Part shown: piece after piece, positions 1 to 64,000 of the stretch | Position numbering within the stretch: position 1 is the stretch's first letter | Layout of the letters: every line of letters starts with the position of its first letter | Assembly: GCA_024684955.1 (NCBI GenBank) | Contig: JAIKWH010000062.1 | Location: forward strand, 1 to 64,000 | Length of the DNA stretch: 64,000 nucleotides | Direction: 5' to 3' | Origin: Pseudobutyrivibrio sp. | GTDB lineage: Bacteria > Bacillota > Clostridia > Lachnospirales > Lachnospiraceae | Notes under the pieces: model-generated | What the model was told of the DNA's origin: nothing | Seen by the model: the letters and a program-made list of their open reading frames with translations, nothing else | Database searches by the model: none | Position numbers and translations under genes: made by a program

Positions 1-1
1 T

Positions 2-754
2 GTAAAAGCAAGTATAGAAATGAGTTTCAGTGGCACAATTTCAAACGTAAGCGAGAACAAAATATCTGGAAAGAAAAGAATACAGCCAGAAGAAAGTGCA
101 GTTGATAAATATATTTCAAAGCATCCAGATAGAAAAGCAGATGTTGAAAAAATGGTTAGCGCAGGCAACAATGTCATTAAGCAGTATCTTGGTGAAAATT
201 ATAATCCAGATGATTTATCATTAGAAGAATACAAAGAATTAATAAATAATGTTATTTCAAGAATTCCATATGATTCTAGTCAGTTAAATGATATAGAGTA
301 TCTGAATATTACAGAAGACGGTTATAAACAGATGAAATCTGATCCTAAGTATGAAGCTTGGGTTCTAGGATATTTCAAGATAGATAGAGCAGTTCATTTT
401 CCGTTTGGAGCACAGGGAAATTATCATGCAGAACATTTTGGAGCTTCAATAGAGGAACATCATGGTGAAAGTTATCCTATGGAATTAGATAATGGAAAAG
501 ACGACGATAGCTGGTGGGAAAAACGTAAAAAGCGTCATGATATGCTGATGGAGCAGATGGAAAAATACTACGAAAAACGTCGTAATGAGCGTGAAGCTGC
601 TATGAAGAAAAATGCTGGTAAAATCACAGTCACAGATACAGCCGCAATTTTTAGCTCAGTAGGTGCAAACAATACTCTTGATGACAGTAGCTACCTAGGA
701 GATGAAACCAGTGCAGCAGCAGAGTTTTTTATGATGATTGCATCTGGAAATTGA
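2..754 (+). CDS. unknown protein, 5' end outside window
   Basis: I do not recognise this protein. The reading frame is open to the left edge; the first ATG is at 20, but the 19 bases before it contain no purine-rich ribosome binding site, unlike nearly every other gene here, so the true start is probably upstream. The visible protein is about 250 residues, hydrophilic, without signal peptide or membrane segment. A central conserved-looking part holds aromatic and His-rich motifs (AEHFGASIEEHHGE), followed by a highly charged helical stretch (WWEKRKKRHDMLMEQMEKYYEKRRNERE) and a small-residue-rich tail. It is followed by a strong terminator, so it ends a transcription unit. Coding nature is supported by length, codon use and the terminator; the function is unknown. 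Confidence 0.75.
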   Translation, partial: VKASIEMSFSGTISNVSENKISGKKRIQPEESAVDKYISKHPDRKADVEKMVSAGNNVIKQYLGENYNPDDLSLEEYKELINNVISRIPYDSSQLNDIEYLNITEDGYKQMKSDPKYEAWVLGYFKIDRAVHFPFGAQGNYHAEHFGASIEEHHGESYPMELDNGKDDDSWWEKRKKRHDMLMEQMEKYYEKRRNEREAAMKKNAGKITVTDTAAIFSSVGANNTLDDSSYLGDETSAAAEFFMMIASGN

Positions 755-776
755 ACAGCCCAACCCAAATAATTAC

Positions 777-810
777 AAAGGCTTCACAGTTTACTGTGAA
801 GCCTTTTTTA
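777..810 (+). terminator. intrinsic terminator
   Basis: Perfect 12-bp stem (AAGGCTTCACAG / CTGTGAAGCCTT) with a TTTA loop followed by a run of T. It ends the transcript of the first gene. Confidence 0.93.
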
Positions 811-825
811 TGTATACTAATGTTA

Positions 826-885
826 CTTAGGACGAGTCGAAAGATCTGGGTCTACATGATTACGGGCATCCGCCCGTTATTTTTA
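826..885 (+). ncRNA. candidate structured leader RNA or attenuator
   Basis: Between the first terminator and the small gene at 911 there is a GAAA-capped hairpin-like stretch (around 830-855) followed by a perfect GC-rich hairpin, ACGGGC-atcc-GCCCGT (861-876), and a T-rich tract. The second hairpin reads as a terminator, yet no gene lies between it and the previous terminator. It could end a short independent RNA or act as an attenuator in the leader of the downstream operon. I cannot match it to a known RNA family. Confidence 0.35.
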
Positions 886-910
886 TATTTGTATAATGTG
901 GAGGAAAGAA

Positions 911-1153
911 ATGTCATATTTAATCAGTGAAACCACAAAGGAAGAAAGAGAACAGATAGTGAAAGATTCCTTGGGAAATATTGAGGCTAACTGTGATGGT
1001 TGCATGGCGGGGTTGGCCGATATGTACCAGGATTACATAGATGGTAAAAAGGAACTTAGGGAAATCAACATGGAATTTAATGCTAGATATGTCCATGGTG
1101 ATAATGATAGGGATGATATGAGTTCTGGTTCTAACATGTTTTGCAATAATTAA
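911..1153 (+). CDS. small unknown protein (80 aa)
   Basis: Start chosen at ATG 911, six bases after GGAGG; the track start at 896 lies upstream of that ribosome binding site. The 80-residue acidic protein begins MSYLISETTKEEREQIV and has an internal CDGCMAG motif with two cysteines and a YQDYIDGKKELREIN helix. No signal peptide or membrane segment. The tail is Asp/Ser/Asn-rich and may be disordered. It lies 36 bases before the RyR-domain membrane protein and is probably co-transcribed with it. I know of no function; the compact size and pairing would suit an accessory or regulatory partner, but that is inference. Confidence 0.75.
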   Translation: MSYLISETTKEEREQIVKDSLGNIEANCDGCMAGLADMYQDYIDGKKELREINMEFNARYVHGDNDRDDMSSGSNMFCNN

Positions 1154-1189
1154 CATTGAGCCTATAGGTGTTTTTATAAGGGAAAAGTG

Positions 1190-2683
1190 ATGAAGGGTAA
1201 AAATATATTTGGATTTATATTGACTTTGCTAGTCGTCTTATCGGCTGCTATGGGTACTTATGGATATTGTTTAGTCTATGATGATTTTTTCAATGCTGCC
1301 TTTAATGCCTTGATGCTGTTTGTACTGGGCATTGATGGAGAGGCTCCAAATGTCTGGGTAGCTATAGCCAGGTGGATTGCCCCTATTACTACAGCCAGTG
1401 GAGTATTGTCAGCCTTTGGACCAGCAAAAAGGCTCATATCAAACAAGTTTAAAATATTATTATTCAAGAAAAAAACAGTGGCTCTCTATGGTCCAGAGGA
1501 ATATATTGAAAAACTCCAGGAGGAGAACCAAATAATGGATGACTATGTCCTCCTGGACACAGACTGCGGTAGACAATTTGTGTCAGGGGCAGGCAGGTAT
1601 GTTTTGTTGTGGTCAGACGAGGAAAATGGTCAGTTTCTGGGCAGGTACAATATTGAGTTGGAAGGTAAGGAGGTATACTTCCTTAGCCAAGTTTATGAGC
1701 CAATGATATCTGAGAATATTAATTTTCACCCTATAAAGGAAGAGTTTCAGGCTGCTAGAAAATATTGGAAGGAAAATCCATTATTTGATGGATTTAATAA
1801 TACAAACCCAGAGTATAAGGATGTTAGAGTAACAATTATAGGATTTGAGGACCTGGGAGAGATGATAATGACCCAGGGTCTTCTGCTTAATATTATTCAT
1901 CCAAAGCAAAGCATCATTTATGATATTTTTCCAGGGGAAGAGTTTTCCTCTGTTAACAAGGGAAAATATTACAAGCAAAGGGAAAAGTTCCTTAATCTTC
2001 ACTGCCAGTTAGACAAGATTTGTGATGAGATTATTTTTCATGATAATGCCTGGTATGAGGACAAGGATTTGCTAAAGAAATCAAGCAGAGTAATTATTAC
2101 AGATGTGGATGAATCTGCAAGAGTTCTCCAGGATATTGTAAAATCAATTCCTCCAAAGGCACTGACAGAGGCGAGAATTGATGTGTTTACAAACGATTCT
2201 GAGAGAATGCAAAAGACTTTGGACAAGGCCTACAATATCAATGTCATAGAATATAGGCAACTGAGCCTGGAGGATATTATAGGAGATAGGTTGATAGAGG
2301 CAGCCAAGGAATATAATTATAATTATTTTCTGGAGTATGTCAGCCAGACCAAGGTATACTCAAAGAAAGAGCGAGACCAGGAGTGGGATAAACTCAATTC
2401 ATTCAAAAAGTATTCTAACATTGCCTCAGCGGACTATGATGTTATCCGAGGCCTAATTGCAGATGCCTGTGACGGGGATATAGATTTGCTGAAAGAGTTG
2501 GAGCATATCAGATGGGAGAGATTCCACTATGTTAACAACTGGTCTAGGGCTACAGGGGATGTTACAAAGGATGAAGGCCTGTGGCTTCACAGTGATTTGG
2601 TGCCATTTGAAGAACTGACAATAGAAGAGCAGAATAAGGATGTCAGTCAGATTATGCATTTTATTAGATCTAGGAAAAAGTAA
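1190..2683 (+). CDS. membrane protein with TrkA-N/RCK-like region and C-terminal RyR domain
   Basis: Start placed at ATG 1190, seven bases after AAGGG; the track's GTG at 1187 is adjacent. The 497-residue protein has an N-terminal membrane module: a helix at about 5-27, a short amphipathic or pore-like segment (FFNAAFNALMLFVLGI, about 34-49) and a helix at about 56-78. A cytoplasmic region follows; VTIIGFEDLGEMIM (about 213) resembles the nucleotide-binding start of an RCK/TrkA-N fold. The last about 70 residues (LEHIRWERFHYVNNW ... LVPFEEL ... NKDVSQIM) match the pattern of bacterial ryanodine-receptor (RyR) domains. Bacterial proteins of this layout have been proposed from comparative genomics to be ligand-gated channels or sensors, some in conflict systems. 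The actual ligand and ion are unknown. Ends before a terminator. Confidence 0.72.
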   Translation: MKGKNIFGFILTLLVVLSAAMGTYGYCLVYDDFFNAAFNALMLFVLGIDGEAPNVWVAIARWIAPITTASGVLSAFGPAKRLISNKFKILLFKKKTVALYGPEEYIEKLQEENQIMDDYVLLDTDCGRQFVSGAGRYVLLWSDEENGQFLGRYNIELEGKEVYFLSQVYEPMISENINFHPIKEEFQAARKYWKENPLFDGFNNTNPEYKDVRVTIIGFEDLGEMIMTQGLLLNIIHPKQSIIYDIFPGEEFSSVNKGKYYKQREKFLNLHCQLDKICDEIIFHDNAWYEDKDLLKKSSRVIITDVDESARVLQDIVKSIPPKALTEARIDVFTNDSERMQKTLDKAYNINVIEYRQLSLEDIIGDRLIEAAKEYNYNYFLEYVSQTKVYSKKERDQEWDKLNSFKKYSNIASADYDVIRGLIADACDGDIDLLKELEHIRWERFHYVNNWSRATGDVTKDEGLWLHSDLVPFEELTIEEQNKDVSQIMHFIRSRKK

Positions 2684-2698
2684 ATAAACAAAGATTTG

Positions 2699-2731
2699 CC
2701 AGGTGGTTTTAGGACTGCCTGGTATTTTTTT
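2699..2731 (+). terminator. intrinsic terminator
   Basis: Stem CCAGGTGGT / ACTGCCTGG (nine pairs with G-T wobbles) followed by a T tract. It separates the RyR-domain gene from the PadR operon. Confidence 0.85.
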
Positions 2732-2741
2732 ATATAAAGTG

Positions 2742-2770
2742 TTGACATACTACGACAGCCGTAGTACTAT
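2742..2770 (+). promoter_or_regulatory. sigma-A promoter of PadR operon
   Basis: TTGACA (2742-2747), 17-base spacer, TACTAT (2765-2770). The spacer is almost entirely occupied by the first operator repeat, so a bound repressor would block RNA polymerase. Confidence 0.88.
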
Positions 2771-2805
2771 AGACATACCACGACAGACGTAGTACGATAA
2801 TCGTA
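2748..2805 (+). promoter_or_regulatory. three inverted-repeat operators
   Basis: Two near-identical dyads, TACTACG-N5-CGTAGTA (2748-2766) and TACCACG-N5-CGTAGTA (2776-2794), have centres 28 bp apart. A third, shorter dyad TACGA-TAA-TCGTA (2793-2805) overlaps the end of the second. The first sits between -35 and -10 and the others lie downstream of the start site. The next gene encodes a PadR-type repressor, so autoregulation is the simplest reading. Confidence 0.8.
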
Positions 2806-2821
2806 GGAAGGAGAAAGGACT

Positions 2822-3151
2822 ATGGCAGAGATAAGCAGCGATGTTATCCGAGGATACAATGACACCATAATTCTATTCTTGTTAAAAGAAGGCCCATCCT
2901 ATGGATATGAATTATCTAAGAGGATACGCCAGATTTCAGAGGATAAATACATAATCAAAGAGACAACACTTTATTCAGCATTTACGAGAATGGAAAAAAA
3001 TGGATACATAGAATCCTTCGTTGATGAGGGGGATTCAGGAAAGAAACGTACCTACTATAGAATCACTGACCAAGGAAATGCATATTACGAAAGTAAGTGC
3101 AGCGAATGGGATTTGACAAAAGAAGTTATTGAAAAATTTATTAGACGTTAG
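2822..3151 (+). CDS. PadR family transcriptional regulator
   Basis: A 109-residue winged-helix protein of the short PadR class. The N-terminal part carries the family pattern (ILFLLKEGPSYGYELSKRI, about 16-35; TTLYSAFTRMEKNGYI, about 48-63; GKKRTYYRITDQG, about 77-89). The start follows GGAAGGAG. It is first in an operon with a HAAS/DUF1700-type membrane protein and a DUF4097 protein, a common Firmicutes arrangement often linked to envelope stress. The promoter carries three dyads, so it very probably represses its own operon. The inducer is unknown. Confidence 0.9.
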   Translation: MAEISSDVIRGYNDTIILFLLKEGPSYGYELSKRIRQISEDKYIIKETTLYSAFTRMEKNGYIESFVDEGDSGKKRTYYRITDQGNAYYESKCSEWDLTKEVIEKFIRR

Positions 3152-3163
3152 TGAGGAGAAGAT

Positions 3164-4132
3164 ATGGAAACAATTAAAAACTATTTAACAAACATGTTTA
3201 TGAGTCTTCCAAATACCCCTGAGGTAGTTAGGGCAAAGGACGAACTTTTGTCCATGATGGAGGATAAATATCAAGAGCTAAGAGATGAAGGCAAGAGTGA
3301 TAATGAGGCAGTAGGAATTGTAATTTCTGAGTTTGGCAACCTAGAGGAATTGGCTGAGTCCCTTGGTATTGCAGATCAGATGACAGAGGAGAAAAGAGAC
3401 ACAAGACCAGTTCTGCCTATGGAAAAAGCAAAAGAGTATATAGAAATCCAAGGACAAAAAGGGAATTTGGTATCCTTTGGAGTGTTCCTTTGCATAACAT
3501 CAGTTCTTTCACCGATTATTTTTGGTATTAGTGACTTGGATTTGATAGTGAACTTTGGCATTGCAGGAATGTTTATCATGATTGCTGTTGCAGTAATTCT
3601 CTTTATCATTGCAGGTAGTAAAGGGGACTTTAAGGAAATCGAAAAGAAGACTGTAGTCCTGGATGTAGAGACTACCGAATATGTTAGAAATGAGAAGGCG
3701 AGATATAGTTCAAGTCACGTAATTATGCTGGCAATCGGCGTTGGCCTTTGCATTTGTTCTATCCTTCCTCCAATCCTGTTTTCTATAGGAAATTTGGAGG
3801 ATCTCGGAGCAGGACTAATGTTTGTCTTTGTTGGTGTGGGAGTGCTACTTATTGTGGCAAGTTCATACAAGCAGGGTGCTTATGACAACTTGCTCAAATT
3901 AAACTCTAGCAAGACCATGGCAGAGCGCATAATGACAGAAGAAGAAAAAAAGGCAAATACAATCATAGGAAACATTGAGTCTGTATATTGGCAGACAGTT
4001 TTAGCACTCTTTCTTATTATAGGATTTTTAACCTTTGACTGGAGCAGTGCTGCTGGCATTTGGATTTGGGGCGTTATCGGGAAAATTGCCCTTGGTATTT
4101 GCGGAAAATTACTGGGCAGAGAGGAGGACTAA
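3164..4132 (+). CDS. HAAS/DUF1700-type membrane protein
   Basis: 322 residues. The N-terminal about 70 residues are soluble and match the HAAS / permease-prefix pattern (helical, EVVRAKDELLSMMEDKYQEL, then SEFGNLEELAESLGI). After a charged linker there are about six membrane segments in pairs near 100-120, 127-148, 186-208, 215-236, 275-293 and 297-315. It begins 12 bases after the PadR gene and ends 3 bases before the DUF4097 gene, so the three are one transcript. This family is thought to work with DUF4097 proteins at the membrane; the biochemical role is unknown. Confidence 0.8.
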   Translation: METIKNYLTNMFMSLPNTPEVVRAKDELLSMMEDKYQELRDEGKSDNEAVGIVISEFGNLEELAESLGIADQMTEEKRDTRPVLPMEKAKEYIEIQGQKGNLVSFGVFLCITSVLSPIIFGISDLDLIVNFGIAGMFIMIAVAVILFIIAGSKGDFKEIEKKTVVLDVETTEYVRNEKARYSSSHVIMLAIGVGLCICSILPPILFSIGNLEDLGAGLMFVFVGVGVLLIVASSYKQGAYDNLLKLNSSKTMAERIMTEEEKKANTIIGNIESVYWQTVLALFLIIGFLTFDWSSAAGIWIWGVIGKIALGICGKLLGREED

Positions 4133-4135
4133 ACA

Positions 4136-4897
4136 ATGAAAAAATATACAGCAACTCTTTCTATTATTACATCAATTTGTATTGTTATTGGACTTATAAT
4201 CCATGTTGCCATACCAGCCACATTTGGAGGTTGGTCTTGGCCTAAGGGGAAAGAAGTTAAGGAAAATATCGAACTTAGTGGCCAAAGTGATTTAAGAGAT
4301 GTTGAAAAGATAGAATGTGATATAGATGTAGGGTCTCTAATGATAGTTATGGATTCTAGGGCAGATAATATTCTCCTAGAATATGAGGGCCGCCAGAAAT
4401 TAAGGCCAAAGGCTGAAGTAGACGAAAATACCCTCATTATCAGTCAAGAAAACGAAAGTAAGATTGGCTTGGGTGGCAACTTTAAAGCAGAAATTGTATT
4501 GAGAATCCCATCTGATCAGGATTTTGATTTAATCTATGGAAGTGTGGATGCAGGTGAGTTAGATATTCGAAATCTTAAAGCGGAAACAATTGAGATTGAT
4601 ATGTCAGCAGGGGATGTGGATGTAGAGGACTGCCAAGCCAAGGAAATCAAGGCAGAATGCGACATGGGAGACCTTGATATGGATAATATGAAATTTGATA
4701 AACTTACCGCAAAGGTGGACATGGGAAACCTTAGTTTAAATCACACCGATATTGAGGATTATGAATTAAGTGCCAAGGTTGACCTGGGTAATATTAGTTT
4801 TGAGGGAAATGAATATACAGGTGAGTTAAACCGAGACGGGGGCAGAGGAACAATCTCTTTAAAGGTTAATATGGGAGATATAGATATTAACGATTGA
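4136..4897 (+). CDS. DUF4097 family anchored beta-repeat protein
   Basis: 253 residues with an N-terminal membrane anchor or signal (about 7-27), then a repetitive beta-strand region with regularly spaced short repeats of the type 'xxGDLDM', 'KVDMGNLSL', 'KVDLGNISF', 'KVNMGDIDI' (about 140-253). This fits the DUF4097 beta-helix or adhesin-like fold. The repeated part faces the outside if the N-terminus is an anchor. GGAGG precedes the ATG. It ends the PadR operon before a terminator. It probably takes part in envelope sensing together with the preceding membrane protein; no enzyme motif is seen. Confidence 0.85.
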   Translation: MKKYTATLSIITSICIVIGLIIHVAIPATFGGWSWPKGKEVKENIELSGQSDLRDVEKIECDIDVGSLMIVMDSRADNILLEYEGRQKLRPKAEVDENTLIISQENESKIGLGGNFKAEIVLRIPSDQDFDLIYGSVDAGELDIRNLKAETIEIDMSAGDVDVEDCQAKEIKAECDMGDLDMDNMKFDKLTAKVDMGNLSLNHTDIEDYELSAKVDLGNISFEGNEYTGELNRDGGRGTISLKVNMGDIDIND

Positions 4898-4910
4898 TAG
4901 AGGAATGAAA

Positions 4911-4943
4911 AGATTACCAATTGATAATTGGTAATCTTTTTTT
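4911..4943 (+). terminator. intrinsic terminator
   Basis: Perfect hairpin AGATTACCAATT-gat-AATTGGTAATCT followed by seven T. Ends the PadR operon. Confidence 0.95.
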
Positions 4944-5024
4944 ATGGGCAAATTTATTTGTTCAAAGAGGCAAAGGAGAGGTGGAAGTGACCTTCTGCCT
5001 TGAGTAGTTTTTAGGCTATATTTG

Positions 5025-5033
5025 TGCTATAAT
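5025..5033 (+). promoter_or_regulatory. extended -10 promoter
   Basis: TG-C-TATAAT upstream of the hydrolase gene. No good -35 is seen at 17 bases, consistent with an extended -10 promoter. Confidence 0.55.
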
Positions 5034-5073
5034 ATCGTAGATTTTGTTATAGATTGTCGAGTATGAGAACAAG

Positions 5074-5847
5074 ATGAATATAGAGATAGACGGATATAAA
5101 ATAAATTATAAAAAGACTGGTAGCGGTGACAGATATGCTCTTATTCTCCAGGGATGGGGAACCACTATGGATATATATAATTCCATGGCTGCCACTATTA
5201 GCGATTCCTATACGGTTGTACAGGTAGATTTGCCTGGTTTTGGTACCAGTGACGAGCCTAGAGAGCCTTGGAATGTAGATGCCTATGGAGACTTTGTTGT
5301 AAAGTTTATAGAGGCCCTTGAGATAAAGAGCCTGGTTCTGATAGGACACTCATATGGCGGGAGAATTATTATTAAACTTGCCACTAGGCCAGGTATTCCT
5401 TTTGAGATAGAAAACATCATATTGGTGGACAGCGCAGGAATTATTCCTGAAAAGACACCAGCTCAAAAGAGAAAGATTAGACGATACAAGATTTTAAAAA
5501 GGATATTTAATATTAAACTGATAGAGACTCTGCTTCCAGCCACAGTGGAGGAATGGCGCAGCCGACAGGGTTCTGCAGATTACAGGAATTCCTCTCAGAT
5601 GATGAGGGCCTGCATGGTCTTGGCCGTAAACGAAGATTTGAGAAAGCTGCTTCCTGACATAAAGCAGGATACTCTGCTGATTTGGGGTGACAAAGACACA
5701 GCCACTCCAATTTCTGACGCCCATCTGATGGATGAGCTGATTCCTTACTCAGGATTGGTGGTGCTGGAAGGAAGTGGTCATTATTCTTTCTTGGAGCAGC
5801 CACAAAAGTTTAAAAGCGTTATGAGATCATATTTTGGATTGGAGTAA
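5074..5847 (+). CDS. alpha/beta hydrolase
   Basis: 257 residues with the alpha/beta hydrolase fold. Visible elements are the oxyanion region LQGWGTT (about 26-32), the nucleophile elbow GHSYGG (about 90-95), the acid in WGDKDTATP (about 210) and the catalytic His in GSGHYSFLEQP (about 237). No signal peptide. It overlaps or abuts the MurF gene, so it probably belongs to the cell-wall operon; the substrate is unknown. Related hydrolases are often found fused to or beside Mur ligase genes in Lachnospiraceae-like genomes, but a direct wall role is inference. The ribosome binding site is weak. Confidence 0.85.
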   Translation: MNIEIDGYKINYKKTGSGDRYALILQGWGTTMDIYNSMAATISDSYTVVQVDLPGFGTSDEPREPWNVDAYGDFVVKFIEALEIKSLVLIGHSYGGRIIIKLATRPGIPFEIENIILVDSAGIIPEKTPAQKRKIRRYKILKRIFNIKLIETLLPATVEEWRSRQGSADYRNSSQMMRACMVLAVNEDLRKLLPDIKQDTLLIWGDKDTATPISDAHLMDELIPYSGLVVLEGSGHYSFLEQPQKFKSVMRSYFGLE

Positions 5848-5851
5848 TATT

Positions 5852-7411
5852 TTGATACGACTGATTTTGGCGGCAGTTCTTTCTGTCTTTGCCCTATATT
5901 TTGCATACAACCACAATATGCATATGTTCCAGTTGAACGGCTATAAAAATGGAGAGCATTTCAATTGGATTAAAAAGAATCTCAGGTCCCAGTGGTTGCT
6001 TGTATGGGTCTTGTGCCTTGGCCTTTTAAGGGTGTTTGCCCATGGCCTTTGGCTGGATATCATTATTTTTATATCTATGTGCCTTGTCATATTAGAGTAC
6101 AGGGCTCTAATTAGACTCAACACAAAAAAGAAACTAGTGTACACTCCTCGTGTTAAGAGAATGACTGTTACCAACATTCTCTTAGGATGTCTGTGTCTTA
6201 TCTTAGGGATAATTTTTCTTGGTCTATCTGACATTACATCTGTTTTAACAATCTATCTCGGCCTTCAGATTATTATTTCCTTGCTTATTAACACTATCAA
6301 TATGCCTATTGAAAAGTCCATTAATCAGCACTATATCAATGATGCCAAGAGGATTTTGAAGAAATCACCTAATCTTACAATCATTGGTGTGACCGGCAGC
6401 TACGGCAAGACCAGCGTCAAATTCTACTTAAAGACCCTGCTGGCAGCAAGATACAATGTCCTTGTTACACCTGAGAGTTACAACACCCCTATGGGTGTGG
6501 TTAGGACTATCCGAGAATCCCTTAAAAACACCCACGAGATTTTCGTCTGCGAAATGGGTGCTAGACATGTGGGAGATATAAAAGAGATTTGTGACATAGT
6601 TCACCCAGACCATGGTGTGATTACATCCATCGGGCCTCAGCACCTTGAGACCTTCTTTAACATGGACAATATCAAATCCACCAAGTTTGAACTGGCAGAT
6701 GCACTGCCAGAGTCAGGCATGCTTTTCTTAAACGGGGACAATGAATATATACTGGACAAGTCCAAAGAATACAAAAATAAGATTTTTTATTCTACAGGAA
6801 ATGGGAATGAAGGCTATGTGGCCAGCGATATTTCGGTATCTTCCCTTGGTACAGATTTTACAGTTACTGCTCCAAATGGAGAAAAGGAAAATTTCCAGAT
6901 GCACCTTATTGGACAGCACAATGTCATAAATGTGGTGGGAGCCATTGCAGTTGCCCACGGCATGGGCATCAGCCTCAAGGAATTAAAGATTCCTGTGAGA
7001 CGCCTGGCACCTGTTGAGCACAGAATGCAAATCAGAGACCAGGGAGCGGTTACAATCATTGATGATGCCTACAATTCAAACCCTGTTGGTTCCAAGGCAG
7101 CAGTTGAAACCTTGGCCCTCTTTGATGGGGTAAAAATCCTTGTGACACCTGGTATGGTAGAGCTTGGCGACAAGGAGGAAGAGTACAATTACAACTTTGG
7201 TAAATACGCGGCAGATTGCTGTGATTACATATTGTTGGTAGGAAAAAAGAGAACCCTGCCAATCAAAAATGGCGCAATAGATAATGGATTTGATGAGAGC
7301 AAGCTTAGGTCTTTTGACAACTTGCAGGAAGCCCTTTCTTTTGCACATGCTATTAAGGATCAAGGCCATAAATATATATTGCTTGAAAATGACCTTCCTG
7401 ACAATTACTAG
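5852..7411 (+). CDS. murF: UDP-MurNAc-tripeptide--D-Ala-D-Ala ligase (MurF) with membrane domain
   Basis: Start placed at TTG 5852, seven bases after GGAG; the track's TTG at 5834 precedes that site. The 519-residue protein starts with a membrane domain of about 150 residues (hydrophobic segments near 2-18, 46-62, 66-82, 109-127 and 130-145). It is followed by the Mur ligase core: P-loop GVTGSYGKTS (about 174-183), the central domain with CEMGAR (about 233) and EHR of the C-terminal domain. MurF joins D-Ala-D-Ala to the UDP-linked tripeptide in the cytoplasm. The adjacent ddl gene supplies D-Ala-D-Ala, which supports the call. The membrane extension would place the reaction next to MraY and MurG. 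Classical MurF lacks this extension. Confidence 0.85.
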   Translation: MIRLILAAVLSVFALYFAYNHNMHMFQLNGYKNGEHFNWIKKNLRSQWLLVWVLCLGLLRVFAHGLWLDIIIFISMCLVILEYRALIRLNTKKKLVYTPRVKRMTVTNILLGCLCLILGIIFLGLSDITSVLTIYLGLQIIISLLINTINMPIEKSINQHYINDAKRILKKSPNLTIIGVTGSYGKTSVKFYLKTLLAARYNVLVTPESYNTPMGVVRTIRESLKNTHEIFVCEMGARHVGDIKEICDIVHPDHGVITSIGPQHLETFFNMDNIKSTKFELADALPESGMLFLNGDNEYILDKSKEYKNKIFYSTGNGNEGYVASDISVSSLGTDFTVTAPNGEKENFQMHLIGQHNVINVVGAIAVAHGMGISLKELKIPVRRLAPVEHRMQIRDQGAVTIIDDAYNSNPVGSKAAVETLALFDGVKILVTPGMVELGDKEEEYNYNFGKYAADCCDYILLVGKKRTLPIKNGAIDNGFDESKLRSFDNLQEALSFAHAIKDQGHKYILLENDLPDNY

Positions 7412-7423
7412 GAGGAATTTGAT

Positions 7424-8605
7424 ATGAAGCTTAAAGTAGCGATGATTTTTGGCGGAAAAAGTGTTGAACACGAGGTATCCGTCATTTCCGGTATCCAGGC
7501 AATTCTCAGCATGGACACAGACAAATATGAGGTTATTCCAGTATACATGACAAAGAAAAATGAAATGTATGTTGGAGAATCTATTGGAGATATTGAGGCA
7601 TACAAGGACATCAATGGTCTCCTTAAAAAGTCTCAGAGAGTTATCATGATAAACAATGGTAACAATGTGCAGTTGGTATCCTACCCACTGAAAAAATTCG
7701 GAAAGAATCTGGAGATTGACATCGACGTGGCATTTCCAGTTGTTCACGGCACCAATGTGGAGGATGGAGCATTCCAGGGCTACCTCAAGACATTGGGCAT
7801 CCCATTTGTAGGTTGTGATGTTACAGCATCTGCAGTGGGTATGGACAAATATATTATGAAGACAATTCTCAAGGAGGCAGATGTGCCTATCCTTGACGCA
7901 AAGGTATACACCCTCTCAGACTACAGCGACATGGATAGTCTTGTAGAGAGTGTGGAAAAGGCAATCGGATATCCAGCAATCATAAAGCCAGTAAACCTGG
8001 GTTCTAGTGTTGGAATCAGCGTGGCACATGACAGGTCAGAACTTATCAACTCTGTGGATGATGCCTTTAGATATGCCACAAAAGTCCTTGTGGAGCATGC
8101 TATTTCAAATCTTAGAGAAATTAACTGTTCAGTTCTTGGAGACGAGAATGAGGCCATTGCCTCTGAGTGTGAGGAACCTCTTCACACAAAGGATATCCTC
8201 TCATATGAGGACAAGTATGTTAGCAATGCCAAGGGCAGCGGCTCAAAGGGAATGGCTAGTGTATCTAGAAAGATTCCTGCAGACCTTTCTCCAGAAAAGA
8301 GAGAGGAGGTTAGAGACCTGGCAGTCAGGTCCTTTAAGGCGTTGGGCTGCAATGGTGTCTCACGAATCGATTTCATGATTGACGAGGACAATGGCAAACT
8401 TTACTTTAACGAAATTAACACAATTCCAGGTTCCCTTGCCTTTTATCTGTGGGAACCAGTAGGAGTGCCTTACAAGGAACTGCTGGATAGGATGATTCAG
8501 TTGGCTCTCAAGAGGGAGCGACAGGAGAATAACCTGACATTTACCTTTGATACCAATATTTTAAATTCTGCTAGTTTCGGTGGCTCTAAGGGATCAAAGT
8601 TTTAA
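7424..8605 (+). CDS. ddl: D-alanine--D-alanine ligase
   Basis: 393 residues, ATP-grasp fold. The N-terminal FGGKSVEHEVSVISG is the family signature; also visible are the central VGCDVTASAVGMDKY and KPVNLGSSVGIS and the C-terminal FNEINTIPGS metal/substrate motif. It makes D-Ala-D-Ala for the MurF encoded 12 bases upstream. GGAGG precedes the ATG. The SGSKGMAS linker and a C-terminal tail of about 40 residues beyond the core make it slightly longer than E. coli DdlB. The pair murF-ddl is a common gene order in Gram-positives. Confidence 0.95.
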   Translation: MKLKVAMIFGGKSVEHEVSVISGIQAILSMDTDKYEVIPVYMTKKNEMYVGESIGDIEAYKDINGLLKKSQRVIMINNGNNVQLVSYPLKKFGKNLEIDIDVAFPVVHGTNVEDGAFQGYLKTLGIPFVGCDVTASAVGMDKYIMKTILKEADVPILDAKVYTLSDYSDMDSLVESVEKAIGYPAIIKPVNLGSSVGISVAHDRSELINSVDDAFRYATKVLVEHAISNLREINCSVLGDENEAIASECEEPLHTKDILSYEDKYVSNAKGSGSKGMASVSRKIPADLSPEKREEVRDLAVRSFKALGCNGVSRIDFMIDEDNGKLYFNEINTIPGSLAFYLWEPVGVPYKELLDRMIQLALKRERQENNLTFTFDTNILNSASFGGSKGSKF

Positions 8606-8644
8606 TATAAGTCGTAGTTTTGTTGTTAGATTAGGAGTTTACTT

Positions 8645-9391
8645 ATGTTAGAAATAAAGAACCTGTCTTACAAGGTAGATGATGAGAATGAAAGCGACGG
8701 CATAAAGGACATCATCGACGGCCTGGATTTGACAGTAGAAGATGGCAAGTTTGTTGTCATCACAGGACCAAATGGAGGTGGAAAGTCATCTCTTGCCAAG
8801 TTGATTATGGGCATTAACCCTGCAACAGACGGCCAGATTATCCTTGATGGAGAGGACATCACAAAAAAATCCATCACAGAGCGTGCAAAGATGGGAGTTA
8901 GTTTTGCATTCCAAGCACCTGTACATTTCAAGGGCATCAAGGTAATTGATTTGCTGAGAATTGCAGCAGGAGAAAAGATTTCTTTAGACCTGGCTTGCGA
9001 ATACTTATCAAGAGTTGGCCTTTGTGCAAAAGATTATGTTGAGCGTGAGGTTAATGGTTCCCTTTCAGGCGGAGAATTAAAGCGTATTGAGATTGCCACA
9101 GTTCTTGCTAGAGGCACCAAACTTTCTATATTTGATGAGCCAGAGGCTGGTATTGACCTTTGGAGTTTCCAAAACCTGATAAAGGTTTTCGAAAATATGA
9201 GAAAGACTGTCAATGGCACAATCATAGTTATCTCTCACCAGGAGAGAATTCTCAACATAGCGGATGAGATAGTTGTTATTGAAAATGGTAAGGTTAAGAT
9301 GCAGGGAAGCAGGGAGGATGTTCTTCCACAGCTTTTAGGCACAAGCAATGCATCGCAAATCGCCTGCGAAAAGTTAGGAGGTGATCTGTAA
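8645..9391 (+). CDS. sufC: Fe-S assembly ATPase SufC/SmsC
   Basis: 248-residue ABC ATPase of the SufC type. Walker A GPNGGGKSS (about 41-49), Q-loop FAFQAPVHF (about 90), signature LSGGELKR (about 139), Walker B LSIFDEPEAGID (about 159) and the switch His in ISHQE are all present. It powers assembly of iron-sulfur clusters on its SufB partner. The stop and the ATG of the next gene overlap (TAATG), so the two are translationally coupled. No sufS, sufU, sufD or second sufB follows, which fits the minimal two-gene SMS system described in anaerobes. Confidence 0.92.
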   Translation: MLEIKNLSYKVDDENESDGIKDIIDGLDLTVEDGKFVVITGPNGGGKSSLAKLIMGINPATDGQIILDGEDITKKSITERAKMGVSFAFQAPVHFKGIKVIDLLRIAAGEKISLDLACEYLSRVGLCAKDYVEREVNGSLSGGELKRIEIATVLARGTKLSIFDEPEAGIDLWSFQNLIKVFENMRKTVNGTIIVISHQERILNIADEIVVIENGKVKMQGSREDVLPQLLGTSNASQIACEKLGGDL

Positions 9392-10317
9392 TGGCAGAGT
9401 TAGACGTAATTCAAAAGAAGATTTTAGAGGAGGTTGCTGACCTTCACGATGTTCCAGAAGGAGCATACAATATCAGGGCAAATGGTGCCAGCGCGGCCAG
9501 AAATACTACAGCAAATATTGATATTGTTTCAAAGACAGACAAGCCAGGTATTGATATCATTATCAAGCCAGGCACAAAAAAAGAGAGTGTTCATATTCCT
9601 GTAGTTCTCTCTGAGAGTGGACTTAAGGATATGGTTTACAATGATTTCTACATTGGAGATGATGCGGATGTTATTATCGTTGCAGGTTGCGGTATCTCCA
9701 ATTGTGGTGACCAGGATTCTCAGCATGATGGTATCCACACTTTTCATGTAGGTAAAAATGCCAAGGTAAGATACGTGGAAAAACACTATGGTGAGGGCAC
9801 TGGCAAGGGGGCTCGAATCCTTAATCCGGTTACTGAGGTTTATCAGGAGGAAGGCAGCTATGTATACATGGAGATGGTACAGATCAAAGGTGTTGACTCT
9901 ACCAACCGTACCAACATCGCAGAACTGGCTGATGGGGCAAGACTTGAAATCCATGAGGCCCTTCTCACCCATGGTAGTCAAGAGGCTATTAGCGATTACA
10001 AGGTGGCTTTGAATGGAAAGAAGTCCAGCGCAGATGTTATTTCTAGATCTGTAGCAAAAGAAGAGTCTGTACAGTCATTCTCTGTATCTATAGAGGGAAA
10101 CAACGAGTGTAGCGGACATGCCAGTTGTGATGCCATTATTATGGACCAGGCCAAGGTTATTGCTATACCAAGACTTGATGCAAACAATGTAGATGCAGCC
10201 CTCATTCACGAGGCAGCAATCGGAAAGATCGCAGGGGACCAGTTGATGAAACTTATGTCACTGGGTCTCACAGAAGAAGAAGCAGAAGAGCAAATCGTGG
10301 CAGGATTCCTAAGATAA
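9391..10317 (+). CDS. SufB/SufD-like scaffold (SmsB)
   Basis: 308 residues, shorter than canonical SufB (about 470). It has the beta-helix core pattern and the family C-terminus (GHASCDAIIMD, IHEAAIGKIAGDQLMKLMSLGLTEEEAEE). A Cys-containing stretch (VAGCGISNCGDQDSQHDG, about 97-114) may provide ligands. It should form the SmsB homodimer on which clusters are built, driven by the coupled SufC/SmsC. Standing alone without SufD or a cysteine desulfurase, it fits the minimal SMS system; whether sulfide or a desulfurase elsewhere supplies sulfur cannot be told here. Confidence 0.88.
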   Translation: MAELDVIQKKILEEVADLHDVPEGAYNIRANGASAARNTTANIDIVSKTDKPGIDIIIKPGTKKESVHIPVVLSESGLKDMVYNDFYIGDDADVIIVAGCGISNCGDQDSQHDGIHTFHVGKNAKVRYVEKHYGEGTGKGARILNPVTEVYQEEGSYVYMEMVQIKGVDSTNRTNIAELADGARLEIHEALLTHGSQEAISDYKVALNGKKSSADVISRSVAKEESVQSFSVSIEGNNECSGHASCDAIIMDQAKVIAIPRLDANNVDAALIHEAAIGKIAGDQLMKLMSLGLTEEEAEEQIVAGFLR

Positions 10318-10443
10318 AAATTGGGTTTTACAATATCTTGTGTCAGGGCTTTTGGCCACCACGAGTATTAATCACCCACTTTAATTTAGTGTCCAAGATT
10401 GCTTGAAAAAACTGTGACTTTTAAAAATATCCTCATACAAGAT
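10318..10443. other. intergenic region with possible secondary structure
   Basis: No gene. The segment CAATATCTTG (about 10331) could pair with CAAGATTG (about 10394), enclosing a GC-containing middle with GGGCttttGGCC. No T-tailed terminator is clear after the sufB-like gene. It may hold an unrecognised RNA element; evidence is weak. Confidence 0.25.
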
Positions 10444-10451
10444 GGTATTAT
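10444..10451 (+). promoter_or_regulatory. extended -10 promoter
   Basis: TG-G-TATTAT shortly before the gene at 10473; no convincing -35. GGAGG follows at 10462. Confidence 0.5.
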
Positions 10452-10472
10452 AGACTAGCACGGAGGTAGGAT

Positions 10473-10829
10473 ATGGCTATTTCACCAATCATGGGATTAA
10501 GTTCATATGGATCAGTTTCCAGTGTTCAGCCAATGAATTATGCGGTTGAAAATACTGCAGGATTTTCTGATGTATACCAGGCAGAATCTACAAAGAATAG
10601 TGCAGGCGTCAATTCTACAACTCCTGTCAGATACCCAGACGCCCAGATCAATGAGATCGAGGTGGGCCCAAAGGTAGATGAAGGAGCCAGGCTTGCAAAG
10701 AATCAGGAAGTAAACAGTTCATTTAACCAGATAGCTGAAAAATTTTCTGCAGTTAAGACTGGATACACAAAGGATGCCCAGGGCCTTTCATATGGTCAGC
10801 TGGGAGGCGGAATCGATATTTACGCCTAA
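10473..10829 (+). CDS. small unknown protein (118 aa)
   Basis: I do not recognise this protein. GGAGG lies seven bases before the ATG and a perfect terminator follows, so it is a monocistronic gene and very likely real. The sequence is low in complexity, rich in Ser, Asn, Gly and Gln, without Cys, signal peptide or membrane segment. It begins MAISPIMGLSSYGSVSSVQP and ends GQLGGGIDIYA. The composition resembles that of small secreted or surface-appendage-associated proteins, but no export signal is visible. Confidence 0.75.
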   Translation: MAISPIMGLSSYGSVSSVQPMNYAVENTAGFSDVYQAESTKNSAGVNSTTPVRYPDAQINEIEVGPKVDEGARLAKNQEVNSSFNQIAEKFSAVKTGYTKDAQGLSYGQLGGGIDIYA

Positions 10830-10850
10830 GAAATAAATACTTAAAAGTTA

Positions 10851-10879
10851 GCAAGAGCCAATGTTTGGCTCTTGTTTTT
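10851..10879 (+). terminator. intrinsic terminator
   Basis: Perfect stem CAAGAGCCAA-tgt-TTGGCTCTTG followed by five T. Confidence 0.95.
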
Positions 10880-10922
10880 GTTGTATAATGTCATTAAATG
10901 AACAATAGAAAGGGAGGTAATT

Positions 10923-11474
10923 ATGAGTAAAGTATTAGTATTTTTTGCTGAGGGTCATGAAGAGGTAGAAGCCCTTACTGTTGTTGACTTGCTTAGAAGA
11001 GCGGGGATAGAAGTTGACATGGTATCTGTAACCGGAAACAAGAGAGTACCAGGTTCCCATGGCATCAACACATATTGCGACCAACTGGTAGAGACAGCGG
11101 ATTTTGATGGGGCAGACATGCTTGTGTTGCCGGGAGGTATGCCAGGCACCCTAAATCTGGAACTCTGCGACAAACTCATGGCTGGAGTAGGCAATTTTGT
11201 GGAGTCAGGTAAATTGGTGGGAGCAATCTGCGCCGCCCCAACTGTACTTGGCAGGGCCGGATATTTGCAGGGCAAAAAGGCCACATGCTATCCTGGCATG
11301 GAGGCTGACCTAAAAGGGGCCATTTTTAGCCAGGACAATGTATGCCACGACGGCAATATAATTACCAGCCGAGGGGTAGGCACAGCAATCGACTTTGCCT
11401 TGGAAATCATCACCACTCTGGTGGATGAATCTACAGCAAAAAACCTGGCAAAGGGAATTGTATATAAAGTATAG
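10923..11474 (+). CDS. DJ-1/PfpI family protein
   Basis: 183 residues, full length for the DJ-1/YajL branch. The nucleophile elbow GAICAAPTVLG places the conserved Cys at about 101, and the upstream EGHEEVEALTVVDLLRRAG supplies the conserved Glu. Members are chaperones, glyoxalases or deglycases; the exact activity cannot be read from sequence. It has GGGAGG before its ATG and stands 17 bases upstream of luxS, so it shares a transcript with luxS and the SAH nucleosidase. TATAAT at 10884 may be its -10. Confidence 0.9.
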   Translation: MSKVLVFFAEGHEEVEALTVVDLLRRAGIEVDMVSVTGNKRVPGSHGINTYCDQLVETADFDGADMLVLPGGMPGTLNLELCDKLMAGVGNFVESGKLVGAICAAPTVLGRAGYLQGKKATCYPGMEADLKGAIFSQDNVCHDGNIITSRGVGTAIDFALEIITTLVDESTAKNLAKGIVYKV

Positions 11475-11491
11475 GAAGGACATATTTATTA

Positions 11492-11953
11492 ATGGAAAGA
11501 ATTAAAAGTTTTACAATCAACCACAATGTATTAACTCCGGGATTCTACATTTCTAGAATCGATAATGAGGATATTATTACATACGACCTTAGAACTAGAA
11601 AACCAAATGCAGGAGATTACATGGATAACTCTACAATGCATTCGTTGGAGCATATGGTTGCCACCTACATCAGAAACTCAGAGATAGGAGATTCTGTTAT
11701 TTATTTTGGGCCTATGGGATGCCAGACAGGATTTTATCTTGTGGTGCAAAAGGTAGAGCCAAAAAAGGTGTTTGAAGTGGTAAAAAAGGTTCTCAAGCAG
11801 GTTGTGGACCATGAGGGAGATGTATTCGGCAAGTCAGCAATCGAGTGCGGACATTATGAGAATCTTTCCATTGATGCGGCAAAAAAGGAGGCCGAGTACT
11901 ATCTTGGCGTTCTTGATAAATGGACTAACATGGAATTTTCTTACAGCGAGTAA
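11492..11953 (+). CDS. luxS: S-ribosylhomocysteine lyase LuxS
   Basis: 153 residues, full length. Metal ligands are visible as His50 and His54 in HSLEH (with Glu53) and Cys119 in ECGHY, and the catalytic Cys77 lies in GCQTGFY. It splits S-ribosylhomocysteine into homocysteine and DPD, the precursor of autoinducer-2. The next gene makes its substrate from S-adenosylhomocysteine, so the pair completes the activated methyl cycle. Confidence 0.97.
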   Translation: MERIKSFTINHNVLTPGFYISRIDNEDIITYDLRTRKPNAGDYMDNSTMHSLEHMVATYIRNSEIGDSVIYFGPMGCQTGFYLVVQKVEPKKVFEVVKKVLKQVVDHEGDVFGKSAIECGHYENLSIDAAKKEAEYYLGVLDKWTNMEFSYSE

Positions 11954-11974
11954 TGTACTAAAGGAGGGATGATT

Positions 11975-12661
11975 ATGGTACTGGGAATTATTGGAGCTAT
12001 GCAGATGGAGATTGAAAATCTCAAGCCATCCATCAACAACCAAAAGACAGAGACTATAAGTGGTGTAGAGTTTATCTCCGGTGATATTGATGGCACTAAA
12101 GTAGTTGCTGCCGTAAGCGGAATTGGAAAAGTATTTGCAGCCATCTGTACAGAGATTATGGTTTTGCATTTTGAAGTAGACCATGTAATAAATATAGGTG
12201 TTGCAGGTTCATTGATTCCAAATCTCAAGGTATTAGATGTGGCGGTGGCAGAATCTGCTGTTCAGCATGATATGAATACAACAGCAATCGGAGATCCAAG
12301 AGGACTTATCTCAGGAATCAACATAATTAATTTTGAGGCCGACAGAAAACTGAGGGCTGCAGTTGTTAATGTGCTGGAGGCAAAGGGCATTGGATATGAG
12401 ACAGGCATAATTGCCTCAGGAGATCTTTTTGTTGATTCAGACAAGCAGAGAGAGACAATCCGAAACAACTTTAATGCCATTGCAGCAGATATGGAAGGCG
12501 CAAGCATTGCTCATACCTGCTATATCAACCATGTGCCATTTACAATCATCAGATCAATTTCTGATGCAGATGGATCTGCCATGGATTACAACACTTTTGC
12601 AGGCAAAGCTGCTGAGCAGTCCATTGCAATTGTCCTAGATACAATCAAAAGGATAAAGTAG
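11975..12661 (+). CDS. mtnN: 5'-methylthioadenosine/S-adenosylhomocysteine nucleosidase
   Basis: Start placed at ATG 11975, six bases after GGAGGG; the track ATG at 11969 abuts the ribosome binding site. The 228 residues show the family start (GIIGAMQMEIENLK), GIGKVFAAICTE, NIGVAGSL, and the catalytic region ADMEGASIAHTCY (about 170) with SDADG near the end. It removes adenine from methylthioadenosine and S-adenosylhomocysteine and feeds the LuxS encoded just upstream. Confidence 0.95.
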   Translation: MVLGIIGAMQMEIENLKPSINNQKTETISGVEFISGDIDGTKVVAAVSGIGKVFAAICTEIMVLHFEVDHVINIGVAGSLIPNLKVLDVAVAESAVQHDMNTTAIGDPRGLISGINIINFEADRKLRAAVVNVLEAKGIGYETGIIASGDLFVDSDKQRETIRNNFNAIAADMEGASIAHTCYINHVPFTIIRSISDADGSAMDYNTFAGKAAEQSIAIVLDTIKRIK

Positions 12662-12734
12662 ATATTCTACATGATTAAAAATTACTATTGCAATTATATA
12701 GGCCATAACCTATAATGCAAAAAACAATACAAAT

Positions 12735-12828
12735 GCAGAGTAGACTTTAAAGCGTAAAGTGCTTCTTGTACAGGGAGTTGACAAGAGGACGAAGGGCAAC
12801 CGCGGTTTTAGGGTCGCATCCCGCTGCT
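12735..12828 (+). ncRNA. tetrahydrofolate (THF) riboswitch
   Basis: The sequence has the class I THF riboswitch elements: closing stem GCAG / CTGC, GAGTAGAC, GCGTAAAGTG, a variable hairpin (CTTCTTGT...ACAAGAG), GACGAAGGGCAACCGCGG and CGCATCCC. It precedes the folate transporter gene folT and folC, the expected targets. Ligand binding should lower expression. Confidence 0.88.
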
Positions 12829-12842
12829 ACATCCAGATGTTT

Positions 12843-12888
12843 AATACACCTTCGTTGTAGTAAAAGGAACTGCAAAGGAGGTGTATTT
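12843..12888 (+). promoter_or_regulatory. expression platform hairpin holding the folT ribosome binding site
   Basis: AATACACC (12843-12850) pairs with GGTGTATT (12880-12887). The 3' arm overlaps the Shine-Dalgarno AAGGAGG (12875-12881) and is followed by five T, three bases before the ATG. It can hide the ribosome binding site and may also terminate. It is placed right after the THF riboswitch aptamer. Confidence 0.75.
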
Positions 12889-12890
12889 TT

Positions 12891-13406
12891 ATGAAAAACT
12901 TACGTAACACAAAAACACTTACTTTGGCAGCCATGCTGGTAGCAATCGGCATAGTTTTAGGATTTTTGAAAATTCCTATTAACCAGCTGATTGAACTTAG
13001 ATTTGGCTCATTGCCAGTGGCAATGGCAGGTAATCTCTTAGGTCCTGGTGTTGCTGCAATAGTAGGAGCTCTCACAGATATCGGCCAATATCTAGTAAAG
13101 CCAACAGGCCCATTCTTCCCTGGCTTTACTATCAGTGGAATTATCAGTGGTATCTTATTTGGTCTTGTCCTTTACAAGAAAAAGCCTACATTCCCAAGAT
13201 TATTTATGGCCCACACCCTCAATACCCTGGTTGTTGGAGTGGTAATTAATTCTTATTGGCTCAATCTTCTATATCTTAAGAATGGATATCTGGCTGCTAT
13301 AGTGGCTAGACTTCCTAAGGAACTGATTATGATTCCTGTTTTGGCACTTCTTCAGTTTACTATCGTAAAGGTCTTTGAGAAGGGGAGAATTGGAGTATTA
13401 TCCTAA
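12891..13406 (+). CDS. folT: folate ECF transporter S component FolT
   Basis: 171 residues with about six membrane helices, the size of an ECF S component. The early motif TLAAMLVAIGIVLGF and the PTGPFFPGFTISGIISGILFGLVLY region fit the folate-family S component. It binds folate outside and docks onto a shared ECF energy module encoded elsewhere. The THF riboswitch in its leader and the overlapping folC gene independently support the folate assignment. Confidence 0.9.
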   Translation: MKNLRNTKTLTLAAMLVAIGIVLGFLKIPINQLIELRFGSLPVAMAGNLLGPGVAAIVGALTDIGQYLVKPTGPFFPGFTISGIISGILFGLVLYKKKPTFPRLFMAHTLNTLVVGVVINSYWLNLLYLKNGYLAAIVARLPKELIMIPVLALLQFTIVKVFEKGRIGVLS

Positions 13407-14704
13407 TGAAAAAATATACATATGCTGAGGCAATTGATTTTTTTAAAAACATGCCACATTTCACTCCGCCTAAAGAGGGGACAAGCCCTGCCAAGGACCT
13501 CTTCTCCCTAGATGCAGAGTTGACACTTTTAGAAAAATTAGGAAGGCCTCAGGACAAATTAAAATATGTTCATATAGCAGGCACCAATGGTAAGGGGTCT
13601 ACTACAGCATATCTTGAGAGTATATTAAATGAGGCATCCGTTGTTACGGGTGCCTTTACTTCTCCATTTTTATACCGGTACAACGAGATGTTTAAGGTAA
13701 ATGGCCAGGATATTTCTGACCAGGATTTCGCTGATACTTTCTCACTTGTAAAGGAAAAATATGATGAGTTGGTAGGGAAAGAAATATTCCCAAGTGAATA
13801 TGAAATACTCACAGTCATGGCCTTTGTTTACTTTATAAAAAAGGGCTGCAGTCTAGTGCTTATGGAGGTAAGCCTAGGGGGAAGGGTGGACACAACAAAT
13901 GTAATCCCATCACCAGAGTTGACAGTGATTACCCCAATTAGTTATGACCATATGACAATCCTGGGTCATACCCTGACAGAAATTGCAACAGAGAAGGCAG
14001 GGATTATAAAGAATGGCTCTAGGGTGGTGTCAGCAAGCCAAGAGGAGGAGGTTGTTTCTGTCTTAGAAAAAGTGTGCAAAAGTAAAGAAGTTGAAATTGC
14101 TTTTGTGGATAAGGCACTTTGTATTGAGAGAAATATAAAGGGACAGAGATTTATACTCCCAGGGGAGGACAAGGAATTTGTTACTGGCCTCCTTGGAATC
14201 TATCAGATAGATAATGGGGCTTTGGCTATTAGGGCTGCAAGGATTCTTAGGACCAAGGGGTTTGATATTAGTGAGGAAAGCATCCAAAGAGGCATAGAAA
14301 AGGCCAGCTGGTTTGGCAGATTTACTCTCGTAAATGAAAGACCTATAGTCATAGTGGACGGCGGCCACAACAGGCAGGGGGCGAAAGTGCTAAAGGATTC
14401 TCTAGAGGCCTATTTCCCAGGTAGGAAAATCCTCTTTGCCCTGGGTATTTTAAAGGACAAAGAAGTAGATTTAATATTAGATGCCCTCCTACCAATTGCA
14501 AAAGAGGTATATACAATGGATGTACCAAGTGCCAGGACTATGAAAAAGGAGGAATTATCCCTGATGATTAGGAGCCGAGGAGTAAAGTCCAGCACCATAG
14601 AAAAACTGGAAGATATAAATGATACAATTGGTCCAGATGAGATTTTGTGCATTGCGGGTTCCCTATATCTAATCTCAGAGATAAAAAGAGGAAAAAGACA
14701 ATAA
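13406..14704 (+). CDS. folC: folylpolyglutamate synthase / dihydrofolate synthase
   Basis: 432 residues of the Mur ligase-like FolC family. P-loop GTNGKGSTTAYLES (about 54-67), SPFLYRYNEM, SLGGRVDTTN, ITPISYDHMTILGHT and VDGGHN are all visible. It adds glutamates to folates, trapping those imported by FolT. Its ATG overlaps the folT stop (TAATG), so both are coupled and share the THF riboswitch. Confidence 0.95.
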   Translation: MKKYTYAEAIDFFKNMPHFTPPKEGTSPAKDLFSLDAELTLLEKLGRPQDKLKYVHIAGTNGKGSTTAYLESILNEASVVTGAFTSPFLYRYNEMFKVNGQDISDQDFADTFSLVKEKYDELVGKEIFPSEYEILTVMAFVYFIKKGCSLVLMEVSLGGRVDTTNVIPSPELTVITPISYDHMTILGHTLTEIATEKAGIIKNGSRVVSASQEEEVVSVLEKVCKSKEVEIAFVDKALCIERNIKGQRFILPGEDKEFVTGLLGIYQIDNGALAIRAARILRTKGFDISEESIQRGIEKASWFGRFTLVNERPIVIVDGGHNRQGAKVLKDSLEAYFPGRKILFALGILKDKEVDLILDALLPIAKEVYTMDVPSARTMKKEELSLMIRSRGVKSSTIEKLEDINDTIGPDEILCIAGSLYLISEIKRGKRQ

Positions 14705-14732
14705 ATTGTAAACTTTGTAGAACATGGATACA

Positions 14733-14761
14733 TTGACATAAATTGGCAAAAAAAATAGAAT
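14733..14761 (+). promoter_or_regulatory. sigma-A promoter of phosphoglucomutase gene
   Basis: TTGACA (14733-14738), 17-base spacer, TAGAAT (14756-14761), about 40 bases upstream of the coding region. Confidence 0.85.
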
Positions 14762-14801
14762 TATAAGAGTTAAAACGTTTTTGAGAAGGGATATGATAAT
14801 T

Positions 14802-16484
14802 ATGTATAAGGATGAATATGAGCGTTGGCTTGCAGCAGACCTCCAGGATTGCGACCTAAAGCCAGAACTTAACAAAATAGCTGGCAATGATGAGGAGATC
14901 AAGGACAGATTTGCAGTAGCCCTTGCCTTTGGTACAGCTGGTCTGAGAGGAGTGCTTGGTGCTGGTACCAACAGAATGAATATTTACGTAGTGCGCCAGG
15001 CAACACAAGGTCTTGCAAACTGGGTAAAGACCCAGGGTGGCAACCAGACTGTGGCAATCTCTTATGACAGTCGTCTGAAAAGTGATGTTTTTGCAAAGAC
15101 AGCAGCCGGTGTTCTTGCTGCTAATGGCATTAATGTACGCATATATGATGCCCTTATGCCGGTCCCAGCTCTTTCATTTGCTACTCGCTATTACAAGTGC
15201 AATGCAGGAATTATGGTCACTGCATCACACAACCCAGCAAAATACAATGGATACAAGGCATATGGTCCTGATGGATGTCAGATGACTGACGATGCAGCAG
15301 CAATCGTTTATGCTGAAATCCAAAAGACAGACGTTCTCACAGGCGCAAAGGTTATGTCCTTTGCAGAGGGTGTGGAAAAGGGCCTAATCAAATTTGTTGG
15401 GGATGACTGCAAGGATGCTTTTTATGCAGCAATAGAGGACAGACAGGTTCGTCCAGGACTCTGCAAGAGTGCGGGACTCAAACTTGTTTATAGCCCTCTT
15501 AATGGTTCGGGACTTGTCCCTGTTACCAGAGTTTTAAATGATATTGGTATTACAGATATCACCATCGTTCCTGAGCAGGAATATCCAAACGGATACTTTA
15601 CAACTTGCTCATACCCAAATCCAGAGATTTTTGACGCTTTAAAACTTGGCCTTGAATTGGCTAAGGAAGAGGGCGCTGACTTGATGCTGGCAACAGACCC
15701 AGATGCAGACCGTGTTGGTATTGCTATGAAATGTCCAGATGGTTCTTATGAGTTGGTTTCTGGAAACGAAGTTGGTGTACTTTTGCTTGATTATATTGCA
15801 GCAGGCCGTATTGAAAAGGGTACTATGCCAAAGGATCCTGTTGCTGTAAAATCAATAGTTTCTACTCCACTTGCAGACGCAGTTGCTGAGCATTATGGAG
15901 TTGAGATGCGTTCAGTCCTCACCGGATTCAAGTGGATTGGAGACCAGATTGCAGGCCTTGAGGCAGCAGGACAGGTTGATAGATTTATCTTTGGATTTGA
16001 GGAGTCATACGGATATTTGGCCGGCCCATATGTCCGAGATAAGGATGCAGTTATTGGCTCAATGCTTATCTGCGAGATGGCTGCATATTACCGCAGCATT
16101 GGCAGCTCTTTAAAGCAGAGACTTGAGGAAATCTATAGAGAGTATGGCAGATACCTTAACAAGGTTGACTCGTTTGAGTTCCCAGGCCTTTCGGGCATGG
16201 ACACAATGGCAGGCATTATGTCTTCTCTCAGAGAAAACCCACCAGCAGACTTTGCAGGTATCAAGGTGTCTTCGGTTACAGACTACAAGAATACTGCAGA
16301 GACAGGTCTTCCTTCTGCAAATGTTCTTATCTACGGTCTTGAGAATGGATGCACAGTGGTGGTTAGACCTTCTGGTACAGAGCCAAAGATTAAGACATAT
16401 TTTACAACAAAGGGTAAGGACTTGGCTGAGGCTGAGGCCATGAAAGAAAAACTTGCTGATGCTCTAAAGCCTATTTTTAAATAA
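14802..16484 (+). CDS. phosphoglucomutase/phosphomannomutase
   Basis: 560 residues from ATG 14802 (an alternative ATG at 14793 lies only two bases after AAGGG; the family start MYKDEYERWL favours 14802). The alpha-D-phosphohexomutase signature is complete: phosphoserine loop TASHNPAKYNGYKAYG, metal loop ATDPDADRVG, sugar loop GFEESYGYL and phosphate loop RPSGTEPKIK. The length and sequence fit the long PgcA/PGM2 type that interconverts glucose 1- and 6-phosphate. It has its own promoter and terminator and stands just upstream of polysaccharide-modifying genes. Confidence 0.93.
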   Translation: MYKDEYERWLAADLQDCDLKPELNKIAGNDEEIKDRFAVALAFGTAGLRGVLGAGTNRMNIYVVRQATQGLANWVKTQGGNQTVAISYDSRLKSDVFAKTAAGVLAANGINVRIYDALMPVPALSFATRYYKCNAGIMVTASHNPAKYNGYKAYGPDGCQMTDDAAAIVYAEIQKTDVLTGAKVMSFAEGVEKGLIKFVGDDCKDAFYAAIEDRQVRPGLCKSAGLKLVYSPLNGSGLVPVTRVLNDIGITDITIVPEQEYPNGYFTTCSYPNPEIFDALKLGLELAKEEGADLMLATDPDADRVGIAMKCPDGSYELVSGNEVGVLLLDYIAAGRIEKGTMPKDPVAVKSIVSTPLADAVAEHYGVEMRSVLTGFKWIGDQIAGLEAAGQVDRFIFGFEESYGYLAGPYVRDKDAVIGSMLICEMAAYYRSIGSSLKQRLEEIYREYGRYLNKVDSFEFPGLSGMDTMAGIMSSLRENPPADFAGIKVSSVTDYKNTAETGLPSANVLIYGLENGCTVVVRPSGTEPKIKTYFTTKGKDLAEAEAMKEKLADALKPIFK

Positions 16485-16500
16485 TAGATTTAAATATGTG

Positions 16501-16541
16501 ACTAGCCGGTTAGGATTACAAGACTGCCGGCTAGTTTTTTT
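16501..16541 (+). terminator. intrinsic terminator
   Basis: Stem ACTAGCCGG / CCGGCTAGT with a 17-base loop, followed by seven T. Confidence 0.92.
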
Positions 16542-16550
16542 ATATAAAAA

Positions 16551-16578
16551 TTGTATTTGTGCGTCAATAAAGTATAAT
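16551..16578 (+). promoter_or_regulatory. sigma-A promoter of O-acetylation operon
   Basis: TTGTAT (16551-16556), 16-base spacer, TATAAT (16573-16578). All genes from 16616 to 21972 follow on the same strand with short gaps and no terminator between them. Confidence 0.78.
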
Positions 16579-16615
16579 AAATGTATTGAAAAACAGACTA
16601 TGGGAGGATTATGTT

Positions 16616-17005
16616 ATGGCAAACATATTATGGCATGATAGAAAAAGATACTTTGGACTGCCTATTAGTTTTACAAAATATAGTATGAGCGAGGACAGAC
16701 TTTTTATTGAGACAGGTTTTTTTAATCTGGAACAAAACGAGGTTCGCTTGTATAGAATTTTGGACGTGCAGCTAAAGCGATCTTTGGGTCAGAGGATTTT
16801 TGGCGTAGGCTCTATTATTATTCATTCATCTGATAGAAGTCTCGGTGACTTTGAAATCAGAAATATTAAACATTCTGCTAATGTAAAGGAAATGATTTCT
16901 GTGCAGGTTGAGCAGCAGCGTGAGGCTAAGAGGGTAGTTGGCCGTGAGTACATGGGTGACGATATCGACCTGGATGGTGACGAAGCAAGCAATGAGGGTA
17001 TGTAA
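16616..17005 (+). CDS. bacterial PH-domain protein
   Basis: Start placed at ATG 16616, eight bases after GGGAGG (the track TTG at 16586 lies before this site). The 129-residue protein has one bacterial PH-like (bPH2/YdbS-T type) domain, with the pattern TKYSMSEDRLFIETGFFNLEQNEVRLYRI followed by GVGSIIIHSSD. There is no membrane segment. The last about 30 residues are acidic. It starts the operon of acyltransferase genes; its role there is unknown. Confidence 0.75.
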   Translation: MANILWHDRKRYFGLPISFTKYSMSEDRLFIETGFFNLEQNEVRLYRILDVQLKRSLGQRIFGVGSIIIHSSDRSLGDFEIRNIKHSANVKEMISVQVEQQREAKRVVGREYMGDDIDLDGDEASNEGM

Positions 17006-17011
17006 TTTTTA

Positions 17012-18109
17012 ATGAGTAGTACTAAGAAAAAAAACGGGCGAGTGGAAATGTTAAGATTTCTATTCGCCCTTGCAATTTTATTTTTTCACATTCATAAGAG
17101 ATTTGCTGTTGGAGGTAATGTCAGCATAGGCAATACCGGTATATATGTTTTTAATCATGGCTACATTGGAGTGGAATTTTTCTTTCTTGTTTCCGGATAT
17201 TTGCTGGCTGCAGGTGCCTACGCTAAAAGAGAGATTCCAACCACTTTGATAGGGACAGAAAATGCAAAGATGATGTGGAAGAAGGTTAAGAATATTTTTC
17301 CGTATCATTTGTTTGCAATGATTATTACTATTGCTGTAAATGCCTACTTTTTAAAGGAGACAGCAAAAGAAAGATTCTATTATGTATTAGACTCTTGGGC
17401 ATCAGTACTTTTCTTGCAGGTATTTGGATTTGATTCTACGTGGGTAAATAAGTTGACATGGTATCTAGATGTTTGGCTTATGGTTACCTTTATTTTCTAT
17501 TATTTCTTGCGCAAACACTATGACACCTTTGCCAAGATAGTTTGCCCACTTTTGGCTCTTTTTGTTTTGGGATTTTTGGCCCACCAGTATGGTAGCCTGG
17601 CAGATATAGATGAGTGGTCAGCCCTCTTTTACAAGTGCTTCCTCAGGGGTATGTCGGAAATGGCCTTGGGATGTAGTGCCTACAGTATTACCAGGGCATT
17701 AAACAAAGTAAACTTTAGCCAGTCTGGCAAAAAAGTTATGGCAGGCCTTGAGATACTTTGCTACATATTAGTCTTTATCTATGCTGTAACAGGCCTTGAC
17801 CCAAAGTATTCTTTCCTGGCATTGCTTGTAATGTTTGTGGGAGTGATAATTACATTCTCAGAGGTAAACCCTTGCCACAGGGTATTTGATCATGAGATAT
17901 TCTCTTGGATGGGTAAGATGTCTTTGCTGATTTATTTAAATCAGTTTTATGCTATTAGACTTGTACAAGAAATTAATACAGATATGGGATTCTGGGGCAA
18001 GTTCTTATTTAGTTGCATTTTTACCTTTATAGGTGCACTTATTTGTAATTTGGTGGTTTCTTGGTTTAACAAACACCATCCATTTAGAAAACTAATGTTG
18101 GCACAATAA
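17012..18109 (+). CDS. acyltransferase 3 family membrane protein
   Basis: 365 residues with about ten hydrophobic segments. The N-terminus (RVEMLRFLFALAILFFHIHKRF) carries the conserved Arg and His of acyltransferase 3 / O-acetyltransferase proteins, and GVEFFFLVSGYLLA is the second family motif. Such proteins move acyl groups, commonly acetyl, to sugars of surface polymers. It precedes an MBOAT gene by 18 bases. The acceptor polymer is unknown. Confidence 0.88.
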   Translation: MSSTKKKNGRVEMLRFLFALAILFFHIHKRFAVGGNVSIGNTGIYVFNHGYIGVEFFFLVSGYLLAAGAYAKREIPTTLIGTENAKMMWKKVKNIFPYHLFAMIITIAVNAYFLKETAKERFYYVLDSWASVLFLQVFGFDSTWVNKLTWYLDVWLMVTFIFYYFLRKHYDTFAKIVCPLLALFVLGFLAHQYGSLADIDEWSALFYKCFLRGMSEMALGCSAYSITRALNKVNFSQSGKKVMAGLEILCYILVFIYAVTGLDPKYSFLALLVMFVGVIITFSEVNPCHRVFDHEIFSWMGKMSLLIYLNQFYAIRLVQEINTDMGFWGKFLFSCIFTFIGALICNLVVSWFNKHHPFRKLMLAQ

Positions 18110-18127
18110 TTTTTATGGGAGAATAAA

Positions 18128-19594
18128 TTGGTATTCAGTTCTCTGGTTTTCTGCACTATATTTTTGCCGATATGCCTTTTGGTCTACTATGGCCTCCCTA
18201 GGCTTGTCTCTGGCAGTTTAGAAAGCAGAATAAACTTATCTAATTACATACTCTTGATATTCAGTTTGGTATTTTATGCTTTTGGCGGTGTAAAATACCT
18301 GCTTTTGATAGGCCTTGTTATTACAGTAAACTGGTGTGGCGGATTTTTGGTGTCGGCAGAAAGGCATGGCCTTGCTGTCAGGCGCCTTGGTTTGATTGCC
18401 ACAATTTTTATAGACTTAGGCCTCTTATTTTTCTTTAAATATTTCAATTTCTTTATAGCAAGTATTGAGAATATTTTCTTTGCCGGTGATTTGGATAAGG
18501 CTGAGAGGATTCAGGGACTTCTTTTGGGAAATAGCACAGGAGAACTTGGCATCCCTCAGATTGTTTTGCCTGTAGGAATTTCTTTCTTTACATTTCAGGC
18601 CCTTTCTTATGTCATTGATGTATACAAGGGTCAGGGAAATATCCAATACAATTTGGCATTTTTCGCCCTTTACATATCTTGCTTCCCACAACTGATAGCA
18701 GGACCTATTGTCCACTACAAAGATGTGGCAGGGCAAATCAGTGATAGGATGGTAGGGTCATATGAGTTTGTCCAGGGTATTAAAAGATTTTGCTTTGGCC
18801 TGGGCAAAAAGGTGCTTATCGCCAATAATTTGGCCCTCATTGCAGACAGGGTCTGGGATAGCGATTTGGCAAGCCTTGATGCTGGCTCTGCTTGGCTAGG
18901 GGCAATATGCTACACATTTCAGATTTACTATGACTTTAGCGGATACTCTGACATGGCCATAGGGCTTGGCAAAATGTTTGGCTTTGATTTCAAGGAAAAC
19001 TTTAACCATCCATACAGGGCAGAATCTGTCAGGGATTTTTGGAGACGTTGGCACATTTCCCTGTCCACATGGTTTAGGGATTATTTATATATACCCTTAG
19101 GTGGCAGCAGGTGCTCATTAAAGAGGACTTGTCTAAACCTTTTTATAGTATTTTTGCTGACAGGAATATGGCACGGAGCTAATTGGACTTTCTTAGTCTG
19201 GGGCCTTGTCTATGGGCTTCTTTCTATATTCGAGAGAATTTGGTTTGGAAAAATCTTGGAGAAAAATCCTGTTAAATTCTTAAATAGACTTTTAGTATTT
19301 ATAGTGGTTACCATCCTTTGGGTAGTATTTAGGGCTCCTAATATTATGGCGGCAGGCCTTTATGTCTCAAGGATGTTTGTAGGCGGATTTAAAATTATGA
19401 ATATTCTCCAATATCTATCAGGCCTTGGCATTATCACAATTCTTGCTGCAGCCCTCTTTGGTGGATTTGTTCAGGCCCATATGAGCGTAAAGGCCCTAAA
19501 GGGAAATGCCTTTATCTGCCTATTTATTCTTTTGATTAGTTTGCTGTTTTTAGTTAACGGCACTTATAATCCGTTTATTTATTATCAGTTCTAG
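18128..19594 (+). CDS. MBOAT family O-acyltransferase (AlgI/DltB-like)
   Basis: 488 residues starting at TTG, six bases after GGGAG. It has about 10-12 membrane segments, the signature FWRRWHISLSTWFRDYLYIPLGG (about 300-322) and the catalytic His in IWHGANWTFLVWG (about 341). AlgI-like MBOATs carry acetyl across the membrane to partner transferases. The next two genes encode extracellular SGNH-type proteins that could be those partners. No alginate genes are present, so another surface polysaccharide is the likely acceptor. Confidence 0.93.
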   Translation: MVFSSLVFCTIFLPICLLVYYGLPRLVSGSLESRINLSNYILLIFSLVFYAFGGVKYLLLIGLVITVNWCGGFLVSAERHGLAVRRLGLIATIFIDLGLLFFFKYFNFFIASIENIFFAGDLDKAERIQGLLLGNSTGELGIPQIVLPVGISFFTFQALSYVIDVYKGQGNIQYNLAFFALYISCFPQLIAGPIVHYKDVAGQISDRMVGSYEFVQGIKRFCFGLGKKVLIANNLALIADRVWDSDLASLDAGSAWLGAICYTFQIYYDFSGYSDMAIGLGKMFGFDFKENFNHPYRAESVRDFWRRWHISLSTWFRDYLYIPLGGSRCSLKRTCLNLFIVFLLTGIWHGANWTFLVWGLVYGLLSIFERIWFGKILEKNPVKFLNRLLVFIVVTILWVVFRAPNIMAAGLYVSRMFVGGFKIMNILQYLSGLGIITILAAALFGGFVQAHMSVKALKGNAFICLFILLISLLFLVNGTYNPFIYYQF

Positions 19595-19604
19595 GAAGGT
19601 AGAT

Positions 19605-20888
19605 ATGAGATTTACAAACATAAAAAATAAAATCTTCATATTGTGTTTTCTTGGGATACTTGTGTCTCCTTGGGTTTTAGGAGGACTCACTAGGCTCTTT
19701 GCAGGTGACTTTTATACAAAGGTTTCTGTAGTAGAGACTGAAAAGCGAGAACTTACAGAGATTGACTGGAAAAACTTGCTTAACACGGGGGAGAGTATTT
19801 CTGGATTTATCGACGATAGGATTCCTTTTAGATATAGCTTTATTTCTTTATACAAGGCAGGGGTAGACAAACTGGAGAATGTGTACCAGCTTGGGGCAGA
19901 TGCCATAGGGCAAAAGTTTTACAAGCCTGAGACAAAAATGAAATCTACCCAGGTGATGGAAGAGGCGTCAAAGACTGTCATTGGTATTATCAAGGGCCAG
20001 GAGGAGGCAGAGGCTGCGGCTAGAGATGCCAATTATTTTGCCCTGAGGACCTATCAAGATGTTATTATTGCAAGAGATGGCTGGCTCTTCTTATATGGAG
20101 AGAATGAGTATGATTGCTTTGTGGGAAATAATATTCTCACGGAGGAGGAAAAGGCCCACTACGCAGATTTGGTTAATCAATTATATGATTTGTGTCAGGC
20201 TAAGGGCAAGGAACTCTATATCTATATTGCCCCAAACAAGTCTCAAGTATACTACCAGTACATGCCGACAGTTGAGATTGTAAACGGTTATAAAAGAGAG
20301 CAGCAATTGTATGCCTATATGCAGGAATATTCGAAGGCACCTTATATCTATCCACTCTTGGAGGAAATGACGGCTGCAAATTATTATCAGGTGTATTACA
20401 AGTATGATTCCCACTGGAACCATCTTGGAGGATTGTATGGAGCAAACGCCCTGTATCAGGCTATGGGTATTGAGCAGACAGAGCCGGCCGCTTGGATTAC
20501 AGGTACTGCTGATGCAGACAAGTACGAACTCTACACATACATGGGAATCCCAGACGACAAGGTTACCCATGATGATTTGGAATATATAGTGGACTATAGA
20601 CCGGAGGTTACAGTGGCTGGTATGGAGGATCCTGAGGCCATGATAGTCCACACAGAAAGTGATGGAGCCAATAATAAGAGGCTCTGCCTCATCGGGGATA
20701 GTTTTAGGGTAAATATGGATCCATACCTGGCAAAGGACTTTACAAACTGTACCTTCGTCCATAGGGACTATATGAGCGAGGTAAAACCGGACATTATTAA
20801 TTCTGATGTGATAGTTATAGAGGCTGTTGAAAGATACGATTACGAAGCCTTTAACACAGTACAGAGGGTTATAAATATTTTAAAATAG
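19605..20888 (+). CDS. DHHW / AlgX-AlgJ-like SGNH acetyltransferase
   Basis: 427 residues with an N-terminal membrane anchor (about 9-29). The sequence shows the DHHW-type features: FIDDRIPFRYSF (about 66-77), YIYIAPNKSQVYY (about 206-218), YKYDSHWNHLGG with the catalytic Asp-His pair (about 265-276) and CLIGDSF with the nucleophile Ser (about 362-368). It is predicted to act outside the membrane, passing acetyl groups delivered by the MBOAT encoded 10 bases upstream to a polysaccharide. Confidence 0.88.
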   Translation: MRFTNIKNKIFILCFLGILVSPWVLGGLTRLFAGDFYTKVSVVETEKRELTEIDWKNLLNTGESISGFIDDRIPFRYSFISLYKAGVDKLENVYQLGADAIGQKFYKPETKMKSTQVMEEASKTVIGIIKGQEEAEAAARDANYFALRTYQDVIIARDGWLFLYGENEYDCFVGNNILTEEEKAHYADLVNQLYDLCQAKGKELYIYIAPNKSQVYYQYMPTVEIVNGYKREQQLYAYMQEYSKAPYIYPLLEEMTAANYYQVYYKYDSHWNHLGGLYGANALYQAMGIEQTEPAAWITGTADADKYELYTYMGIPDDKVTHDDLEYIVDYRPEVTVAGMEDPEAMIVHTESDGANNKRLCLIGDSFRVNMDPYLAKDFTNCTFVHRDYMSEVKPDIINSDVIVIEAVERYDYEAFNTVQRVINILK

Positions 20889-20901
20889 AAGGAGATTTAT
20901 T

Positions 20902-21972
20902 TTGAGAAAGGCACTATTAGTTTTTTTATGGGTATCTCTAATTGGTCTTGTTATTGCCTTTGGATGCTTGATTGTATATCAGAACAAGCAGGAGGCAGCA
21001 GCACTTGCTGAGCAGGAAAGAATTGAGAGGGAAGCAAAACTGGAGGCAGAGAAAAAGGCCCAGGAAGAAGAAAAAAAAGAAGAAGAGGAAGAAGAGTCAA
21101 ATCTGGACGAGAATGGCTATTCGTATACAGACCTGGAGGCAAGTTTTTATGCACTAGATAAAGCCACAGTTAGGGAATTGCCTAATGATACTGGAGAGAT
21201 TATAGGTACTCTTTCAATTAATTCTACGGTGCAGGTTGTGGCTGTATGTGACCAGACTGATTATTACAAGATAAAGATTAACGGTGACTATGGCTATATT
21301 AGCCCAGAGGATGTGTCCGCTGATTATAATGATATTCCCCTTCCAATTCCAAGGGATATAACAATTCCATCTGCCAGCAAGGACATTCTCTTTATTGGAA
21401 ATTCTATCACCCTATACCCGGCAACAGAGGACTGGTGGGGCAGTGGCTGGGGCTGTGGTGCCACAACACCAGAAAATGACTATGTACATTTGACAGTTGC
21501 TCAAAAAGGATATGGATCCTTTGATTATATGTCTATGAGGTCTTGGGAGTTTTCCAACACTAGGAATTATGAGTTAGATGACTTAGACCCATATATCACA
21601 AATTATCAGTATGGCACAATTGTCATAGAGTTAGGCGAAAATGTTAAGGGGCATGAGAAGCATTTTGAATCAGATCTTAAGGATATGATTACATATATTA
21701 AGACCTACAATCCAAGTGCAAGAATTGTGATGTTAGATAATTTCTGGAAATATGACAGCATAATATCTACTAAAAAATCAGTGGCATCAGCAATGGGATG
21801 TACTTATGTAAGTCTTGCAGATATCCAGGGAGTGGCTGCATACCAGTTGCAAGAGGGTGAAACATTCACCACTTTGGATGGCAGGTCCTATACCATTGGA
21901 TCATTTTTGGCAGGACATCCTAATGACGCCGGATTTGCCGCCATCGCACAACATTTAGTTGCTGCCTTATAA
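20902..21972 (+). CDS. anchored SH3b + SGNH/GDSL hydrolase
   Basis: 356 residues starting at TTG seven bases after AAGGAG. In order: membrane anchor (about 5-27), a Glu/Lys-rich coiled-coil linker (about 30-66), a bacterial SH3 domain (about 82-135; TVRELPNDTGEIIG) and an SGNH/GDSL domain with block I IGNSIT (about 170) and block V GHPNDAGFAAIA (about 338). The SH3b domain would bind the cell wall. It may remove or transfer acetyl groups on the polymer modified by the three preceding genes. It ends the operon. Confidence 0.85.
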   Translation: MRKALLVFLWVSLIGLVIAFGCLIVYQNKQEAAALAEQERIEREAKLEAEKKAQEEEKKEEEEEESNLDENGYSYTDLEASFYALDKATVRELPNDTGEIIGTLSINSTVQVVAVCDQTDYYKIKINGDYGYISPEDVSADYNDIPLPIPRDITIPSASKDILFIGNSITLYPATEDWWGSGWGCGATTPENDYVHLTVAQKGYGSFDYMSMRSWEFSNTRNYELDDLDPYITNYQYGTIVIELGENVKGHEKHFESDLKDMITYIKTYNPSARIVMLDNFWKYDSIISTKKSVASAMGCTYVSLADIQGVAAYQLQEGETFTTLDGRSYTIGSFLAGHPNDAGFAAIAQHLVAAL

Positions 21973-22020
21973 ACAACTAGAGGAAAAGTGATATTCAAGA
22001 AGAAAAGGAATAGAATATAT

Positions 22021-22053
22021 AAAGGCCACGGCTAATGCCGTGGCCTTTGTTTT
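22021..22053. terminator. bidirectional terminator
   Basis: Perfect 12-bp stem AAAGGCCACGGC-taat-GCCGTGGCCTTT. The T tract (GTTTT) on the plus side ends the O-acetylation operon; on the minus side it lies just after glmS. Confidence 0.9.
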
Positions 22054-22061
22054 AAGGAATA

Positions 22062-23882
22062 TTATTCAACTGTAACTGACTTTGCAAGGTTACGTGGCTG
22101 GTCTGGATTGTTGCCCTTGCCAAGAGATGTGTAGTAAGCAAGAATCTGAAGGATAACTGCTGATTCAAATACTGTAAGCTCATCTCTGACAGCTGGCAGT
22201 GAGAAGTGTACATCACAGATTGTATTATCTGTAATGACCTTGTCCTTGCTGAGAAGGATTACATAAGCTCCTCTAGCCTTTACCTCGCGGATGTTTGAAA
22301 CAACCTTGCCGTATACATTCTGCTGGGTAGCGATTGCAATAACAGGAGTACCGTCTGTAATAAGTGAGATAGTACCATGCTTTAATTCGCCGGCAGCATA
22401 TGCCTCAGCGTGAATGTATGAAATCTCTTTAAGCTTGAGAGCACCCTCCATTGATAGAGAGTAGTCAAGACCACGGCCGATAAAGAAGGCGTCTGTTGCA
22501 TTTGCCATTCTGTCAGCCTGGCGAGCAATCTTATCCTCCTGGTTAAGAAGCTCCTCAACCATTGAAGGAATATTTCTAAGGTCAGAGATAAAGTCTCTAA
22601 CATCTGCTTCGTTTAATGAATTGTTTACAAGTCCAAGTTTGCAAGCGACCAGGTAAAGAACAGCAACCTGTACTGAGTATGCCTTTGTAGATGCAACAGC
22701 AATTTCGGGACCGCCATGTGTATAGAGAACATGGTGGCTCTCTCTAGCGATACTTGAACCCTTTACGTTTACAATAGAAAGAGTTCTGTCTGTATATTGT
22801 TTGGCAAGTTTGAGAGCCTCAAGAGTATCAATGGTCTCGCCTGACTGAGATGCAACAATAACAAGAGTGTCTTTGCTGATTGTAGGCCTCTCATATCTAA
22901 ACTCTGATGCGATAGCAACAGTGACAGGAATGCCGAGCTTGTTTCTGATGAAAGCACCGCCAACATTACCAGCGTACATAGCAGTACCGCAGGCAATGAT
23001 TGTAATATCTTTTACTCCTGCAAAAAGTGAATCAGGAACCTCATCTGCAGAAAAATCTGGAAGGAGGTCTGAAATTCTAGGGTTAATTGTATTGGCAAGG
23101 GCTGTAGGCTCCTCGTGGATTTCCTTAATCATGAAATATGGGTAACCACCCTTTTGAGCAGTGGTAACATCCCAATCAACTGTCATGAATTCTGGCTCAA
23201 CAGCCTGTCCGCTAAGGTTCTCCAAGAAAATTCCATCTTCTTTCATAGTGAGAAGGTGATATTCTGGAAGAACGAAGTATCTGTTGGTGTATTCTATAAA
23301 GGCTGTGATATCAGAAGCGATAAAAGCGCCTGCGCCGGCAGCGTATGAAGCAACCATAGGGCTGACGTTTCTGATGGCGTAAACCTCTCCAGGATGACCC
23401 TTGAAAAGTACGCAGAATGCAAATGCACCCTTTAATTCCTTAACAGCTGCCTTGATGGCTTCCTTTGGATCTCCATCGTAATGAGCATCAATAACTGCAG
23501 CAGCAATCTCTGAATCAGTATCAGATTTAAGCTGGCCTTTAAGATTATATTTCTCAATGAGCTCGTGATAGTTCTCAATGATACCATTGTGAATTAATGT
23601 AACGTTACCGAACTTGTGAGGGTGAGCATTGGCGTTGGTAACTCCGCCGTGGGTAGCCCATCTTGTGTGACCTATACCGCAGGTTGAGTTGTTTTCCTCG
23701 TCACAGATTGCACGAAGATCGTCTACCTTGCCAGCAGTCTTTCTGATAGAAACATGGCTGCCGTTGTCCTTGAAGAAGGCGATACCAGCACTATCATATC
23801 CTCTGTACTCCAACTTCTGTAAACCGTCCAAAAGAATGTTTTGAGCCTCCTTTGAACCGGTGAATCCAATAATTCCACACAT
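22062..23882 (-). CDS. glmS: glutamine--fructose-6-phosphate aminotransferase
   Basis: 606 residues, full length. The N-terminal glutaminase domain starts with Cys2 (MCGIIGFTG), and GHTRWATHG, NGIIENY and SDTDSE are visible. Two SIS isomerase domains follow (CGTAMYAG, ASQSGETIDTLEAL, STKAYSVQ), ending in AKSVTVE. It makes glucosamine 6-phosphate for wall synthesis. It lies 22 bases downstream of a DeoR-family gene on the same strand, so it is probably in that regulator's transcript. No glmS ribozyme fits in the 22-base gap. Confidence 0.97.
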   Translation of the reverse strand: MCGIIGFTGSKEAQNILLDGLQKLEYRGYDSAGIAFFKDNGSHVSIRKTAGKVDDLRAICDEENNSTCGIGHTRWATHGGVTNANAHPHKFGNVTLIHNGIIENYHELIEKYNLKGQLKSDTDSEIAAAVIDAHYDGDPKEAIKAAVKELKGAFAFCVLFKGHPGEVYAIRNVSPMVASYAAGAGAFIASDITAFIEYTNRYFVLPEYHLLTMKEDGIFLENLSGQAVEPEFMTVDWDVTTAQKGGYPYFMIKEIHEEPTALANTINPRISDLLPDFSADEVPDSLFAGVKDITIIACGTAMYAGNVGGAFIRNKLGIPVTVAIASEFRYERPTISKDTLVIVASQSGETIDTLEALKLAKQYTDRTLSIVNVKGSSIARESHHVLYTHGGPEIAVASTKAYSVQVAVLYLVACKLGLVNNSLNEADVRDFISDLRNIPSMVEELLNQEDKIARQADRMANATDAFFIGRGLDYSLSMEGALKLKEISYIHAEAYAAGELKHGTISLITDGTPVIAIATQQNVYGKVVSNIREVKARGAYVILLSKDKVITDNTICDVHFSLPAVRDELTVFESAVILQILAYYTSLGKGNNPDQPRNLAKSVTVE

Positions 23883-23904
23883 AAAATTCTTTTCCTTTCA
23901 AAAC

Positions 23905-24669
23905 TTACTTTTTAGCAATGATGATGGAAGTTGCATCTCCGATGTCTTCTCTGAGTTTTTGCTCAGCATCACCAGATGTTATTATACCATCTAATTCGCT
24001 CCAAAAGGCATATCTAAAATGAGAAGTTGAAATGCTCTTTGAAGCATCAGCTACAACGTAACTGCGTGAACTAATTTGCATGGCGTGGCTTTTGATTGTA
24101 GCCTCCTCATAACGAAGGGAAGATGGACCTCCCATGCCAAAGAAACCATCTGAACCAAGGAAAGCAATGTCCGCATGTACATTGTCAAGCATATCCAGAG
24201 CCCACCCACCGATAAGCGCCTTGTTACTCCTTCTGATCCTGCCTCCCAGGAGGAAAACATCATTGTCAGAGTCCGCTAAAATGCCAGCAGTGAGAACCGA
24301 GTTAGTGAAAATGGTCAGTCCGGATTTGAGAAGTAGTTGCCTTGCGATTGCATTTGTTGTGCTGCCGGTGTCAAGGAATATGGTGTCATGGTCGTGAATC
24401 ATTGACACGGCTGTAACTGCAATTGCAGTCTTGTCCTCAGGATGAACAAATTCCTTTTCATCCAAAGTTTTCTCCACCACATTTGTCTTGGAAATGGCAC
24501 CACCGTGATTTTTTTCAGCCAGACCAAGTTCCTCTAAATAGATAATGTCCTTTCTGACTGTCTCGGTGGAAACAGAAAATCTTTCTGCTATATCTCCAAC
24601 TTTAATACTGCCTTCTTGTAAAAGTATTTGTGCTATTTTGTTTCGTCTGTCGGCGGTTAATTCTGCCAT
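23905..24669 (-). CDS. DeoR family transcriptional regulator
   Basis: 254 residues. The N-terminal HTH (KVGDIAERFSVSTETVRKDIIYLEELGLAEKNHGGA, about 22-58) is the DeoR signature; the C-terminal DeoRC sensor part shows FLDTGSTTNAIA and LLGGRIRRS. Such regulators sense phosphorylated sugars. GGAGGG lies eight bases before the ATG. It is divergent from the two PTS genes and precedes glmS on its own strand, so it probably controls both sides. Confidence 0.92.
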   Translation of the reverse strand: MAELTADRRNKIAQILLQEGSIKVGDIAERFSVSTETVRKDIIYLEELGLAEKNHGGAISKTNVVEKTLDEKEFVHPEDKTAIAVTAVSMIHDHDTIFLDTGSTTNAIARQLLLKSGLTIFTNSVLTAGILADSDNDVFLLGGRIRRSNKALIGGWALDMLDNVHADIAFLGSDGFFGMGGPSSLRYEEATIKSHAMQISSRSYVVADASKSISTSHFRYAFWSELDGIITSGDAEQKLREDIGDATSIIIAKK

Positions 24670-24944
24670 GGTAAAAACCCTCCATTATTAGTCCTTATAT
24701 ATAATAAGAAATCCCCCAAAAAAATCCATAGATAATTGGCATATTCTGTAATTTGCATTAATAAATGTACATGGACTTTTTCCATAATATAATGTTGTGA
24801 TAACAAACTTATTATACCCTTAATCCCAAGACTTCGCAATCAAAGTATTTGGATTTGCTTGGTAAAAATAGACAAATCACAAGCCTCTCCCTTGTAAAAA
24901 CCAACTAAAAATAAGATTTCGCTTGGGAAATGTTGGGGTTTCGG

Positions 24945-24973
24945 TTGACTAAAAAAATGCTGGGTGCTAGTAT
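24945..24973 (+). promoter_or_regulatory. sigma-A promoter of PTS operon
   Basis: TTGACT (24945-24950), 17-base spacer ending in TGC (extended -10), TAGTAT (24968-24973). The rest of the 372-base gap between the DeoR and PTS genes holds no gene. Confidence 0.82.
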
Positions 24974-24986
24974 TCAAATATACAAA

Positions 24987-25009
24987 TGCATGTCATTTTG
25001 GAACATGCA
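24987..25009 (+). promoter_or_regulatory. candidate DeoR operator
   Basis: Imperfect inverted repeat TGCATG-N11-CATGCA just downstream of the PTS promoter. A related half-site, ATTTGCAT, is also found near 24751 in the regulator's own upstream region. Assignment to the DeoR protein is inference. Confidence 0.45.
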
Positions 25010-25041
25010 AATAGGAGTTTTTTTAGGGAGGTTACTTATTC

Positions 25042-26436
25042 ATGAAAGACAAAATTCAATCTTTTGGCCGATTCCTTTCTGGAATGGTCATGCCAAACAT
25101 CGGCGCGCTGATCGCCTGGGGACTTATTACAGCACTGTTCATCGCAACAGGTTGGTTGCCAAATGAACAACTTAGCACAATGGTAGGACCATTCCTGCAG
25201 TACGTTATTCCAGTTCTTATTGCTTATCAAGGTGGTAAGATGGTTGGCGGACAGCGTGGTGGTATCATGGGTGTTATCGCTACAGTTGGTGTTATCTGTG
25301 GTGAGCCAAACTACACAATGCTTATGGGCGCAATGCTCATGGGACCTTTAGCAGGTTGGGTTATCAAGCAGTTTGACAAGGCTGTTGATGGAAAGATCAA
25401 GGCTGGTTTCGAGATGCTTGTTAACAACTTCTCAGTAGGTATTCTTGGTATGCTTATGGCAATCCTTGGATTCTATGTAATCGGACCTGTTATGGGTGCA
25501 CTTCTTGCAGTATTAAACGGTGGTGTTGATATTCTTGTTAATAACAACGTACTTCCACTTGTTTCAGTTTTCGTTGAGCCTGCAAAGGTTCTCTTCCTTA
25601 ACAACGCTATCAACCATGGTATCTTTACACCACTTGGTGCTCAGCAGGTTGAGGAAATGGGAAGATCAATCTTCTACATGATCGAGACTAACCCTGGTTC
25701 AGGTACAGGTGTAATCCTTGCTTACTGGTTATTCTCAAAGGATAAGACAACACGTGATTCAGCACCAGGTGCACTTATCGTTCACCTCCTTGGTGGTATT
25801 CACGAAATCTATTTCCCATATGTACTTATGAATCCACTGCTTCTTCTTGCAACAATCGGTGGTTCAGTAGTAGCTATGTTCTACAACACAATCTTTGATC
25901 TTGGTCTTGCAGGTCCTGCATCTCCTGGTTCAATCTTTGCATACGTAGGTATGGCAGCAAAGGGACAGACAGTAGCTGTATTCTTCAGTGCTGTTATCGC
26001 AGCAGCAGTTTCATTCGTAATCGCTGCTCCAATCGTTAAACTTGCAAATCCTAAGTCTGATCTTGAGGATGCAACAGCTCAGATGAAGTCTATGAAGGCT
26101 GAGTCAAAGGGCCAGACAGTTGCTTCTACAGCAAATGTTGATTTAAAGGCAGTTAAGGCTATCGTATTTGCATGTGATGCAGGTATGGGTTCAAGCGCAA
26201 TGGGCGCAACAGTTATGCAGAAGAAACTTGACGATGCAGGTCTTGGAGATATCAAGGTTTCTCACTCATCAGTTTCTGAAATCCCAGCAGGTACAAACTT
26301 CGTTATCTGCCACAAGGATTTAGTTGGTCGTGCAACAACAAGTGCTCCAGGAGCTAGGATTGTTACAATCTCTAACTTCATGAATGCACCTGAGTATGAT
26401 CAGGTTGTAGCTGAAATTAAGGCTGCTCGCAATTAA
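25042..26436 (+). CDS. PTS mannitol-type transporter, EIICB
   Basis: 464 residues. The IIC membrane domain spans about 1-340 (LSGMVMPNIGALIAWGLITALF; the conserved GGIHEIYFPYVLM near 253). After a short linker a IIB domain follows, with the phosphorylated Cys378 in FACDAGMGSSAMGA. There is no IIA domain. It takes up and phosphorylates a hexitol, mannitol by similarity. The next gene encodes a near-identical IIC fused to IIA, so the two together carry all domains of a full MtlA. Codon use is strongly biased, suggesting high expression. Confidence 0.92.
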   Translation: MKDKIQSFGRFLSGMVMPNIGALIAWGLITALFIATGWLPNEQLSTMVGPFLQYVIPVLIAYQGGKMVGGQRGGIMGVIATVGVICGEPNYTMLMGAMLMGPLAGWVIKQFDKAVDGKIKAGFEMLVNNFSVGILGMLMAILGFYVIGPVMGALLAVLNGGVDILVNNNVLPLVSVFVEPAKVLFLNNAINHGIFTPLGAQQVEEMGRSIFYMIETNPGSGTGVILAYWLFSKDKTTRDSAPGALIVHLLGGIHEIYFPYVLMNPLLLLATIGGSVVAMFYNTIFDLGLAGPASPGSIFAYVGMAAKGQTVAVFFSAVIAAAVSFVIAAPIVKLANPKSDLEDATAQMKSMKAESKGQTVASTANVDLKAVKAIVFACDAGMGSSAMGATVMQKKLDDAGLGDIKVSHSSVSEIPAGTNFVICHKDLVGRATTSAPGARIVTISNFMNAPEYDQVVAEIKAARN

Positions 26437-26466
26437 TTAATTCTCATAGACAAAGGAAAAAAGAGA

Positions 26467-28035
26467 ATGAAAGATAAAATTCAATCATTTGGCCGTTTCC
26501 TTAGCGGAATGGTAATGCCAAATATCGGGGCCCTGATTGCATGGGGACTTATTACAGCATTGTTCATCGCAACAGGCTGGTTACCAAACGAAGAATTAAG
26601 CACAATGGTAGGACCATTCCTGTCTTATGTTATTCCGGTTCTTATCGCCTTCCAAGGCGGTAAGATGGTAGCCGGACAGCGTGGTGCGGTTATGGGTGTT
26701 ATCGCTACAGTTGGTGTTATCTGTGGTGAGCCAAACTACACAATGCTCATGGGCGCTATGCTCATGGGACCTTTAGCAGGTTGGGTTATCAAGCAGTTTG
26801 ACAAGGCTGTTGATGGAAAGATCAAGGCCGGTTTCGAGATGCTTGTTAACAACTTCTCAGTAGGTATTCTTGGTATGCTTATGGCAATCCTTGGATTCTA
26901 TGTAATCGGACCTGTTATGGGCGCAATTCTTGCAGTATTAAATGGTGGAGTTGATGTTCTTGTTAACAACAACTTACTTCCACTTGTTTCTATATTCGTT
27001 GAGCCTGCAAAGGTTCTATTCCTTAACAATGCTATCAACCATGGTATTTTTACACCACTTGGTGCTCAGCAGGTTGAGGAAATGGGAAGGTCAATTTTCT
27101 ACATGATCGAGACAAACCCAGGTTCAGGTACAGGTGTAATCCTTGCTTACTGGTTATTCTCAAAGGATAAATTGACAAGGGATTCTGCCCCAGGTGCACT
27201 TATCGTTCACCTTCTCGGAGGAATTCACGAGATTTACTTCCCATATGTCCTTATGAATCCACTGCTTCTTCTTGCAACAATCGGTGGTTCAGTAGTGGCT
27301 ATGTTCTACAACACAATCTTTGATCTTGGTCTTGCAGGTCCTGCATCTCCTGGTTCAATCTTTGCATACGTAGGTATGGCAGCAAAGGGACAGACTATAG
27401 CAGTACTTTTCAGTGCGGTTATAGCAGCAGCTGTGTCATTTGTAATTGCAGTTCCTATAGTTAGACTTGCAAATCCAAAGACAGAGAGTCTTGAGGATGC
27501 AACAGCTCAGATGAAGTCTATGAAGGCTGAATCTAAAGGAGAGACAGTAGTGGCACCTGCAAAGGAAGACACTGTTGCTTGTCCTGAATCAAATGATTCA
27601 CAGGATTATCGCGATGGGGTTTTGCTTAAGAAGAATATTATTCTTAATACAACTGCTAAAACAAAAGAAGAGGCAGTTAAGTTGATTGGCGAAATGTTCT
27701 GTAAATGTGGTTATACCACTCCTAAATATACAGAGGCTATGTTAGAAAAAGAAAAAGTTTTCAATACATACCTCGGAAATGGTGTTTCTATTCCTCACGG
27801 AGTAGAAGAGATGAGAAGTGAAATTCTCAACTCAGGTGTAGTAGTGCTCACAAGCCGTGATGGCATTGATTGGGGCAATGGCAATAAGGCTAACCTTATT
27901 GTTGGTGTTGCTTCAGTTGGTGATGAGCATATGAAGACTTTACAGAATATTGCATTACACTGTGGAAGCCCAGCAGATGTTGAAAAGATCATTAACCTGG
28001 ACGTAGATGGTGTATATGACATTTTCAAAGGTTAA
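26467..28035 (+). CDS. PTS mannitol-type transporter, EIICA
   Basis: 522 residues. The first about 340 are a IIC domain differing from the upstream copy at only about 16 positions by eye. The C-terminal part (about 380-522) is a mannitol/fructose-type IIA domain with phosphorylated His444 in SIPHGVEEM. There is no IIB domain. It would receive phosphate from HPr through IIA and pass it to the IIB of the neighbouring protein. The pair seems to come from duplication with complementary domain loss. Confidence 0.92.
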   Translation: MKDKIQSFGRFLSGMVMPNIGALIAWGLITALFIATGWLPNEELSTMVGPFLSYVIPVLIAFQGGKMVAGQRGAVMGVIATVGVICGEPNYTMLMGAMLMGPLAGWVIKQFDKAVDGKIKAGFEMLVNNFSVGILGMLMAILGFYVIGPVMGAILAVLNGGVDVLVNNNLLPLVSIFVEPAKVLFLNNAINHGIFTPLGAQQVEEMGRSIFYMIETNPGSGTGVILAYWLFSKDKLTRDSAPGALIVHLLGGIHEIYFPYVLMNPLLLLATIGGSVVAMFYNTIFDLGLAGPASPGSIFAYVGMAAKGQTIAVLFSAVIAAAVSFVIAVPIVRLANPKTESLEDATAQMKSMKAESKGETVVAPAKEDTVACPESNDSQDYRDGVLLKKNIILNTTAKTKEEAVKLIGEMFCKCGYTTPKYTEAMLEKEKVFNTYLGNGVSIPHGVEEMRSEILNSGVVVLTSRDGIDWGNGNKANLIVGVASVGDEHMKTLQNIALHCGSPADVEKIINLDVDGVYDIFKG

Positions 28036-28068
28036 GAAAAAATATTCATTTTACAGGAGGTATGCGCT

Positions 28069-29334
28069 GTGAAAACAAAAGCAGTAAGAATGTATGGTGA
28101 AATGGATCTCAGACTTGAGGAGTTTGAACTCCCTGAGATTAAGGATGATGAGATATTAGCAAAGATTTACTCTGATAGTATCTGCATGTCTACCTACAAA
28201 TTAGTAAAACAAGGAAAGAAGCATAAACGTGCACCACAGAATATTGATACTAATCCTATTATTACAGGTCACGAATTTGCCGGCGTTATTGTCAAGGTTG
28301 GTAAGAAGTGGCAGGATCAGTTCAAGCCAGGTATGCGTTTTGCTCAGCAGCCAGCGTTAAATTATAAGGGTAGTATGGCATCCCCTGGATATTCATACGA
28401 GTACTACGGCGGCGACACAGAGTATTGCATATTCCCTCATGAGACAATGGAGTGCAACGCACTTATGCCATTTGATGGCGACAGCTTTTATAAGGCATCA
28501 CTTGGTGAGCCTCTCAGCTGTTCAATCGGTGCTTTCCATGCTCAGTATCATACCAGCAGACATAATTATGAGCATATAATGGGACCAAAGGAAAACGGCA
28601 ACATGATTATCATGGGTGGTTGTGGACCAATGGGACTTGGCGCTGTGGCTTATGCTATTGGTGGCCCTTACAACATTAAACGTGTAGTTGTTACAGATGT
28701 AGATGATGCTAAGATCGAAAGAGCTAAGCAGGTTATGCCAATTGAGTTCGCTAAGGAGCATGGCGTTGAGCTTATCTATGCTAATACAGCAAAGATGACA
28801 GATGCTACTAAAGAACTTATTGAGATCGCTGATGGAAAGGGATATGACGACGTATTAGTTTATGTTCCAATCCCAGCAGTTTGTGAACTTGCTGATTCTG
28901 TTATGGCATTTGATGGATGTATGAGTTTCTTCTCAGGACCATCAGATAATACATTCTCAGCAAAAATCAATCTTTACAACTGCCACTACAATGCTACTCA
29001 TATTATGGGTACTACTGGTGGAACAAACGAAGATTTGATTGAAGCTAACGAACTTGTAGCAAAGGGAGTTATTGATCCTTCTGTTATGGTTACACATGTT
29101 GGCGGTATCGATTCTATCGCAGAAACAACACTTCATCTTCCAGAAATTCCTGGTGGAAAGAAGTTATGCTATACACAGTTCGAAATGCCATTAACTGCTA
29201 TTGAAGATTTTGGCAAATTAGGCGAAAAAGATCCATTCTTTAAGAAATTGGATGAGTGCTGTAAAGCACACAGAGGTCTCTGGAATCCAGAGGCAGAAAA
29301 GATGATATTTGAACATTTTAATGTTGAAATATAG
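28069..29334 (+). CDS. zinc-type polyol/ketose-phosphate dehydrogenase (SorE-like)
   Basis: 421 residues, MDR family. It begins with GTG, eight bases after AGGAGG. Motifs: ITGHEFAGVIVKVG (about 64-77), GEPLSCSIGAFHA (about 145-157) and the nucleotide-binding MGGCGPMGLGAVAYA (about 184-198). Overall layout and motifs such as GYSYEYYGGDTEYC resemble L-sorbose-1-phosphate reductase (SorE). Its place after the PTS genes suggests it oxidises the imported hexitol phosphate (or reduces a ketose phosphate). A classical MtlD is not present in this operon. Confidence 0.8.
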   Translation: MKTKAVRMYGEMDLRLEEFELPEIKDDEILAKIYSDSICMSTYKLVKQGKKHKRAPQNIDTNPIITGHEFAGVIVKVGKKWQDQFKPGMRFAQQPALNYKGSMASPGYSYEYYGGDTEYCIFPHETMECNALMPFDGDSFYKASLGEPLSCSIGAFHAQYHTSRHNYEHIMGPKENGNMIIMGGCGPMGLGAVAYAIGGPYNIKRVVVTDVDDAKIERAKQVMPIEFAKEHGVELIYANTAKMTDATKELIEIADGKGYDDVLVYVPIPAVCELADSVMAFDGCMSFFSGPSDNTFSAKINLYNCHYNATHIMGTTGGTNEDLIEANELVAKGVIDPSVMVTHVGGIDSIAETTLHLPEIPGGKKLCYTQFEMPLTAIEDFGKLGEKDPFFKKLDECCKAHRGLWNPEAEKMIFEHFNVEI

Positions 29335-29343
29335 TTGTTTCCT

Positions 29344-30123
29344 TTACCTTTTTGGGCTTCGCCCAAATACCTCTAAGTTCATGTTAAGACGGCCCTTCTT
29401 TGTTGGGCCGCCGTCATGAACAAATTTAAATTTTCCAAAGCCACGAAGGGATACTGTATCACCCTCTGATAGCAGTTTATCGTTATTTTCAATTATATGA
29501 CCATTTACAGAGACTTTTTTCTCTGTGAAATAACTGATTGTATCCTTTCGTGAAATATTATAGACTTTGGCGATCACGGCATCTGCTCTTGGAGAAGATA
29601 CCTGAATAGTGATCGATGAAATGGACTCCTTGATATAGGATTCTGGCAGCTCACTAATTGAGCATTTAACATTGTTTCTTCCTACGGAAACAAAGTTCTC
29701 TAACAAATATTCGGCGGTAGATTCGTCCACATAGATGTAAGCATCCATGTGATCCACGAAGATATCGCCGAATTTTTTTCTATCTATTCCAAGGCTCATA
29801 AGAGAGCCCAGGTAGTCTCTGTGAGTATATTCTTTGGCAAATTTTTTTGCCAATGGTTCCACCTTGATACATTTAATTGGAAAATCTACATTGTATCCCA
29901 TGTAATCTTCATTTCCAAAGCGAACCATCTTTCTTTCGCAGGATTCATTGCCACCAAAAAGATCATAAGGCACTGGTGCAAAGTTTTTATCTCGACATGC
30001 CTGATAAAAGATTTCCTGTCCTGCCATACCGAGAAAGTCACTAAAACAATATATATTATTTGAGTATGCCCTCTGGGACAACTCAATTAATCTCTTATAT
30101 AAAAGTTTCTCTTCTGAATTCAT
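29344..30123 (-). CDS. ylmH: YlmH-type S4 RNA-binding protein
   Basis: Start placed at the ATG at 30123, eight bases after GAGAGG. The 259 residues have an N-terminal part with RFGNEDYMGYNVDFPIKCIKVEP and DYLGSLMSLGIDRKKFGDI, and a C-terminal S4 domain (PRADAVIAKVYNISRKDTISYFTEKKVSVNG, about 175-205). YlmH binds the ribosome and is implicated in rescue of obstructed 50S subunits. It is usually in the cell-division cluster; here it stands alone, divergent from a HAD gene. Confidence 0.9.
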   Translation of the reverse strand: MNSEEKLLYKRLIELSQRAYSNNIYCFSDFLGMAGQEIFYQACRDKNFAPVPYDLFGGNESCERKMVRFGNEDYMGYNVDFPIKCIKVEPLAKKFAKEYTHRDYLGSLMSLGIDRKKFGDIFVDHMDAYIYVDESTAEYLLENFVSVGRNNVKCSISELPESYIKESISSITIQVSSPRADAVIAKVYNISRKDTISYFTEKKVSVNGHIIENNDKLLSEGDTVSLRGFGKFKFVHDGGPTKKGRLNMNLEVFGRSPKR

Positions 30124-30216
30124 TTTAGTACCTCTCAATGCCTTTAATTGGTTTTAATTATATATAAAATCATTTAAAATAAAAGGGATGTATATTTAGA
30201 AAGTTGGTAATGCAGT

Positions 30217-30855
30217 ATGAATAAAATTAATACAGATGGAATTATATTTGACTTGGATGGCACAGTTTGGGATAACACTCCTATATTTGCAAAAGCATGG
30301 ACAGATGCCTGCCAAAAAAGAGGTTATGATGTTGTATTTACAGCAGATCGATTAAAGGAATTGTTTGGCCAGACTATGACAGATATTGCAGATCAATCCA
30401 TTCCAGATGAGAGTCCTGAAAGGAGATATGCAACACTTAAAGCCTGTGAGGAGGAGGAAATGTTGGCCCTTTATGCAAGCCCAGTAGATACCTTTTATCC
30501 AGGCCTCATTGACCTTATAAAGGGACTGAGTAAAAGAGTAAACTTATATGTGGTAAGTAATTGCCAGCAGGGCTATATAGAGTCATTCCTTGAGAGAGGA
30601 AATCTGGAGGAGTATTTTACAGACTTCATTTGTTACGGAGACAACGGCCTTGGTAAGGCAGACAACATAAAACTTATTGTAGAAAAAAATAATATTAAGC
30701 ACCCTATTTATGTGGGGGATATTCAAAAGGACAAGGACGCCTGTGACCAGGCTGGTGTTGATTTCGTTTGGGCTTCATATGGATATGATGAAAAGGTTGA
30801 TTCATATGTGGCAAAGATAGACAGCATTGGAGAATTAAATGAGTTGATTTCTTAG
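30217..30855 (+). CDS. HAD-superfamily phosphatase
   Basis: 212 residues with HAD motif I DLDGTVWDN (about 11-19), motif II VVSNCQQG (about 107) and motif IV YVGDIQKDKDACDQAG (about 166). The helical cap after motif I fits phosphoglycolate-phosphatase-like enzymes. The substrate cannot be read from sequence. It starts a group of same-strand genes with short gaps (to AlaX, YARHG and Ung). Confidence 0.88.
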   Translation: MNKINTDGIIFDLDGTVWDNTPIFAKAWTDACQKRGYDVVFTADRLKELFGQTMTDIADQSIPDESPERRYATLKACEEEEMLALYASPVDTFYPGLIDLIKGLSKRVNLYVVSNCQQGYIESFLERGNLEEYFTDFICYGDNGLGKADNIKLIVEKNNIKHPIYVGDIQKDKDACDQAGVDFVWASYGYDEKVDSYVAKIDSIGELNELIS

Positions 30856-30866
30856 GAGGCTATTTC

Positions 30867-31286
30867 ATGAAATATAATGTAGAGGCAATATTTGAAGATT
30901 ATTCATATTTAGGTGGGGTAAAAAAGAAGGCAGACTATGACCATAATTTTAATCTTTTTATGGAAAAGCGTTTTCCCCTTTTAGAGGAATTCCTTAATAG
31001 TGAGGATATACAAACTGAGAGCCAGGCTTTTTGCCAGCAAATGTTTGATGCTTTCAGCAAGAGGGGCAAGATTTCTGCAGGCAATCAGATGGACCTTAAT
31101 TATTTTGCTATTTATTATATTTTCCCATCTATTTTAAAGGAGAGAGAAAACGGAAAAGAAATCTGTGATATCTTGAGAGACACATGGAATTCATTTTTTA
31201 AGGCCCAAATCAATTACACAGATTTTGACAGTTTGAGAGAGGGATTTCAGGCAAAATTCTTTGGGATTCCAATCGGAAAGAATTAA
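30867..31286 (+). CDS. unknown protein (139 aa)
   Basis: I do not recognise a domain. The 139-residue cytoplasmic protein is mostly helical, rich in Phe and Tyr, without signal or membrane segment (YFAIYYIFPSILKERENGKEICDILRDTWNSFFKAQIN near 80-117). AGGAGG precedes its ATG. It lies 11 bases after the HAD gene and 2 bases before the AlaX gene, so it is almost certainly translated as part of that operon. Confidence 0.85.
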   Translation: MKYNVEAIFEDYSYLGGVKKKADYDHNFNLFMEKRFPLLEEFLNSEDIQTESQAFCQQMFDAFSKRGKISAGNQMDLNYFAIYYIFPSILKERENGKEICDILRDTWNSFFKAQINYTDFDSLREGFQAKFFGIPIGKN

Positions 31287-31288
31287 TA

Positions 31289-32452
31289 ATGAAAAGTATT
31301 TGCTTATATGATCAGGACCCCTTTTTAAAAGAGTTTACAGCCAAGCTTGTGAGCATTACAGAAAATGAAAAGGGCCTTTGTTTAGAACTAAATCAAACAG
31401 TGTTTTTCCCTGAACAGGGAGGACAAAGTTCAGATATTGGTATCCTTGGGGGATTTCATGTATATGATGTGCAAATTAACCAGGGGACCATTCTCCATTA
31501 TTGCACTAATGAGGGTAATATTCCTTTGCCAAAACCTGGAGATGAAATAAGGGGAGCGATTGATTGGGAACACAGGTTTAACAACATGCAACAGCACTCT
31601 GGAGAGCATGTATTTACAGGCTTGTGCCATAATGAATACGGGGCAGAAAATGTTGGATTTCACCTTAGCGACAATACAGTCACCTTGGATTTAAACATTA
31701 ATCTTGGTCCTGAGCAGATTGCGCACATAGAGAGGGAGGCAAACCTTGTAATAGCAAGAGATTTGCCAATAAAGGCCTACTATCCTAGCAAGGAGGAGGC
31801 TCAAGAAATTGTCTATAGGTCTAAAAAGGAAATTGATTCTGACCTTAGATTGGTAGAGATAGAAGGGATTGATACATGCGCTTGTTGCGCCCCTCATGTA
31901 AAGACCACCGGGCAGATAGGGATGATAAAGGTGGTGTCCTTTAATAAATACAAGGGAGGCACCAGGGTATATATTGCCTGCGGACTGAGGGCCTTGGCTG
32001 ATTACAATAGGAGGATGGATTTGCTTGCAAGGTCATACCAGGCCTTGAGTTGCAGTGAGGATGACCTACCAGACAAAGTGGCAGATATGATAGCTGCCAA
32101 CAAAAATCTCCAGTTTCAACTGTCTAGCCTAAAGGGGCAAATCCTTATGGAGCAAGTATCAAAAACTGACCCAAATGAGAATAAACTCCTGATTTTCACA
32201 ACTGGGGCAGATGTCAAAAATATGCGTGAAGGAATAAATTCATTTTTAAAGACTCATGACGGAGAAGCCTTCATATTTTCTGGAGATGACGTAAATGGGT
32301 ATAATTTTGTAATTGGATCAAACATCTCAGATTGCATGGAAATATCAAGGAATATTAAAGATAGATTTAGGGGAAAATGGGGAGGAAGTTCTAAAATGAT
32401 ACAGGGCAATCTCCTCGCCTGCGAAAAAGATATAAGAAAAATGTTTGAATGA
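31289..32452 (+). CDS. alanyl-tRNA editing protein AlaX (long type)
   Basis: 387 residues. Zinc ligands are His103 and His107 in HSGEH and Cys199 and His203 in CCAPH. An N-terminal EQGGQSSD stretch matches the AlaRS-like beta-barrel, and the C-terminal about 130 residues (TTGADVKNMREGIN, WGGSSKMIQG) match the DHHA1 domain. It removes serine or glycine wrongly attached to tRNA-Ala. The stop overlaps the open frame of the next gene. Confidence 0.9.
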   Translation: MKSICLYDQDPFLKEFTAKLVSITENEKGLCLELNQTVFFPEQGGQSSDIGILGGFHVYDVQINQGTILHYCTNEGNIPLPKPGDEIRGAIDWEHRFNNMQQHSGEHVFTGLCHNEYGAENVGFHLSDNTVTLDLNINLGPEQIAHIEREANLVIARDLPIKAYYPSKEEAQEIVYRSKKEIDSDLRLVEIEGIDTCACCAPHVKTTGQIGMIKVVSFNKYKGGTRVYIACGLRALADYNRRMDLLARSYQALSCSEDDLPDKVADMIAANKNLQFQLSSLKGQILMEQVSKTDPNENKLLIFTTGADVKNMREGINSFLKTHDGEAFIFSGDDVNGYNFVIGSNISDCMEISRNIKDRFRGKWGGSSKMIQGNLLACEKDIRKMFE

Positions 32453-32478
32453 GTAAAAATTTCGGGGAGGACAATTTT

Positions 32479-33195
32479 ATGACACGCCAAGAAAGAGAAG
32501 AACGACTAGAAAAAAGGCGAAGAATACGAGTAAGAAGAGCCAAAAGAATTGCAGCGGAACTGGCCATTTGTATTTCCATAGGAATAGTAGCAGGTATTCT
32601 CACCTATATTATTTTGGATGGTAGAGGCGATGCGGCCAAGGCCCTCACCCCAGCGGATGACGCCAAAATTGAGGAAGTGGTTGAATCAGAAATAGAAGAG
32701 GAAAAAGGTAATCCTGATGTGGTTGATGCCCTGGAAAAAGAAGGGAATGAACCAGAGGAAGAGGATGAGGATAAGACAAAAACTATAGACAAGTCATCCT
32801 ATGTAGAAAGCATCAGGTCCTGGTCTGATGAGGAAATCACGGCGGCCATTTCTGAGAGAAAGGGTTATTTAAGCCAGACCAAGTATTACAGTCAGGTATC
32901 CTCATATCTTGCATCAAAAGGCATATCAGAGGAAGATGGCCAGTGCATTTACCTGTTTGATACTGCAAGAACCTTATATACAGCAGAGGATTTCCAAGGG
33001 ATTTCACCTGATGTTATTCGCATAATCAAAAATGAGATATATGCCAGACATGGTTACAGCTTTAGGGACCCAGATCTTTACAACTATTTTATGGGTCAGA
33101 TTTGGTATAGCCCAAGTGTCTTGGCAGAAGATTTTTCAGAGGAGATATTTTCAGAGACAGAGGTTAAAAACCTTGACCTTATCAATGCTCTGTAG
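32479..33195 (+). CDS. membrane protein with YARHG domain
   Basis: Start placed at ATG 32479, eight bases after GGGGAGG; the track ATG at 32449 has no such site. The 238 residues have a basic N-terminus, a membrane helix (about 28-48), a long acidic low-complexity linker (about 55-105) and a C-terminal YARHG domain ([23 protein letters not shown], about 185-207). The positive-inside rule puts YARHG outside the cell. This domain is common in extracellular proteins of unknown role. Confidence 0.85.
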
Positions 33196-33203
33196 GAATA
33201 AAA

Positions 33204-33878
33204 ATGTCAGCAATTTCAAATGATTGGCTTGAACCCCTCAGTCCGGAGTTTAAAAAGCCTTACTACAAAGATTTATATGAGAGTGTAAAAAGAGAATACA
33301 GCCAGGGGCCTGTTTATCCACCGGCTGATGATATTTTTAACGCCTTTGATTTTACGCCCTTATCTCAGGTAAAGGTGGTAATTATAGGCCAGGACCCATA
33401 TCACGAGCCAGGCCAGGCTCATGGTCTTTGCTTTTCTGTAAAGCCAGGGGTAAAGACACCCCCATCCCTTGTTAATATCTATAAGGAATTGCAGGATGAT
33501 TTGGGACTGAAAATTCCCAACAATGGTTATTTAGAAAAGTGGGCAAGACAGGGTGTCCTTATGCTCAACAACGTGCTTACAGTGCGGGCCCACGAGGCCA
33601 ACTCCCACAAAAATCTTGGCTGGGAGCAATTTACTGATGCTGTTATTGATATATTAAACAAACAGGACAGACCTATAGTATTCCTTTTATGGGGCAGTCC
33701 TGCAGCAAAAAAATGTGTCAAATTAAATAATAGCAATCATCTAATTCTAAAAGCAGCTCATCCAAGTCCACTGTCAGCCTACAGAGGGTTTTTTGGCTGC
33801 AAACATTTCTCAAAGACCAATGAATTTCTCGCTTCTAAAGGCCTTAGTCCAATTGATTGGCAAATAGAGGATTTATAA
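33204..33878 (+). CDS. ung: uracil-DNA glycosylase
   Basis: 224 residues, family 1. The water-activating motif [13 protein letters not shown] contains Asp64; LLWGSPA and the [17 protein letters not shown] loop near the end hold the catalytic His. It removes uracil from DNA. It lies eight bases after the YARHG gene. Confidence 0.97.
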
Positions 33879-34012
33879 GGATTATTCACAGAAAGTTCAA
33901 AGAGTCTCTATTGAGGATTTTTGTATTATGAACTAATATTTTATTAAGAGAAATTCCGCAATTTTTAGGATTTGACAAGCAAAAAAGTAAAGGCAAATTT
34001 ATTTGTTTTCGT
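33879..34012. other. intergenic region without clear signals
   Basis: AT-rich gap before the hybrid kinase. TTGACA is present at 33972-33977, but no -10 at proper spacing is obvious and no clear ribosome binding site precedes the ATG at 34013. No terminator is seen for the upstream operon. Confidence 0.4.
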
Positions 34013-36460
34013 ATGAAACTCAAGGGGATTTATAAAAAATTTTTCGGCGCTGATCTTCCAATCGATCTTGTGATGTTCAACATTGTTACATTTATGGGAT
34101 TGACTGGAGGTTTACTTGCGCTGATTTTTAATTTGCTAAATCATGTCACTACTGCCCTGACAGCAACAGTAATAGCTGCCATAGCAGTGGATTGTGTTTG
34201 CATATATATGGCAAATTACAAGAACCATGTTAGAAACAGTGCTATTGCAGTGGTATTCATGGTGGCAGTGGTGCTGCTGCCTGTAATGTTTTTTAACACC
34301 GGTGGAGTCAACTCTGGTATAGTCTGCTGGTTTTCTATGGGATTGGTATTCATATTCCTCCTTTTGGATGGAATGGATTTTTTGTTTATGCTTTTGACGG
34401 ACATAGCCGTAATAGTGGGTTGTTATGTGATTGGTTATGTGCATCCAGAGTATATAATTCCGCTAGAGTCAGACAAGGCTGTTTTTATAGATGTGTTGGA
34501 ATCTATGTTTATTACAGTAGGTGCCATTGGAATAATTATTAAATTTCAGGCAAGTATTTATAACAAACTATATTCTGACGTGGCCGTTAATAATGACGAT
34601 CTGTTAGAGAAGACTCTTGCTGCAAAACGAGCAGAAAGATTAGCCCAGACAGCTACAAAGGCTAAAACAAATTTCCTGGCAAACATGTCTCACGAAATTA
34701 GGACGCCTATTAACTCAATCATGGGTATGGATGAGATGATTCTCCGGGAAACCACGGAAAAGAAGGTTGAGGAATATGCCTTAGATATAAAAACAGCATC
34801 ACAGAGTCTTCTTTCTCTTATAAACGATATTCTTGACATTTCAAAAATTGAATCAGGTAAGTTGGGAATCATCGAGGGCGAATATGAATTTATGAGCCTT
34901 ATGCATGACATACTGACAAATATAGGATTGAGGGCCAAGGACAAGGGCCTAAAATTGGTCTGCAGCATAGATAAAAATATTCCATCAGTTTTGGTGGGAG
35001 ATGACATTCGTATCAAGCAGATACTTATAAATATACTTACAAATGCAATTAAATATACTCCAGAGGGGTCAATCACCCTGACTGTAGATGTTAAAAGCAC
35101 AAGTGGCAATAGCGTAGAACTGGGCTTTAGCGTAAAAGATACAGGAATTGGCATCAAGGAAGAGGATAAGAAGAAACTCTTTGAATCCTTTGAGAGGCTG
35201 GAGATGGACCGGAATAGAAATATTGAGGGGGCCGGCCTGGGAATGGCTATCACCCAAAGCCTTCTTAATATGATGGGGACTTCTCTCAAGGTGGACAGCG
35301 AATACGGCAAGGGTTCAGATTTTCATTTTACCTTATCCCAGCAGGTGGCAGAGGCAGAGCCAATTGGCGACTTTGAAACAAGGCTTAATAACATGACTGC
35401 CAACTACGAATATTCTGCCAGTTTTGAGGCCCCAAAGGCAAAGTTCCTTGTTGTAGACGACAATGCCATGAATCGCAAGGTTTTTATAGCCTTGCTTAAA
35501 GAGTCAAAGGTCCAGGTAGAAGAGGCTGAAAGCGGAAAAGAATGTCTCATGATGATTTGCAAAAAGCATTATGACATGATTTTCCTTGACCATATGATGC
35601 CGGAGTTGGACGGTGTGGAAACATTAAAGGCAATGTCTACCCTGGAGGGAAACAAGTGCCTTGGCACACCAGTAATTGCACTGACCGCCAATGCCATAGC
35701 AGGAGCCAAGGAAAAATACTTGTCTTGGGGTTTCCACGGATTTTTGCCGAAGCCTATTATTCCAGCCCAGTTGGAAAAAACTATCAGGGACTTTTTGCCA
35801 GAGGATCTCATGAAATACTATGCAAAGGATGAGACAGAGCAAGAAAAGAAAGATAGGGTATACAAGGTAGAACTGCCAGACATAGAAGGAGTTGATTGGG
35901 ATTATGCCCTTTTGCATTTCCCAGATACCGGCATGGTATATCAGACGGCAGTGGATTTTTCCAAGTCAATTGATTATGAGAAAAATGCCATTAGTAATCT
36001 CTATGATTCTTTAGATGGGGATTTTCCGTTGGAAGATTATAGGATTAAGGTCCACGGGGTAAAATCTATGGCAAATACCATAGGTGCTACAGCCTTAGGA
36101 GGCCTGGCCAAGACCTGTGAATACGCAGCAAAGGAAAATAAAATAGAAAAAATAAGAGTTCTAACACCAATTTTGCTTGAGGAAATGGATAGCATGCGTG
36201 AGAAATTATCAGGCCTACATGATGACGCAGACAAGCCTACCATGGAAGATGTTGATGGACTGCAGGCGCTGCTGGAAATGCTTAAGATGTCTCTTATAAC
36301 TCATGATTCTGAACAGAGCGACAACATCGCAGGGCAGATTGATTCTTATTCTTATGAGCCAGAGGTGCAAAAAGAGGTCGACAGACTGCTCCTTTGTGTT
36401 ATCAATTTTAAGGAAGAAGAAGCAATCGACATTATTAATAGCCTACAGGCAAAAGGCTAA
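34013..36460 (+). CDS. hybrid histidine kinase with receiver and Hpt domains
   Basis: 815 residues. In order: about six or seven membrane helices (about 18-180), a short coiled coil, HisKA with His227 in NMSHEIRTP, an HATPase domain (NILTNAIKYT, DTGIGI, GAGLGMAI), a receiver domain (VVDDN at about 480, acceptor Asp in FLDHMMPELDG near 525) and a C-terminal Hpt domain with His681 in KVHGVKSMAN. This is a complete internal phosphorelay. The membrane region is the sensor; its stimulus is unknown. It is followed 9 bases later by a two-receiver protein that could be its target. Confidence 0.93.
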   Translation: MKLKGIYKKFFGADLPIDLVMFNIVTFMGLTGGLLALIFNLLNHVTTALTATVIAAIAVDCVCIYMANYKNHVRNSAIAVVFMVAVVLLPVMFFNTGGVNSGIVCWFSMGLVFIFLLLDGMDFLFMLLTDIAVIVGCYVIGYVHPEYIIPLESDKAVFIDVLESMFITVGAIGIIIKFQASIYNKLYSDVAVNNDDLLEKTLAAKRAERLAQTATKAKTNFLANMSHEIRTPINSIMGMDEMILRETTEKKVEEYALDIKTASQSLLSLINDILDISKIESGKLGIIEGEYEFMSLMHDILTNIGLRAKDKGLKLVCSIDKNIPSVLVGDDIRIKQILINILTNAIKYTPEGSITLTVDVKSTSGNSVELGFSVKDTGIGIKEEDKKKLFESFERLEMDRNRNIEGAGLGMAITQSLLNMMGTSLKVDSEYGKGSDFHFTLSQQVAEAEPIGDFETRLNNMTANYEYSASFEAPKAKFLVVDDNAMNRKVFIALLKESKVQVEEAESGKECLMMICKKHYDMIFLDHMMPELDGVETLKAMSTLEGNKCLGTPVIALTANAIAGAKEKYLSWGFHGFLPKPIIPAQLEKTIRDFLPEDLMKYYAKDETEQEKKDRVYKVELPDIEGVDWDYALLHFPDTGMVYQTAVDFSKSIDYEKNAISNLYDSLDGDFPLEDYRIKVHGVKSMANTIGATALGGLAKTCEYAAKENKIEKIRVLTPILLEEMDSMREKLSGLHDDADKPTMEDVDGLQALLEMLKMSLITHDSEQSDNIAGQIDSYSYEPEVQKEVDRLLLCVINFKEEEAIDIINSLQAKG

Positions 36461-36469
36461 GGAGGAGCA

Positions 36470-37228
36470 ATGCATAAGGTACTTATAATAGGCGATTTTG
36501 TAAACGATACATCGGACATTAATACAATCCTGAACAATCACTTTGACACTCAGCTTTGTACTAATAGCGGGAAAATTGTGAAGCCCATACTTAAAATGTA
36601 CGCTCCTGATTTAGTGCTCATGGACATAGACAAATTTGATAAACTTTCTGCAGATGTTTATCAGGCCATTGAGGAATATAACCCTCGATTACCAGTGATA
36701 ACCTATGGCAGTGAGTCAAAGAAACAATTGTTTATTCCTTATTACTATTCAGGTCAGTGCAAGCATCTAAACCAGCCTGATGAGGAGGCTATTATCAAGG
36801 CGATCTGCAAGGAATTTGGTATGAATGCAGATGCTATAATAAGTGGCAGCAGGGAACAGGGTAAGAAGCACATTATTGTTGTTGACGACAATCCGGTTTT
36901 GCTGAGAAATATGAGAAACATGCTGCAGGAAAGATATAGGATTAGTCTGACAACCTCTGCAGCCCAATGTATGAAGGTAATGGGTCAGGACAAGCCTGAT
37001 CTTATAATACTAGACTATGAGATGCCTGTAGTGGATGGAAGACAGACCTTGGAAATGATTAGATCTGACCCGGATTTTGAGAAGGTGCCGGTAATATTCT
37101 TGACAGGTATTGCAGACAAGGAGCATGTTGATGCAGTCCTTGATTTAAAACCTGCTGGATACTTTGTAAAGCCACCTATGCAGACCAAAATAATAGGGGC
37201 AATAGAAAGCATATTCAATAAAGAGTAG
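36470..37228 (+). CDS. double receiver-domain response regulator
   Basis: 252 residues. The first about 110 are a receiver-like fold lacking a clear acidic pair (LIIGDFVND; LMDIDKF may hold the acceptor). The second (about 132-250) is canonical: VVDDN, LDYEMPVVDG with the acceptor Asp, LTGI and FVKPP. There is no DNA-binding or enzymatic output domain. It most likely works as a phosphoacceptor or protein-interaction partner of the upstream kinase. GGAGG precedes the ATG. Confidence 0.9.
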   Translation: MHKVLIIGDFVNDTSDINTILNNHFDTQLCTNSGKIVKPILKMYAPDLVLMDIDKFDKLSADVYQAIEEYNPRLPVITYGSESKKQLFIPYYYSGQCKHLNQPDEEAIIKAICKEFGMNADAIISGSREQGKKHIIVVDDNPVLLRNMRNMLQERYRISLTTSAAQCMKVMGQDKPDLIILDYEMPVVDGRQTLEMIRSDPDFEKVPVIFLTGIADKEHVDAVLDLKPAGYFVKPPMQTKIIGAIESIFNKE

Positions 37229-37243
37229 GCTATAATAATAAAT

Positions 37244-37276
37244 AAAAAGGTGGCGGTTATTGTCACCTTTTTTTAA
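37244..37276 (+). terminator. intrinsic terminator
   Basis: Stem AAAAAGGTG / CACCTTTTT with an 11-base loop, extended by a T run. Ends the kinase-regulator operon. Confidence 0.85.
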
Positions 37277-37320
37277 TCTGTGGTATAGTAAAATCCAGGG
37301 GAAAATGTTAGGGAGAAACT

Positions 37321-38406
37321 ATGAGACTTATTCATTGCGCAGATCTGCATTTAGATTCTAAAATGGAGAGCAACCTGGACAAAGACCAGGCAATGCTTCG
37401 CAGAAGCGAACTGACAGAGACTTTTGAGGGCATGGTGGAGTATGCAGCAAAGGAAGATGTCGGTGCCATTCTTATTTCTGGCGATTTATTTGACAAAACC
37501 CATATTAGAAAAGAAGTAAAAAAGAGAGTTGTAGCTCAGATTAATCTCCACCCAGAGATTGAGTTTTATTACCTCAAGGGCAATCACGACAAGTGCGACT
37601 TTATGGAGGAGGGGATTGATGAGATTCCTGACAATTTCCATATGTTCTCTGACCAGGCCTGGACTAGCTATGACTACAAGGGCATAGTGATAAGCGGCAT
37701 GGAAATCAATGCAGATAATGTTAAGTCTATGCCTGATAGGTTGGTTTTGGATTCTAATAAATTAAACATAGTTATGCTCCACGGCCAGCAGTCTGACTAC
37801 GATGGTAAGGACGGGGCTGAGATTGTAAACACCAGGGCCCTGGCAGGGAAGTTTATAGATTATCTTGCTCTGGGCCATGTTCATAAATACATATATGAAA
37901 AATTGGACGACAGGGGAGTATATTGCTACCCAGGCTGCCTGGAGGGTAGGGGTTTTGACGAGACTGGGGACAAGGGATTTGTCCTTTTAGAGATAAATGA
38001 TGGAAAGATATCATCAGAGTTTATTCCTTTTGCAAAAAGAAGATTGCACGAGATTAGTGTGGATGTAAAGGCCAGCATGGACATTAATGCTGTTATAGCA
38101 AAGGCAAGGGAATTGGCCAGCGATGTGGATCCACAGGACTTGGTAAAATTTGTTCTCCTTGGTGAGAGAGAATTAGATGATGAATTAGATATTATAAAAC
38201 TTGTTCACTACTTCGAGAATAAGTTTTTCTTTGTAAAATGTTATGACAGGACCAAGACTATTATTGACTATGATAGTTTTCTTTATGACAAGAGTCTCAA
38301 GGGAGAATTTGTCAGAATGGTCCAGGGAGAAAATCTTGATGAGGACACTAAATCAAAGATTATCGAACTGGGAATCAAAGCCATAATGGGGGAGGATATA
38401 CTATGA
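37321..38406 (+). CDS. SbcD/YhaO-like DNA repair phosphoesterase
   Basis: 361 residues of the calcineurin-like phosphoesterase family. Metal motifs: DLHLDS (about 8), SGDLFDKTHIR (about 57), KGNHD (about 89-93), LHGQ (about 154) and ALGHVHK (about 180). It should be the nuclease subunit of an SbcCD-type complex acting on DNA ends. Its stop overlaps the ATG of the partner gene. GGGAGAAA precedes the ATG. Confidence 0.9.
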   Translation: MRLIHCADLHLDSKMESNLDKDQAMLRRSELTETFEGMVEYAAKEDVGAILISGDLFDKTHIRKEVKKRVVAQINLHPEIEFYYLKGNHDKCDFMEEGIDEIPDNFHMFSDQAWTSYDYKGIVISGMEINADNVKSMPDRLVLDSNKLNIVMLHGQQSDYDGKDGAEIVNTRALAGKFIDYLALGHVHKYIYEKLDDRGVYCYPGCLEGRGFDETGDKGFVLLEINDGKISSEFIPFAKRRLHEISVDVKASMDINAVIAKARELASDVDPQDLVKFVLLGERELDDELDIIKLVHYFENKFFFVKCYDRTKTIIDYDSFLYDKSLKGEFVRMVQGENLDEDTKSKIIELGIKAIMGEDIL

Positions 38407-41081
38407 GACTGGTTTCGTGCTACATAGCCCATTTTGGAAAAATTGAAAACTTTTCTTATGATTTTAGTGAGGGATTTAATGCCATTTTGCAGGAGAATGG
38501 TTGGGGTAAAACTACCTTTTCTGTATTTATAAAGTCCATGTTTTATGGCATGGAATATTCTCCAAACACCAAGAAAAAACTGTTGGATAGAAACCACTAC
38601 ATGCCATGGAATGGTTCTGTGTGTGGGGGCAATATTATCTTTGCCACAAAGGACAAGGTATATAGACTAGAGAGGACCTTTGGAAAGACAGACAAGGATG
38701 ATACCTTTGCCCTATATGACAATATCACTGGATTAAATTCAGATGATTACACAGATAATATTGGGGAGGAACTCTTTAAGGTAGACAGGGATTCCTTTGA
38801 AAAATCTGTCTACATTCCTCAACTTTCACTGGATACAGGAATGACAGATTCTCTTAATGCCAAGATGGGTAATCTGGTTTCTGCCAAGGACGACATTAGC
38901 AATTTTGATATAGCCCTTAAGTCTATAAAGGATGCAAAGGGAGATTACACCAGGTCCAGCAAGATTAATCCGGGCAAACTCCAGGCGATTAAAAAAGAAA
39001 TTGGCAAGTGCAAGGATGAATACAGCAGACTGCCTAGTATAGTAGAAAGTTTTGAGGCCATGTCTTGTTTGGTAGAAGAAAAGCAGGAGCAGCTGGAAAA
39101 ACTTACAGAAAAAAAGAACCAACTGATGGAGCAAATTCAAATCCAGAGCAAGAAGGAGCAGGAACTTGGAGCCTACAGGGCCCACAAGGATACTCTTTTA
39201 AAGGAGCAGGAAACTCTGTCAGCCCTTGACGATTTCTTTGCAGCAGGTGTACCTGATGATGAAGAAATGGCAATGCTTGAAAACACGGACAGGGACCTAG
39301 AGGTTAGTGAAAGGACCTTAAAGGCCCTGGAGGAGGAGATAAAAAGGGTCGGTGCCGTTGTTACTGAGCCATTTCAGATGGGAGTGCCTGAGGACAGTGA
39401 TTTTGCCAACTGGAATAGGATGGCATCAAGCCTGGCAGAACTAAGGGCCAAGGCTGAGCATTCCAAACTTTCTGAGGATGCCCAAAAGCAGATGGCAGAA
39501 TTAAAATTCTTCTTTAAAAAGAAGATGCCAATGGAGGATGAATTATCTGATATTGAGCAAAAGACCAGGGAGATAACAGGCTTGGAGGCCAGGGTGTCTC
39601 AAAGCAACGACAGGCTAATTTCTCTAAATGCTGAAAAGGCAGCTAATGAAAAAATCAAAAAGGGAGCGGGCATCAGCGTTTGGCACGTATTTGGTGGGGC
39701 TTTACTTATAATCTTTATTTTGGCAGGTGCCATATTTAGCAAGTATATAAGGCAGGAGATTGGCCAGATAGTTGAGGTGGTATGCCTCTTTGGTGGCCTG
39801 GCTGACATGATACTTTTGATTGTATTGTCCAGAAGGTCTTATATAACAAACATTAATGCTGCCATGGAATATGAGGACAGGATTGAGGAGGCTGAGGATG
39901 AGTTAAACATCCTAAAGGAACAACTGGCTACAATAAAGGCTCAGTGTGATGAATTCTTGGCAAACTTCCTATTGACCAGGGCAGATAGTATGCAGGAGAA
40001 TGTGTACGAAATCCGTAGAAAACTGGATAGGTACAACCACCTATTGGAGGAGGACAACAAACGCCACGAGGAGGCCGCAGATACCTTTGATGAGTTGGCA
40101 GATATGCAGTTGGAACTTTACACAAAGATTCAGCCATATGCCACGGCCTACGGGGTCAACCTCTATGAGGATGGGGATGAATACAATTTCCTCAACAGGT
40201 TGAAAAAGGATGCCGACCTCTATGCTAAATATTTAGAGAGCACAGAGGAAATAGGAATCCAAAAGAAAAAAATTAGTGAAATGACCAAGGCCTTGGACGA
40301 TGTTTTGGTTAGATATCCTATAAACCCAGTTTTGGACAGGTCTGATAAAATCGGTGAGATAAGCCAAAACAGAGGCAAATATAATGCCATTACTGAGAGA
40401 ATCAAAGAAATTGAAGCAGGCATAAAAGACTTTGAGAAAAACTACAATGTAGGGGACGAAATAGAATCTGTAGATGATTTGCAAAAGAGACAGAATGAAT
40501 TAGATGAGCAAATCATGGAATTAAATGAGCAGATTCTCAAGGAAAAGGAAAATCTCAGTGCAGCAGGTTCAACCATTGAAGGCCTAAGTGATATTGCCGA
40601 ACAACTGGATAGGCTCACTGAGCAGGAAAGGGAATACAAGAAAAAGGCTGAGTTGCTAAATATGACTGAGGATTACTTGCAAAAGGCAAGGGAGAGTTTC
40701 TTGTCAAAGTATATGAAGCCTTTGCAGACAGGTCTCCACAAATATTTAGGACTTATTGATAGTCCTAATGGCACCAGTTCTGGATACGCCATAGAAGACT
40801 TTGAGTTGGATATGGATTTGAATATAAAACTGTCCTATGCAGGCTCTTCAAAGACTTCTGATTATCTGTCACAAGGATATCAGGATTTGGTGGCTCTTTG
40901 CTCTAGACTTGCACTGGTAGACGTGCTCTACTCAGATGAAAAGCCTATTTTGATTTTAGATGACCCATTTACCAATCTGGACCATAAAAAAATCGAGGAA
41001 GCCCTCAAACTTTTGAATAAGATTTCAAAAGATAGGCAGATTATATATTTCACCTGCCACGATAGTAGACTTGTAAATTAG
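38403..41081 (+). CDS. SbcC/YhaN-like SMC-type ATPase with membrane segments
   Basis: 892 residues. Walker A QENGWGKTTFS (about 30-40), long coiled coils (about 180-300 and 470-780), and Walker B with LILDDPFTNLD near the C-terminus (about 855), preceded by the signature-like LSQGYQDLVALCSRLAL. Two hydrophobic helices (about 428-446 and 455-475, LLIIFILAGAIFS and VVCLFGGLADMILLIVLS) interrupt the coiled coil where SbcC has a zinc hook. This layout is that of B. subtilis YhaN, whose phosphoesterase partner is YhaO. The complex is likely membrane-associated. Confidence 0.88.
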   Translation: MRLVSCYIAHFGKIENFSYDFSEGFNAILQENGWGKTTFSVFIKSMFYGMEYSPNTKKKLLDRNHYMPWNGSVCGGNIIFATKDKVYRLERTFGKTDKDDTFALYDNITGLNSDDYTDNIGEELFKVDRDSFEKSVYIPQLSLDTGMTDSLNAKMGNLVSAKDDISNFDIALKSIKDAKGDYTRSSKINPGKLQAIKKEIGKCKDEYSRLPSIVESFEAMSCLVEEKQEQLEKLTEKKNQLMEQIQIQSKKEQELGAYRAHKDTLLKEQETLSALDDFFAAGVPDDEEMAMLENTDRDLEVSERTLKALEEEIKRVGAVVTEPFQMGVPEDSDFANWNRMASSLAELRAKAEHSKLSEDAQKQMAELKFFFKKKMPMEDELSDIEQKTREITGLEARVSQSNDRLISLNAEKAANEKIKKGAGISVWHVFGGALLIIFILAGAIFSKYIRQEIGQIVEVVCLFGGLADMILLIVLSRRSYITNINAAMEYEDRIEEAEDELNILKEQLATIKAQCDEFLANFLLTRADSMQENVYEIRRKLDRYNHLLEEDNKRHEEAADTFDELADMQLELYTKIQPYATAYGVNLYEDGDEYNFLNRLKKDADLYAKYLESTEEIGIQKKKISEMTKALDDVLVRYPINPVLDRSDKIGEISQNRGKYNAITERIKEIEAGIKDFEKNYNVGDEIESVDDLQKRQNELDEQIMELNEQILKEKENLSAAGSTIEGLSDIAEQLDRLTEQEREYKKKAELLNMTEDYLQKARESFLSKYMKPLQTGLHKYLGLIDSPNGTSSGYAIEDFELDMDLNIKLSYAGSSKTSDYLSQGYQDLVALCSRLALVDVLYSDEKPILILDDPFTNLDHKKIEEALKLLNKISKDRQIIYFTCHDSRLVN

Positions 41082-41113
41082 AAAACTTGTCGCAATTTGC
41101 GACAAGTTTTTTT
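41082..41113. terminator. bidirectional terminator
   Basis: Long near-perfect palindrome AAAACTTGTCGC-aattt-GCGACAAGTTTT, with T runs on both sides, between convergent genes. Confidence 0.93.
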
Positions 41114-41399
41114 ACTTGCGATATTCAAGTCGACCCTCACGAATCCATTCGTGAACAATGGACCTGTCTAGGCCAAACTGGGCAGATACAACCATTTCGT
41201 TGACGTCGGGATTTTCGTTTATAAAGTCTTTTACCTTTGGAAAAAGTTCTCTCTTGAGGCAATCCCTGCAGAGGTCTCCACTCATGGAAAGAGGAATCCT
41301 GCGCCCACAGGTCTTGCATGTTTTAACAGCAGGCCCCTGGTCGTCAAACATATTTACACTATTAAGCCCTGGAATATTTTTCTTTTTACCAGATGTCAT
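41112..41399 (-). CDS. zinc-ribbon / YvyF-like small protein
   Basis: 95 residues. Four cysteines (CKTCGRR, CRDC, about 28-49) form a treble-clef or zinc-ribbon; a helical stretch follows and the end reads VHEWIREGRLEY. This pattern resembles the TIGR03826/YvyF flagellar-operon proteins. No flagellar gene is nearby. It lies 15 bases downstream of the MurD-type gene on the same strand and may be co-transcribed. The function is unclear. Confidence 0.75.
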   Translation of the reverse strand: MTSGKKKNIPGLNSVNMFDDQGPAVKTCKTCGRRIPLSMSGDLCRDCLKRELFPKVKDFINENPDVNEMVVSAQFGLDRSIVHEWIREGRLEYRK

Positions 41400-41414
41400 T
41401 CTTAGTACCTCACT

Positions 41415-42710
41415 CTAATTGTTGGCAAAGATTTGTTCCTTGAAAAAATCTCCCCTTTGCTCAAAGTTTTTGAAAGGTCCGTAAGAGGCTGCAGCAGGGG
41501 ATAGTAAAACGGCACTGCCCTCTTTTGCATTTGCAAGAACAAAGGAACAAACTCCTGCCAAGTCCGGAATGTAAGTGACCCTTGCCATAAATGCCTTGTC
41601 AGCCTTTTTTTGTAGTTTGTCATATAATAATTTGCCACTGTCATACATGAGGCAAATATTGTCAAGATTGGTAGTTAGTAGGTAGTCTATAAGGGGATTG
41701 TAATCGATTCCTCTATCCATTCCACCTAAAATAATAGTGCCAGTGTTGGAAATAGCCTTTATAGCAGAGATGGCTGATTCAACAGTGGTGGAAATGGAGT
41801 CGTCATAGTAGTCTACTCCATTTTTATTTCCTATAAATTCAAGCCTGTGAGCAAGGGTTTTGAAAGTGCAGATACCCTTGATAAAGTCCTGGTCTGATAT
41901 CCCAAAATTTTGGCACACATCATAGACGAAGGCCGCATTGAGAAGGTTGTGGCTGCCACGAAGTTTTGCTCCATCCAGTTCATCAAAAGAAGTAAATGGC
42001 AGGTCGGTGATAGAAACCTCTGTAATGTCTGCCTGGCAATCTCCCTCCCTTGGTAAAAAGTCAGGATTGCAATATAACTTATCTTGCTTTTTTTGGTTTC
42101 TATAAAGGTTTTGCTTTGCCCACCAATATTTCTCCACACTGCCATAGTGGTCTAAGTGGTCCTCGTAGAGATTTAGGAAGATGGCATATTTTGGAGAATA
42201 ATGGGCATATTCTAACTGGTGGCATGACAATTCAAATACCACCAGGGTATCCTCTTTAATCTGATCACATAGGTCCAGGATAGGGATTCCTATGTTACCT
42301 CCGAAAATGGCAGGCTTTCCACTAGTTTGAAGTATATGATATAAAAGTGAAGAAGTTGTGGATTTGCCCTTGGTGCCGGTAATTCCTATAGTCTGCTTGC
42401 CATACACTTGCAAGAACAAGTCGGCCTGGCAGGTGATAAGACAAGAGTATTCATTAATTGGGCAAGGCAAAACAATGCCTGGACTTTTAAACACCACATC
42501 ATATTCATTTAAAACATCTAGATAATTAGGGCCACAAATCAAGTGGTGGCCCATAGCCAGATCGCCTGTAATTTCCTTGGCATCTGCAATATCAAGGCAG
42601 GCATATCCGCCCACTTCATCCACAAGCCTAAAAGAAGACTGGCCTTCCCGTCCAAATCCGAGGATAAGGACTTTTTTATTAATAACAAGATTTTTAATAG
42701 TTGCTTTCAT
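41415..42710 (-). CDS. murD2: MurD-type ligase, likely UDP-MurNAc-L-Ala--L-Glu ligase (MurD2)
   Basis: 431 residues of the Mur ligase family. P-loop TGTKGKSTT (111-119), carbamylated-Lys region YWWAKQ (Lys199) and LSPAAASYGPFKNFEQRG near the end are all MurD-like. The D-Glu site of ordinary MurD has the motif DSKATN; here it reads DSISTT (304-309), and the usual LSSFQLE is LSCHQLE. I recall the DSISTT form from MurD2 enzymes that add L-Glu. The gene directly follows a MurL-type epimerase (overlapping TAATG), which fits a pathway where L-Glu is added first and then epimerised. It may still use D-Glu; only an enzyme assay decides. Confidence 0.8.
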   Translation of the reverse strand: MKATIKNLVINKKVLILGFGREGQSSFRLVDEVGGYACLDIADAKEITGDLAMGHHLICGPNYLDVLNEYDVVFKSPGIVLPCPINEYSCLITCQADLFLQVYGKQTIGITGTKGKSTTSSLLYHILQTSGKPAIFGGNIGIPILDLCDQIKEDTLVVFELSCHQLEYAHYSPKYAIFLNLYEDHLDHYGSVEKYWWAKQNLYRNQKKQDKLYCNPDFLPREGDCQADITEVSITDLPFTSFDELDGAKLRGSHNLLNAAFVYDVCQNFGISDQDFIKGICTFKTLAHRLEFIGNKNGVDYYDDSISTTVESAISAIKAISNTGTIILGGMDRGIDYNPLIDYLLTTNLDNICLMYDSGKLLYDKLQKKADKAFMARVTYIPDLAGVCSFVLANAKEGSAVLLSPAAASYGPFKNFEQRGDFFKEQIFANN

Positions 42711-44095
42711 TATTTTGTAATAGCCTCGTATAAAATATCTTTAAAGAAGTCAAAGAGGGCATGCTCATCCAAGAATAAGGTTTTGTAAGAACTAAAGGAT
42801 GGGGCCTCCACATTGGCCTTTTTATAGTGGTCTAAAAGAAGGGGCAATCCTATGCCATTTTTTTCATAAAGACCGATAGTGTATGTCAGGGCGGCATTTA
42901 CCTCAAAACGGCTGCCTACACACTCAAATGGCTTTTCTGGCAAGATGCCGCAGAGCTTATCAAAGTCCTCCATCAGGGTCTCATCCTCAAACAGCCTCTT
43001 GTTAAAGATGGCGTCCAATTCATTAAGAGAAAGGTAAGGAGACAGGATAATATAAACAAAGAGGCACTTTGGACAGTGACCACACCAGATGTCCTGCTTG
43101 CTGCCTACGTTGCAACTTTTAAATACTCTGTGGTAGGCCTTAAACCTGGAGAATAGCATTGCAATCTGCAACTCCGAAATAGGACGGAGGAATGAGAAGT
43201 AATAAACACCAGAGTGAAGGTATTTCTCCTCGTATTCTCTAAAATCAGACTCAAACTCAAAGGACTTTGAGTACTGGTGGTTTACATAGGAATCTAAAAC
43301 GGTAGATTCATTGGCAGAATTTTCATTTGAAAGGGCAACGAAACTAATGCCATTTATGTATCCTGTAATAACAGTAGAAAATGCCACCAGGGCGGAGAAT
43401 GGTGTGTGACCATTTAAATAGCCCTTGGAATTAAGCTCTAACATGTTTTTATCAAGGCTGCGGCTGGCGTAAATTGTCTTATCTTTGAGGCCTGCTGTAA
43501 TAACAGTCTCTTCAGTGGCGCCCCTTGAATTGATAATGTAGCAGTATCTGTCAGTCTTTTCCTCCAAAAGAGAGATGGTGACAACAGAATCTTTGCCCCC
43601 GCCAACAGGAATGAGGACCTCTGGTCTTTGTCCTATGGTGGGCTCCTTGTATGGCAGAACTGGACTATCCGCTGTAGGGATGGCAGTTTCTGGAGAAGTT
43701 ATGGTCATAAAGTCATCGATATTTTCATTGATGCCATTGGTGTAATAGAATTCTCCAAGGCCCTTGAAATAAAGTTTTTTCCACCAGGCAATCTGATGAT
43801 CATTTAACTTCCTTTTTAGAATGTGGACATTGGGAGGGCAGGCAATTTTCCAATAACTGACAAGCTCTACCATGCCCAGAGAAAATACCATCTCATCGAT
43901 TATCTCAGGGGAGAGGTCATAGCCACTTTCCTTGATTTTGCTGATGTGCCACTTTGGATTAAATGAGGCCAGGCCATTGATTTCAAAATCGTAACTAATA
44001 TCAATGCCATCAGGGCCTAATTGATAGGAGTAGCCATTGTATGTAAAATCAGGGAAATCCCTGCGACAGTTTTCATAAAAACTTTGTCTATCCAT
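42710..44095 (-). CDS. murL: MurL-type UDP-MurNAc-L-Ala-L-Glu epimerase
   Basis: Start placed at the ATG at 44095, about seven bases after AAAGGAT. The 461-residue cytoplasmic protein has an N-terminal region rich in aromatic residues (YWKIACPP near 81-88), an ATP-binding PP-loop-like VGGGKDSVV (164-172), SNENSANES (256-264) and a cysteine cluster WCGHCPKC (337-344). These match what I recall of MurL from Xanthomonas, which converts the terminal L-Glu of UDP-MurNAc-L-Ala-L-Glu to D-Glu using ATP. Adjacency to a MurD with the MurD2 motif supports this strongly. Identification is from remembered motifs, not a search. Confidence 0.82.
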   Translation of the reverse strand: MDRQSFYENCRRDFPDFTYNGYSYQLGPDGIDISYDFEINGLASFNPKWHISKIKESGYDLSPEIIDEMVFSLGMVELVSYWKIACPPNVHILKRKLNDHQIAWWKKLYFKGLGEFYYTNGINENIDDFMTITSPETAIPTADSPVLPYKEPTIGQRPEVLIPVGGGKDSVVTISLLEEKTDRYCYIINSRGATEETVITAGLKDKTIYASRSLDKNMLELNSKGYLNGHTPFSALVAFSTVITGYINGISFVALSNENSANESTVLDSYVNHQYSKSFEFESDFREYEEKYLHSGVYYFSFLRPISELQIAMLFSRFKAYHRVFKSCNVGSKQDIWCGHCPKCLFVYIILSPYLSLNELDAIFNKRLFEDETLMEDFDKLCGILPEKPFECVGSRFEVNAALTYTIGLYEKNGIGLPLLLDHYKKANVEAPSFSSYKTLFLDEHALFDFFKDILYEAITK

Positions 44096-44203
44096 AAAAA
44101 TATCCTTTATAATCAAATCATAAACTCTAGTAAAAATAACATAGAAAGTATATCACAAAAAGCAAGAGGAAACATTGCTTAAAATGTGGAAAAGGGAGAG
44201 CCT

Positions 44204-45172
44204 ATGCCAAACGTTGGTGGACAAAAATACAAGATTTTAATCGAGTATCAAATTCTGACCCAGGAAAGTGACGAAAATAACCAAATTAACGCGGTGGAAA
44301 TGACCCGGCTTTTGGCAGAAAGGGGAATCAGTGCCGAGCGCAAGGGAATCTACAAGGACATGGATACCCTGATAGAGGCAGGGGTTGATATTATAAAGGG
44401 GGACAAGGGTTATTACATCGGCTCTAGAACCTTTGAATTGGCCGAGCTAAAACTATTGGTGGATGCCGTTGGGGCCTCTAAATTTATTTCCGAGAAAAAG
44501 TCCAAGGGCCTGGTGGAAAAAATCTGCACTTTGGCAAGCCCAAAGGAGGCAAACCAGCTAAAGCGACAGGTGGTTGTACCAAACAAAACCAGAAGCGGCA
44601 ACGAAAAAATTTTTTATACTATAGATGTTATATATAACTGTATCGACGAGGGAAAACAAATGGTATTCAAGTATCAGGAGTGGACCCTGGACAAGGAGAT
44701 GAAACCCCGCCACGGTGGCAAAGACTATCATGTTAGCCCAGCCTTTCTCCTCAGAAATGACGAGAATTATTACCTGGTTGCCCTGGATGAAGATAGCCAG
44801 GAGATTAGGCATTACAGGGTGGATAGGATGCTTTCGGCATCCCTTTATAATCAGCCAATTTCCCGGACAGAGGAAATGAAAAACCTCAATCCAAAGGAAT
44901 ATGCAAAAAAGCATGTCAGCATGTTTGCGGGGGAGGAAAAAATCGTCACAGTAAAATGCCCTGCCCACCTATTGGGAGTGGTCTTGGACAAGTTTGGAAA
45001 AGACATAGATGTGAGGTTAGATCAGGATAAAGAGATAAGGGCCAGAATCCCTGTGGCCGTGAGCCCCCAGTTATACGGATGGCTCACAGGAATAGGGGCA
45101 GTGATAGTCAGCCCTAAATCTGAGGCAGATGCCTTCAGAGATTATATAAAAGAATTACTAAACAAATTTTAA
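44204..45172 (+). CDS. WYL-domain transcriptional regulator
   Basis: Start placed at ATG 44204, five bases after GGGAG (the track GTG lies upstream of this site). The 322 residues have an N-terminal winged helix (KILIEYQILTQES, ...RGISAERKGIYKDMDTLIEAG, about 8-68), a WYL sensor domain (about 135-215; YHVSPAFLLRNDENYYLVALD) and a C-terminal WCX-like extension. WYL proteins bind nucleic acid or nucleotide ligands and control DNA-damage or defence genes in some bacteria. No target is clear here; it is divergent from murL and convergent with the SDR gene, overlapping it by four bases. Confidence 0.9.
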   Translation: MPNVGGQKYKILIEYQILTQESDENNQINAVEMTRLLAERGISAERKGIYKDMDTLIEAGVDIIKGDKGYYIGSRTFELAELKLLVDAVGASKFISEKKSKGLVEKICTLASPKEANQLKRQVVVPNKTRSGNEKIFYTIDVIYNCIDEGKQMVFKYQEWTLDKEMKPRHGGKDYHVSPAFLLRNDENYYLVALDEDSQEIRHYRVDRMLSASLYNQPISRTEEMKNLNPKEYAKKHVSMFAGEEKIVTVKCPAHLLGVVLDKFGKDIDVRLDQDKEIRARIPVAVSPQLYGWLTGIGAVIVSPKSEADAFRDYIKELLNKF

Positions 45173-45900
45173 ATGTAGCCACCGTCTACACCAATTACCT
45201 GCCCCGTCATATATGATGGGGCTTTTAATAATTGCACCAGGGTCTGGGCAATCTCTGCGGGAGAGCAAAATCTGCCGGCAGGAATCTCGGCAGAAAGTTG
45301 GGCCTTTTCATCTGCAGTAAGCATAGAATTCATATCTGTATCTACCACACCGCAGGCAATGGCATTGACGGCTATATTGGATGGACTCAACTCCTTGCCA
45401 AGGGCCTTTGTAAAGGAATTGACCCCTCCCTTTGCAGCAGAGTAAGCCACCTCGCAGGAAGCCCCCACAGTACCCCACATAGAGGAAATATTTATAATCC
45501 TGCCTGATTTTTGGGCAACCATCTGTGGAACCACAGATTTGCAGGTATAAAACATGGAGGAGAGATTGGTGGCAATCATCTCATCCCACATTTCATAGGT
45601 CATATCAGTCAGGAGACCAATGCTTGCCCTGCCTGCATTGTTTACCAGGACATCCACCCTGCCAAACTTTTGAATAGCATCTTTGATAGAGAATTCCACA
45701 AAATCATGGTCAGAAATTAATCCTGCATATGTCAAAACAGTAATCCCATAATCATTTTGCAACTCATCTGCAAAAGCGTCTAGCATATCCTTGTTCTTGC
45801 GACAAAAAAGGGCTAAATTATATCCTTCTTTTGCAAGGGCTCTCGCTATTTCTTTTCCAATCCCCCGGCTGGCGCCAGTAACAATTGCTGCTTTCTCCAT
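45169..45900 (-). CDS. ymfI: SDR reductase, likely EF-P 5-aminopentanone reductase YmfI
   Basis: Start placed at the ATG at 45900, seven bases after AGGAGG. The 243 residues show the SDR cofactor site TGASRGIGKEIA (about 8-19), NNAG, catalytic NISSMWGTVGASCEVAYSAAKGG (Ser, Tyr, Lys) and the end GQVIGVDGGYI. The text around SSMWGTVGASCEVAYSA is characteristic of Firmicutes YmfI-type proteins, which reduce the 5-aminopentanone modification on elongation factor P. A FabG-type 3-oxoacyl-ACP reductase is the alternative. No efp gene is in view. An extended -10 TGC-TATACT lies upstream on this strand (about 45929-45937). Confidence 0.78.
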   Translation of the reverse strand: MEKAAIVTGASRGIGKEIARALAKEGYNLALFCRKNKDMLDAFADELQNDYGITVLTYAGLISDHDFVEFSIKDAIQKFGRVDVLVNNAGRASIGLLTDMTYEMWDEMIATNLSSMFYTCKSVVPQMVAQKSGRIINISSMWGTVGASCEVAYSAAKGGVNSFTKALGKELSPSNIAVNAIACGVVDTDMNSMLTADEKAQLSAEIPAGRFCSPAEIAQTLVQLLKAPSYMTGQVIGVDGGYI

Positions 45901-46038
45901 CTTGCATCCTCCTCTAAAACATAAATAGAGTATAGCACAGTATAGGGGCAATTAGAAAAACCAGGAATTATAGCGGCGTCAAAGAATATATTGTATATAC
46001 AACTATGACAATTACGGGAAAGATTTCAGATAAATATC

Positions 46039-46067
46039 TTGAGAAAATGGGTCTGTATTGGTATAAT
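46039..46067 (+). promoter_or_regulatory. sigma-A promoter of hpf
   Basis: TTGAGA (46039-46044), 17-base spacer with TG at the extended -10 position, TATAAT (46062-46067). Confidence 0.85.
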
Positions 46068-46115
46068 TTTGATATGGAGAAGGACTCCAAATAACTCCAA
46101 AGAGAGGTAGACATC

Positions 46116-46649
46116 ATGAAAACAACAATTACAGGAAAAAACATTGAGTTAACAGAGGGTTTGAAGGTCGCAGTGGAGGAGCGATTTAAAAAATTAGATA
46201 AGTATTTCGCACCAGATACAAATGCAAATATTACTTTAGACGCAGTGAAAGGACGTCAGAAAATAGAGGTTACAATCCCTATTAAGGGTTCTACCCTTAG
46301 GGCGGAAGAAGTTACAAGTGATATGTACGCATCAATCGATGCAGTTACAAACACAATCGAGGCCCAGTTAAAGAAACATAGAAACAAACTGATTGATAGA
46401 AAGCAGTCAGATTCAACAAAGATTTTTGCTCAAGACTTTATAGAGGAGAAAGATACAGAGGAAGAAAACATTAAAATCGTTAGAACAAAGAAGTTTGATA
46501 TGAAGCCAATGTATCCAGAGGATGCATGCCTTGAGATGGATTTAGTAGGCCACGATTTCTTCATGTTCAGGAATGCTGACACAGATGAAATCAATGTGGT
46601 TTACAAGAGAAATAATGGATCATATGGATTGATTGAGCCTGAGTTCTAA
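46116..46649 (+). CDS. hpf: long-form ribosome hibernation promoting factor
   Basis: 177 residues. The N-terminal domain (about 1-100; TITGKNIELTEGLKVAVEERFKKLDKYF) is the ribosome-binding HPF/RaiA fold, and the C-terminal domain (about 120-177; VRTKKFDMKPMYPEDACLEMDLVGHDFFMFRNADT) mediates 100S dimer formation. The two-domain length marks the long form used by Firmicutes to pair 70S ribosomes in stationary phase. Confidence 0.96.
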   Translation: MKTTITGKNIELTEGLKVAVEERFKKLDKYFAPDTNANITLDAVKGRQKIEVTIPIKGSTLRAEEVTSDMYASIDAVTNTIEAQLKKHRNKLIDRKQSDSTKIFAQDFIEEKDTEEENIKIVRTKKFDMKPMYPEDACLEMDLVGHDFFMFRNADTDEINVVYKRNNGSYGLIEPEF

Positions 46650-46686
46650 GTTTAAAAAAATTTCATAGAAAATACATAGATATAAC

Positions 46687-46738
46687 ACTCCTATCTGATA
46701 AAATCCAGCCGTTTTTTTGGTATCAGATAGGAGTTTTT
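46687..46738 (+). promoter_or_regulatory. hairpin: hpf terminator that also sequesters the next ribosome binding site
   Basis: A perfect 14-bp stem, ACTCCTATCTGATA / TATCAGATAGGAGT, with a 20-base loop is followed by four T. The Shine-Dalgarno AGGAG (46729-46733) of the HTH gene starting at 46741 lies inside the 3' arm. Read-through transcripts would therefore have this site hidden, unless translation or a factor opens it. Confidence 0.82.
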
Positions 46739-46740
46739 AT

Positions 46741-47640
46741 ATGAGAAGATATTGGATTTTCGCTCAGGCGCTCAAGGAATTTAGGTTAGTTACTGGAAAG
46801 ACTCAAGAACAGATTGCCGCTGAACTTGGGAGAGGGGATAAGGAAAAGGCTATTTCTACCATTTCCAGGTGGGAGAATGGAGTCTTTTTCCCTAGTGGCA
46901 AGTCCTGTGTCAGACTCTACCAATATTTTGAAAGGCATGGTTATACCTGGCCTGAACTGTTTCAGGAAAAGGATTTTGAATACAACAACAAAAAGCGGGA
47001 TATTTTGGTTGCTCTAAGGGACGAAAAACTGGTGTCAATCGGGCAGCATCTGGATAGTTTTGTGGAGATGCTGGAGGAGGACGACTCTGAGAAGAAGGAA
47101 TTTGTAGTATTGTCAGAGCATATTATCAAATGGAGCAAACGGGAAATTGCCCCACAGGATTTTATTCTTGCAGTGAAAGAAATCATTAATGTAAATGTGA
47201 GAGAAGTGCCATTGGATAGGATTCGGATGCTAAAAATGCGGCAGATAGAATACCTAGCCCTCTTTAAAATCGCTGAGGCGAAAATGGAGATGAAGGATTA
47301 TATAGTTGCCAAGGAAATATACAAGGGGATATTCCTTGGACTAAAGAATAGGTTGGCAAAAAACCTCTTTTTCAAAGAATTAATTATTCTTTGCGCCCTG
47401 AGGCTAGTGAGAATATATATAAATCTGGGGGAAATGGACGAAGCAAAAGCCTGCCTCACATATGTATTTGAGGCAGGCGCTAATGGTCAATATGTAAATG
47501 TATTTATCCAGGGAGTAACCCTGCTCCAGGAATTGAGCCAGGGCCTGGGGGACGATGTCCTCTCAAAAGCCATCCTGGACTTTTTAGTCTCCGGCAGTAA
47601 AATCTTTGACCTCCTAAGAGAAAGGGGACTAGCCCTTTAA
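46741..47640 (+). CDS. XRE-type HTH regulator with helical-repeat C-terminus
   Basis: Start placed at ATG 46741, seven bases after AGGAG; the track TTG at 46717 lies in the hairpin. The 299 residues start with an HTH_3 domain (about 10-60; TGKTQEQIAAELG ... STISRWENGVFFPSG). The C-terminal about 230 residues are helical, with TPR-like spacing (YIVAKEIYKGIFLGL, ALRLVRIYINLGEMDEAKACLTYVFEAG). This architecture is like Rgg/PlcR-type regulators that respond to peptides, but no peptide gene is visible. Ligand unknown. Confidence 0.82.
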   Translation: MRRYWIFAQALKEFRLVTGKTQEQIAAELGRGDKEKAISTISRWENGVFFPSGKSCVRLYQYFERHGYTWPELFQEKDFEYNNKKRDILVALRDEKLVSIGQHLDSFVEMLEEDDSEKKEFVVLSEHIIKWSKREIAPQDFILAVKEIINVNVREVPLDRIRMLKMRQIEYLALFKIAEAKMEMKDYIVAKEIYKGIFLGLKNRLAKNLFFKELIILCALRLVRIYINLGEMDEAKACLTYVFEAGANGQYVNVFIQGVTLLQELSQGLGDDVLSKAILDFLVSGSKIFDLLRERGLAL

Positions 47641-48371
47641 AAAACCTTTTTGGCGTCTATATCAGCCTGGTCTTGCATAAGGGATTTAACATATTGCCCA
47701 ATATGTTTTTTATCCTCGGCCTCCAGATTCTCAGGATATATAGGATCCATAAAGGTGACAATAACATGAGACTTTTTAATCCTAGGAGCCTGGGCCTCAA
47801 AAATAGACCTGGTATTTGTAAATACTACAGGAATAATAGGTGCCCCAGTCTTTAATGACATCCTAAAGGAAGCATCGTGAAATTCACCCATCTGGCCGTC
47901 CTTAGACCTAGTGCCCTCAGGGAATACAAACATAGAAATACCCTCTTTAATATAATCCTGAGCTTTTAGCATCAGTTTAAGGTCGGTCCTTGGATCGGTC
48001 CTGGTAAGGAAAAGACAATAATTCATTTTCATCCAAGTCCTGAGCAGTGGAATTTTGCCAATTTCCTGCTTTGCAAGAAAACCGGTGACTGCTGGACAGA
48101 TATGATATCCCAAAACTACGTCAAAGTAACTGTGATGGTTTCCTATAAACAAAACGCTTTTGTCAGCAGGGATCTTGTCATATCCATAAACTTCATATTT
48201 AACCCCAGCCAGAAAAGCCACAATACCAAAAGCCCAAGCCACAATTTTGTAACTGACCACATCCTTGGTATGCTTATCAAACAAACCTACAATAAGTAGC
48301 AGGCCCCAAACTGGAATACTCAGAATCAAAAATATAAAAACAAAAAGTACAGTGATGATAGTTCTTAACAT
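47637..48371 (-). CDS. plsC: 1-acyl-sn-glycerol-3-phosphate acyltransferase
   Basis: Start placed at the ATG at 48371, four bases after GGAGG. The 244 residues have an N-terminal membrane segment (about 4-28), the acyltransferase motif NHHSYFD (about 78-84), the substrate motif FPEGTRSKDG (about 154) and a third motif, APIIPVVF. It makes phosphatidic acid in the membrane. Its end overlaps the convergent HTH gene by four bases. Confidence 0.93.
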   Translation of the reverse strand: MLRTIITVLFVFIFLILSIPVWGLLLIVGLFDKHTKDVVSYKIVAWAFGIVAFLAGVKYEVYGYDKIPADKSVLFIGNHHSYFDVVLGYHICPAVTGFLAKQEIGKIPLLRTWMKMNYCLFLTRTDPRTDLKLMLKAQDYIKEGISMFVFPEGTRSKDGQMGEFHDASFRMSLKTGAPIIPVVFTNTRSIFEAQAPRIKKSHVIVTFMDPIYPENLEAEDKKHIGQYVKSLMQDQADIDAKKVF

Positions 48372-48408
48372 ATTTCCTCCAAAATGTCTTTTTCTCAATT
48401 CCAAAATC

Positions 48409-48437
48409 ATTATAAAATAGCTACCAGCAATTTACAA
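48409..48437 (-). promoter_or_regulatory. promoter of plsC
   Basis: On the minus strand: TTGTAA (48437-48432), 17-base spacer, TATAAT (48414-48409), 38 bases before the plsC start. Confidence 0.7.
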
Positions 48438-48569
48438 TTTTAATCATAGGACCCCATCCAAGGAAATTACCTCGAAATTTAACTTGCTGAAAAAAGTCTT
48501 ACAAATCAAGATATTGTGTATATCCTTTCAAAAAATCCCGATAATTATACAATAATTTTTACACAAATT

Positions 48570-48598
48570 TTGACAAATTGCTTAAAAAGTGATAGAAT
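48570..48598 (+). promoter_or_regulatory. strong sigma-A promoter of veg
   Basis: TTGACA (48570-48575), 17-base spacer, TAGAAT (48593-48598). The remaining 288-base gap between plsC and veg shows no gene. Confidence 0.92.
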
Positions 48599-48659
48599 GC
48601 TTCCAACGCCACGGGATTGTATTTATGCAACCTGGTGGAGAAAGGGAGGAAGAGGCATC

Positions 48660-48899
48660 ATGGAACGCGAAGACTTTGACAAGGTACGTGACTCAGTAAG
48701 GTCACAATGCGGCAGTAGAGTTGTTATTCAGTTAGACAAAGGTCGTAACAAGGTTGACATTCAGCAGGGTGTTATCCAGGAGGCTTACCCAAGTGTTTTC
48801 ACCATCTTGGTCGACAACACAGACAGCAGCCCATCCCAGTTATTATCTTTCAGTTATACAGATATCATCACTAAAGAAATTCGCATGAAGTTATGCTAA
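48660..48899 (+). CDS. veg: Veg protein
   Basis: Start placed at ATG 48660, ten bases after GGGAGG; the track start at 48516 lies upstream of the promoter. The 79 residues are full length for Veg (DFDKVRDSVRSQCGSRVVIQLDKGRNK, QGVIQEAYPSVF, SFSYTDIITKEI). Veg promotes biofilm formation in B. subtilis by an indirect route. It is monocistronic, with strong promoter and terminator, as in Bacillus. Confidence 0.95.
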   Translation: MEREDFDKVRDSVRSQCGSRVVIQLDKGRNKVDIQQGVIQEAYPSVFTILVDNTDSSPSQLLSFSYTDIITKEIRMKLC

Positions 48900-48934
48900 A
48901 CTGAGTTCGCTAGTTACAATTGAATAAGGTTACT

Positions 48935-48965
48935 AGAGCCACCCTTTTTGGGTGGCTCTTTTTTG
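48935..48965 (+). terminator. intrinsic terminator of veg
   Basis: Perfect 10-bp stem AGAGCCACCC-ttttt-GGGTGGCTCT followed by T. Confidence 0.95.
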
Positions 48966-48978
48966 TCCCCACAGAACC

Positions 48979-49007
48979 TTGAAAAGGCTACCCAGTAATT
49001 GTATAGT
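48979..49007 (+). promoter_or_regulatory. sigma-A promoter of NlpC/P60 gene
   Basis: TTGAAA (48979-48984), 17-base spacer, TATAGT (49002-49007). Confidence 0.72.
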
Positions 49008-49061
49008 TAATGTGTATAGGTGGACGGACTAGCCTATATATTGTGTTTGGAGAATGATTTT

Positions 49062-50144
49062 ATGAAGAAACGTAGAGTGATAAAGATGGGAATGTGTCTG
49101 GGCCTGGGGGTTTGCCTTTTGGTAGGGGACCCTATGGTGACGGATGCAGTTCGTTCCATTTCGGAGATAGAGAAGGAGCAGGATGAGCTCCAGGATGAGA
49201 TTGATGCCTTGGATGCAGACCTTTATAGTCTGGTTTTGCAGGTTGAGGAAGTTTCTAATACTATTGCGGAGACTGAGGCAGAGATTGCGGATACCCAGGC
49301 TGCTTTGGAGGATGCCCAGATTGCCTGTGACCAACAGTATAAGGATATGAAAATTCGTATTAAGTATATGTACGAAAAGGAAGAACCTAGTTTGTTTGAG
49401 ATGCTGATTGAGGCAGGCTCTTTTAGCAAATTTTTGAATAGGCTGGAGTATGTTAACGGAGTTTATTCTTACGATAGGGAAAAATTGGACCAATTCCAGG
49501 CTACCCAGGCTGAGATAGAGGCTTTGGCTGTGGCTTTGGATGAGGAGATGCAAAGCCTGGATGCTGCAAAGGCTGAACTGGAGGCGCAGGAGATTGCCCT
49601 TGATGCTATGTTGGATCAGAAGCAGGGGGAGATGGATGACCTGGATAAAGAACTGAAAGAGGCTAAGGAGATTGCTGCCAGGGAGGCGGCGCTGAGGGCT
49701 GCCAGAGCTGCGGCTGCCAATAATGGGGCCAAGACTTCTGCTATTTCTAGTTACAATGTTAATGGAGATTTGAATCCTGGCAAGACTACAGGTATTGCTG
49801 GGTCTGACGTGGTTTCCTTTGCAAACCAGTACGTGGGAGGAGCCTATGTTTGGGGAGGTAATTCTCTGACAGGGGGCTGCGATTGCTCTGGGTTTGTCCA
49901 GCAGGTGTTGGCTAATTACGGTATTACCTATGGGGCCAGAATGACTTCTGTGTCCTTTAGAAATGTTGGAAATGAAGTAAGTTATAATTACATGCAGCCT
50001 GGAGATATTGTGTGCTATCCAGGTCATGTGGCCTTTTATCAGGGCAATGGCACAATTGTCGAGGCCCAGAGTACGGCTACAGGTATTACTAATTATAGGT
50101 CTGTAAATTGTCATAGTATAATTACAATACGAAGAGTTTTGTAG
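49062..50144 (+). CDS. secreted NlpC/P60 peptidoglycan hydrolase with coiled coil
   Basis: Start placed at ATG 49062, eight bases after GGAGA. The 360 residues show a signal peptide (MKKRRVIKMGMCLGLGVCLLVG), a long coiled-coil domain (about 30-210) of the PcsB/CwlO type, a small linker and an NlpC/P60 domain (about 245-360). The catalytic Cys lies in CDCSGFVQQV and the His in PGHVAFY. Such enzymes cleave peptide bonds in the wall during division or growth and are normally held inactive by the coiled coil. It is followed seven bases later by a SurA-N-like gene. The long antisense ORF on the other strand is a composition artefact. Confidence 0.92.
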   Translation: MKKRRVIKMGMCLGLGVCLLVGDPMVTDAVRSISEIEKEQDELQDEIDALDADLYSLVLQVEEVSNTIAETEAEIADTQAALEDAQIACDQQYKDMKIRIKYMYEKEEPSLFEMLIEAGSFSKFLNRLEYVNGVYSYDREKLDQFQATQAEIEALAVALDEEMQSLDAAKAELEAQEIALDAMLDQKQGEMDDLDKELKEAKEIAAREAALRAARAAAANNGAKTSAISSYNVNGDLNPGKTTGIAGSDVVSFANQYVGGAYVWGGNSLTGGCDCSGFVQQVLANYGITYGARMTSVSFRNVGNEVSYNYMQPGDIVCYPGHVAFYQGNGTIVEAQSTATGITNYRSVNCHSIITIRRVL

Positions 50145-50151
50145 GAGTTTT

Positions 50152-50865
50152 ATGAGAGGGAAGTTTTTAAAGGCTTTCATAAGTGCGGCCCTGGTGGCGG
50201 CGGTGGGATTTTCCTTTATTTCTATTGGAAGGAATAGAGGGAAATTGGACTATGGCAAAAATCTAGGGGAGACGGCTGTCACTGTAGATGGCAGAGAGAT
50301 TAGTTTTGGGGACTTGGCCTTTTACATTCTCTATGAGGAGAGGGTGGTGGAAGAACAGGCCATGGTTTATAATCCTGAGTCTACCAAGGATTATTGGAAT
50401 ATCCATACCAATGGAGGATTTTTTCAGGACCAAGTAAAAGAGTCTGTGATGGGTATGGCTGTCCATGATTATATTTTTTATGACCTGGCTGTGGCCCAGG
50501 GCATGGATACTTTGACTCCTGAGGAGAAAGAGGATTTGGAGTTTGCCACCTTGGATTTTTGGGAGGATTTGCTGGATGAGCAGTGGGACAGGCTGCCTGC
50601 AGATGAGGAGACTATAAATAGCCAGATAAGGATAGCGGCGATTGCAGAAAAATATCAAAATTATTTGGCAGATAGCAAAGGGCCTAGTAAGGCTGCCTAC
50701 AATTATGATGGCTACTATTATGAGCAGATGAAATCTGACCATGATATTGTTATCAATGAGAAATTGTGGGATAGGTTTGTAATGGGAGATAATACCCTTG
50801 AACATAGCAAGGTTAATTATATAAACGGTTATAATAAGGATGACAAGAGCGAGAAAGAGAAATAA
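50152..50865 (+). CDS. SurA-N-like anchored protein without PPIase domain
   Basis: 237 residues. An N-terminal signal anchor (about 7-25) is followed by TAVTVDGREISFGDLAFYILYEER, which resembles the start of the SurA/PrsA chaperone domain, and by helices (YNPESTKDYWNI; LTPEEKEDLEFATLDFW). No parvulin PPIase domain follows. It may be a chaperone for exported proteins such as the NlpC/P60 hydrolase encoded just upstream; this is inference. The last residues are charged. GGAGTTTT precedes its ATG. Confidence 0.78.
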   Translation: MRGKFLKAFISAALVAAVGFSFISIGRNRGKLDYGKNLGETAVTVDGREISFGDLAFYILYEERVVEEQAMVYNPESTKDYWNIHTNGGFFQDQVKESVMGMAVHDYIFYDLAVAQGMDTLTPEEKEDLEFATLDFWEDLLDEQWDRLPADEETINSQIRIAAIAEKYQNYLADSKGPSKAAYNYDGYYYEQMKSDHDIVINEKLWDRFVMGDNTLEHSKVNYINGYNKDDKSEKEK

Positions 50866-50893
50866 GTCCGGTTATTATAGGAAGGTGATAGAT

Positions 50894-51766
50894 ATGGTAA
50901 AGATAGGAAGAAACGACCCATGTTGGTGCGGTAGCGGCCGTAAATATAAGCAGTGCCATGAGGCCATGGATAAAAAGATTCAGAGTTATGCAGTGCAGGG
51001 ACACCAGGTACCTGGGCATCACATGTTAAAGACACCAGAGCAGATTGCAAAGATTAAGGAGTCTGCAGTTATTAATATGGCTTGCCTTGACGCTGTAGGT
51101 CAGGCTATTTGCGAGGGCATGCCAACATCAGAGATTGACAGAATCGTCCATGACACTACTACAAAAATGGGAGGAATCCCTGCCCCACTTAATTACGAAG
51201 GATTCCCTTATAGCGTGTGCACATCTGTAAATGATCAGGTATGCCATGGCTACCCATCAAAAGATGTAATTCTCAAGAGTGGGGATATTATAAATGTAGA
51301 TTGCTCTACTATTTTAGATGGATATTTTTCCGATTCATCCAGAATGTTTATGATTGGTGACGTGGACCCAGAGACTAAAAAACTGGTTGAGGTAACAAAG
51401 GAATGCTGTGACCTGGGACTGGCTCAGGTAAAGCCATGGGGATTTTTAGGTGACGTAGGAGCTGCAATTTGTGAGCATGCCCATGCCAATGGTTACCAGG
51501 TTGTTAGAGAAATCGGTGGCCATGGTGTAGGTCTGGAGTTCCATGAGGAGCCATGGGTAGGTTACAATACCTTGCCTGGCACAGAATTGCTTTTGGTCCC
51601 TGGCTTTATGTTTACTATAGAGCCTATGATTAATATGGGCACACAAAAGATTCGCACAGACCAAAGCAACGGTTGGGAGGTATACACTTTAGATGGAAAA
51701 CCTTCTGCCCAGTGGGAGTACCAGGTGCTTGTTACAGAGGATGGATACGAGGTAATTTCATATTGA
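50894..51766 (+). CDS. map: methionine aminopeptidase with N-terminal SEC-C motif
   Basis: Start placed at ATG 50894 after AGGAAGGTGA; the track start overlaps the upstream gene. The 290 residues begin with a SEC-C zinc motif (GRNDPCWCGSGRKYKQCH, about 5-22), followed by a full type I MetAP: metal Asp pair in INVDCSTILDGYFSDSS, His in GGHGVGLEFHE, Glu in TIEPMI and Glu in WEYQVLVTEDG. SEC-C can bind the ribosome or SecB-like partners and may bring the enzyme to nascent chains. Its stop overlaps the next gene (TGATG). Confidence 0.95.
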   Translation: MVKIGRNDPCWCGSGRKYKQCHEAMDKKIQSYAVQGHQVPGHHMLKTPEQIAKIKESAVINMACLDAVGQAICEGMPTSEIDRIVHDTTTKMGGIPAPLNYEGFPYSVCTSVNDQVCHGYPSKDVILKSGDIINVDCSTILDGYFSDSSRMFMIGDVDPETKKLVEVTKECCDLGLAQVKPWGFLGDVGAAICEHAHANGYQVVREIGGHGVGLEFHEEPWVGYNTLPGTELLLVPGFMFTIEPMINMGTQKIRTDQSNGWEVYTLDGKPSAQWEYQVLVTEDGYEVISY

Positions 51767-52461
51767 TGCGATTAGACAAATTACTGGTTGAATTAAATAT
51801 AGGAACCAGGTCTGAAGTAAAGGCTCTTCTAAAGAAGGGCCTTATTTTTGTGGATGGACAAAAGAGGACAAAGCCGGAGGAGAAAGTGGATGAAAACGCT
51901 GTAGTAGTCAACTATCAGGGCCGGGATTATTCTTTTGTCAAATATAGATATTATGTAATGAATAAGCCTGCAGGTCTTATTACAGCAACCACTGATAGCA
52001 AGGACAAAACGGTGATGGACCTTTTTTATGAAAAGGTGAAGGATGGACCAAGTGACCTCTTTCCAGTGGGAAGACTGGATAGGGACACAACAGGGCTCCT
52101 CCTTATAACTAATGACGGGCAATTGGCCCATGACTTGCTGTCGCCCAAAAAGCATGTGGACAAGACCTATCTTGTCACAGTGGATCAGGCCCTGACAGAT
52201 GAGGATGTAAAGGCCCTGGAGAATGGGGTGAGAATAGGTGAGGGCGAACTGACAGCCCCTGCAAAAGTGGAGTATGAGGGTGGCCAAAACTGCAAAATTA
52301 CCATTCATGAGGGGAAATTTCACCAGGTAAAAAGGATGTTTTTTGCAGTGGGAAAAGAGGTGCTAGCCCTTAAAAGAACTGGCTTTGGTCCACTTACCCT
52401 AGATGAGGATGATTTGCCTCAAGGGTACATTAACGAACTAAAGCGTGAAAGTTTTTATTGA
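51766..52461 (+). CDS. rsuA: 16S rRNA pseudouridine synthase RsuA/RluB family
   Basis: Start placed at ATG 51766, overlapping the map stop. The 231 residues have an N-terminal S4 domain (MRLDKLLVELNIGTRSEVKALLKKGLIFVDG) and the pseudouridine synthase core (NKPAGLITAT, catalytic Asp in GRLDRDTTGLLLITNDG, KTYLVTVD, FHQVKRMF). The short form with S4 fits RsuA, which acts on 16S rRNA; a 23S-acting relative is the alternative. Confidence 0.9.
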   Translation: MRLDKLLVELNIGTRSEVKALLKKGLIFVDGQKRTKPEEKVDENAVVVNYQGRDYSFVKYRYYVMNKPAGLITATTDSKDKTVMDLFYEKVKDGPSDLFPVGRLDRDTTGLLLITNDGQLAHDLLSPKKHVDKTYLVTVDQALTDEDVKALENGVRIGEGELTAPAKVEYEGGQNCKITIHEGKFHQVKRMFFAVGKEVLALKRTGFGPLTLDEDDLPQGYINELKRESFY

Positions 52462-52522
52462 CGATTTAAGAAAGTAGATATATTATATTCCCATCAAAGA
52501 ATTTTGGAATTTAAAGTGTTAA

Positions 52523-52544
52523 AGTGAAACGTGGAATTCACTTA
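52523..52544 (+). promoter_or_regulatory. dyad upstream of livK
   Basis: Inverted repeat AAGTGAA-N8-TTCACTT just before the ribosome binding site AAGGAGG of the substrate-binding protein gene. It may be an operator or a leader hairpin; no regulator is adjacent. Confidence 0.4.
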
Positions 52545-52557
52545 GTAAGGAGGGAAT

Positions 52558-53754
52558 ATGATGAAAAAGAAATTACTTAGTCTTGCTTTAGTATCAGCAA
52601 TGACAGCATCACTTTTTGTAGGCTGTGGAGACGCTGCAAAGAGCGCTGATGGAAATGATCAGGCAACAGAGGAGGCAGCCGGCGAGCTGACTTGGAAGAT
52701 TGGTGGTATCGGACCTACTACAGGCGGTGCCGCCCAGTACGGAACAGGTGTTATGAACGCCATCCAGATTGCAGTTGATGAGGTTAATGCTGATGGCGGT
52801 ATCAATGGATATCAGATAGCATTTAATTTTCAGGATGATGAGGCAGATGCTCAGAAATCAGTTAATGCTTACAATACATTAAAGGATTGGGGAATGCAGA
52901 TTCTCGAGGGAACAGTTACTTCTGGTGCTTGTACAGCAGTTTCTGCTGAGACATACAACGACAGAATTTTCCAGATTACACCATCTGCATCTTCTACAGA
53001 TGTAACAACAGGACATGACAATTCATTCCAGATTTGTTTCTCAGACCCTAACCAGGGTACAGTTTCAGCAGACTATATTGCTGACAACGGATTGGCTGCA
53101 AAGATTGGTATCATCTATGATAGTTCAGATACATACTCATCAGGTGTTTATCAGAATTTTGCTACAGAGACACAGGCAAAGGGCCTTGAGATTGTAGCAA
53201 CAGAGGCATTTACTTCTGATTCAAAGACAGATTTTACAACCCAGTTGCAGAAGTGCAAGGATGCAGGCGCAGAGCTTCTTTTCCTTCCATTCTATTACAC
53301 AGAGGCAGCAATCGTACTTACTCAGGCTAATCAGATGGATTACGCACCAATCTTCTTTGGTGTTGATGGATTAGACGGAATCCTTTCAGTTGAAAACTTT
53401 GATGTAAGCCTTGCAGAGGGTGTTTACCTTCTTACACCATTCGCAGCAGATGCTGAGGATGAGGCTACACAGTCATTTGTTTCAAAATATGAGGAGCAGT
53501 TTGGCGGTATACCAAACCAGTTTGCAGCAGATGCTTACGACGGCGTATACATCATCAAGGAGGCTATCGAGTCAGCAAACCTTACACCTGAGGCATCAAA
53601 CGAGGAAATCTGCGAGGCACTTATCTCAGCAATCCAGTCTGTTAACTACAATGGACTTACAGGTGAGAATATGACATGGAATGCAGCAGGAGAGGTTTCT
53701 AAGGATCCTAAGGCAGTTGTAATCCAAAACGGTGCTTACGTATCAGTTCAGTAA
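52558..53754 (+). CDS. livK: branched-chain amino acid ABC transporter, substrate-binding lipoprotein
   Basis: 398 residues with a lipoprotein signal (LFVGCGD; Cys about 23) and a type I periplasmic-binding fold of the LivJ/LivK type (KIGGIGPTTGGAAQYGTGVMNAIQIAVDEVNADGGING). It captures a branched-chain amino acid or similar ligand outside the cell. It is the first gene of a complete liv operon (livK-H-M-G-F). Confidence 0.95.
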   Translation: MMKKKLLSLALVSAMTASLFVGCGDAAKSADGNDQATEEAAGELTWKIGGIGPTTGGAAQYGTGVMNAIQIAVDEVNADGGINGYQIAFNFQDDEADAQKSVNAYNTLKDWGMQILEGTVTSGACTAVSAETYNDRIFQITPSASSTDVTTGHDNSFQICFSDPNQGTVSADYIADNGLAAKIGIIYDSSDTYSSGVYQNFATETQAKGLEIVATEAFTSDSKTDFTTQLQKCKDAGAELLFLPFYYTEAAIVLTQANQMDYAPIFFGVDGLDGILSVENFDVSLAEGVYLLTPFAADAEDEATQSFVSKYEEQFGGIPNQFAADAYDGVYIIKEAIESANLTPEASNEEICEALISAIQSVNYNGLTGENMTWNAAGEVSKDPKAVVIQNGAYVSVQ

Positions 53755-53781
53755 TACGATTCACTGAGAATAAGATTTTAA

Positions 53782-53819
53782 AAATACGGTGCAATGGGGC
53801 ATCCCCTTGCATCGTATTT
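53782..53819 (+). other. intercistronic hairpin after livK
   Basis: A long imperfect stem, AAATACGGTGCAA-t-GGGG / CCCCTTGCATCGTATTT (one wobble, one bulge), with a CAT loop. No proper T run follows. It could protect the livK mRNA end or attenuate read-through, giving more binding protein than transporter. Confidence 0.65.
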
Positions 53820-53845
53820 AATATTTTAGAAAGAGAGAAAAGGTT

Positions 53846-54727
53846 ATGGGATTTTTAACCTATTTAATTAACGGGCTTAGCCTGGGTAGCGTTTACGCCA
53901 TAATTGCTCTAGGCTACACCATGGTATATGGTATCGCCAAGATGCTGAATTTTGCCCATGGTGATGTAATCATGATAGGAGCCTATGTCACATTTATTGG
54001 CATGTCATCCTCTGGCATACCTGCAGTTCCTGCAATTGTGATTTCTATAATTGTCTGCACAGCCCTGGGAATGTTAATAGAGAAGGTGGCATATTCTCCA
54101 CTTAGAAAGGCAACCAATTTGGCGGTTCTTATTACAGCCATTGGCGTCAGCTATTTCTTGCAAAATATTGCCCTGCTTTTATTTGGATCCAATCCTGTAT
54201 CTTTTACATCAGTTGTAAAATGGCAGGGACTTTCCCTGGCAGGGGGACAATTAAAGATCACTGGCAATGCCATTGTCACAATCATTTCTTGTCTCATCAT
54301 TATGGTTTGCCTCATGTGGTTTGTTAAACATACCAAGCCAGGTCAGGCCATGAGAGCGGTATCTGAGGACAGGGATGCAGCTACACTGATGGGAATCAAT
54401 GTTAATGCGACCATATCTCTTACATTTGCCATTGGATCAGGACTGGCAGCTGTAGCGGGGGCTCTGCTTTGCTCGTCTTATCCATCACTTACTCCATATA
54501 CAGGCTCAATGCCAGGTATTAAAGCCTTTACGGCTGCAGTATTCGGAGGCATCGGTTCCATTCCAGGCGCCTTGCTTGGAGGACTTTTACTTGGAATCAT
54601 AGAGATTCTTGCAAAGGCATATATTTCCAGCCAGTTGGCAGATGCCATTGTTTTTGCTGTTTTAATTATTGTTTTGTTGGTAAAGCCTACCGGTATTTTA
54701 GGTAAGCAGATTAAAGAGAAAGTGTAG
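53846..54727 (+). CDS. livH: branched-chain amino acid ABC transporter permease LivH
   Basis: 293 residues with about eight membrane helices, starting FLTYLINGLSLGSVYAIIALGYTMVYGI, the LivH family signature, and including NFAHGDVIMIGAY. One of the two permeases of the complex; the next gene encodes the other. Confidence 0.95.
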   Translation: MGFLTYLINGLSLGSVYAIIALGYTMVYGIAKMLNFAHGDVIMIGAYVTFIGMSSSGIPAVPAIVISIIVCTALGMLIEKVAYSPLRKATNLAVLITAIGVSYFLQNIALLLFGSNPVSFTSVVKWQGLSLAGGQLKITGNAIVTIISCLIIMVCLMWFVKHTKPGQAMRAVSEDRDAATLMGINVNATISLTFAIGSGLAAVAGALLCSSYPSLTPYTGSMPGIKAFTAAVFGGIGSIPGALLGGLLLGIIEILAKAYISSQLADAIVFAVLIIVLLVKPTGILGKQIKEKV

Positions 54728-54735
54728 GTGAAAAA

Positions 54736-55815
54736 ATGAAGAATATGAATAAATCTACACAGAAACTTTTATCAACTATTGGGGTTATAGTAGTTCTTTA
54801 TATAGTTCTTTCTGTAATGGAAGGAACAGGAAATCTTAGTTCACTTTTAAGCGGACTTTTAGTACCAGTCTGTGCGTACAGCCTTGTGGCTGTAGGCCTC
54901 AATCTCTGCGTTGGATATCTGGGAGAATTATCCTTGGGGCATGCAGGATTCATGTGCGTAGGAGCCTTTGCATCGGCCTTTTTCTCAAAGGTCTTTATGA
55001 ATACAATTCCTGATGTGCCTAGGTTTATCCTCTCTCTTTTAATCGGCACATGCTTTGCAGCCCTCTTTGGATTTTTAATTGCCATTCCAGTTCTCCGCTT
55101 GAGCGGCGACTACCTGGCAATTGTTACCCTGGCCTTTGGCGAGATTATAAAGAATGTAATCAATGTAATCTATATAGGTATGGATTCAAAGGGACTTCAT
55201 TTTTCTATGAAGGATATGCTGTCCCTTGGCATGGAGCCAGGGGGAACACTGGTTGTAAACGGTGCCCAGGGTATCACTGGCACACCTCGTCAGTCTACAT
55301 TTACCCTGGCTGTAATTCTATTGATTCTAGCCCTGGTTATCACTCACAACTTTGTTAATTCGAGAACCGGTCGTGCAGTAAAGGCTATCAGAGACAACCA
55401 GATTGCGGCTGAGACAGTAGGTCTGCCTATCACAAAGTACAAACTTATTGCATTTACAATATCAGCAGCCATTGCAGGAGTAGGTGGAGTTTTATATGCT
55501 CACAATATCAACTCCCTAATTGCCACCACAAACAACTTTGGATACAACATGTCCATTATGATTTTGGTTTATGTTGTCTTAGGTGGAATCGGAAATTTCT
55601 CCGGCTCTGTGGTTGCAGCAGTTGTACTTACCCTTTTGCCAGAATTGTTAAGAGGACTTTCTACATACAGAATGCTTATCTACTCAATTGTCCTCATTGC
55701 ATTGATGCTCTTTAACTGGGCACCATCCATACTGGAATATAGAAACAAGCATGGACTTACTGCAGCAGCAATCGCGGCAAAATTTAAAAAGAAAAATACT
55801 AAGGAGGTGTCATAA
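54736..55815 (+). CDS. livM: branched-chain amino acid ABC transporter permease LivM
   Basis: 359 residues with about ten membrane helices. The motif GYLGELSLGHAGFMCVGAF and the C-terminal MILVYVVLGGIGNFSGSVVAA are LivM signatures. It partners LivH. Its stop overlaps the livG ATG. Confidence 0.95.
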   Translation: MKNMNKSTQKLLSTIGVIVVLYIVLSVMEGTGNLSSLLSGLLVPVCAYSLVAVGLNLCVGYLGELSLGHAGFMCVGAFASAFFSKVFMNTIPDVPRFILSLLIGTCFAALFGFLIAIPVLRLSGDYLAIVTLAFGEIIKNVINVIYIGMDSKGLHFSMKDMLSLGMEPGGTLVVNGAQGITGTPRQSTFTLAVILLILALVITHNFVNSRTGRAVKAIRDNQIAAETVGLPITKYKLIAFTISAAIAGVGGVLYAHNINSLIATTNNFGYNMSIMILVYVVLGGIGNFSGSVVAAVVLTLLPELLRGLSTYRMLIYSIVLIALMLFNWAPSILEYRNKHGLTAAAIAAKFKKKNTKEVS

Positions 55816-56573
55816 TGGCCTTACTAGAAGTTACTAATCTTGGCATTTCCTTTGGAGGCCTTAGGGCCGTAGATGAGTTTAATCTTTCAATCGAAAAGGG
55901 AGAACTCTATGGTCTCATCGGACCAAACGGTGCTGGTAAAACTACAGTTTTCAACATGTTAACTGGCATTTACAAGCCTACAGATGGAAAGATATTCCTG
56001 GATAAAACAGATATAACAGGCAGAAAAACTGCCGACATTAACAAGGCTGGTGTGGCTAGAACTTTCCAAAACATCAGACTCTTTGGAGACCAATCTGTTC
56101 TTGATAATGTAAAAATTGGACTCCACAATTCCTTTGAGTATGGCACAGCCACAGGCATTCTGAGGCTGCCAAAGTATTTTGCCACAGAAAAGGAAATGAA
56201 CAATAAGGCGCTGGAGATACTCTCTGTATTTGGCCTGGATTCTGCAGCAGATATCCTGGCTTCCAACCTGCCATACGGCAAGCAGAGAGAATTGGAGATA
56301 GCAAGAGCCCTGGCAACGGGACCAAAGCTTTTGCTTTTAGATGAGCCTGCTGCTGGTATGAACCCAAATGAGACAAGGGATTTGATGAATACAATCGCCC
56401 TAATCAGAAAGGAATTTGGTATTACCATACTTTTGATAGAACATGATATGAAACTGGTTTCAGGAATTTGCGAGAAACTTACAGTACTTAACTTTGGCCG
56501 TGTATTATCCTCAGGCCTGACATCTGATGTACTAAATGATCCTGAAGTAATAAAGGCATATCTGGGAGAGTAA
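55815..56573 (+). CDS. livG: branched-chain amino acid ABC transporter ATPase LivG
   Basis: 252-residue ABC ATPase. Walker A GPNGAGKTT (about 37-45), LSRTFQNIRLF-type Q-loop region (ARTFQNIRLF), Walker B LLLLDEPAAGMNPNE and the end EVIKAYLGE identify LivG. The signature is SNLPYGKQRELE, the usual LivG variant without LSGGQ. Confidence 0.95.
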   Translation: MALLEVTNLGISFGGLRAVDEFNLSIEKGELYGLIGPNGAGKTTVFNMLTGIYKPTDGKIFLDKTDITGRKTADINKAGVARTFQNIRLFGDQSVLDNVKIGLHNSFEYGTATGILRLPKYFATEKEMNNKALEILSVFGLDSAADILASNLPYGKQRELEIARALATGPKLLLLDEPAAGMNPNETRDLMNTIALIRKEFGITILLIEHDMKLVSGICEKLTVLNFGRVLSSGLTSDVLNDPEVIKAYLGE

Positions 56574-56575
56574 TT

Positions 56576-57286
56576 ATGGCAATGTTAATTGTAAAAGACT
56601 TAAAAGTAAATTATGGAGTTATCCAAGCCTTAAAGGGAATCAGTTTTGAGGTAAATGAGGGAGAGGTAATTGCCCTCATTGGAGCAAATGGTGCAGGCAA
56701 GACCACCACCCTCCAGACTATCTCAGGAATGCTGACACCTAGCTCTGGTCAAATCCTCCTAAGGGACACCAATATAACCAAGATTCCTGGACATAAAATC
56801 GTGTCCATGGGCATGGCTCATGTGCCGGAAGGAAGGCGTGTATTTGCCCAACTGACAGTGCTTGAAAACTTAAAAATGGGGGCTTATACTAGAAGTAACA
56901 AGAGGGAAGTAGCAGATACTTTGGAGAGGGTTTATGAGTCTTTTCCAAGGCTTAAAGAAAGGCAAAATCAGATGGCAGGTACCCTGTCAGGTGGTGAGCA
57001 GCAGATGCTGGCCATGGGTAGAGCCCTGATGAGCAAGCCTTCAATCATGCTTATGGATGAGCCTTCCATGGGTCTATCTCCAATTTATGTAGAGGAAATT
57101 TTCTCTATTATCCAGTCTATTTCCAAGGCAGGCACAACAGTGCTTTTGGTAGAGCAGAATGCTAAAAAGGCCCTTGCCATTGCAGATAGGGCATATGTCC
57201 TAGAGACTGGCAATATTGTTCTATCCGGGGATGCAAAGACTTTGATGAATGACGACTCTATCAAAAAGGCATACCTGGGAGAATAA
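56576..57286 (+). CDS. livF: branched-chain amino acid ABC transporter ATPase LivF
   Basis: 236-residue ABC ATPase. Walker A GANGAGKTT (about 36-44), HVPEGRRVFAQLTVLENL, signature LSGGEQQML and Walker B MLMDEPSMGLSP identify LivF. It heterodimerises with LivG. It begins two bases after livG and ends the operon. Confidence 0.95.
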   Translation: MAMLIVKDLKVNYGVIQALKGISFEVNEGEVIALIGANGAGKTTTLQTISGMLTPSSGQILLRDTNITKIPGHKIVSMGMAHVPEGRRVFAQLTVLENLKMGAYTRSNKREVADTLERVYESFPRLKERQNQMAGTLSGGEQQMLAMGRALMSKPSIMLMDEPSMGLSPIYVEEIFSIIQSISKAGTTVLLVEQNAKKALAIADRAYVLETGNIVLSGDAKTLMNDDSIKKAYLGE

Positions 57287-57349
57287 ATAATGTAATTAGC
57301 ACTTACCTGCCGCTATTATTGTGAGTTTTAGCAGATGGAGGGGTTAGCA

Positions 57350-57970
57350 ATGGACGAGAAGAGGCTAGTTATCACAATTGCACGTAGTTATGGCTCAGGT
57401 GGATTGACTTTGGGCAAAAAGTTGGCAAAGGAATTGGGGATTCCTCTTTATGACAGGGAGATTCTTCGCATGGCTTCAGACCAAAGTGGCATCAACGAAG
57501 AACTCTTTGGCCAGGTGGACGAAAAGGTTAGAACAATCTTTATGTCAGCCAAGGGCAAGTACAAGGGCATGCCACTTACTCCAGAGTATTCGGCATTTAC
57601 CAGCGATGACAACCTGTTTGAACTGCAGGCAGATGTTATCAAGCGTATAGCCAACACCCAGTCATGCATCTTTGTAGGCCGCTGTGCAGACTACATACTA
57701 AAGGATAGGCCATATGTTATTTCTCTATTCTTTTATGCCTCAGAAGAGGACTGTATGGTGAGACTGCGCAAGCAGGTATCAGGCACAGACCAGGAGTTGC
57801 TTAAGAGGATGCACGATATCGACAAACATCGTGCAGACTACTACAAGTATTACACAGGTCATGAGTGGAATGATGCCAGAAACTATGACTTTTGCTTAGA
57901 CACAGGAGTTATGGAATACGACAAACTTATCGATGTGGTTAAATACTACATTGAGAGTAAAAACAATTAA
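57350..57970 (+). CDS. cytidylate-kinase-like protein
   Basis: Start placed at ATG 57350, six bases after GGAGGGG. The 206 residues have the P-loop-like ITIARSYGSGGLTLGKKLA (about 8-26), YDREIL (about 33-38) and a late VGRCADYIL (about 110). This matches the cytidylate kinase-like (AAA) family common in Firmicutes. It is shorter and looser than true Cmk, and the substrate is not known. It is 63 bases after livF with no terminator between. Confidence 0.85.
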   Translation: MDEKRLVITIARSYGSGGLTLGKKLAKELGIPLYDREILRMASDQSGINEELFGQVDEKVRTIFMSAKGKYKGMPLTPEYSAFTSDDNLFELQADVIKRIANTQSCIFVGRCADYILKDRPYVISLFFYASEEDCMVRLRKQVSGTDQELLKRMHDIDKHRADYYKYYTGHEWNDARNYDFCLDTGVMEYDKLIDVVKYYIESKNN

Positions 57971-57984
57971 TAATTAGATTTATT

Positions 57985-58020
57985 AGGGGGAGCTGAAAAT
58001 ATTCAGTACCCCCTTTTTTT
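57985..58020 (+). terminator. intrinsic terminator
   Basis: Stem GGGGG-a-GCTGAA / TTCAGT-a-CCCCC followed by seven T. Confidence 0.93.
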
Positions 58021-58156
58021 TATTAAGAGGTTTTTATAAAAAATATTCTAAAATGGGTAGATTTATTTTTATGCAAATGTTATAAATATTTGTCAGAAAA
58101 CAAATTTTGGTTAAAAAATACTTCCTCAAAATATTAAAAAAGGAAAAGGGAAATAG

Positions 58157-59161
58157 GTGAGATACGAACTATTGACAAACTGCATAGGGAAGACATTGGG
58201 ACAGGATATTATAGATGAGAATAACCTGTTGATTCTTGCTGCAGGAACAGAGATTACGGAAACCCTAGTTAGAAGGCTTCAAAATTTTGGAATCTATTAC
58301 TTGTCTATAAAGGAGCCTCTCACCGATGATTTGGATATTACAAATCCAATATCTGACCAGACCATCATCACAGCAGCCAATGCTATTGCCAGTCTTGATA
58401 TTGACAAGGCTTTTGAGGCTGCAGACAAGATTGTGGCTGATATGACATCCAATTCTGCCATTCTGGGCAATGGTTTCATGATTCTTAGAGAATATGATGA
58501 AAACACAGCCTTTCATTCTATTTCTGTGGCAGTATTCTCCATAATGCTAGGAATGAGCCTGGGGCTTAGCATGGTAAGGCTTAGAAACCTATCAGTTGGA
58601 GCTCTCTTACATGACATTGGAAAATCCCAGATACCAATTGAGATTTTAAATAAAACTGGCAGCCTTACAGCAGAAGAGACAGAACTTATGCGACAGCATC
58701 CAAAGTATGGCTACAACATGGTAAAGGATGATGTCCTTATGCCAATCCCAGTAAAGTCTATTATTTTGCAGCACCACGAAAACTGGGATGGGTCAGGATA
58801 TCCTAGAAAGTTAAAAGAAGACAAGATCTATGAACTGGCATCTATCACCCATATCTGCGATGTGTTTGATGCCTTGATTTCAAAAAGGTCATACAAGGAG
58901 GCCTTCTCATACAAGGACAGTTTAGATTATATGGAAAGCATGAGAGGCATTATGTTTAATCCATATTGTCTGGACTACTTTTTCTCGGAGGTGCCTATAT
59001 ACAAGGTGGGACTAAAGGTAACACTTAATACTGGTGAGACAGCAATAGTTGTTAAAAACACCAGAGGAGATATGCGTCGTCCTATTATTAGGATGGAGGC
59101 AACAGGACAGGACATCAACCTGAGGGAAGTGCCTGTCGATGAACTATTTATTGAAAGTTAA
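58157..59161 (+). CDS. HD-GYP cyclic-di-GMP phosphodiesterase
   Basis: 334 residues starting at GTG (GGGAAATAG upstream). The N-terminal about 120 residues have no clear domain. The HD-GYP domain (about 125-270) has the full metal and signature set: HDIGKSQIP (about 152), HPKYGYNM, HHENWDGSGYP (about 200) and CDVFDALISKRSYKEAFS. It should hydrolyse c-di-GMP to pGpG or GMP. It is followed by an aldose-epimerase-like gene. The AT-rich 136-base leader shows no GEMM riboswitch. Confidence 0.92.
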   Translation: MRYELLTNCIGKTLGQDIIDENNLLILAAGTEITETLVRRLQNFGIYYLSIKEPLTDDLDITNPISDQTIITAANAIASLDIDKAFEAADKIVADMTSNSAILGNGFMILREYDENTAFHSISVAVFSIMLGMSLGLSMVRLRNLSVGALLHDIGKSQIPIEILNKTGSLTAEETELMRQHPKYGYNMVKDDVLMPIPVKSIILQHHENWDGSGYPRKLKEDKIYELASITHICDVFDALISKRSYKEAFSYKDSLDYMESMRGIMFNPYCLDYFFSEVPIYKVGLKVTLNTGETAIVVKNTRGDMRRPIIRMEATGQDINLREVPVDELFIES

Positions 59162-59192
59162 GCAAATAAATATTCAGGGGGAATATAGAAAA

Positions 59193-60224
59193 ATGAAAGA
59201 ATTCAAAGACAAGTATGGCAGTCTGCTCCATGAGCAGGAAGTGGACAATGGACTTTTGTCCTTCACTGTCATTCCGGAGCGTGGCATGGATGTGGGAGAA
59301 ATCTGCTTTAAGGGAAAGAGAGTGTCTTGGGACAAGGGCAGAGAATACCTGATTCATCCAGAAAATGTAGACCTCCGCAAGGAGGGATGGGACAAGGGGT
59401 TTTATTGTGCCGTTTCTTCCGTAGGACCAGAGGTCTTTGGGACACCTGACGAGGTTAGAACAGTCCATGGCACAGGAGCCTACTCTATATGTGATTACAA
59501 GGATGTGGAGGTAAATACCAAAGGTGATATCACCGAGGTGACCGGCACATTCAATATCAAGGGATATGATAAAGATCCTGTTTATAAAAAGCAGGTAAAA
59601 GTGTTCACAGCTGCAAATAGTCATTTCCTAGTCAGGGAAGAGGTGATTACCAACCTGACAGATGAGAGAGTGCCAAACGACTATGGATATCACATCCAAA
59701 TGTGCGGCAGGTCCTTTATGGAAAATGGAGGCAAGTATCTGCTTCCTGTTAGACCTGACAGAATGCTTTTAAGGGACTCTGCTCCAAAGGAAAATGACCC
59801 AAAGGACATTTATCCATACGATCAGGATTTTGATCCAATCAGGTGTTATCAATACATACCTGAACAGGTAAAGGGTCTTGAGATGGTGGCAGACATAAAG
59901 CCATGTCTTAAGATGATGGGGGATGACAAGCAGCCATTTACAGTAGAATGTATTGTAAATGCTGACAAGACAGGACTTGTCTTTATAGTAAGACCCCTGG
60001 CAGAATTTTCTCGCAGTCTTTTGGCAAAGAGAAATGTGGAGGATACTATGTATGCCATAGAGCCATGTAATACTAGGCCGAATTCTATAAGGCAAAAAGA
60101 GATTGACGGGGAACTCAGGTGGCTTGAGCCCCACGAAAGTTCTGTTAGCCATATAGCAATTGGCTACACAGAGGATAAGGTGCAGATAAATCACCTAATC
60201 CAATTAATTAGAGATTCATATTAA
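59193..60224 (+). CDS. DUF4432 / aldose-1-epimerase-like protein
   Basis: Start placed at ATG 59193, about 11 bases after AGGGGG; the track start overlaps the upstream gene. The 343 residues match the DUF4432 aldose-epimerase-like family (VIPERGMDVGEICFKGKRVSW, early; VPNDYGYHIQMC in the middle; IEPCNTRPNSI near the end). The active-site His and Glu of mutarotases are plausible within these motifs. It probably acts on sugar anomers or a sugar derivative; substrate unknown. Confidence 0.82.
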   Translation: MKEFKDKYGSLLHEQEVDNGLLSFTVIPERGMDVGEICFKGKRVSWDKGREYLIHPENVDLRKEGWDKGFYCAVSSVGPEVFGTPDEVRTVHGTGAYSICDYKDVEVNTKGDITEVTGTFNIKGYDKDPVYKKQVKVFTAANSHFLVREEVITNLTDERVPNDYGYHIQMCGRSFMENGGKYLLPVRPDRMLLRDSAPKENDPKDIYPYDQDFDPIRCYQYIPEQVKGLEMVADIKPCLKMMGDDKQPFTVECIVNADKTGLVFIVRPLAEFSRSLLAKRNVEDTMYAIEPCNTRPNSIRQKEIDGELRWLEPHESSVSHIAIGYTEDKVQINHLIQLIRDSY

Positions 60225-60230
60225 AAATAA

Positions 60231-60267
60231 AAAGAGGTAGTTCTACAAAACTATCTCTTTCTTTTTT
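60231..60267 (+). terminator. intrinsic terminator
   Basis: Stem AAAGAGGTAGTT / AACTATCTCTTT with a six-base loop, followed by CTTTTTT. Confidence 0.9.
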
Positions 60268-60470
60268 CTGCTTTCTCTTTTTTCAGTCGAGAATCCTTGA
60301 AAATACAGAAAAACTCTAAGAATAGTAACAGTTTTTTAACAGTATATTCACAAAGGGGCTTTCCATTCGTAATAAAATAAAGTGAGTAATAAACTACATT
60401 TGACCGCATTGAGAATAATATGCCAATTGTGAGAGAGGAATGAGAATAGAAACTGAGGGGGCAAACGATA

Positions 60471-62198
60471 ATGGCAAAAGATAAAGCAAAAATGCGTTTT
60501 AGTATTCAGATGAAGATAATGTGCGCGATGATTTTCATTGCTCTGAGTTCTTGTCTGGTCCTTGGAATAAGGGTTTATTCAACAGTTAGAGCCGCATTTA
60601 TGGAGACTGCGGCCGATGATGCCCTAACACTGGCAGAGGTTACAGCGTCGGACCTGGATGGTGACGCTTTGGCAGCACTTCAAATCGGTGAAACAGGTAC
60701 TAAGACATATGAGGAAGCCTATTCACAAATGTCTTTGCTTTTTGAAAAGACCGGACCTAATGCCCTATACACTATCGCTGAGAGAGATGGAAAGGTGGTT
60801 TATCTGGTGGATGTATCCTCTGAAAATGAACCTGTAGGAACAGAGGTTGAGCCAGAGTTTCTAGAAGAATATAAGACAGCCCTGGCAGCAAAGTCAGGAT
60901 ATACCACAGGAGAATTACAGAAGGTGGATGGCACGTTTTTGATTACATCCTATGCACCTATATACACAGATTCTGGAGAATTTGTTGGGGATGTAGCCTT
61001 TGACTATATAGCAGATGAACTGGCAGCAACCCTGAGGAGAATCCTATATACCGTAATAACTATTACAGTGCTCATTATGATACTGGCTGCAATATTCTCC
61101 ATTGTAGTGTCTAGGGGTATCACCGGTGGAATAAGAAAAGTCAATACCCGAGTAATAGATTTGGTATCTAATAATGGTGACTTGACTCAGAAGGTGGAGG
61201 TTGCCACCAATGACGAAATTAGCGATATAGCCCATTCAATCAACAGCCTCCTAGATTATATAAGAGGGGTTGTTACTAATATTTCAACTAACGCTGAGGC
61301 CCTTTCGGACTCAGTGGAGGTGGCGCAGAAATCCAGCTTAGAAACCTCGGATGAATTGAGAAGCGTATCTGCCTCTATGCAGCAGATGACAGCCTCAATG
61401 GAGGAATCATCAGCAAATTTACAGCAGGTGCAGACAGCATCCGGTGAGGTTGGAGACAATATAAACGAAATGAACAATAGCATTATGGAGGGTTCTTCCT
61501 ATGCAGAAGACATGGAAGCCAGAGCCCTTGCAATGCAAAAAGAGGCTGATATTCAAACAATAGAAGTAGAGCAGAGGGCAGCAGAAATGTCAGAGTCCCT
61601 AAATGCCAGAATAGAGGATGCCAAGAATGTAGAAAATATTTCAAACCTTACATCTACTATTTTGGACATAGCATCTCAGACCAACCTCCTATCACTGAAT
61701 GCTTCTATTGAGGCAGCCAGAGCAGGAGAGGCAGGCAAGGGATTTGCAGTAGTAGCAGATGAGATTTCACAGCTGGCTACAAACTCTTCTAACACAGCAA
61801 AGGAAATTCAAGAAATATCAGACGCTGTTATTGGAAATGTTAGGGGACTTGCAGATGAAGCCACATCTATGGTTGATTTTGTGAGGGATAAGACAATTGG
61901 CGGATATATGAAACTAAAAGAGACTGGAGACCAGTACCAGCAAGATGCAGCAAAAATGTCTGACATGTTAAAAGAACTGGAGGAGAAAGCGGCTCGTATA
62001 TCAGATGCAATGAGCCAGGTGAGCACATCTATTGCCAATGTATCTGGAGCAGTGGAGGAAAGCGCAAAGGCTGCCACATCAGTAGCTGAAAGTGCAACCA
62101 CAATGTCTACTAACATGGAAAACAATACAGATGTGGTAAACCAGAATTCAGACATAGCAAGGCAACTTACAGACGAAGTAGAGAAGTTTATATTCTAA
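60471..62198 (+). CDS. methyl-accepting chemotaxis protein
   Basis: 575 residues. A membrane helix (about 13-33), an extracellular Cache-like sensor domain (about 36-185; [34 protein letters not shown]), a second helix (about 192-214), HAMP (about 215-268) and the signalling hairpin with [36 protein letters not shown]. The Cache domain probably binds a small organic ligand outside. No pentapeptide CheR/CheB tether is seen. The 203-base gap upstream holds no gene and no clear sigma-28 promoter. Confidence 0.93.
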
Positions 62199-62238
62199 GA
62201 ATTGGCACAATAAATATTTTTTACGAGAGGAAGGTATT

Positions 62239-64000
62239 ATGAAAGAAAAGCAAAAGAACAAAAGAAACAGAGGGCTGATAGGAGACCATTCTCCAGTTGG
62301 TTTTTTCCAAACCATCAGTTTTCAGAATCTCTTCGTAAACATAGTAGTCTTAATTATGTTTGTGGCAGTTTCTTTTTATACTCTATCTTCAATGAATCAA
62401 ATAAAGGAAGATGCAGTATCAGCCCTAAGCAATTCTGATGAGGCTCTTATCACCCTGGGGGATATGAAAGCCAATGTCAGCTCGGCAGTGGCAGAAATGT
62501 CAGATGTAACTGGTATTTGCAGGTCTGCAGAGATAAATGATTCTACTAAAAAGAGAGAGGCTGCAGCATCCAGGATGGAGATTGAAACTCTCTATAACAA
62601 ACTGCCAAAGCAGGAGACCCTGCTGAAGGAGAGCCCACTTTGGGCCCTGTTTACACCAGGTACTGCAGCAGTAGATGATGCAGCAGCAAAGTTGGAAACA
62701 TATTTTACAGATGTGTTTACTATTCTGGATTATTATCAGGCTGGGAACTATGGAGCAGGTATTGCCTTGATGGAGGGCCAGTATCAGGCAGACATGGTTT
62801 CTGCAAACACAGCTATTGCTGTCATGCAGGATGATGTTATCATCGTAGCCAACAGAGTCGGACCAAGCGTTGAGAAAGAGATGCAGTCGTCTGTAAAGGT
62901 AGCCGTTGTTATGATGGTTATCGTTGCAGTTCTTATTCTCATGGCAATTGTCATCATGCAGGCTTCTGTTATTAAGGCTATCAAGAATATCACAAAAGCC
63001 ATCGGTGGTATTGTTAGCGATATCGACGAAGGAAATGGCGATTTGTCAAAGCGTATTGAGTACAAGAGCAATAACGAACTGAAACTTATCATTGGAGGAT
63101 TCAACTCCTTCATGGACACTTTGCAACATATTATTGGCAAAGTAAAAGAGGGTACTGTAGTTTTGGAGGAATCTTCTACTAATGTATCTCAGAGAATTAC
63201 CTCTGTATCTGGCTCTATCATGAATACATCAGCAGCAATGGAAGAACTTTCAGCCACCATGGATTCTGTATCAGCAGTTACATCAAATCTCAATGAGAGA
63301 TTAAAAGATGTTGATACAGCCACAGAGGAAATCAGAACCCAGGCTAGAGAGGGTATGGATACAGCTAAGCAGATTCAAGAGTCTGCTATCACTATTAAAG
63401 ACGATACAAATACAAGAAAAGACGGAGCAAAGGCCAAGGTTGAAGCCCTTTCTACCACCCTGGCAGCATCTGTTAAGGATGCAGAAAAGGTTGGCCAGAT
63501 TAATGACTTGACAGCCAACATTATGGATATTGCATCTCGTACAAATCTCCTTTCTCTCAATGCTTCTATTGAGGCAGCCAGAGCAGGTGAGGCCGGACGA
63601 GGCTTTGCAGTCGTTGCTGAGGAAATCGGCGAACTGGCAACAAATTCTCATCAGACAGCAGGCAGCATTCAGGCGATTTCAAATGAGGTTACCAGTGCCG
63701 TTACCGCACTGTCAGAAAACGCAACTCAAGTAATTGAATTTATTAATGGAACTATTCTTTCAGACTACGATTCATTTGGTAATCTGGGAGACGGATATAT
63801 GGAGACAGCCCAGTCTATAACCGCCATGGTTGAAAGTTTTACAAATAAGGCTGATGAGTTGTCAGAGACTATGGAGAAAATGATTGGAGACATTAATTCT
63901 ATTGCAGAGGCTGTAAACGAGTCATCAGAGGCAATATCAATGTCTGCAGAGAATTCTCAGGAGATTGTAAATGAGGTAACAGAAATTAGTTCGGCAGTAG
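62239..64000 (+). CDS. methyl-accepting chemotaxis protein (3' end outside window)
   Basis: The frame is open to the right edge and so is absent from the ORF track. It starts at ATG 62239 after GAGAGGAAGG. About 587 residues are visible: an N-terminal membrane helix (about 30-50), an extracellular helical domain (about 51-210; four-helix-bundle type), a second helix (about 218-240), HAMP and the signalling tip [35 protein letters not shown]. Its sensor differs from the preceding receptor's Cache domain, so the two sense different things. They are 40 bases apart and likely co-transcribed. Confidence 0.92.

What the first reader, a model, noticed from the sequence alone, without database searches (positions are those of the whole stretch)
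911..2683. RyR-domain membrane protein with a small coupled partner
A three-segment membrane module resembling an ion pore, an RCK-N-like region and a C-terminal RyR domain form a possible ligand-gated channel. A small cysteine-containing unknown protein is encoded immediately upstream. Bacterial RyR domains are poorly understood and some have been placed by comparative genomics in conflict systems. No other defence gene is seen in the window.
Basis: partly seen in the sequence, partly recalled or inferred. Interest (0 to 1): 0.6.

Follow-up and report, generated by a model that had tools for sequence, protein, structure and literature searches.

The report
Bacterial RyR channel tied to TIRs
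A gut bacterium carries a membrane protein built like a gated ion channel whose tail resembles the regulatory domain of animal ryanodine receptors, and in about half of its relatives the gene sits beside an NAD-consuming TIR immune gene, suggesting (not yet shown) that an NAD-derived alarm molecule opens it during phage attack.

Summary
Window 1190-2683 encodes a 497-aa protein: an MthK-like two-helix pore without a K+ filter, two Rossmann (RCK-like) domains and a C-terminal RyR/R12 domain (AF2 pLDDT 91.7). It keeps all four residues with which phage RyR proteins bind cADPR (H439, W442, H467, D484).

The proposed small partner is not a partner: it occurs in 24/29 congeneric genomes, the RyR gene in 2/29, and they are together only here.

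The important finding is in the relatives. Of 89 non-redundant filterless RyR loci, 37 have a TIR gene immediately next door, 11 more have one within three genes, and 5 adjoin a DUF4062 TIR-like NADase; at 4-10 genes away there are 0 TIRs in 622 genes. The TIRs carry many different sensor modules, all keep the catalytic glutamate, and the linkage is scattered over the tree. Best reading: a membrane effector gated by TIR-made ADP-ribose signals, Thoeris-like but with an RyR-RCK-pore effector.

The window's own copy is an orphan: no TIR in the window, one propeller-TIR on another contig. Ligand, conductance and defence are inferred. One relevant preprint could not be read, so priority is uncertain.

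The parts
1190..2683 (+). RyR-domain membrane protein, 497 aa (ATG 1190; GTG 1187 also possible)
   Evidence: AF2 pLDDT 91.7 pTM 0.87
1196..1279 (+). M1 transmembrane helix (residues 3-30)
   Evidence: AF2 model; hydropathy
1286..1324 (+). pore-helix-like segment (residues 33-45)
   Evidence: AF2; hhalign places it opposite the pore helix of the TVGYGD relatives
1325..1348 (+). position of the K+ selectivity filter; no TVGYGD here (residues 46-53)
1352..1474 (+). M2, long helix continuing into the cytosolic part (residues 55-95); A60, R61, A64 nearly invariant
1475..1819 (+). first Rossmann/RCK-like domain (residues 96-210)
   Evidence: AF2 and Foldseek
1823..2254 (+). second Rossmann/RCK-like domain (residues 212-355), GFxxxG motif
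2363..2677 (+). RyR / R12 domain (residues 392-496)
2504..2506 (+). H439, position of RyDEP catalytic H75
   Evidence: H in 70/70 relatives; PMC13232231
2513..2515 (+). W442, position of RyDEP W78 (adenine stacking)
   Evidence: W in 70/70
2588..2590 (+). H467, position of RyDEP H100 (phosphate contact)
   Evidence: H in 70/70
2639..2641 (+). D484, position of RyDEP catalytic D117
   Evidence: D in 66/70, N in 4
2697..2724 (+). terminator-like hairpin with T tail that ends the RyR unit
911..1153 (+). small CxxC protein P0002, 80 aa; genus-conserved neighbour, not part of the system

Best explanation
The protein is a membrane effector gated by an ADP-ribose-type signal. When infection is sensed, a TIR (or TIR-like DUF4062) protein consumes NAD+ and releases an ADP-ribose-derived molecule. 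The RyR domain binds that molecule in the pocket that phage RyR proteins use for 2'/3'cADPR. The change passes through the RCK-like Rossmann domains to a tetrameric MthK-like pore that has lost its K+ filter; the pore opens non-selectively or disrupts the membrane and stops growth of the infected cell. Shown here: the architecture, the conserved pocket, and the tight, repeated linkage to catalytically intact TIR genes in relatives. Inferred: the ligand, gating, conductance, tetramer and antiphage outcome. The window copy has no adjacent TIR. It may answer the unlinked TIR-propeller protein of its own genome, or be an orphan.
For: Linkage: 37/89 non-redundant filterless RyR loci have a TIR gene as immediate neighbour, 11 more within three genes, 5 adjoin DUF4062; about 0.13 adjacent pairs expected from 102 TIR_2 hits in 50 whole genomes; 0 TIRs in 622 genes at offsets 4-10. 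26 adjacent pairs are co-directional, 15 with gaps of 50 bp or less. The linkage is scattered over the tree (at least 16 changes forced by well-supported branches). TIR partners: Pfam TIR_2 in 47/48, joined to TPR, Sel1, MORN, beta-propeller or AAA_16 modules; the catalytic Glu column is E in 48/48. Pfam alone, without my own TIR profile, already shows adjacent TIRs in 8 of the 18 other filterless genomes of the first set. Sensor: RyDEP pocket residues invariant or nearly so, with the binding and cleavage data of PMC13232231. Pore: MthK-like model and full-length homology to the TVGYGD channel clade (hhalign 100%, E 2.9e-60), itself matching KvAP and KcsA (E 2e-17 and 2e-14). Own-genome TIR: G000:C23:61904-64885, same family as the TIRs placed beside or near RyR genes on the opposite strand in L111, L118, L119, L133, L150, L157.
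Against: No TIR or DUF4062 gene lies near the window copy, and the contig starts only 19 bp before the upstream gene. The genome's TIR is found in 14/29 congeners, most of which lack RyR, so it is not dedicated to RyR. 36/89 relatives also lack a linked TIR (9 of them near contig ends). The window protein has the second-longest branch on the tree (2.02) and alone falls below Pfam's RyR cut-off. No ligand, current or phage phenotype has been measured. The K+ filter is missing, so ion conduction is uncertain. Loci are not statistically independent.
Confidence: 0.57

Rival explanations
1. It is an off-switch: a membrane-anchored cADPR hydrolase or sponge that removes or buffers TIR products, like phage RyDEP, and protects the cell from its own TIR.
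For: The RyDEP catalytic dyad H75/D117 is kept as H439/D484; linkage to TIRs fits a regulator as well as an effector; PMC13232231 reports both hydrolysing and sequestering RyR proteins.
Against: A soluble domain would suffice; the family conserves a pore-like 2-TM module and RCK-like domains. In PMC13232231 the other tested homologues, despite high sequence conservation, did not hydrolyse the signals. A regulator would be expected to accompany another effector gene, which is not seen in most pairs.
Confidence: 0.15
2. It is a housekeeping or stress channel: an RCK-gated ion pathway regulated by ADP-ribose or NAD metabolites with no role in immunity; the TIR linkage reflects shared residence in variable islands.
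For: The sister clade has a genuine TVGYGD filter and few linked TIRs; 36/89 filterless members are unlinked.
Against: TIR enrichment is confined to the nearest genes (37/170 at offset 1, 0/622 at offsets 4-10), which an island effect would not give; patchy presence (39/299 family genomes, 2/29 of the genus) is unlike housekeeping.
Confidence: 0.2
3. One reading: RyR protein and the small upstream CxxC protein P0002 form a dedicated two-component unit.
For: 36-bp gap, same strand, no terminator between them, terminators on both outer sides.
Against: P0002 is in 24/29 congeners, the others of which lack RyR; RyR is in one other congener, which lacks P0002. No other locus examined pairs them.
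Confidence: 0.04

Closest known systems
Thoeris (TIR enzyme + signal-activated effector)
   Same: TIR gene with catalytic Glu next to a gene with an ADPR-signal-binding-type domain; linked TIRs carry varied sensor modules
   Different: Effector is an RyR-RCK-pore protein, not the SIR2-SLOG, macro-TM or caspase-like effectors described in the held papers and reference lists; the window copy has no linked TIR; no activity data
RyDEP and other phage RyR (R12, PF02026) proteins (PMC13232231)
   Same: R12 fold and all four ligand/catalytic residues (H, W, H, D)
   Different: Host-encoded, fused to Rossmann domains and a membrane pore; no hit to P0001 in the phage collection
RCK-gated K+ channels (MthK)
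   Same: M1-pore helix-M2 topology with cytosolic Rossmann/RCK-like domains; best Foldseek match of the isolated pore; sister clade carries TVGYGD
   Different: Selectivity filter lost; extra C-terminal RyR sensor
Animal ryanodine receptor R12 repeat domain
   Same: Homologous RyR domain attached to a channel
   Different: Animal RyR is about 5000 residues with a different pore; whether cADPR binds it directly is disputed (own knowledge)
Swarozyc / DUF4062 TIR-like NADases (PMC13174449)
   Same: DUF4062-STAND proteins adjoin five RyR loci (three confirmed by Pfam)
   Different: Swarozyc was reported to act by NAD+ depletion; a coupled RyR effector is not mentioned in that paper

Membership tests
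RyR / R12 domain (PF02026) | Sequence profile match | tested here: met
   Window protein alone 12.6 bits, below the 27.4 cut-off, but 69/70 aligned relatives match at E<0.01 and the family profile matches RyR structures at 9e-13
RyR / R12 domain (PF02026) | Ligand pocket H..W, H, D | tested here: met
   H439, W442, H467, D484
RyR / R12 domain (PF02026) | R12 fold | tested here: met
   AF2 model and Foldseek to phage RyR proteins, prob 1.00
Thoeris | TIR enzyme encoded in the same operon | tested here: not met
   Not in the window; nearest TIR on another contig. Met in 37/89 relatives as immediate neighbours
Thoeris | Effector of a described Thoeris type | tested here: not met
   No PADLOC model matches the window protein; its relatives give only stray weak hits. 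PADLOC copy is of 2023
Thoeris | Effector activated by an ADPR-derived signal | not testable with these tools
   Only pocket conservation available
Thoeris | Antiphage activity | not testable with these tools
   Needs phage challenge
K+ channel (MthK type) | 2-TM + pore-helix topology | tested here: met
   (Foldseek E-values weak)
K+ channel (MthK type) | T-V-G-Y-G selectivity filter | tested here: not met
   Absent in window protein and clade; present in sister clade
K+ channel (MthK type) | RCK-like Rossmann domain | tested here: met
   GFGxxG-type motif, with E at one Gly in the window protein
RyDEP-type cADPR hydrolase | Hydrolysis of 2'/3'cADPR | not testable with these tools
   Dyad residues present; the other tested homologues were inactive in PMC13232231
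P0001-P0002 pair | Conserved co-occurrence | tested here: not met

The most novel reading that the evidence does not exclude
A widespread immune system of gut Bacillota in which TIR or DUF4062 sensors make an ADP-ribose signal that opens a filterless, RCK-coupled membrane pore through a ryanodine-receptor R12 domain: a bacterial cADPR-gated RyR-type channel, implying that the R12 repeats of animal RyRs come from an ADP-ribose-signal sensor.
Probability: 0.42. Interest if true: 0.87.

Novelty: new variant of a known kind. Interest (0 to 1): 0.68.

Why it matters
Whether cyclic ADP-ribose acts directly on ryanodine receptors has long been disputed. A 497-residue bacterial protein that joins an RyR domain to an MthK-like pore, and whose relatives sit beside the enzyme family that makes such signals, would make the question testable in a small system. 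It would also add a membrane-pore effector to TIR signalling, give a host-side counterpart to the phage RyR proteins that destroy or soak up the same signals, and link the new DUF4062 NADases to a possible effector.

Tried and rejected
P0002 as partner: rejected by genus-wide co-occurrence. A conserved RNA leader upstream of P0002: no Rfam match, and the leader is not shared among congeners. Phage or plasmid carriage: no match. Other defence genes in the window: PADLOC hits among the 46 proteins scanned are generic families (WYL, ATPases and the like). Defence-island effect as the reason for TIR linkage: rejected by the fall-off with distance. Full-length Foldseek did not return K+ channels (Rossmann domains dominate), so the pore was folded and searched alone. 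A dedicated own-genome TIR: the propeller-TIR is in 14/29 congeners, so it is not dedicated. Literature searches for a cellular TIR-RyR channel system found none in the held library; the preprint most likely to contain it, bioRxiv 2025.12.03.692087, is not held.

Full report
Observation. The window is bases 1-64000 of one contig of an incomplete 2.26-Mb genome (86% complete, 84 contigs). The 497-aa protein gives a confident AF2 model when aligned with 69 relatives (pLDDT 91.7, pTM 0.87): helices 3-30, 33-45 and 55-95, then two Rossmann domains, then an all-helical C-terminal domain. The isolated first 95 residues, folded separately, match MthK, NaK, KcsA and Kv pores almost exclusively (best MthK, prob 0.96, TM 0.54; E-values are weak, 0.2 and up). 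Single-sequence Pfam support for RyR is weak, but phmmer to RyR1 structures (7e-4), the family profile (9e-13), Pfam on relatives (69/70) and Foldseek to phage RyR proteins (prob 1.00) agree.

Pore. Eleven relatives from the same bacterial family carry a canonical TVGYGD filter or its one-letter variant, and their profile matches KvAP (2e-17) and KcsA (2e-14). Profile-profile comparison aligns the filterless family to them over 441 columns, pore included (E 2.9e-60). In the filterless clade the pore helix remains and the filter is replaced by a variable loop, followed by a conserved N-xx-x-E-I-A-R-W-x-A-P stretch at the start of M2. So this is a channel-derived module; whether it still conducts ions, and which, is unknown.

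Sensor. [quoted passage not shown] The same residues are here H439, W442, H467 and D484: 70/70, 70/70, 70/70 and 66/70 across the family, with the same H-to-W and H-to-D spacings (3 and 17). The residue correspondence was made by motif and spacing, not by structural superposition with RyDEP.

The proposed partner. P0002 homologues occur in 24 of 29 genomes of the genus, mostly 80-90% identical, while P0001 occurs in 2 of 29, and the other P0001 genome has no P0002. The PadR-linked operon downstream is present in 28 of 29 and, in near-complete congeners such as G325 and G299, lies hundreds of kilobases from P0002. The RyR gene is thus an accessory gene placed between two genus-conserved neighbours. 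In this genome P0002 and RyR may share a transcript, since terminator-like hairpins lie only outside the pair, but no conserved coupling exists.

Neighbours of relatives. Homologues occur in 39 of 299 genomes drawn from the same family, and 257 encoding places were found in the GTDB-based collection, the 80 best mainly from Lachnospiraceae and Oscillospiraceae. I called genes around 89 non-redundant filterless RyR loci. TIR genes were found with a profile built from Pfam-defined TIR segments and then confirmed with Pfam: TIR_2 in 47 of 48. TIR genes are immediate neighbours in 37 loci and lie within three genes in 11 more. By distance: offset 1, 37 of 170 genes; offset 2, 8 of 156; offset 3, 5 of 142; offsets 4-10, 0 of 622. 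Genome-wide density (102 TIR_2 hits in 50 genomes) predicts about 0.13 adjacent pairs; loci are related, so this is not a formal probability. The own profile was trained on TIRs near RyR genes and could miss other TIR types farther away, but Pfam alone already shows adjacency in 8 of the 18 other filterless genomes of the first set. Of the adjacent pairs 26 are co-directional, 15 of these with gaps of 50 bp or less. Five further loci adjoin DUF4062 genes, Pfam-confirmed in L116 and L117 and in G175. DUF4062 is the TIR-like NADase of PMC13174449. On the tree the linkage needs at least 16 changes, so association has arisen or been lost many times, with different TIR architectures: TIR-TPR, TIR-AAA-TPR, TIR-MORN, TIR-Sel1, TIR-propeller. 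All 48 partner TIRs have Glu at the column that I take, from knowledge of TIR NADases, to be the catalytic one.

The window copy. No TIR or DUF4062 gene is near. The genome has one TIR_2 hit, a 994-aa TIR-TM-propeller protein on contig 23, in the same family as TIRs placed on the opposite strand beside or near RyR genes in six other loci but present in 14 of 29 congeners, most without RyR. DUF4062 is absent from the genome. The window protein sits inside the filterless clade on a long branch (2.02). Its function in trans, or as an orphan, is open.

Mechanism. Shown: architecture, pocket conservation, tight and recurrent linkage to catalytically intact TIR or TIR-like genes. Inferred: the TIR product is the ligand, binding is relayed through the Rossmann domains, the pore opens or breaks the membrane, and infected cells stop growing. 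Rivals are a membrane-anchored signal remover (RyDEP-like) and a metabolic channel; both are less well supported.

Known or new. I did not find a TIR-RyR channel system in the papers searched; PADLOC has no model for it. RyDEP (PMC13232231) concerns phage proteins. A preprint on TIR signalling systems (bioRxiv 2025.12.03.692087) could not be read and may already contain it. I therefore file it as a new variant of a known kind (TIR-derived nucleotide signalling), works-like Thoeris, without claiming membership.

Noticed in passing
L035 gene 7; L116 gene 6, L120 gene 7, L142 gene 6, L145 gene 4; also L066 gene 4, L067 gene 7: A second RyR protein (about 550-800 aa), in which an HD-like region (motifs such as FHDIGYP, by eye) precedes a C-terminal RyR domain, directly adjoins the RyR channel gene, with a TIR or DUF4062 gene nearby. 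Possibly a signal phosphodiesterase or a second effector.
   Followed up: partly
L059, L061, L063, L064: Overlapping or abutting gene pairs: a 600-720 aa filterless RCK-RyR protein followed by a 520-540 aa RCK-RyR protein, TVGYGD-bearing in the one read; suggests heteromeric channels.
   Followed up: partly
window 911-1153; G000:C32:4916-5254: P0002 is a genus-conserved 75-80 aa protein with a CDGCM motif, no Pfam or NCBIfam match, and about 50%-identical paralogues in many congeners.
   Followed up: partly
window 2742-2805: Repeated CTACGACAG/CGTAGTA-type inverted motifs overlapping a promoter-like site just before the PadR gene; likely the PadR operator.
   Followed up: no
window 25042-28035: Two tandem PTS-permease-like genes (464 and 522 aa) with nearly identical N-termini, apparently a recent duplication.
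   Followed up: no
window 1-19: The window starts at the contig end, so what lies upstream of the 244-aa ORF (20-754) is unknown.
   Followed up: no
L099 gene +1; one other TIR-less neighbour: Some RyR loci without TIR adjoin other defence-like genes: a HerA ATPase in L099 and a SWI2/SNF2 DpdE/ZorD-like helicase next to one RyR gene.
   Followed up: no
L044 genes 5-7: A three-gene co-directional cluster TIR - membrane nSTAND ATPase - RyR channel.
   Followed up: no
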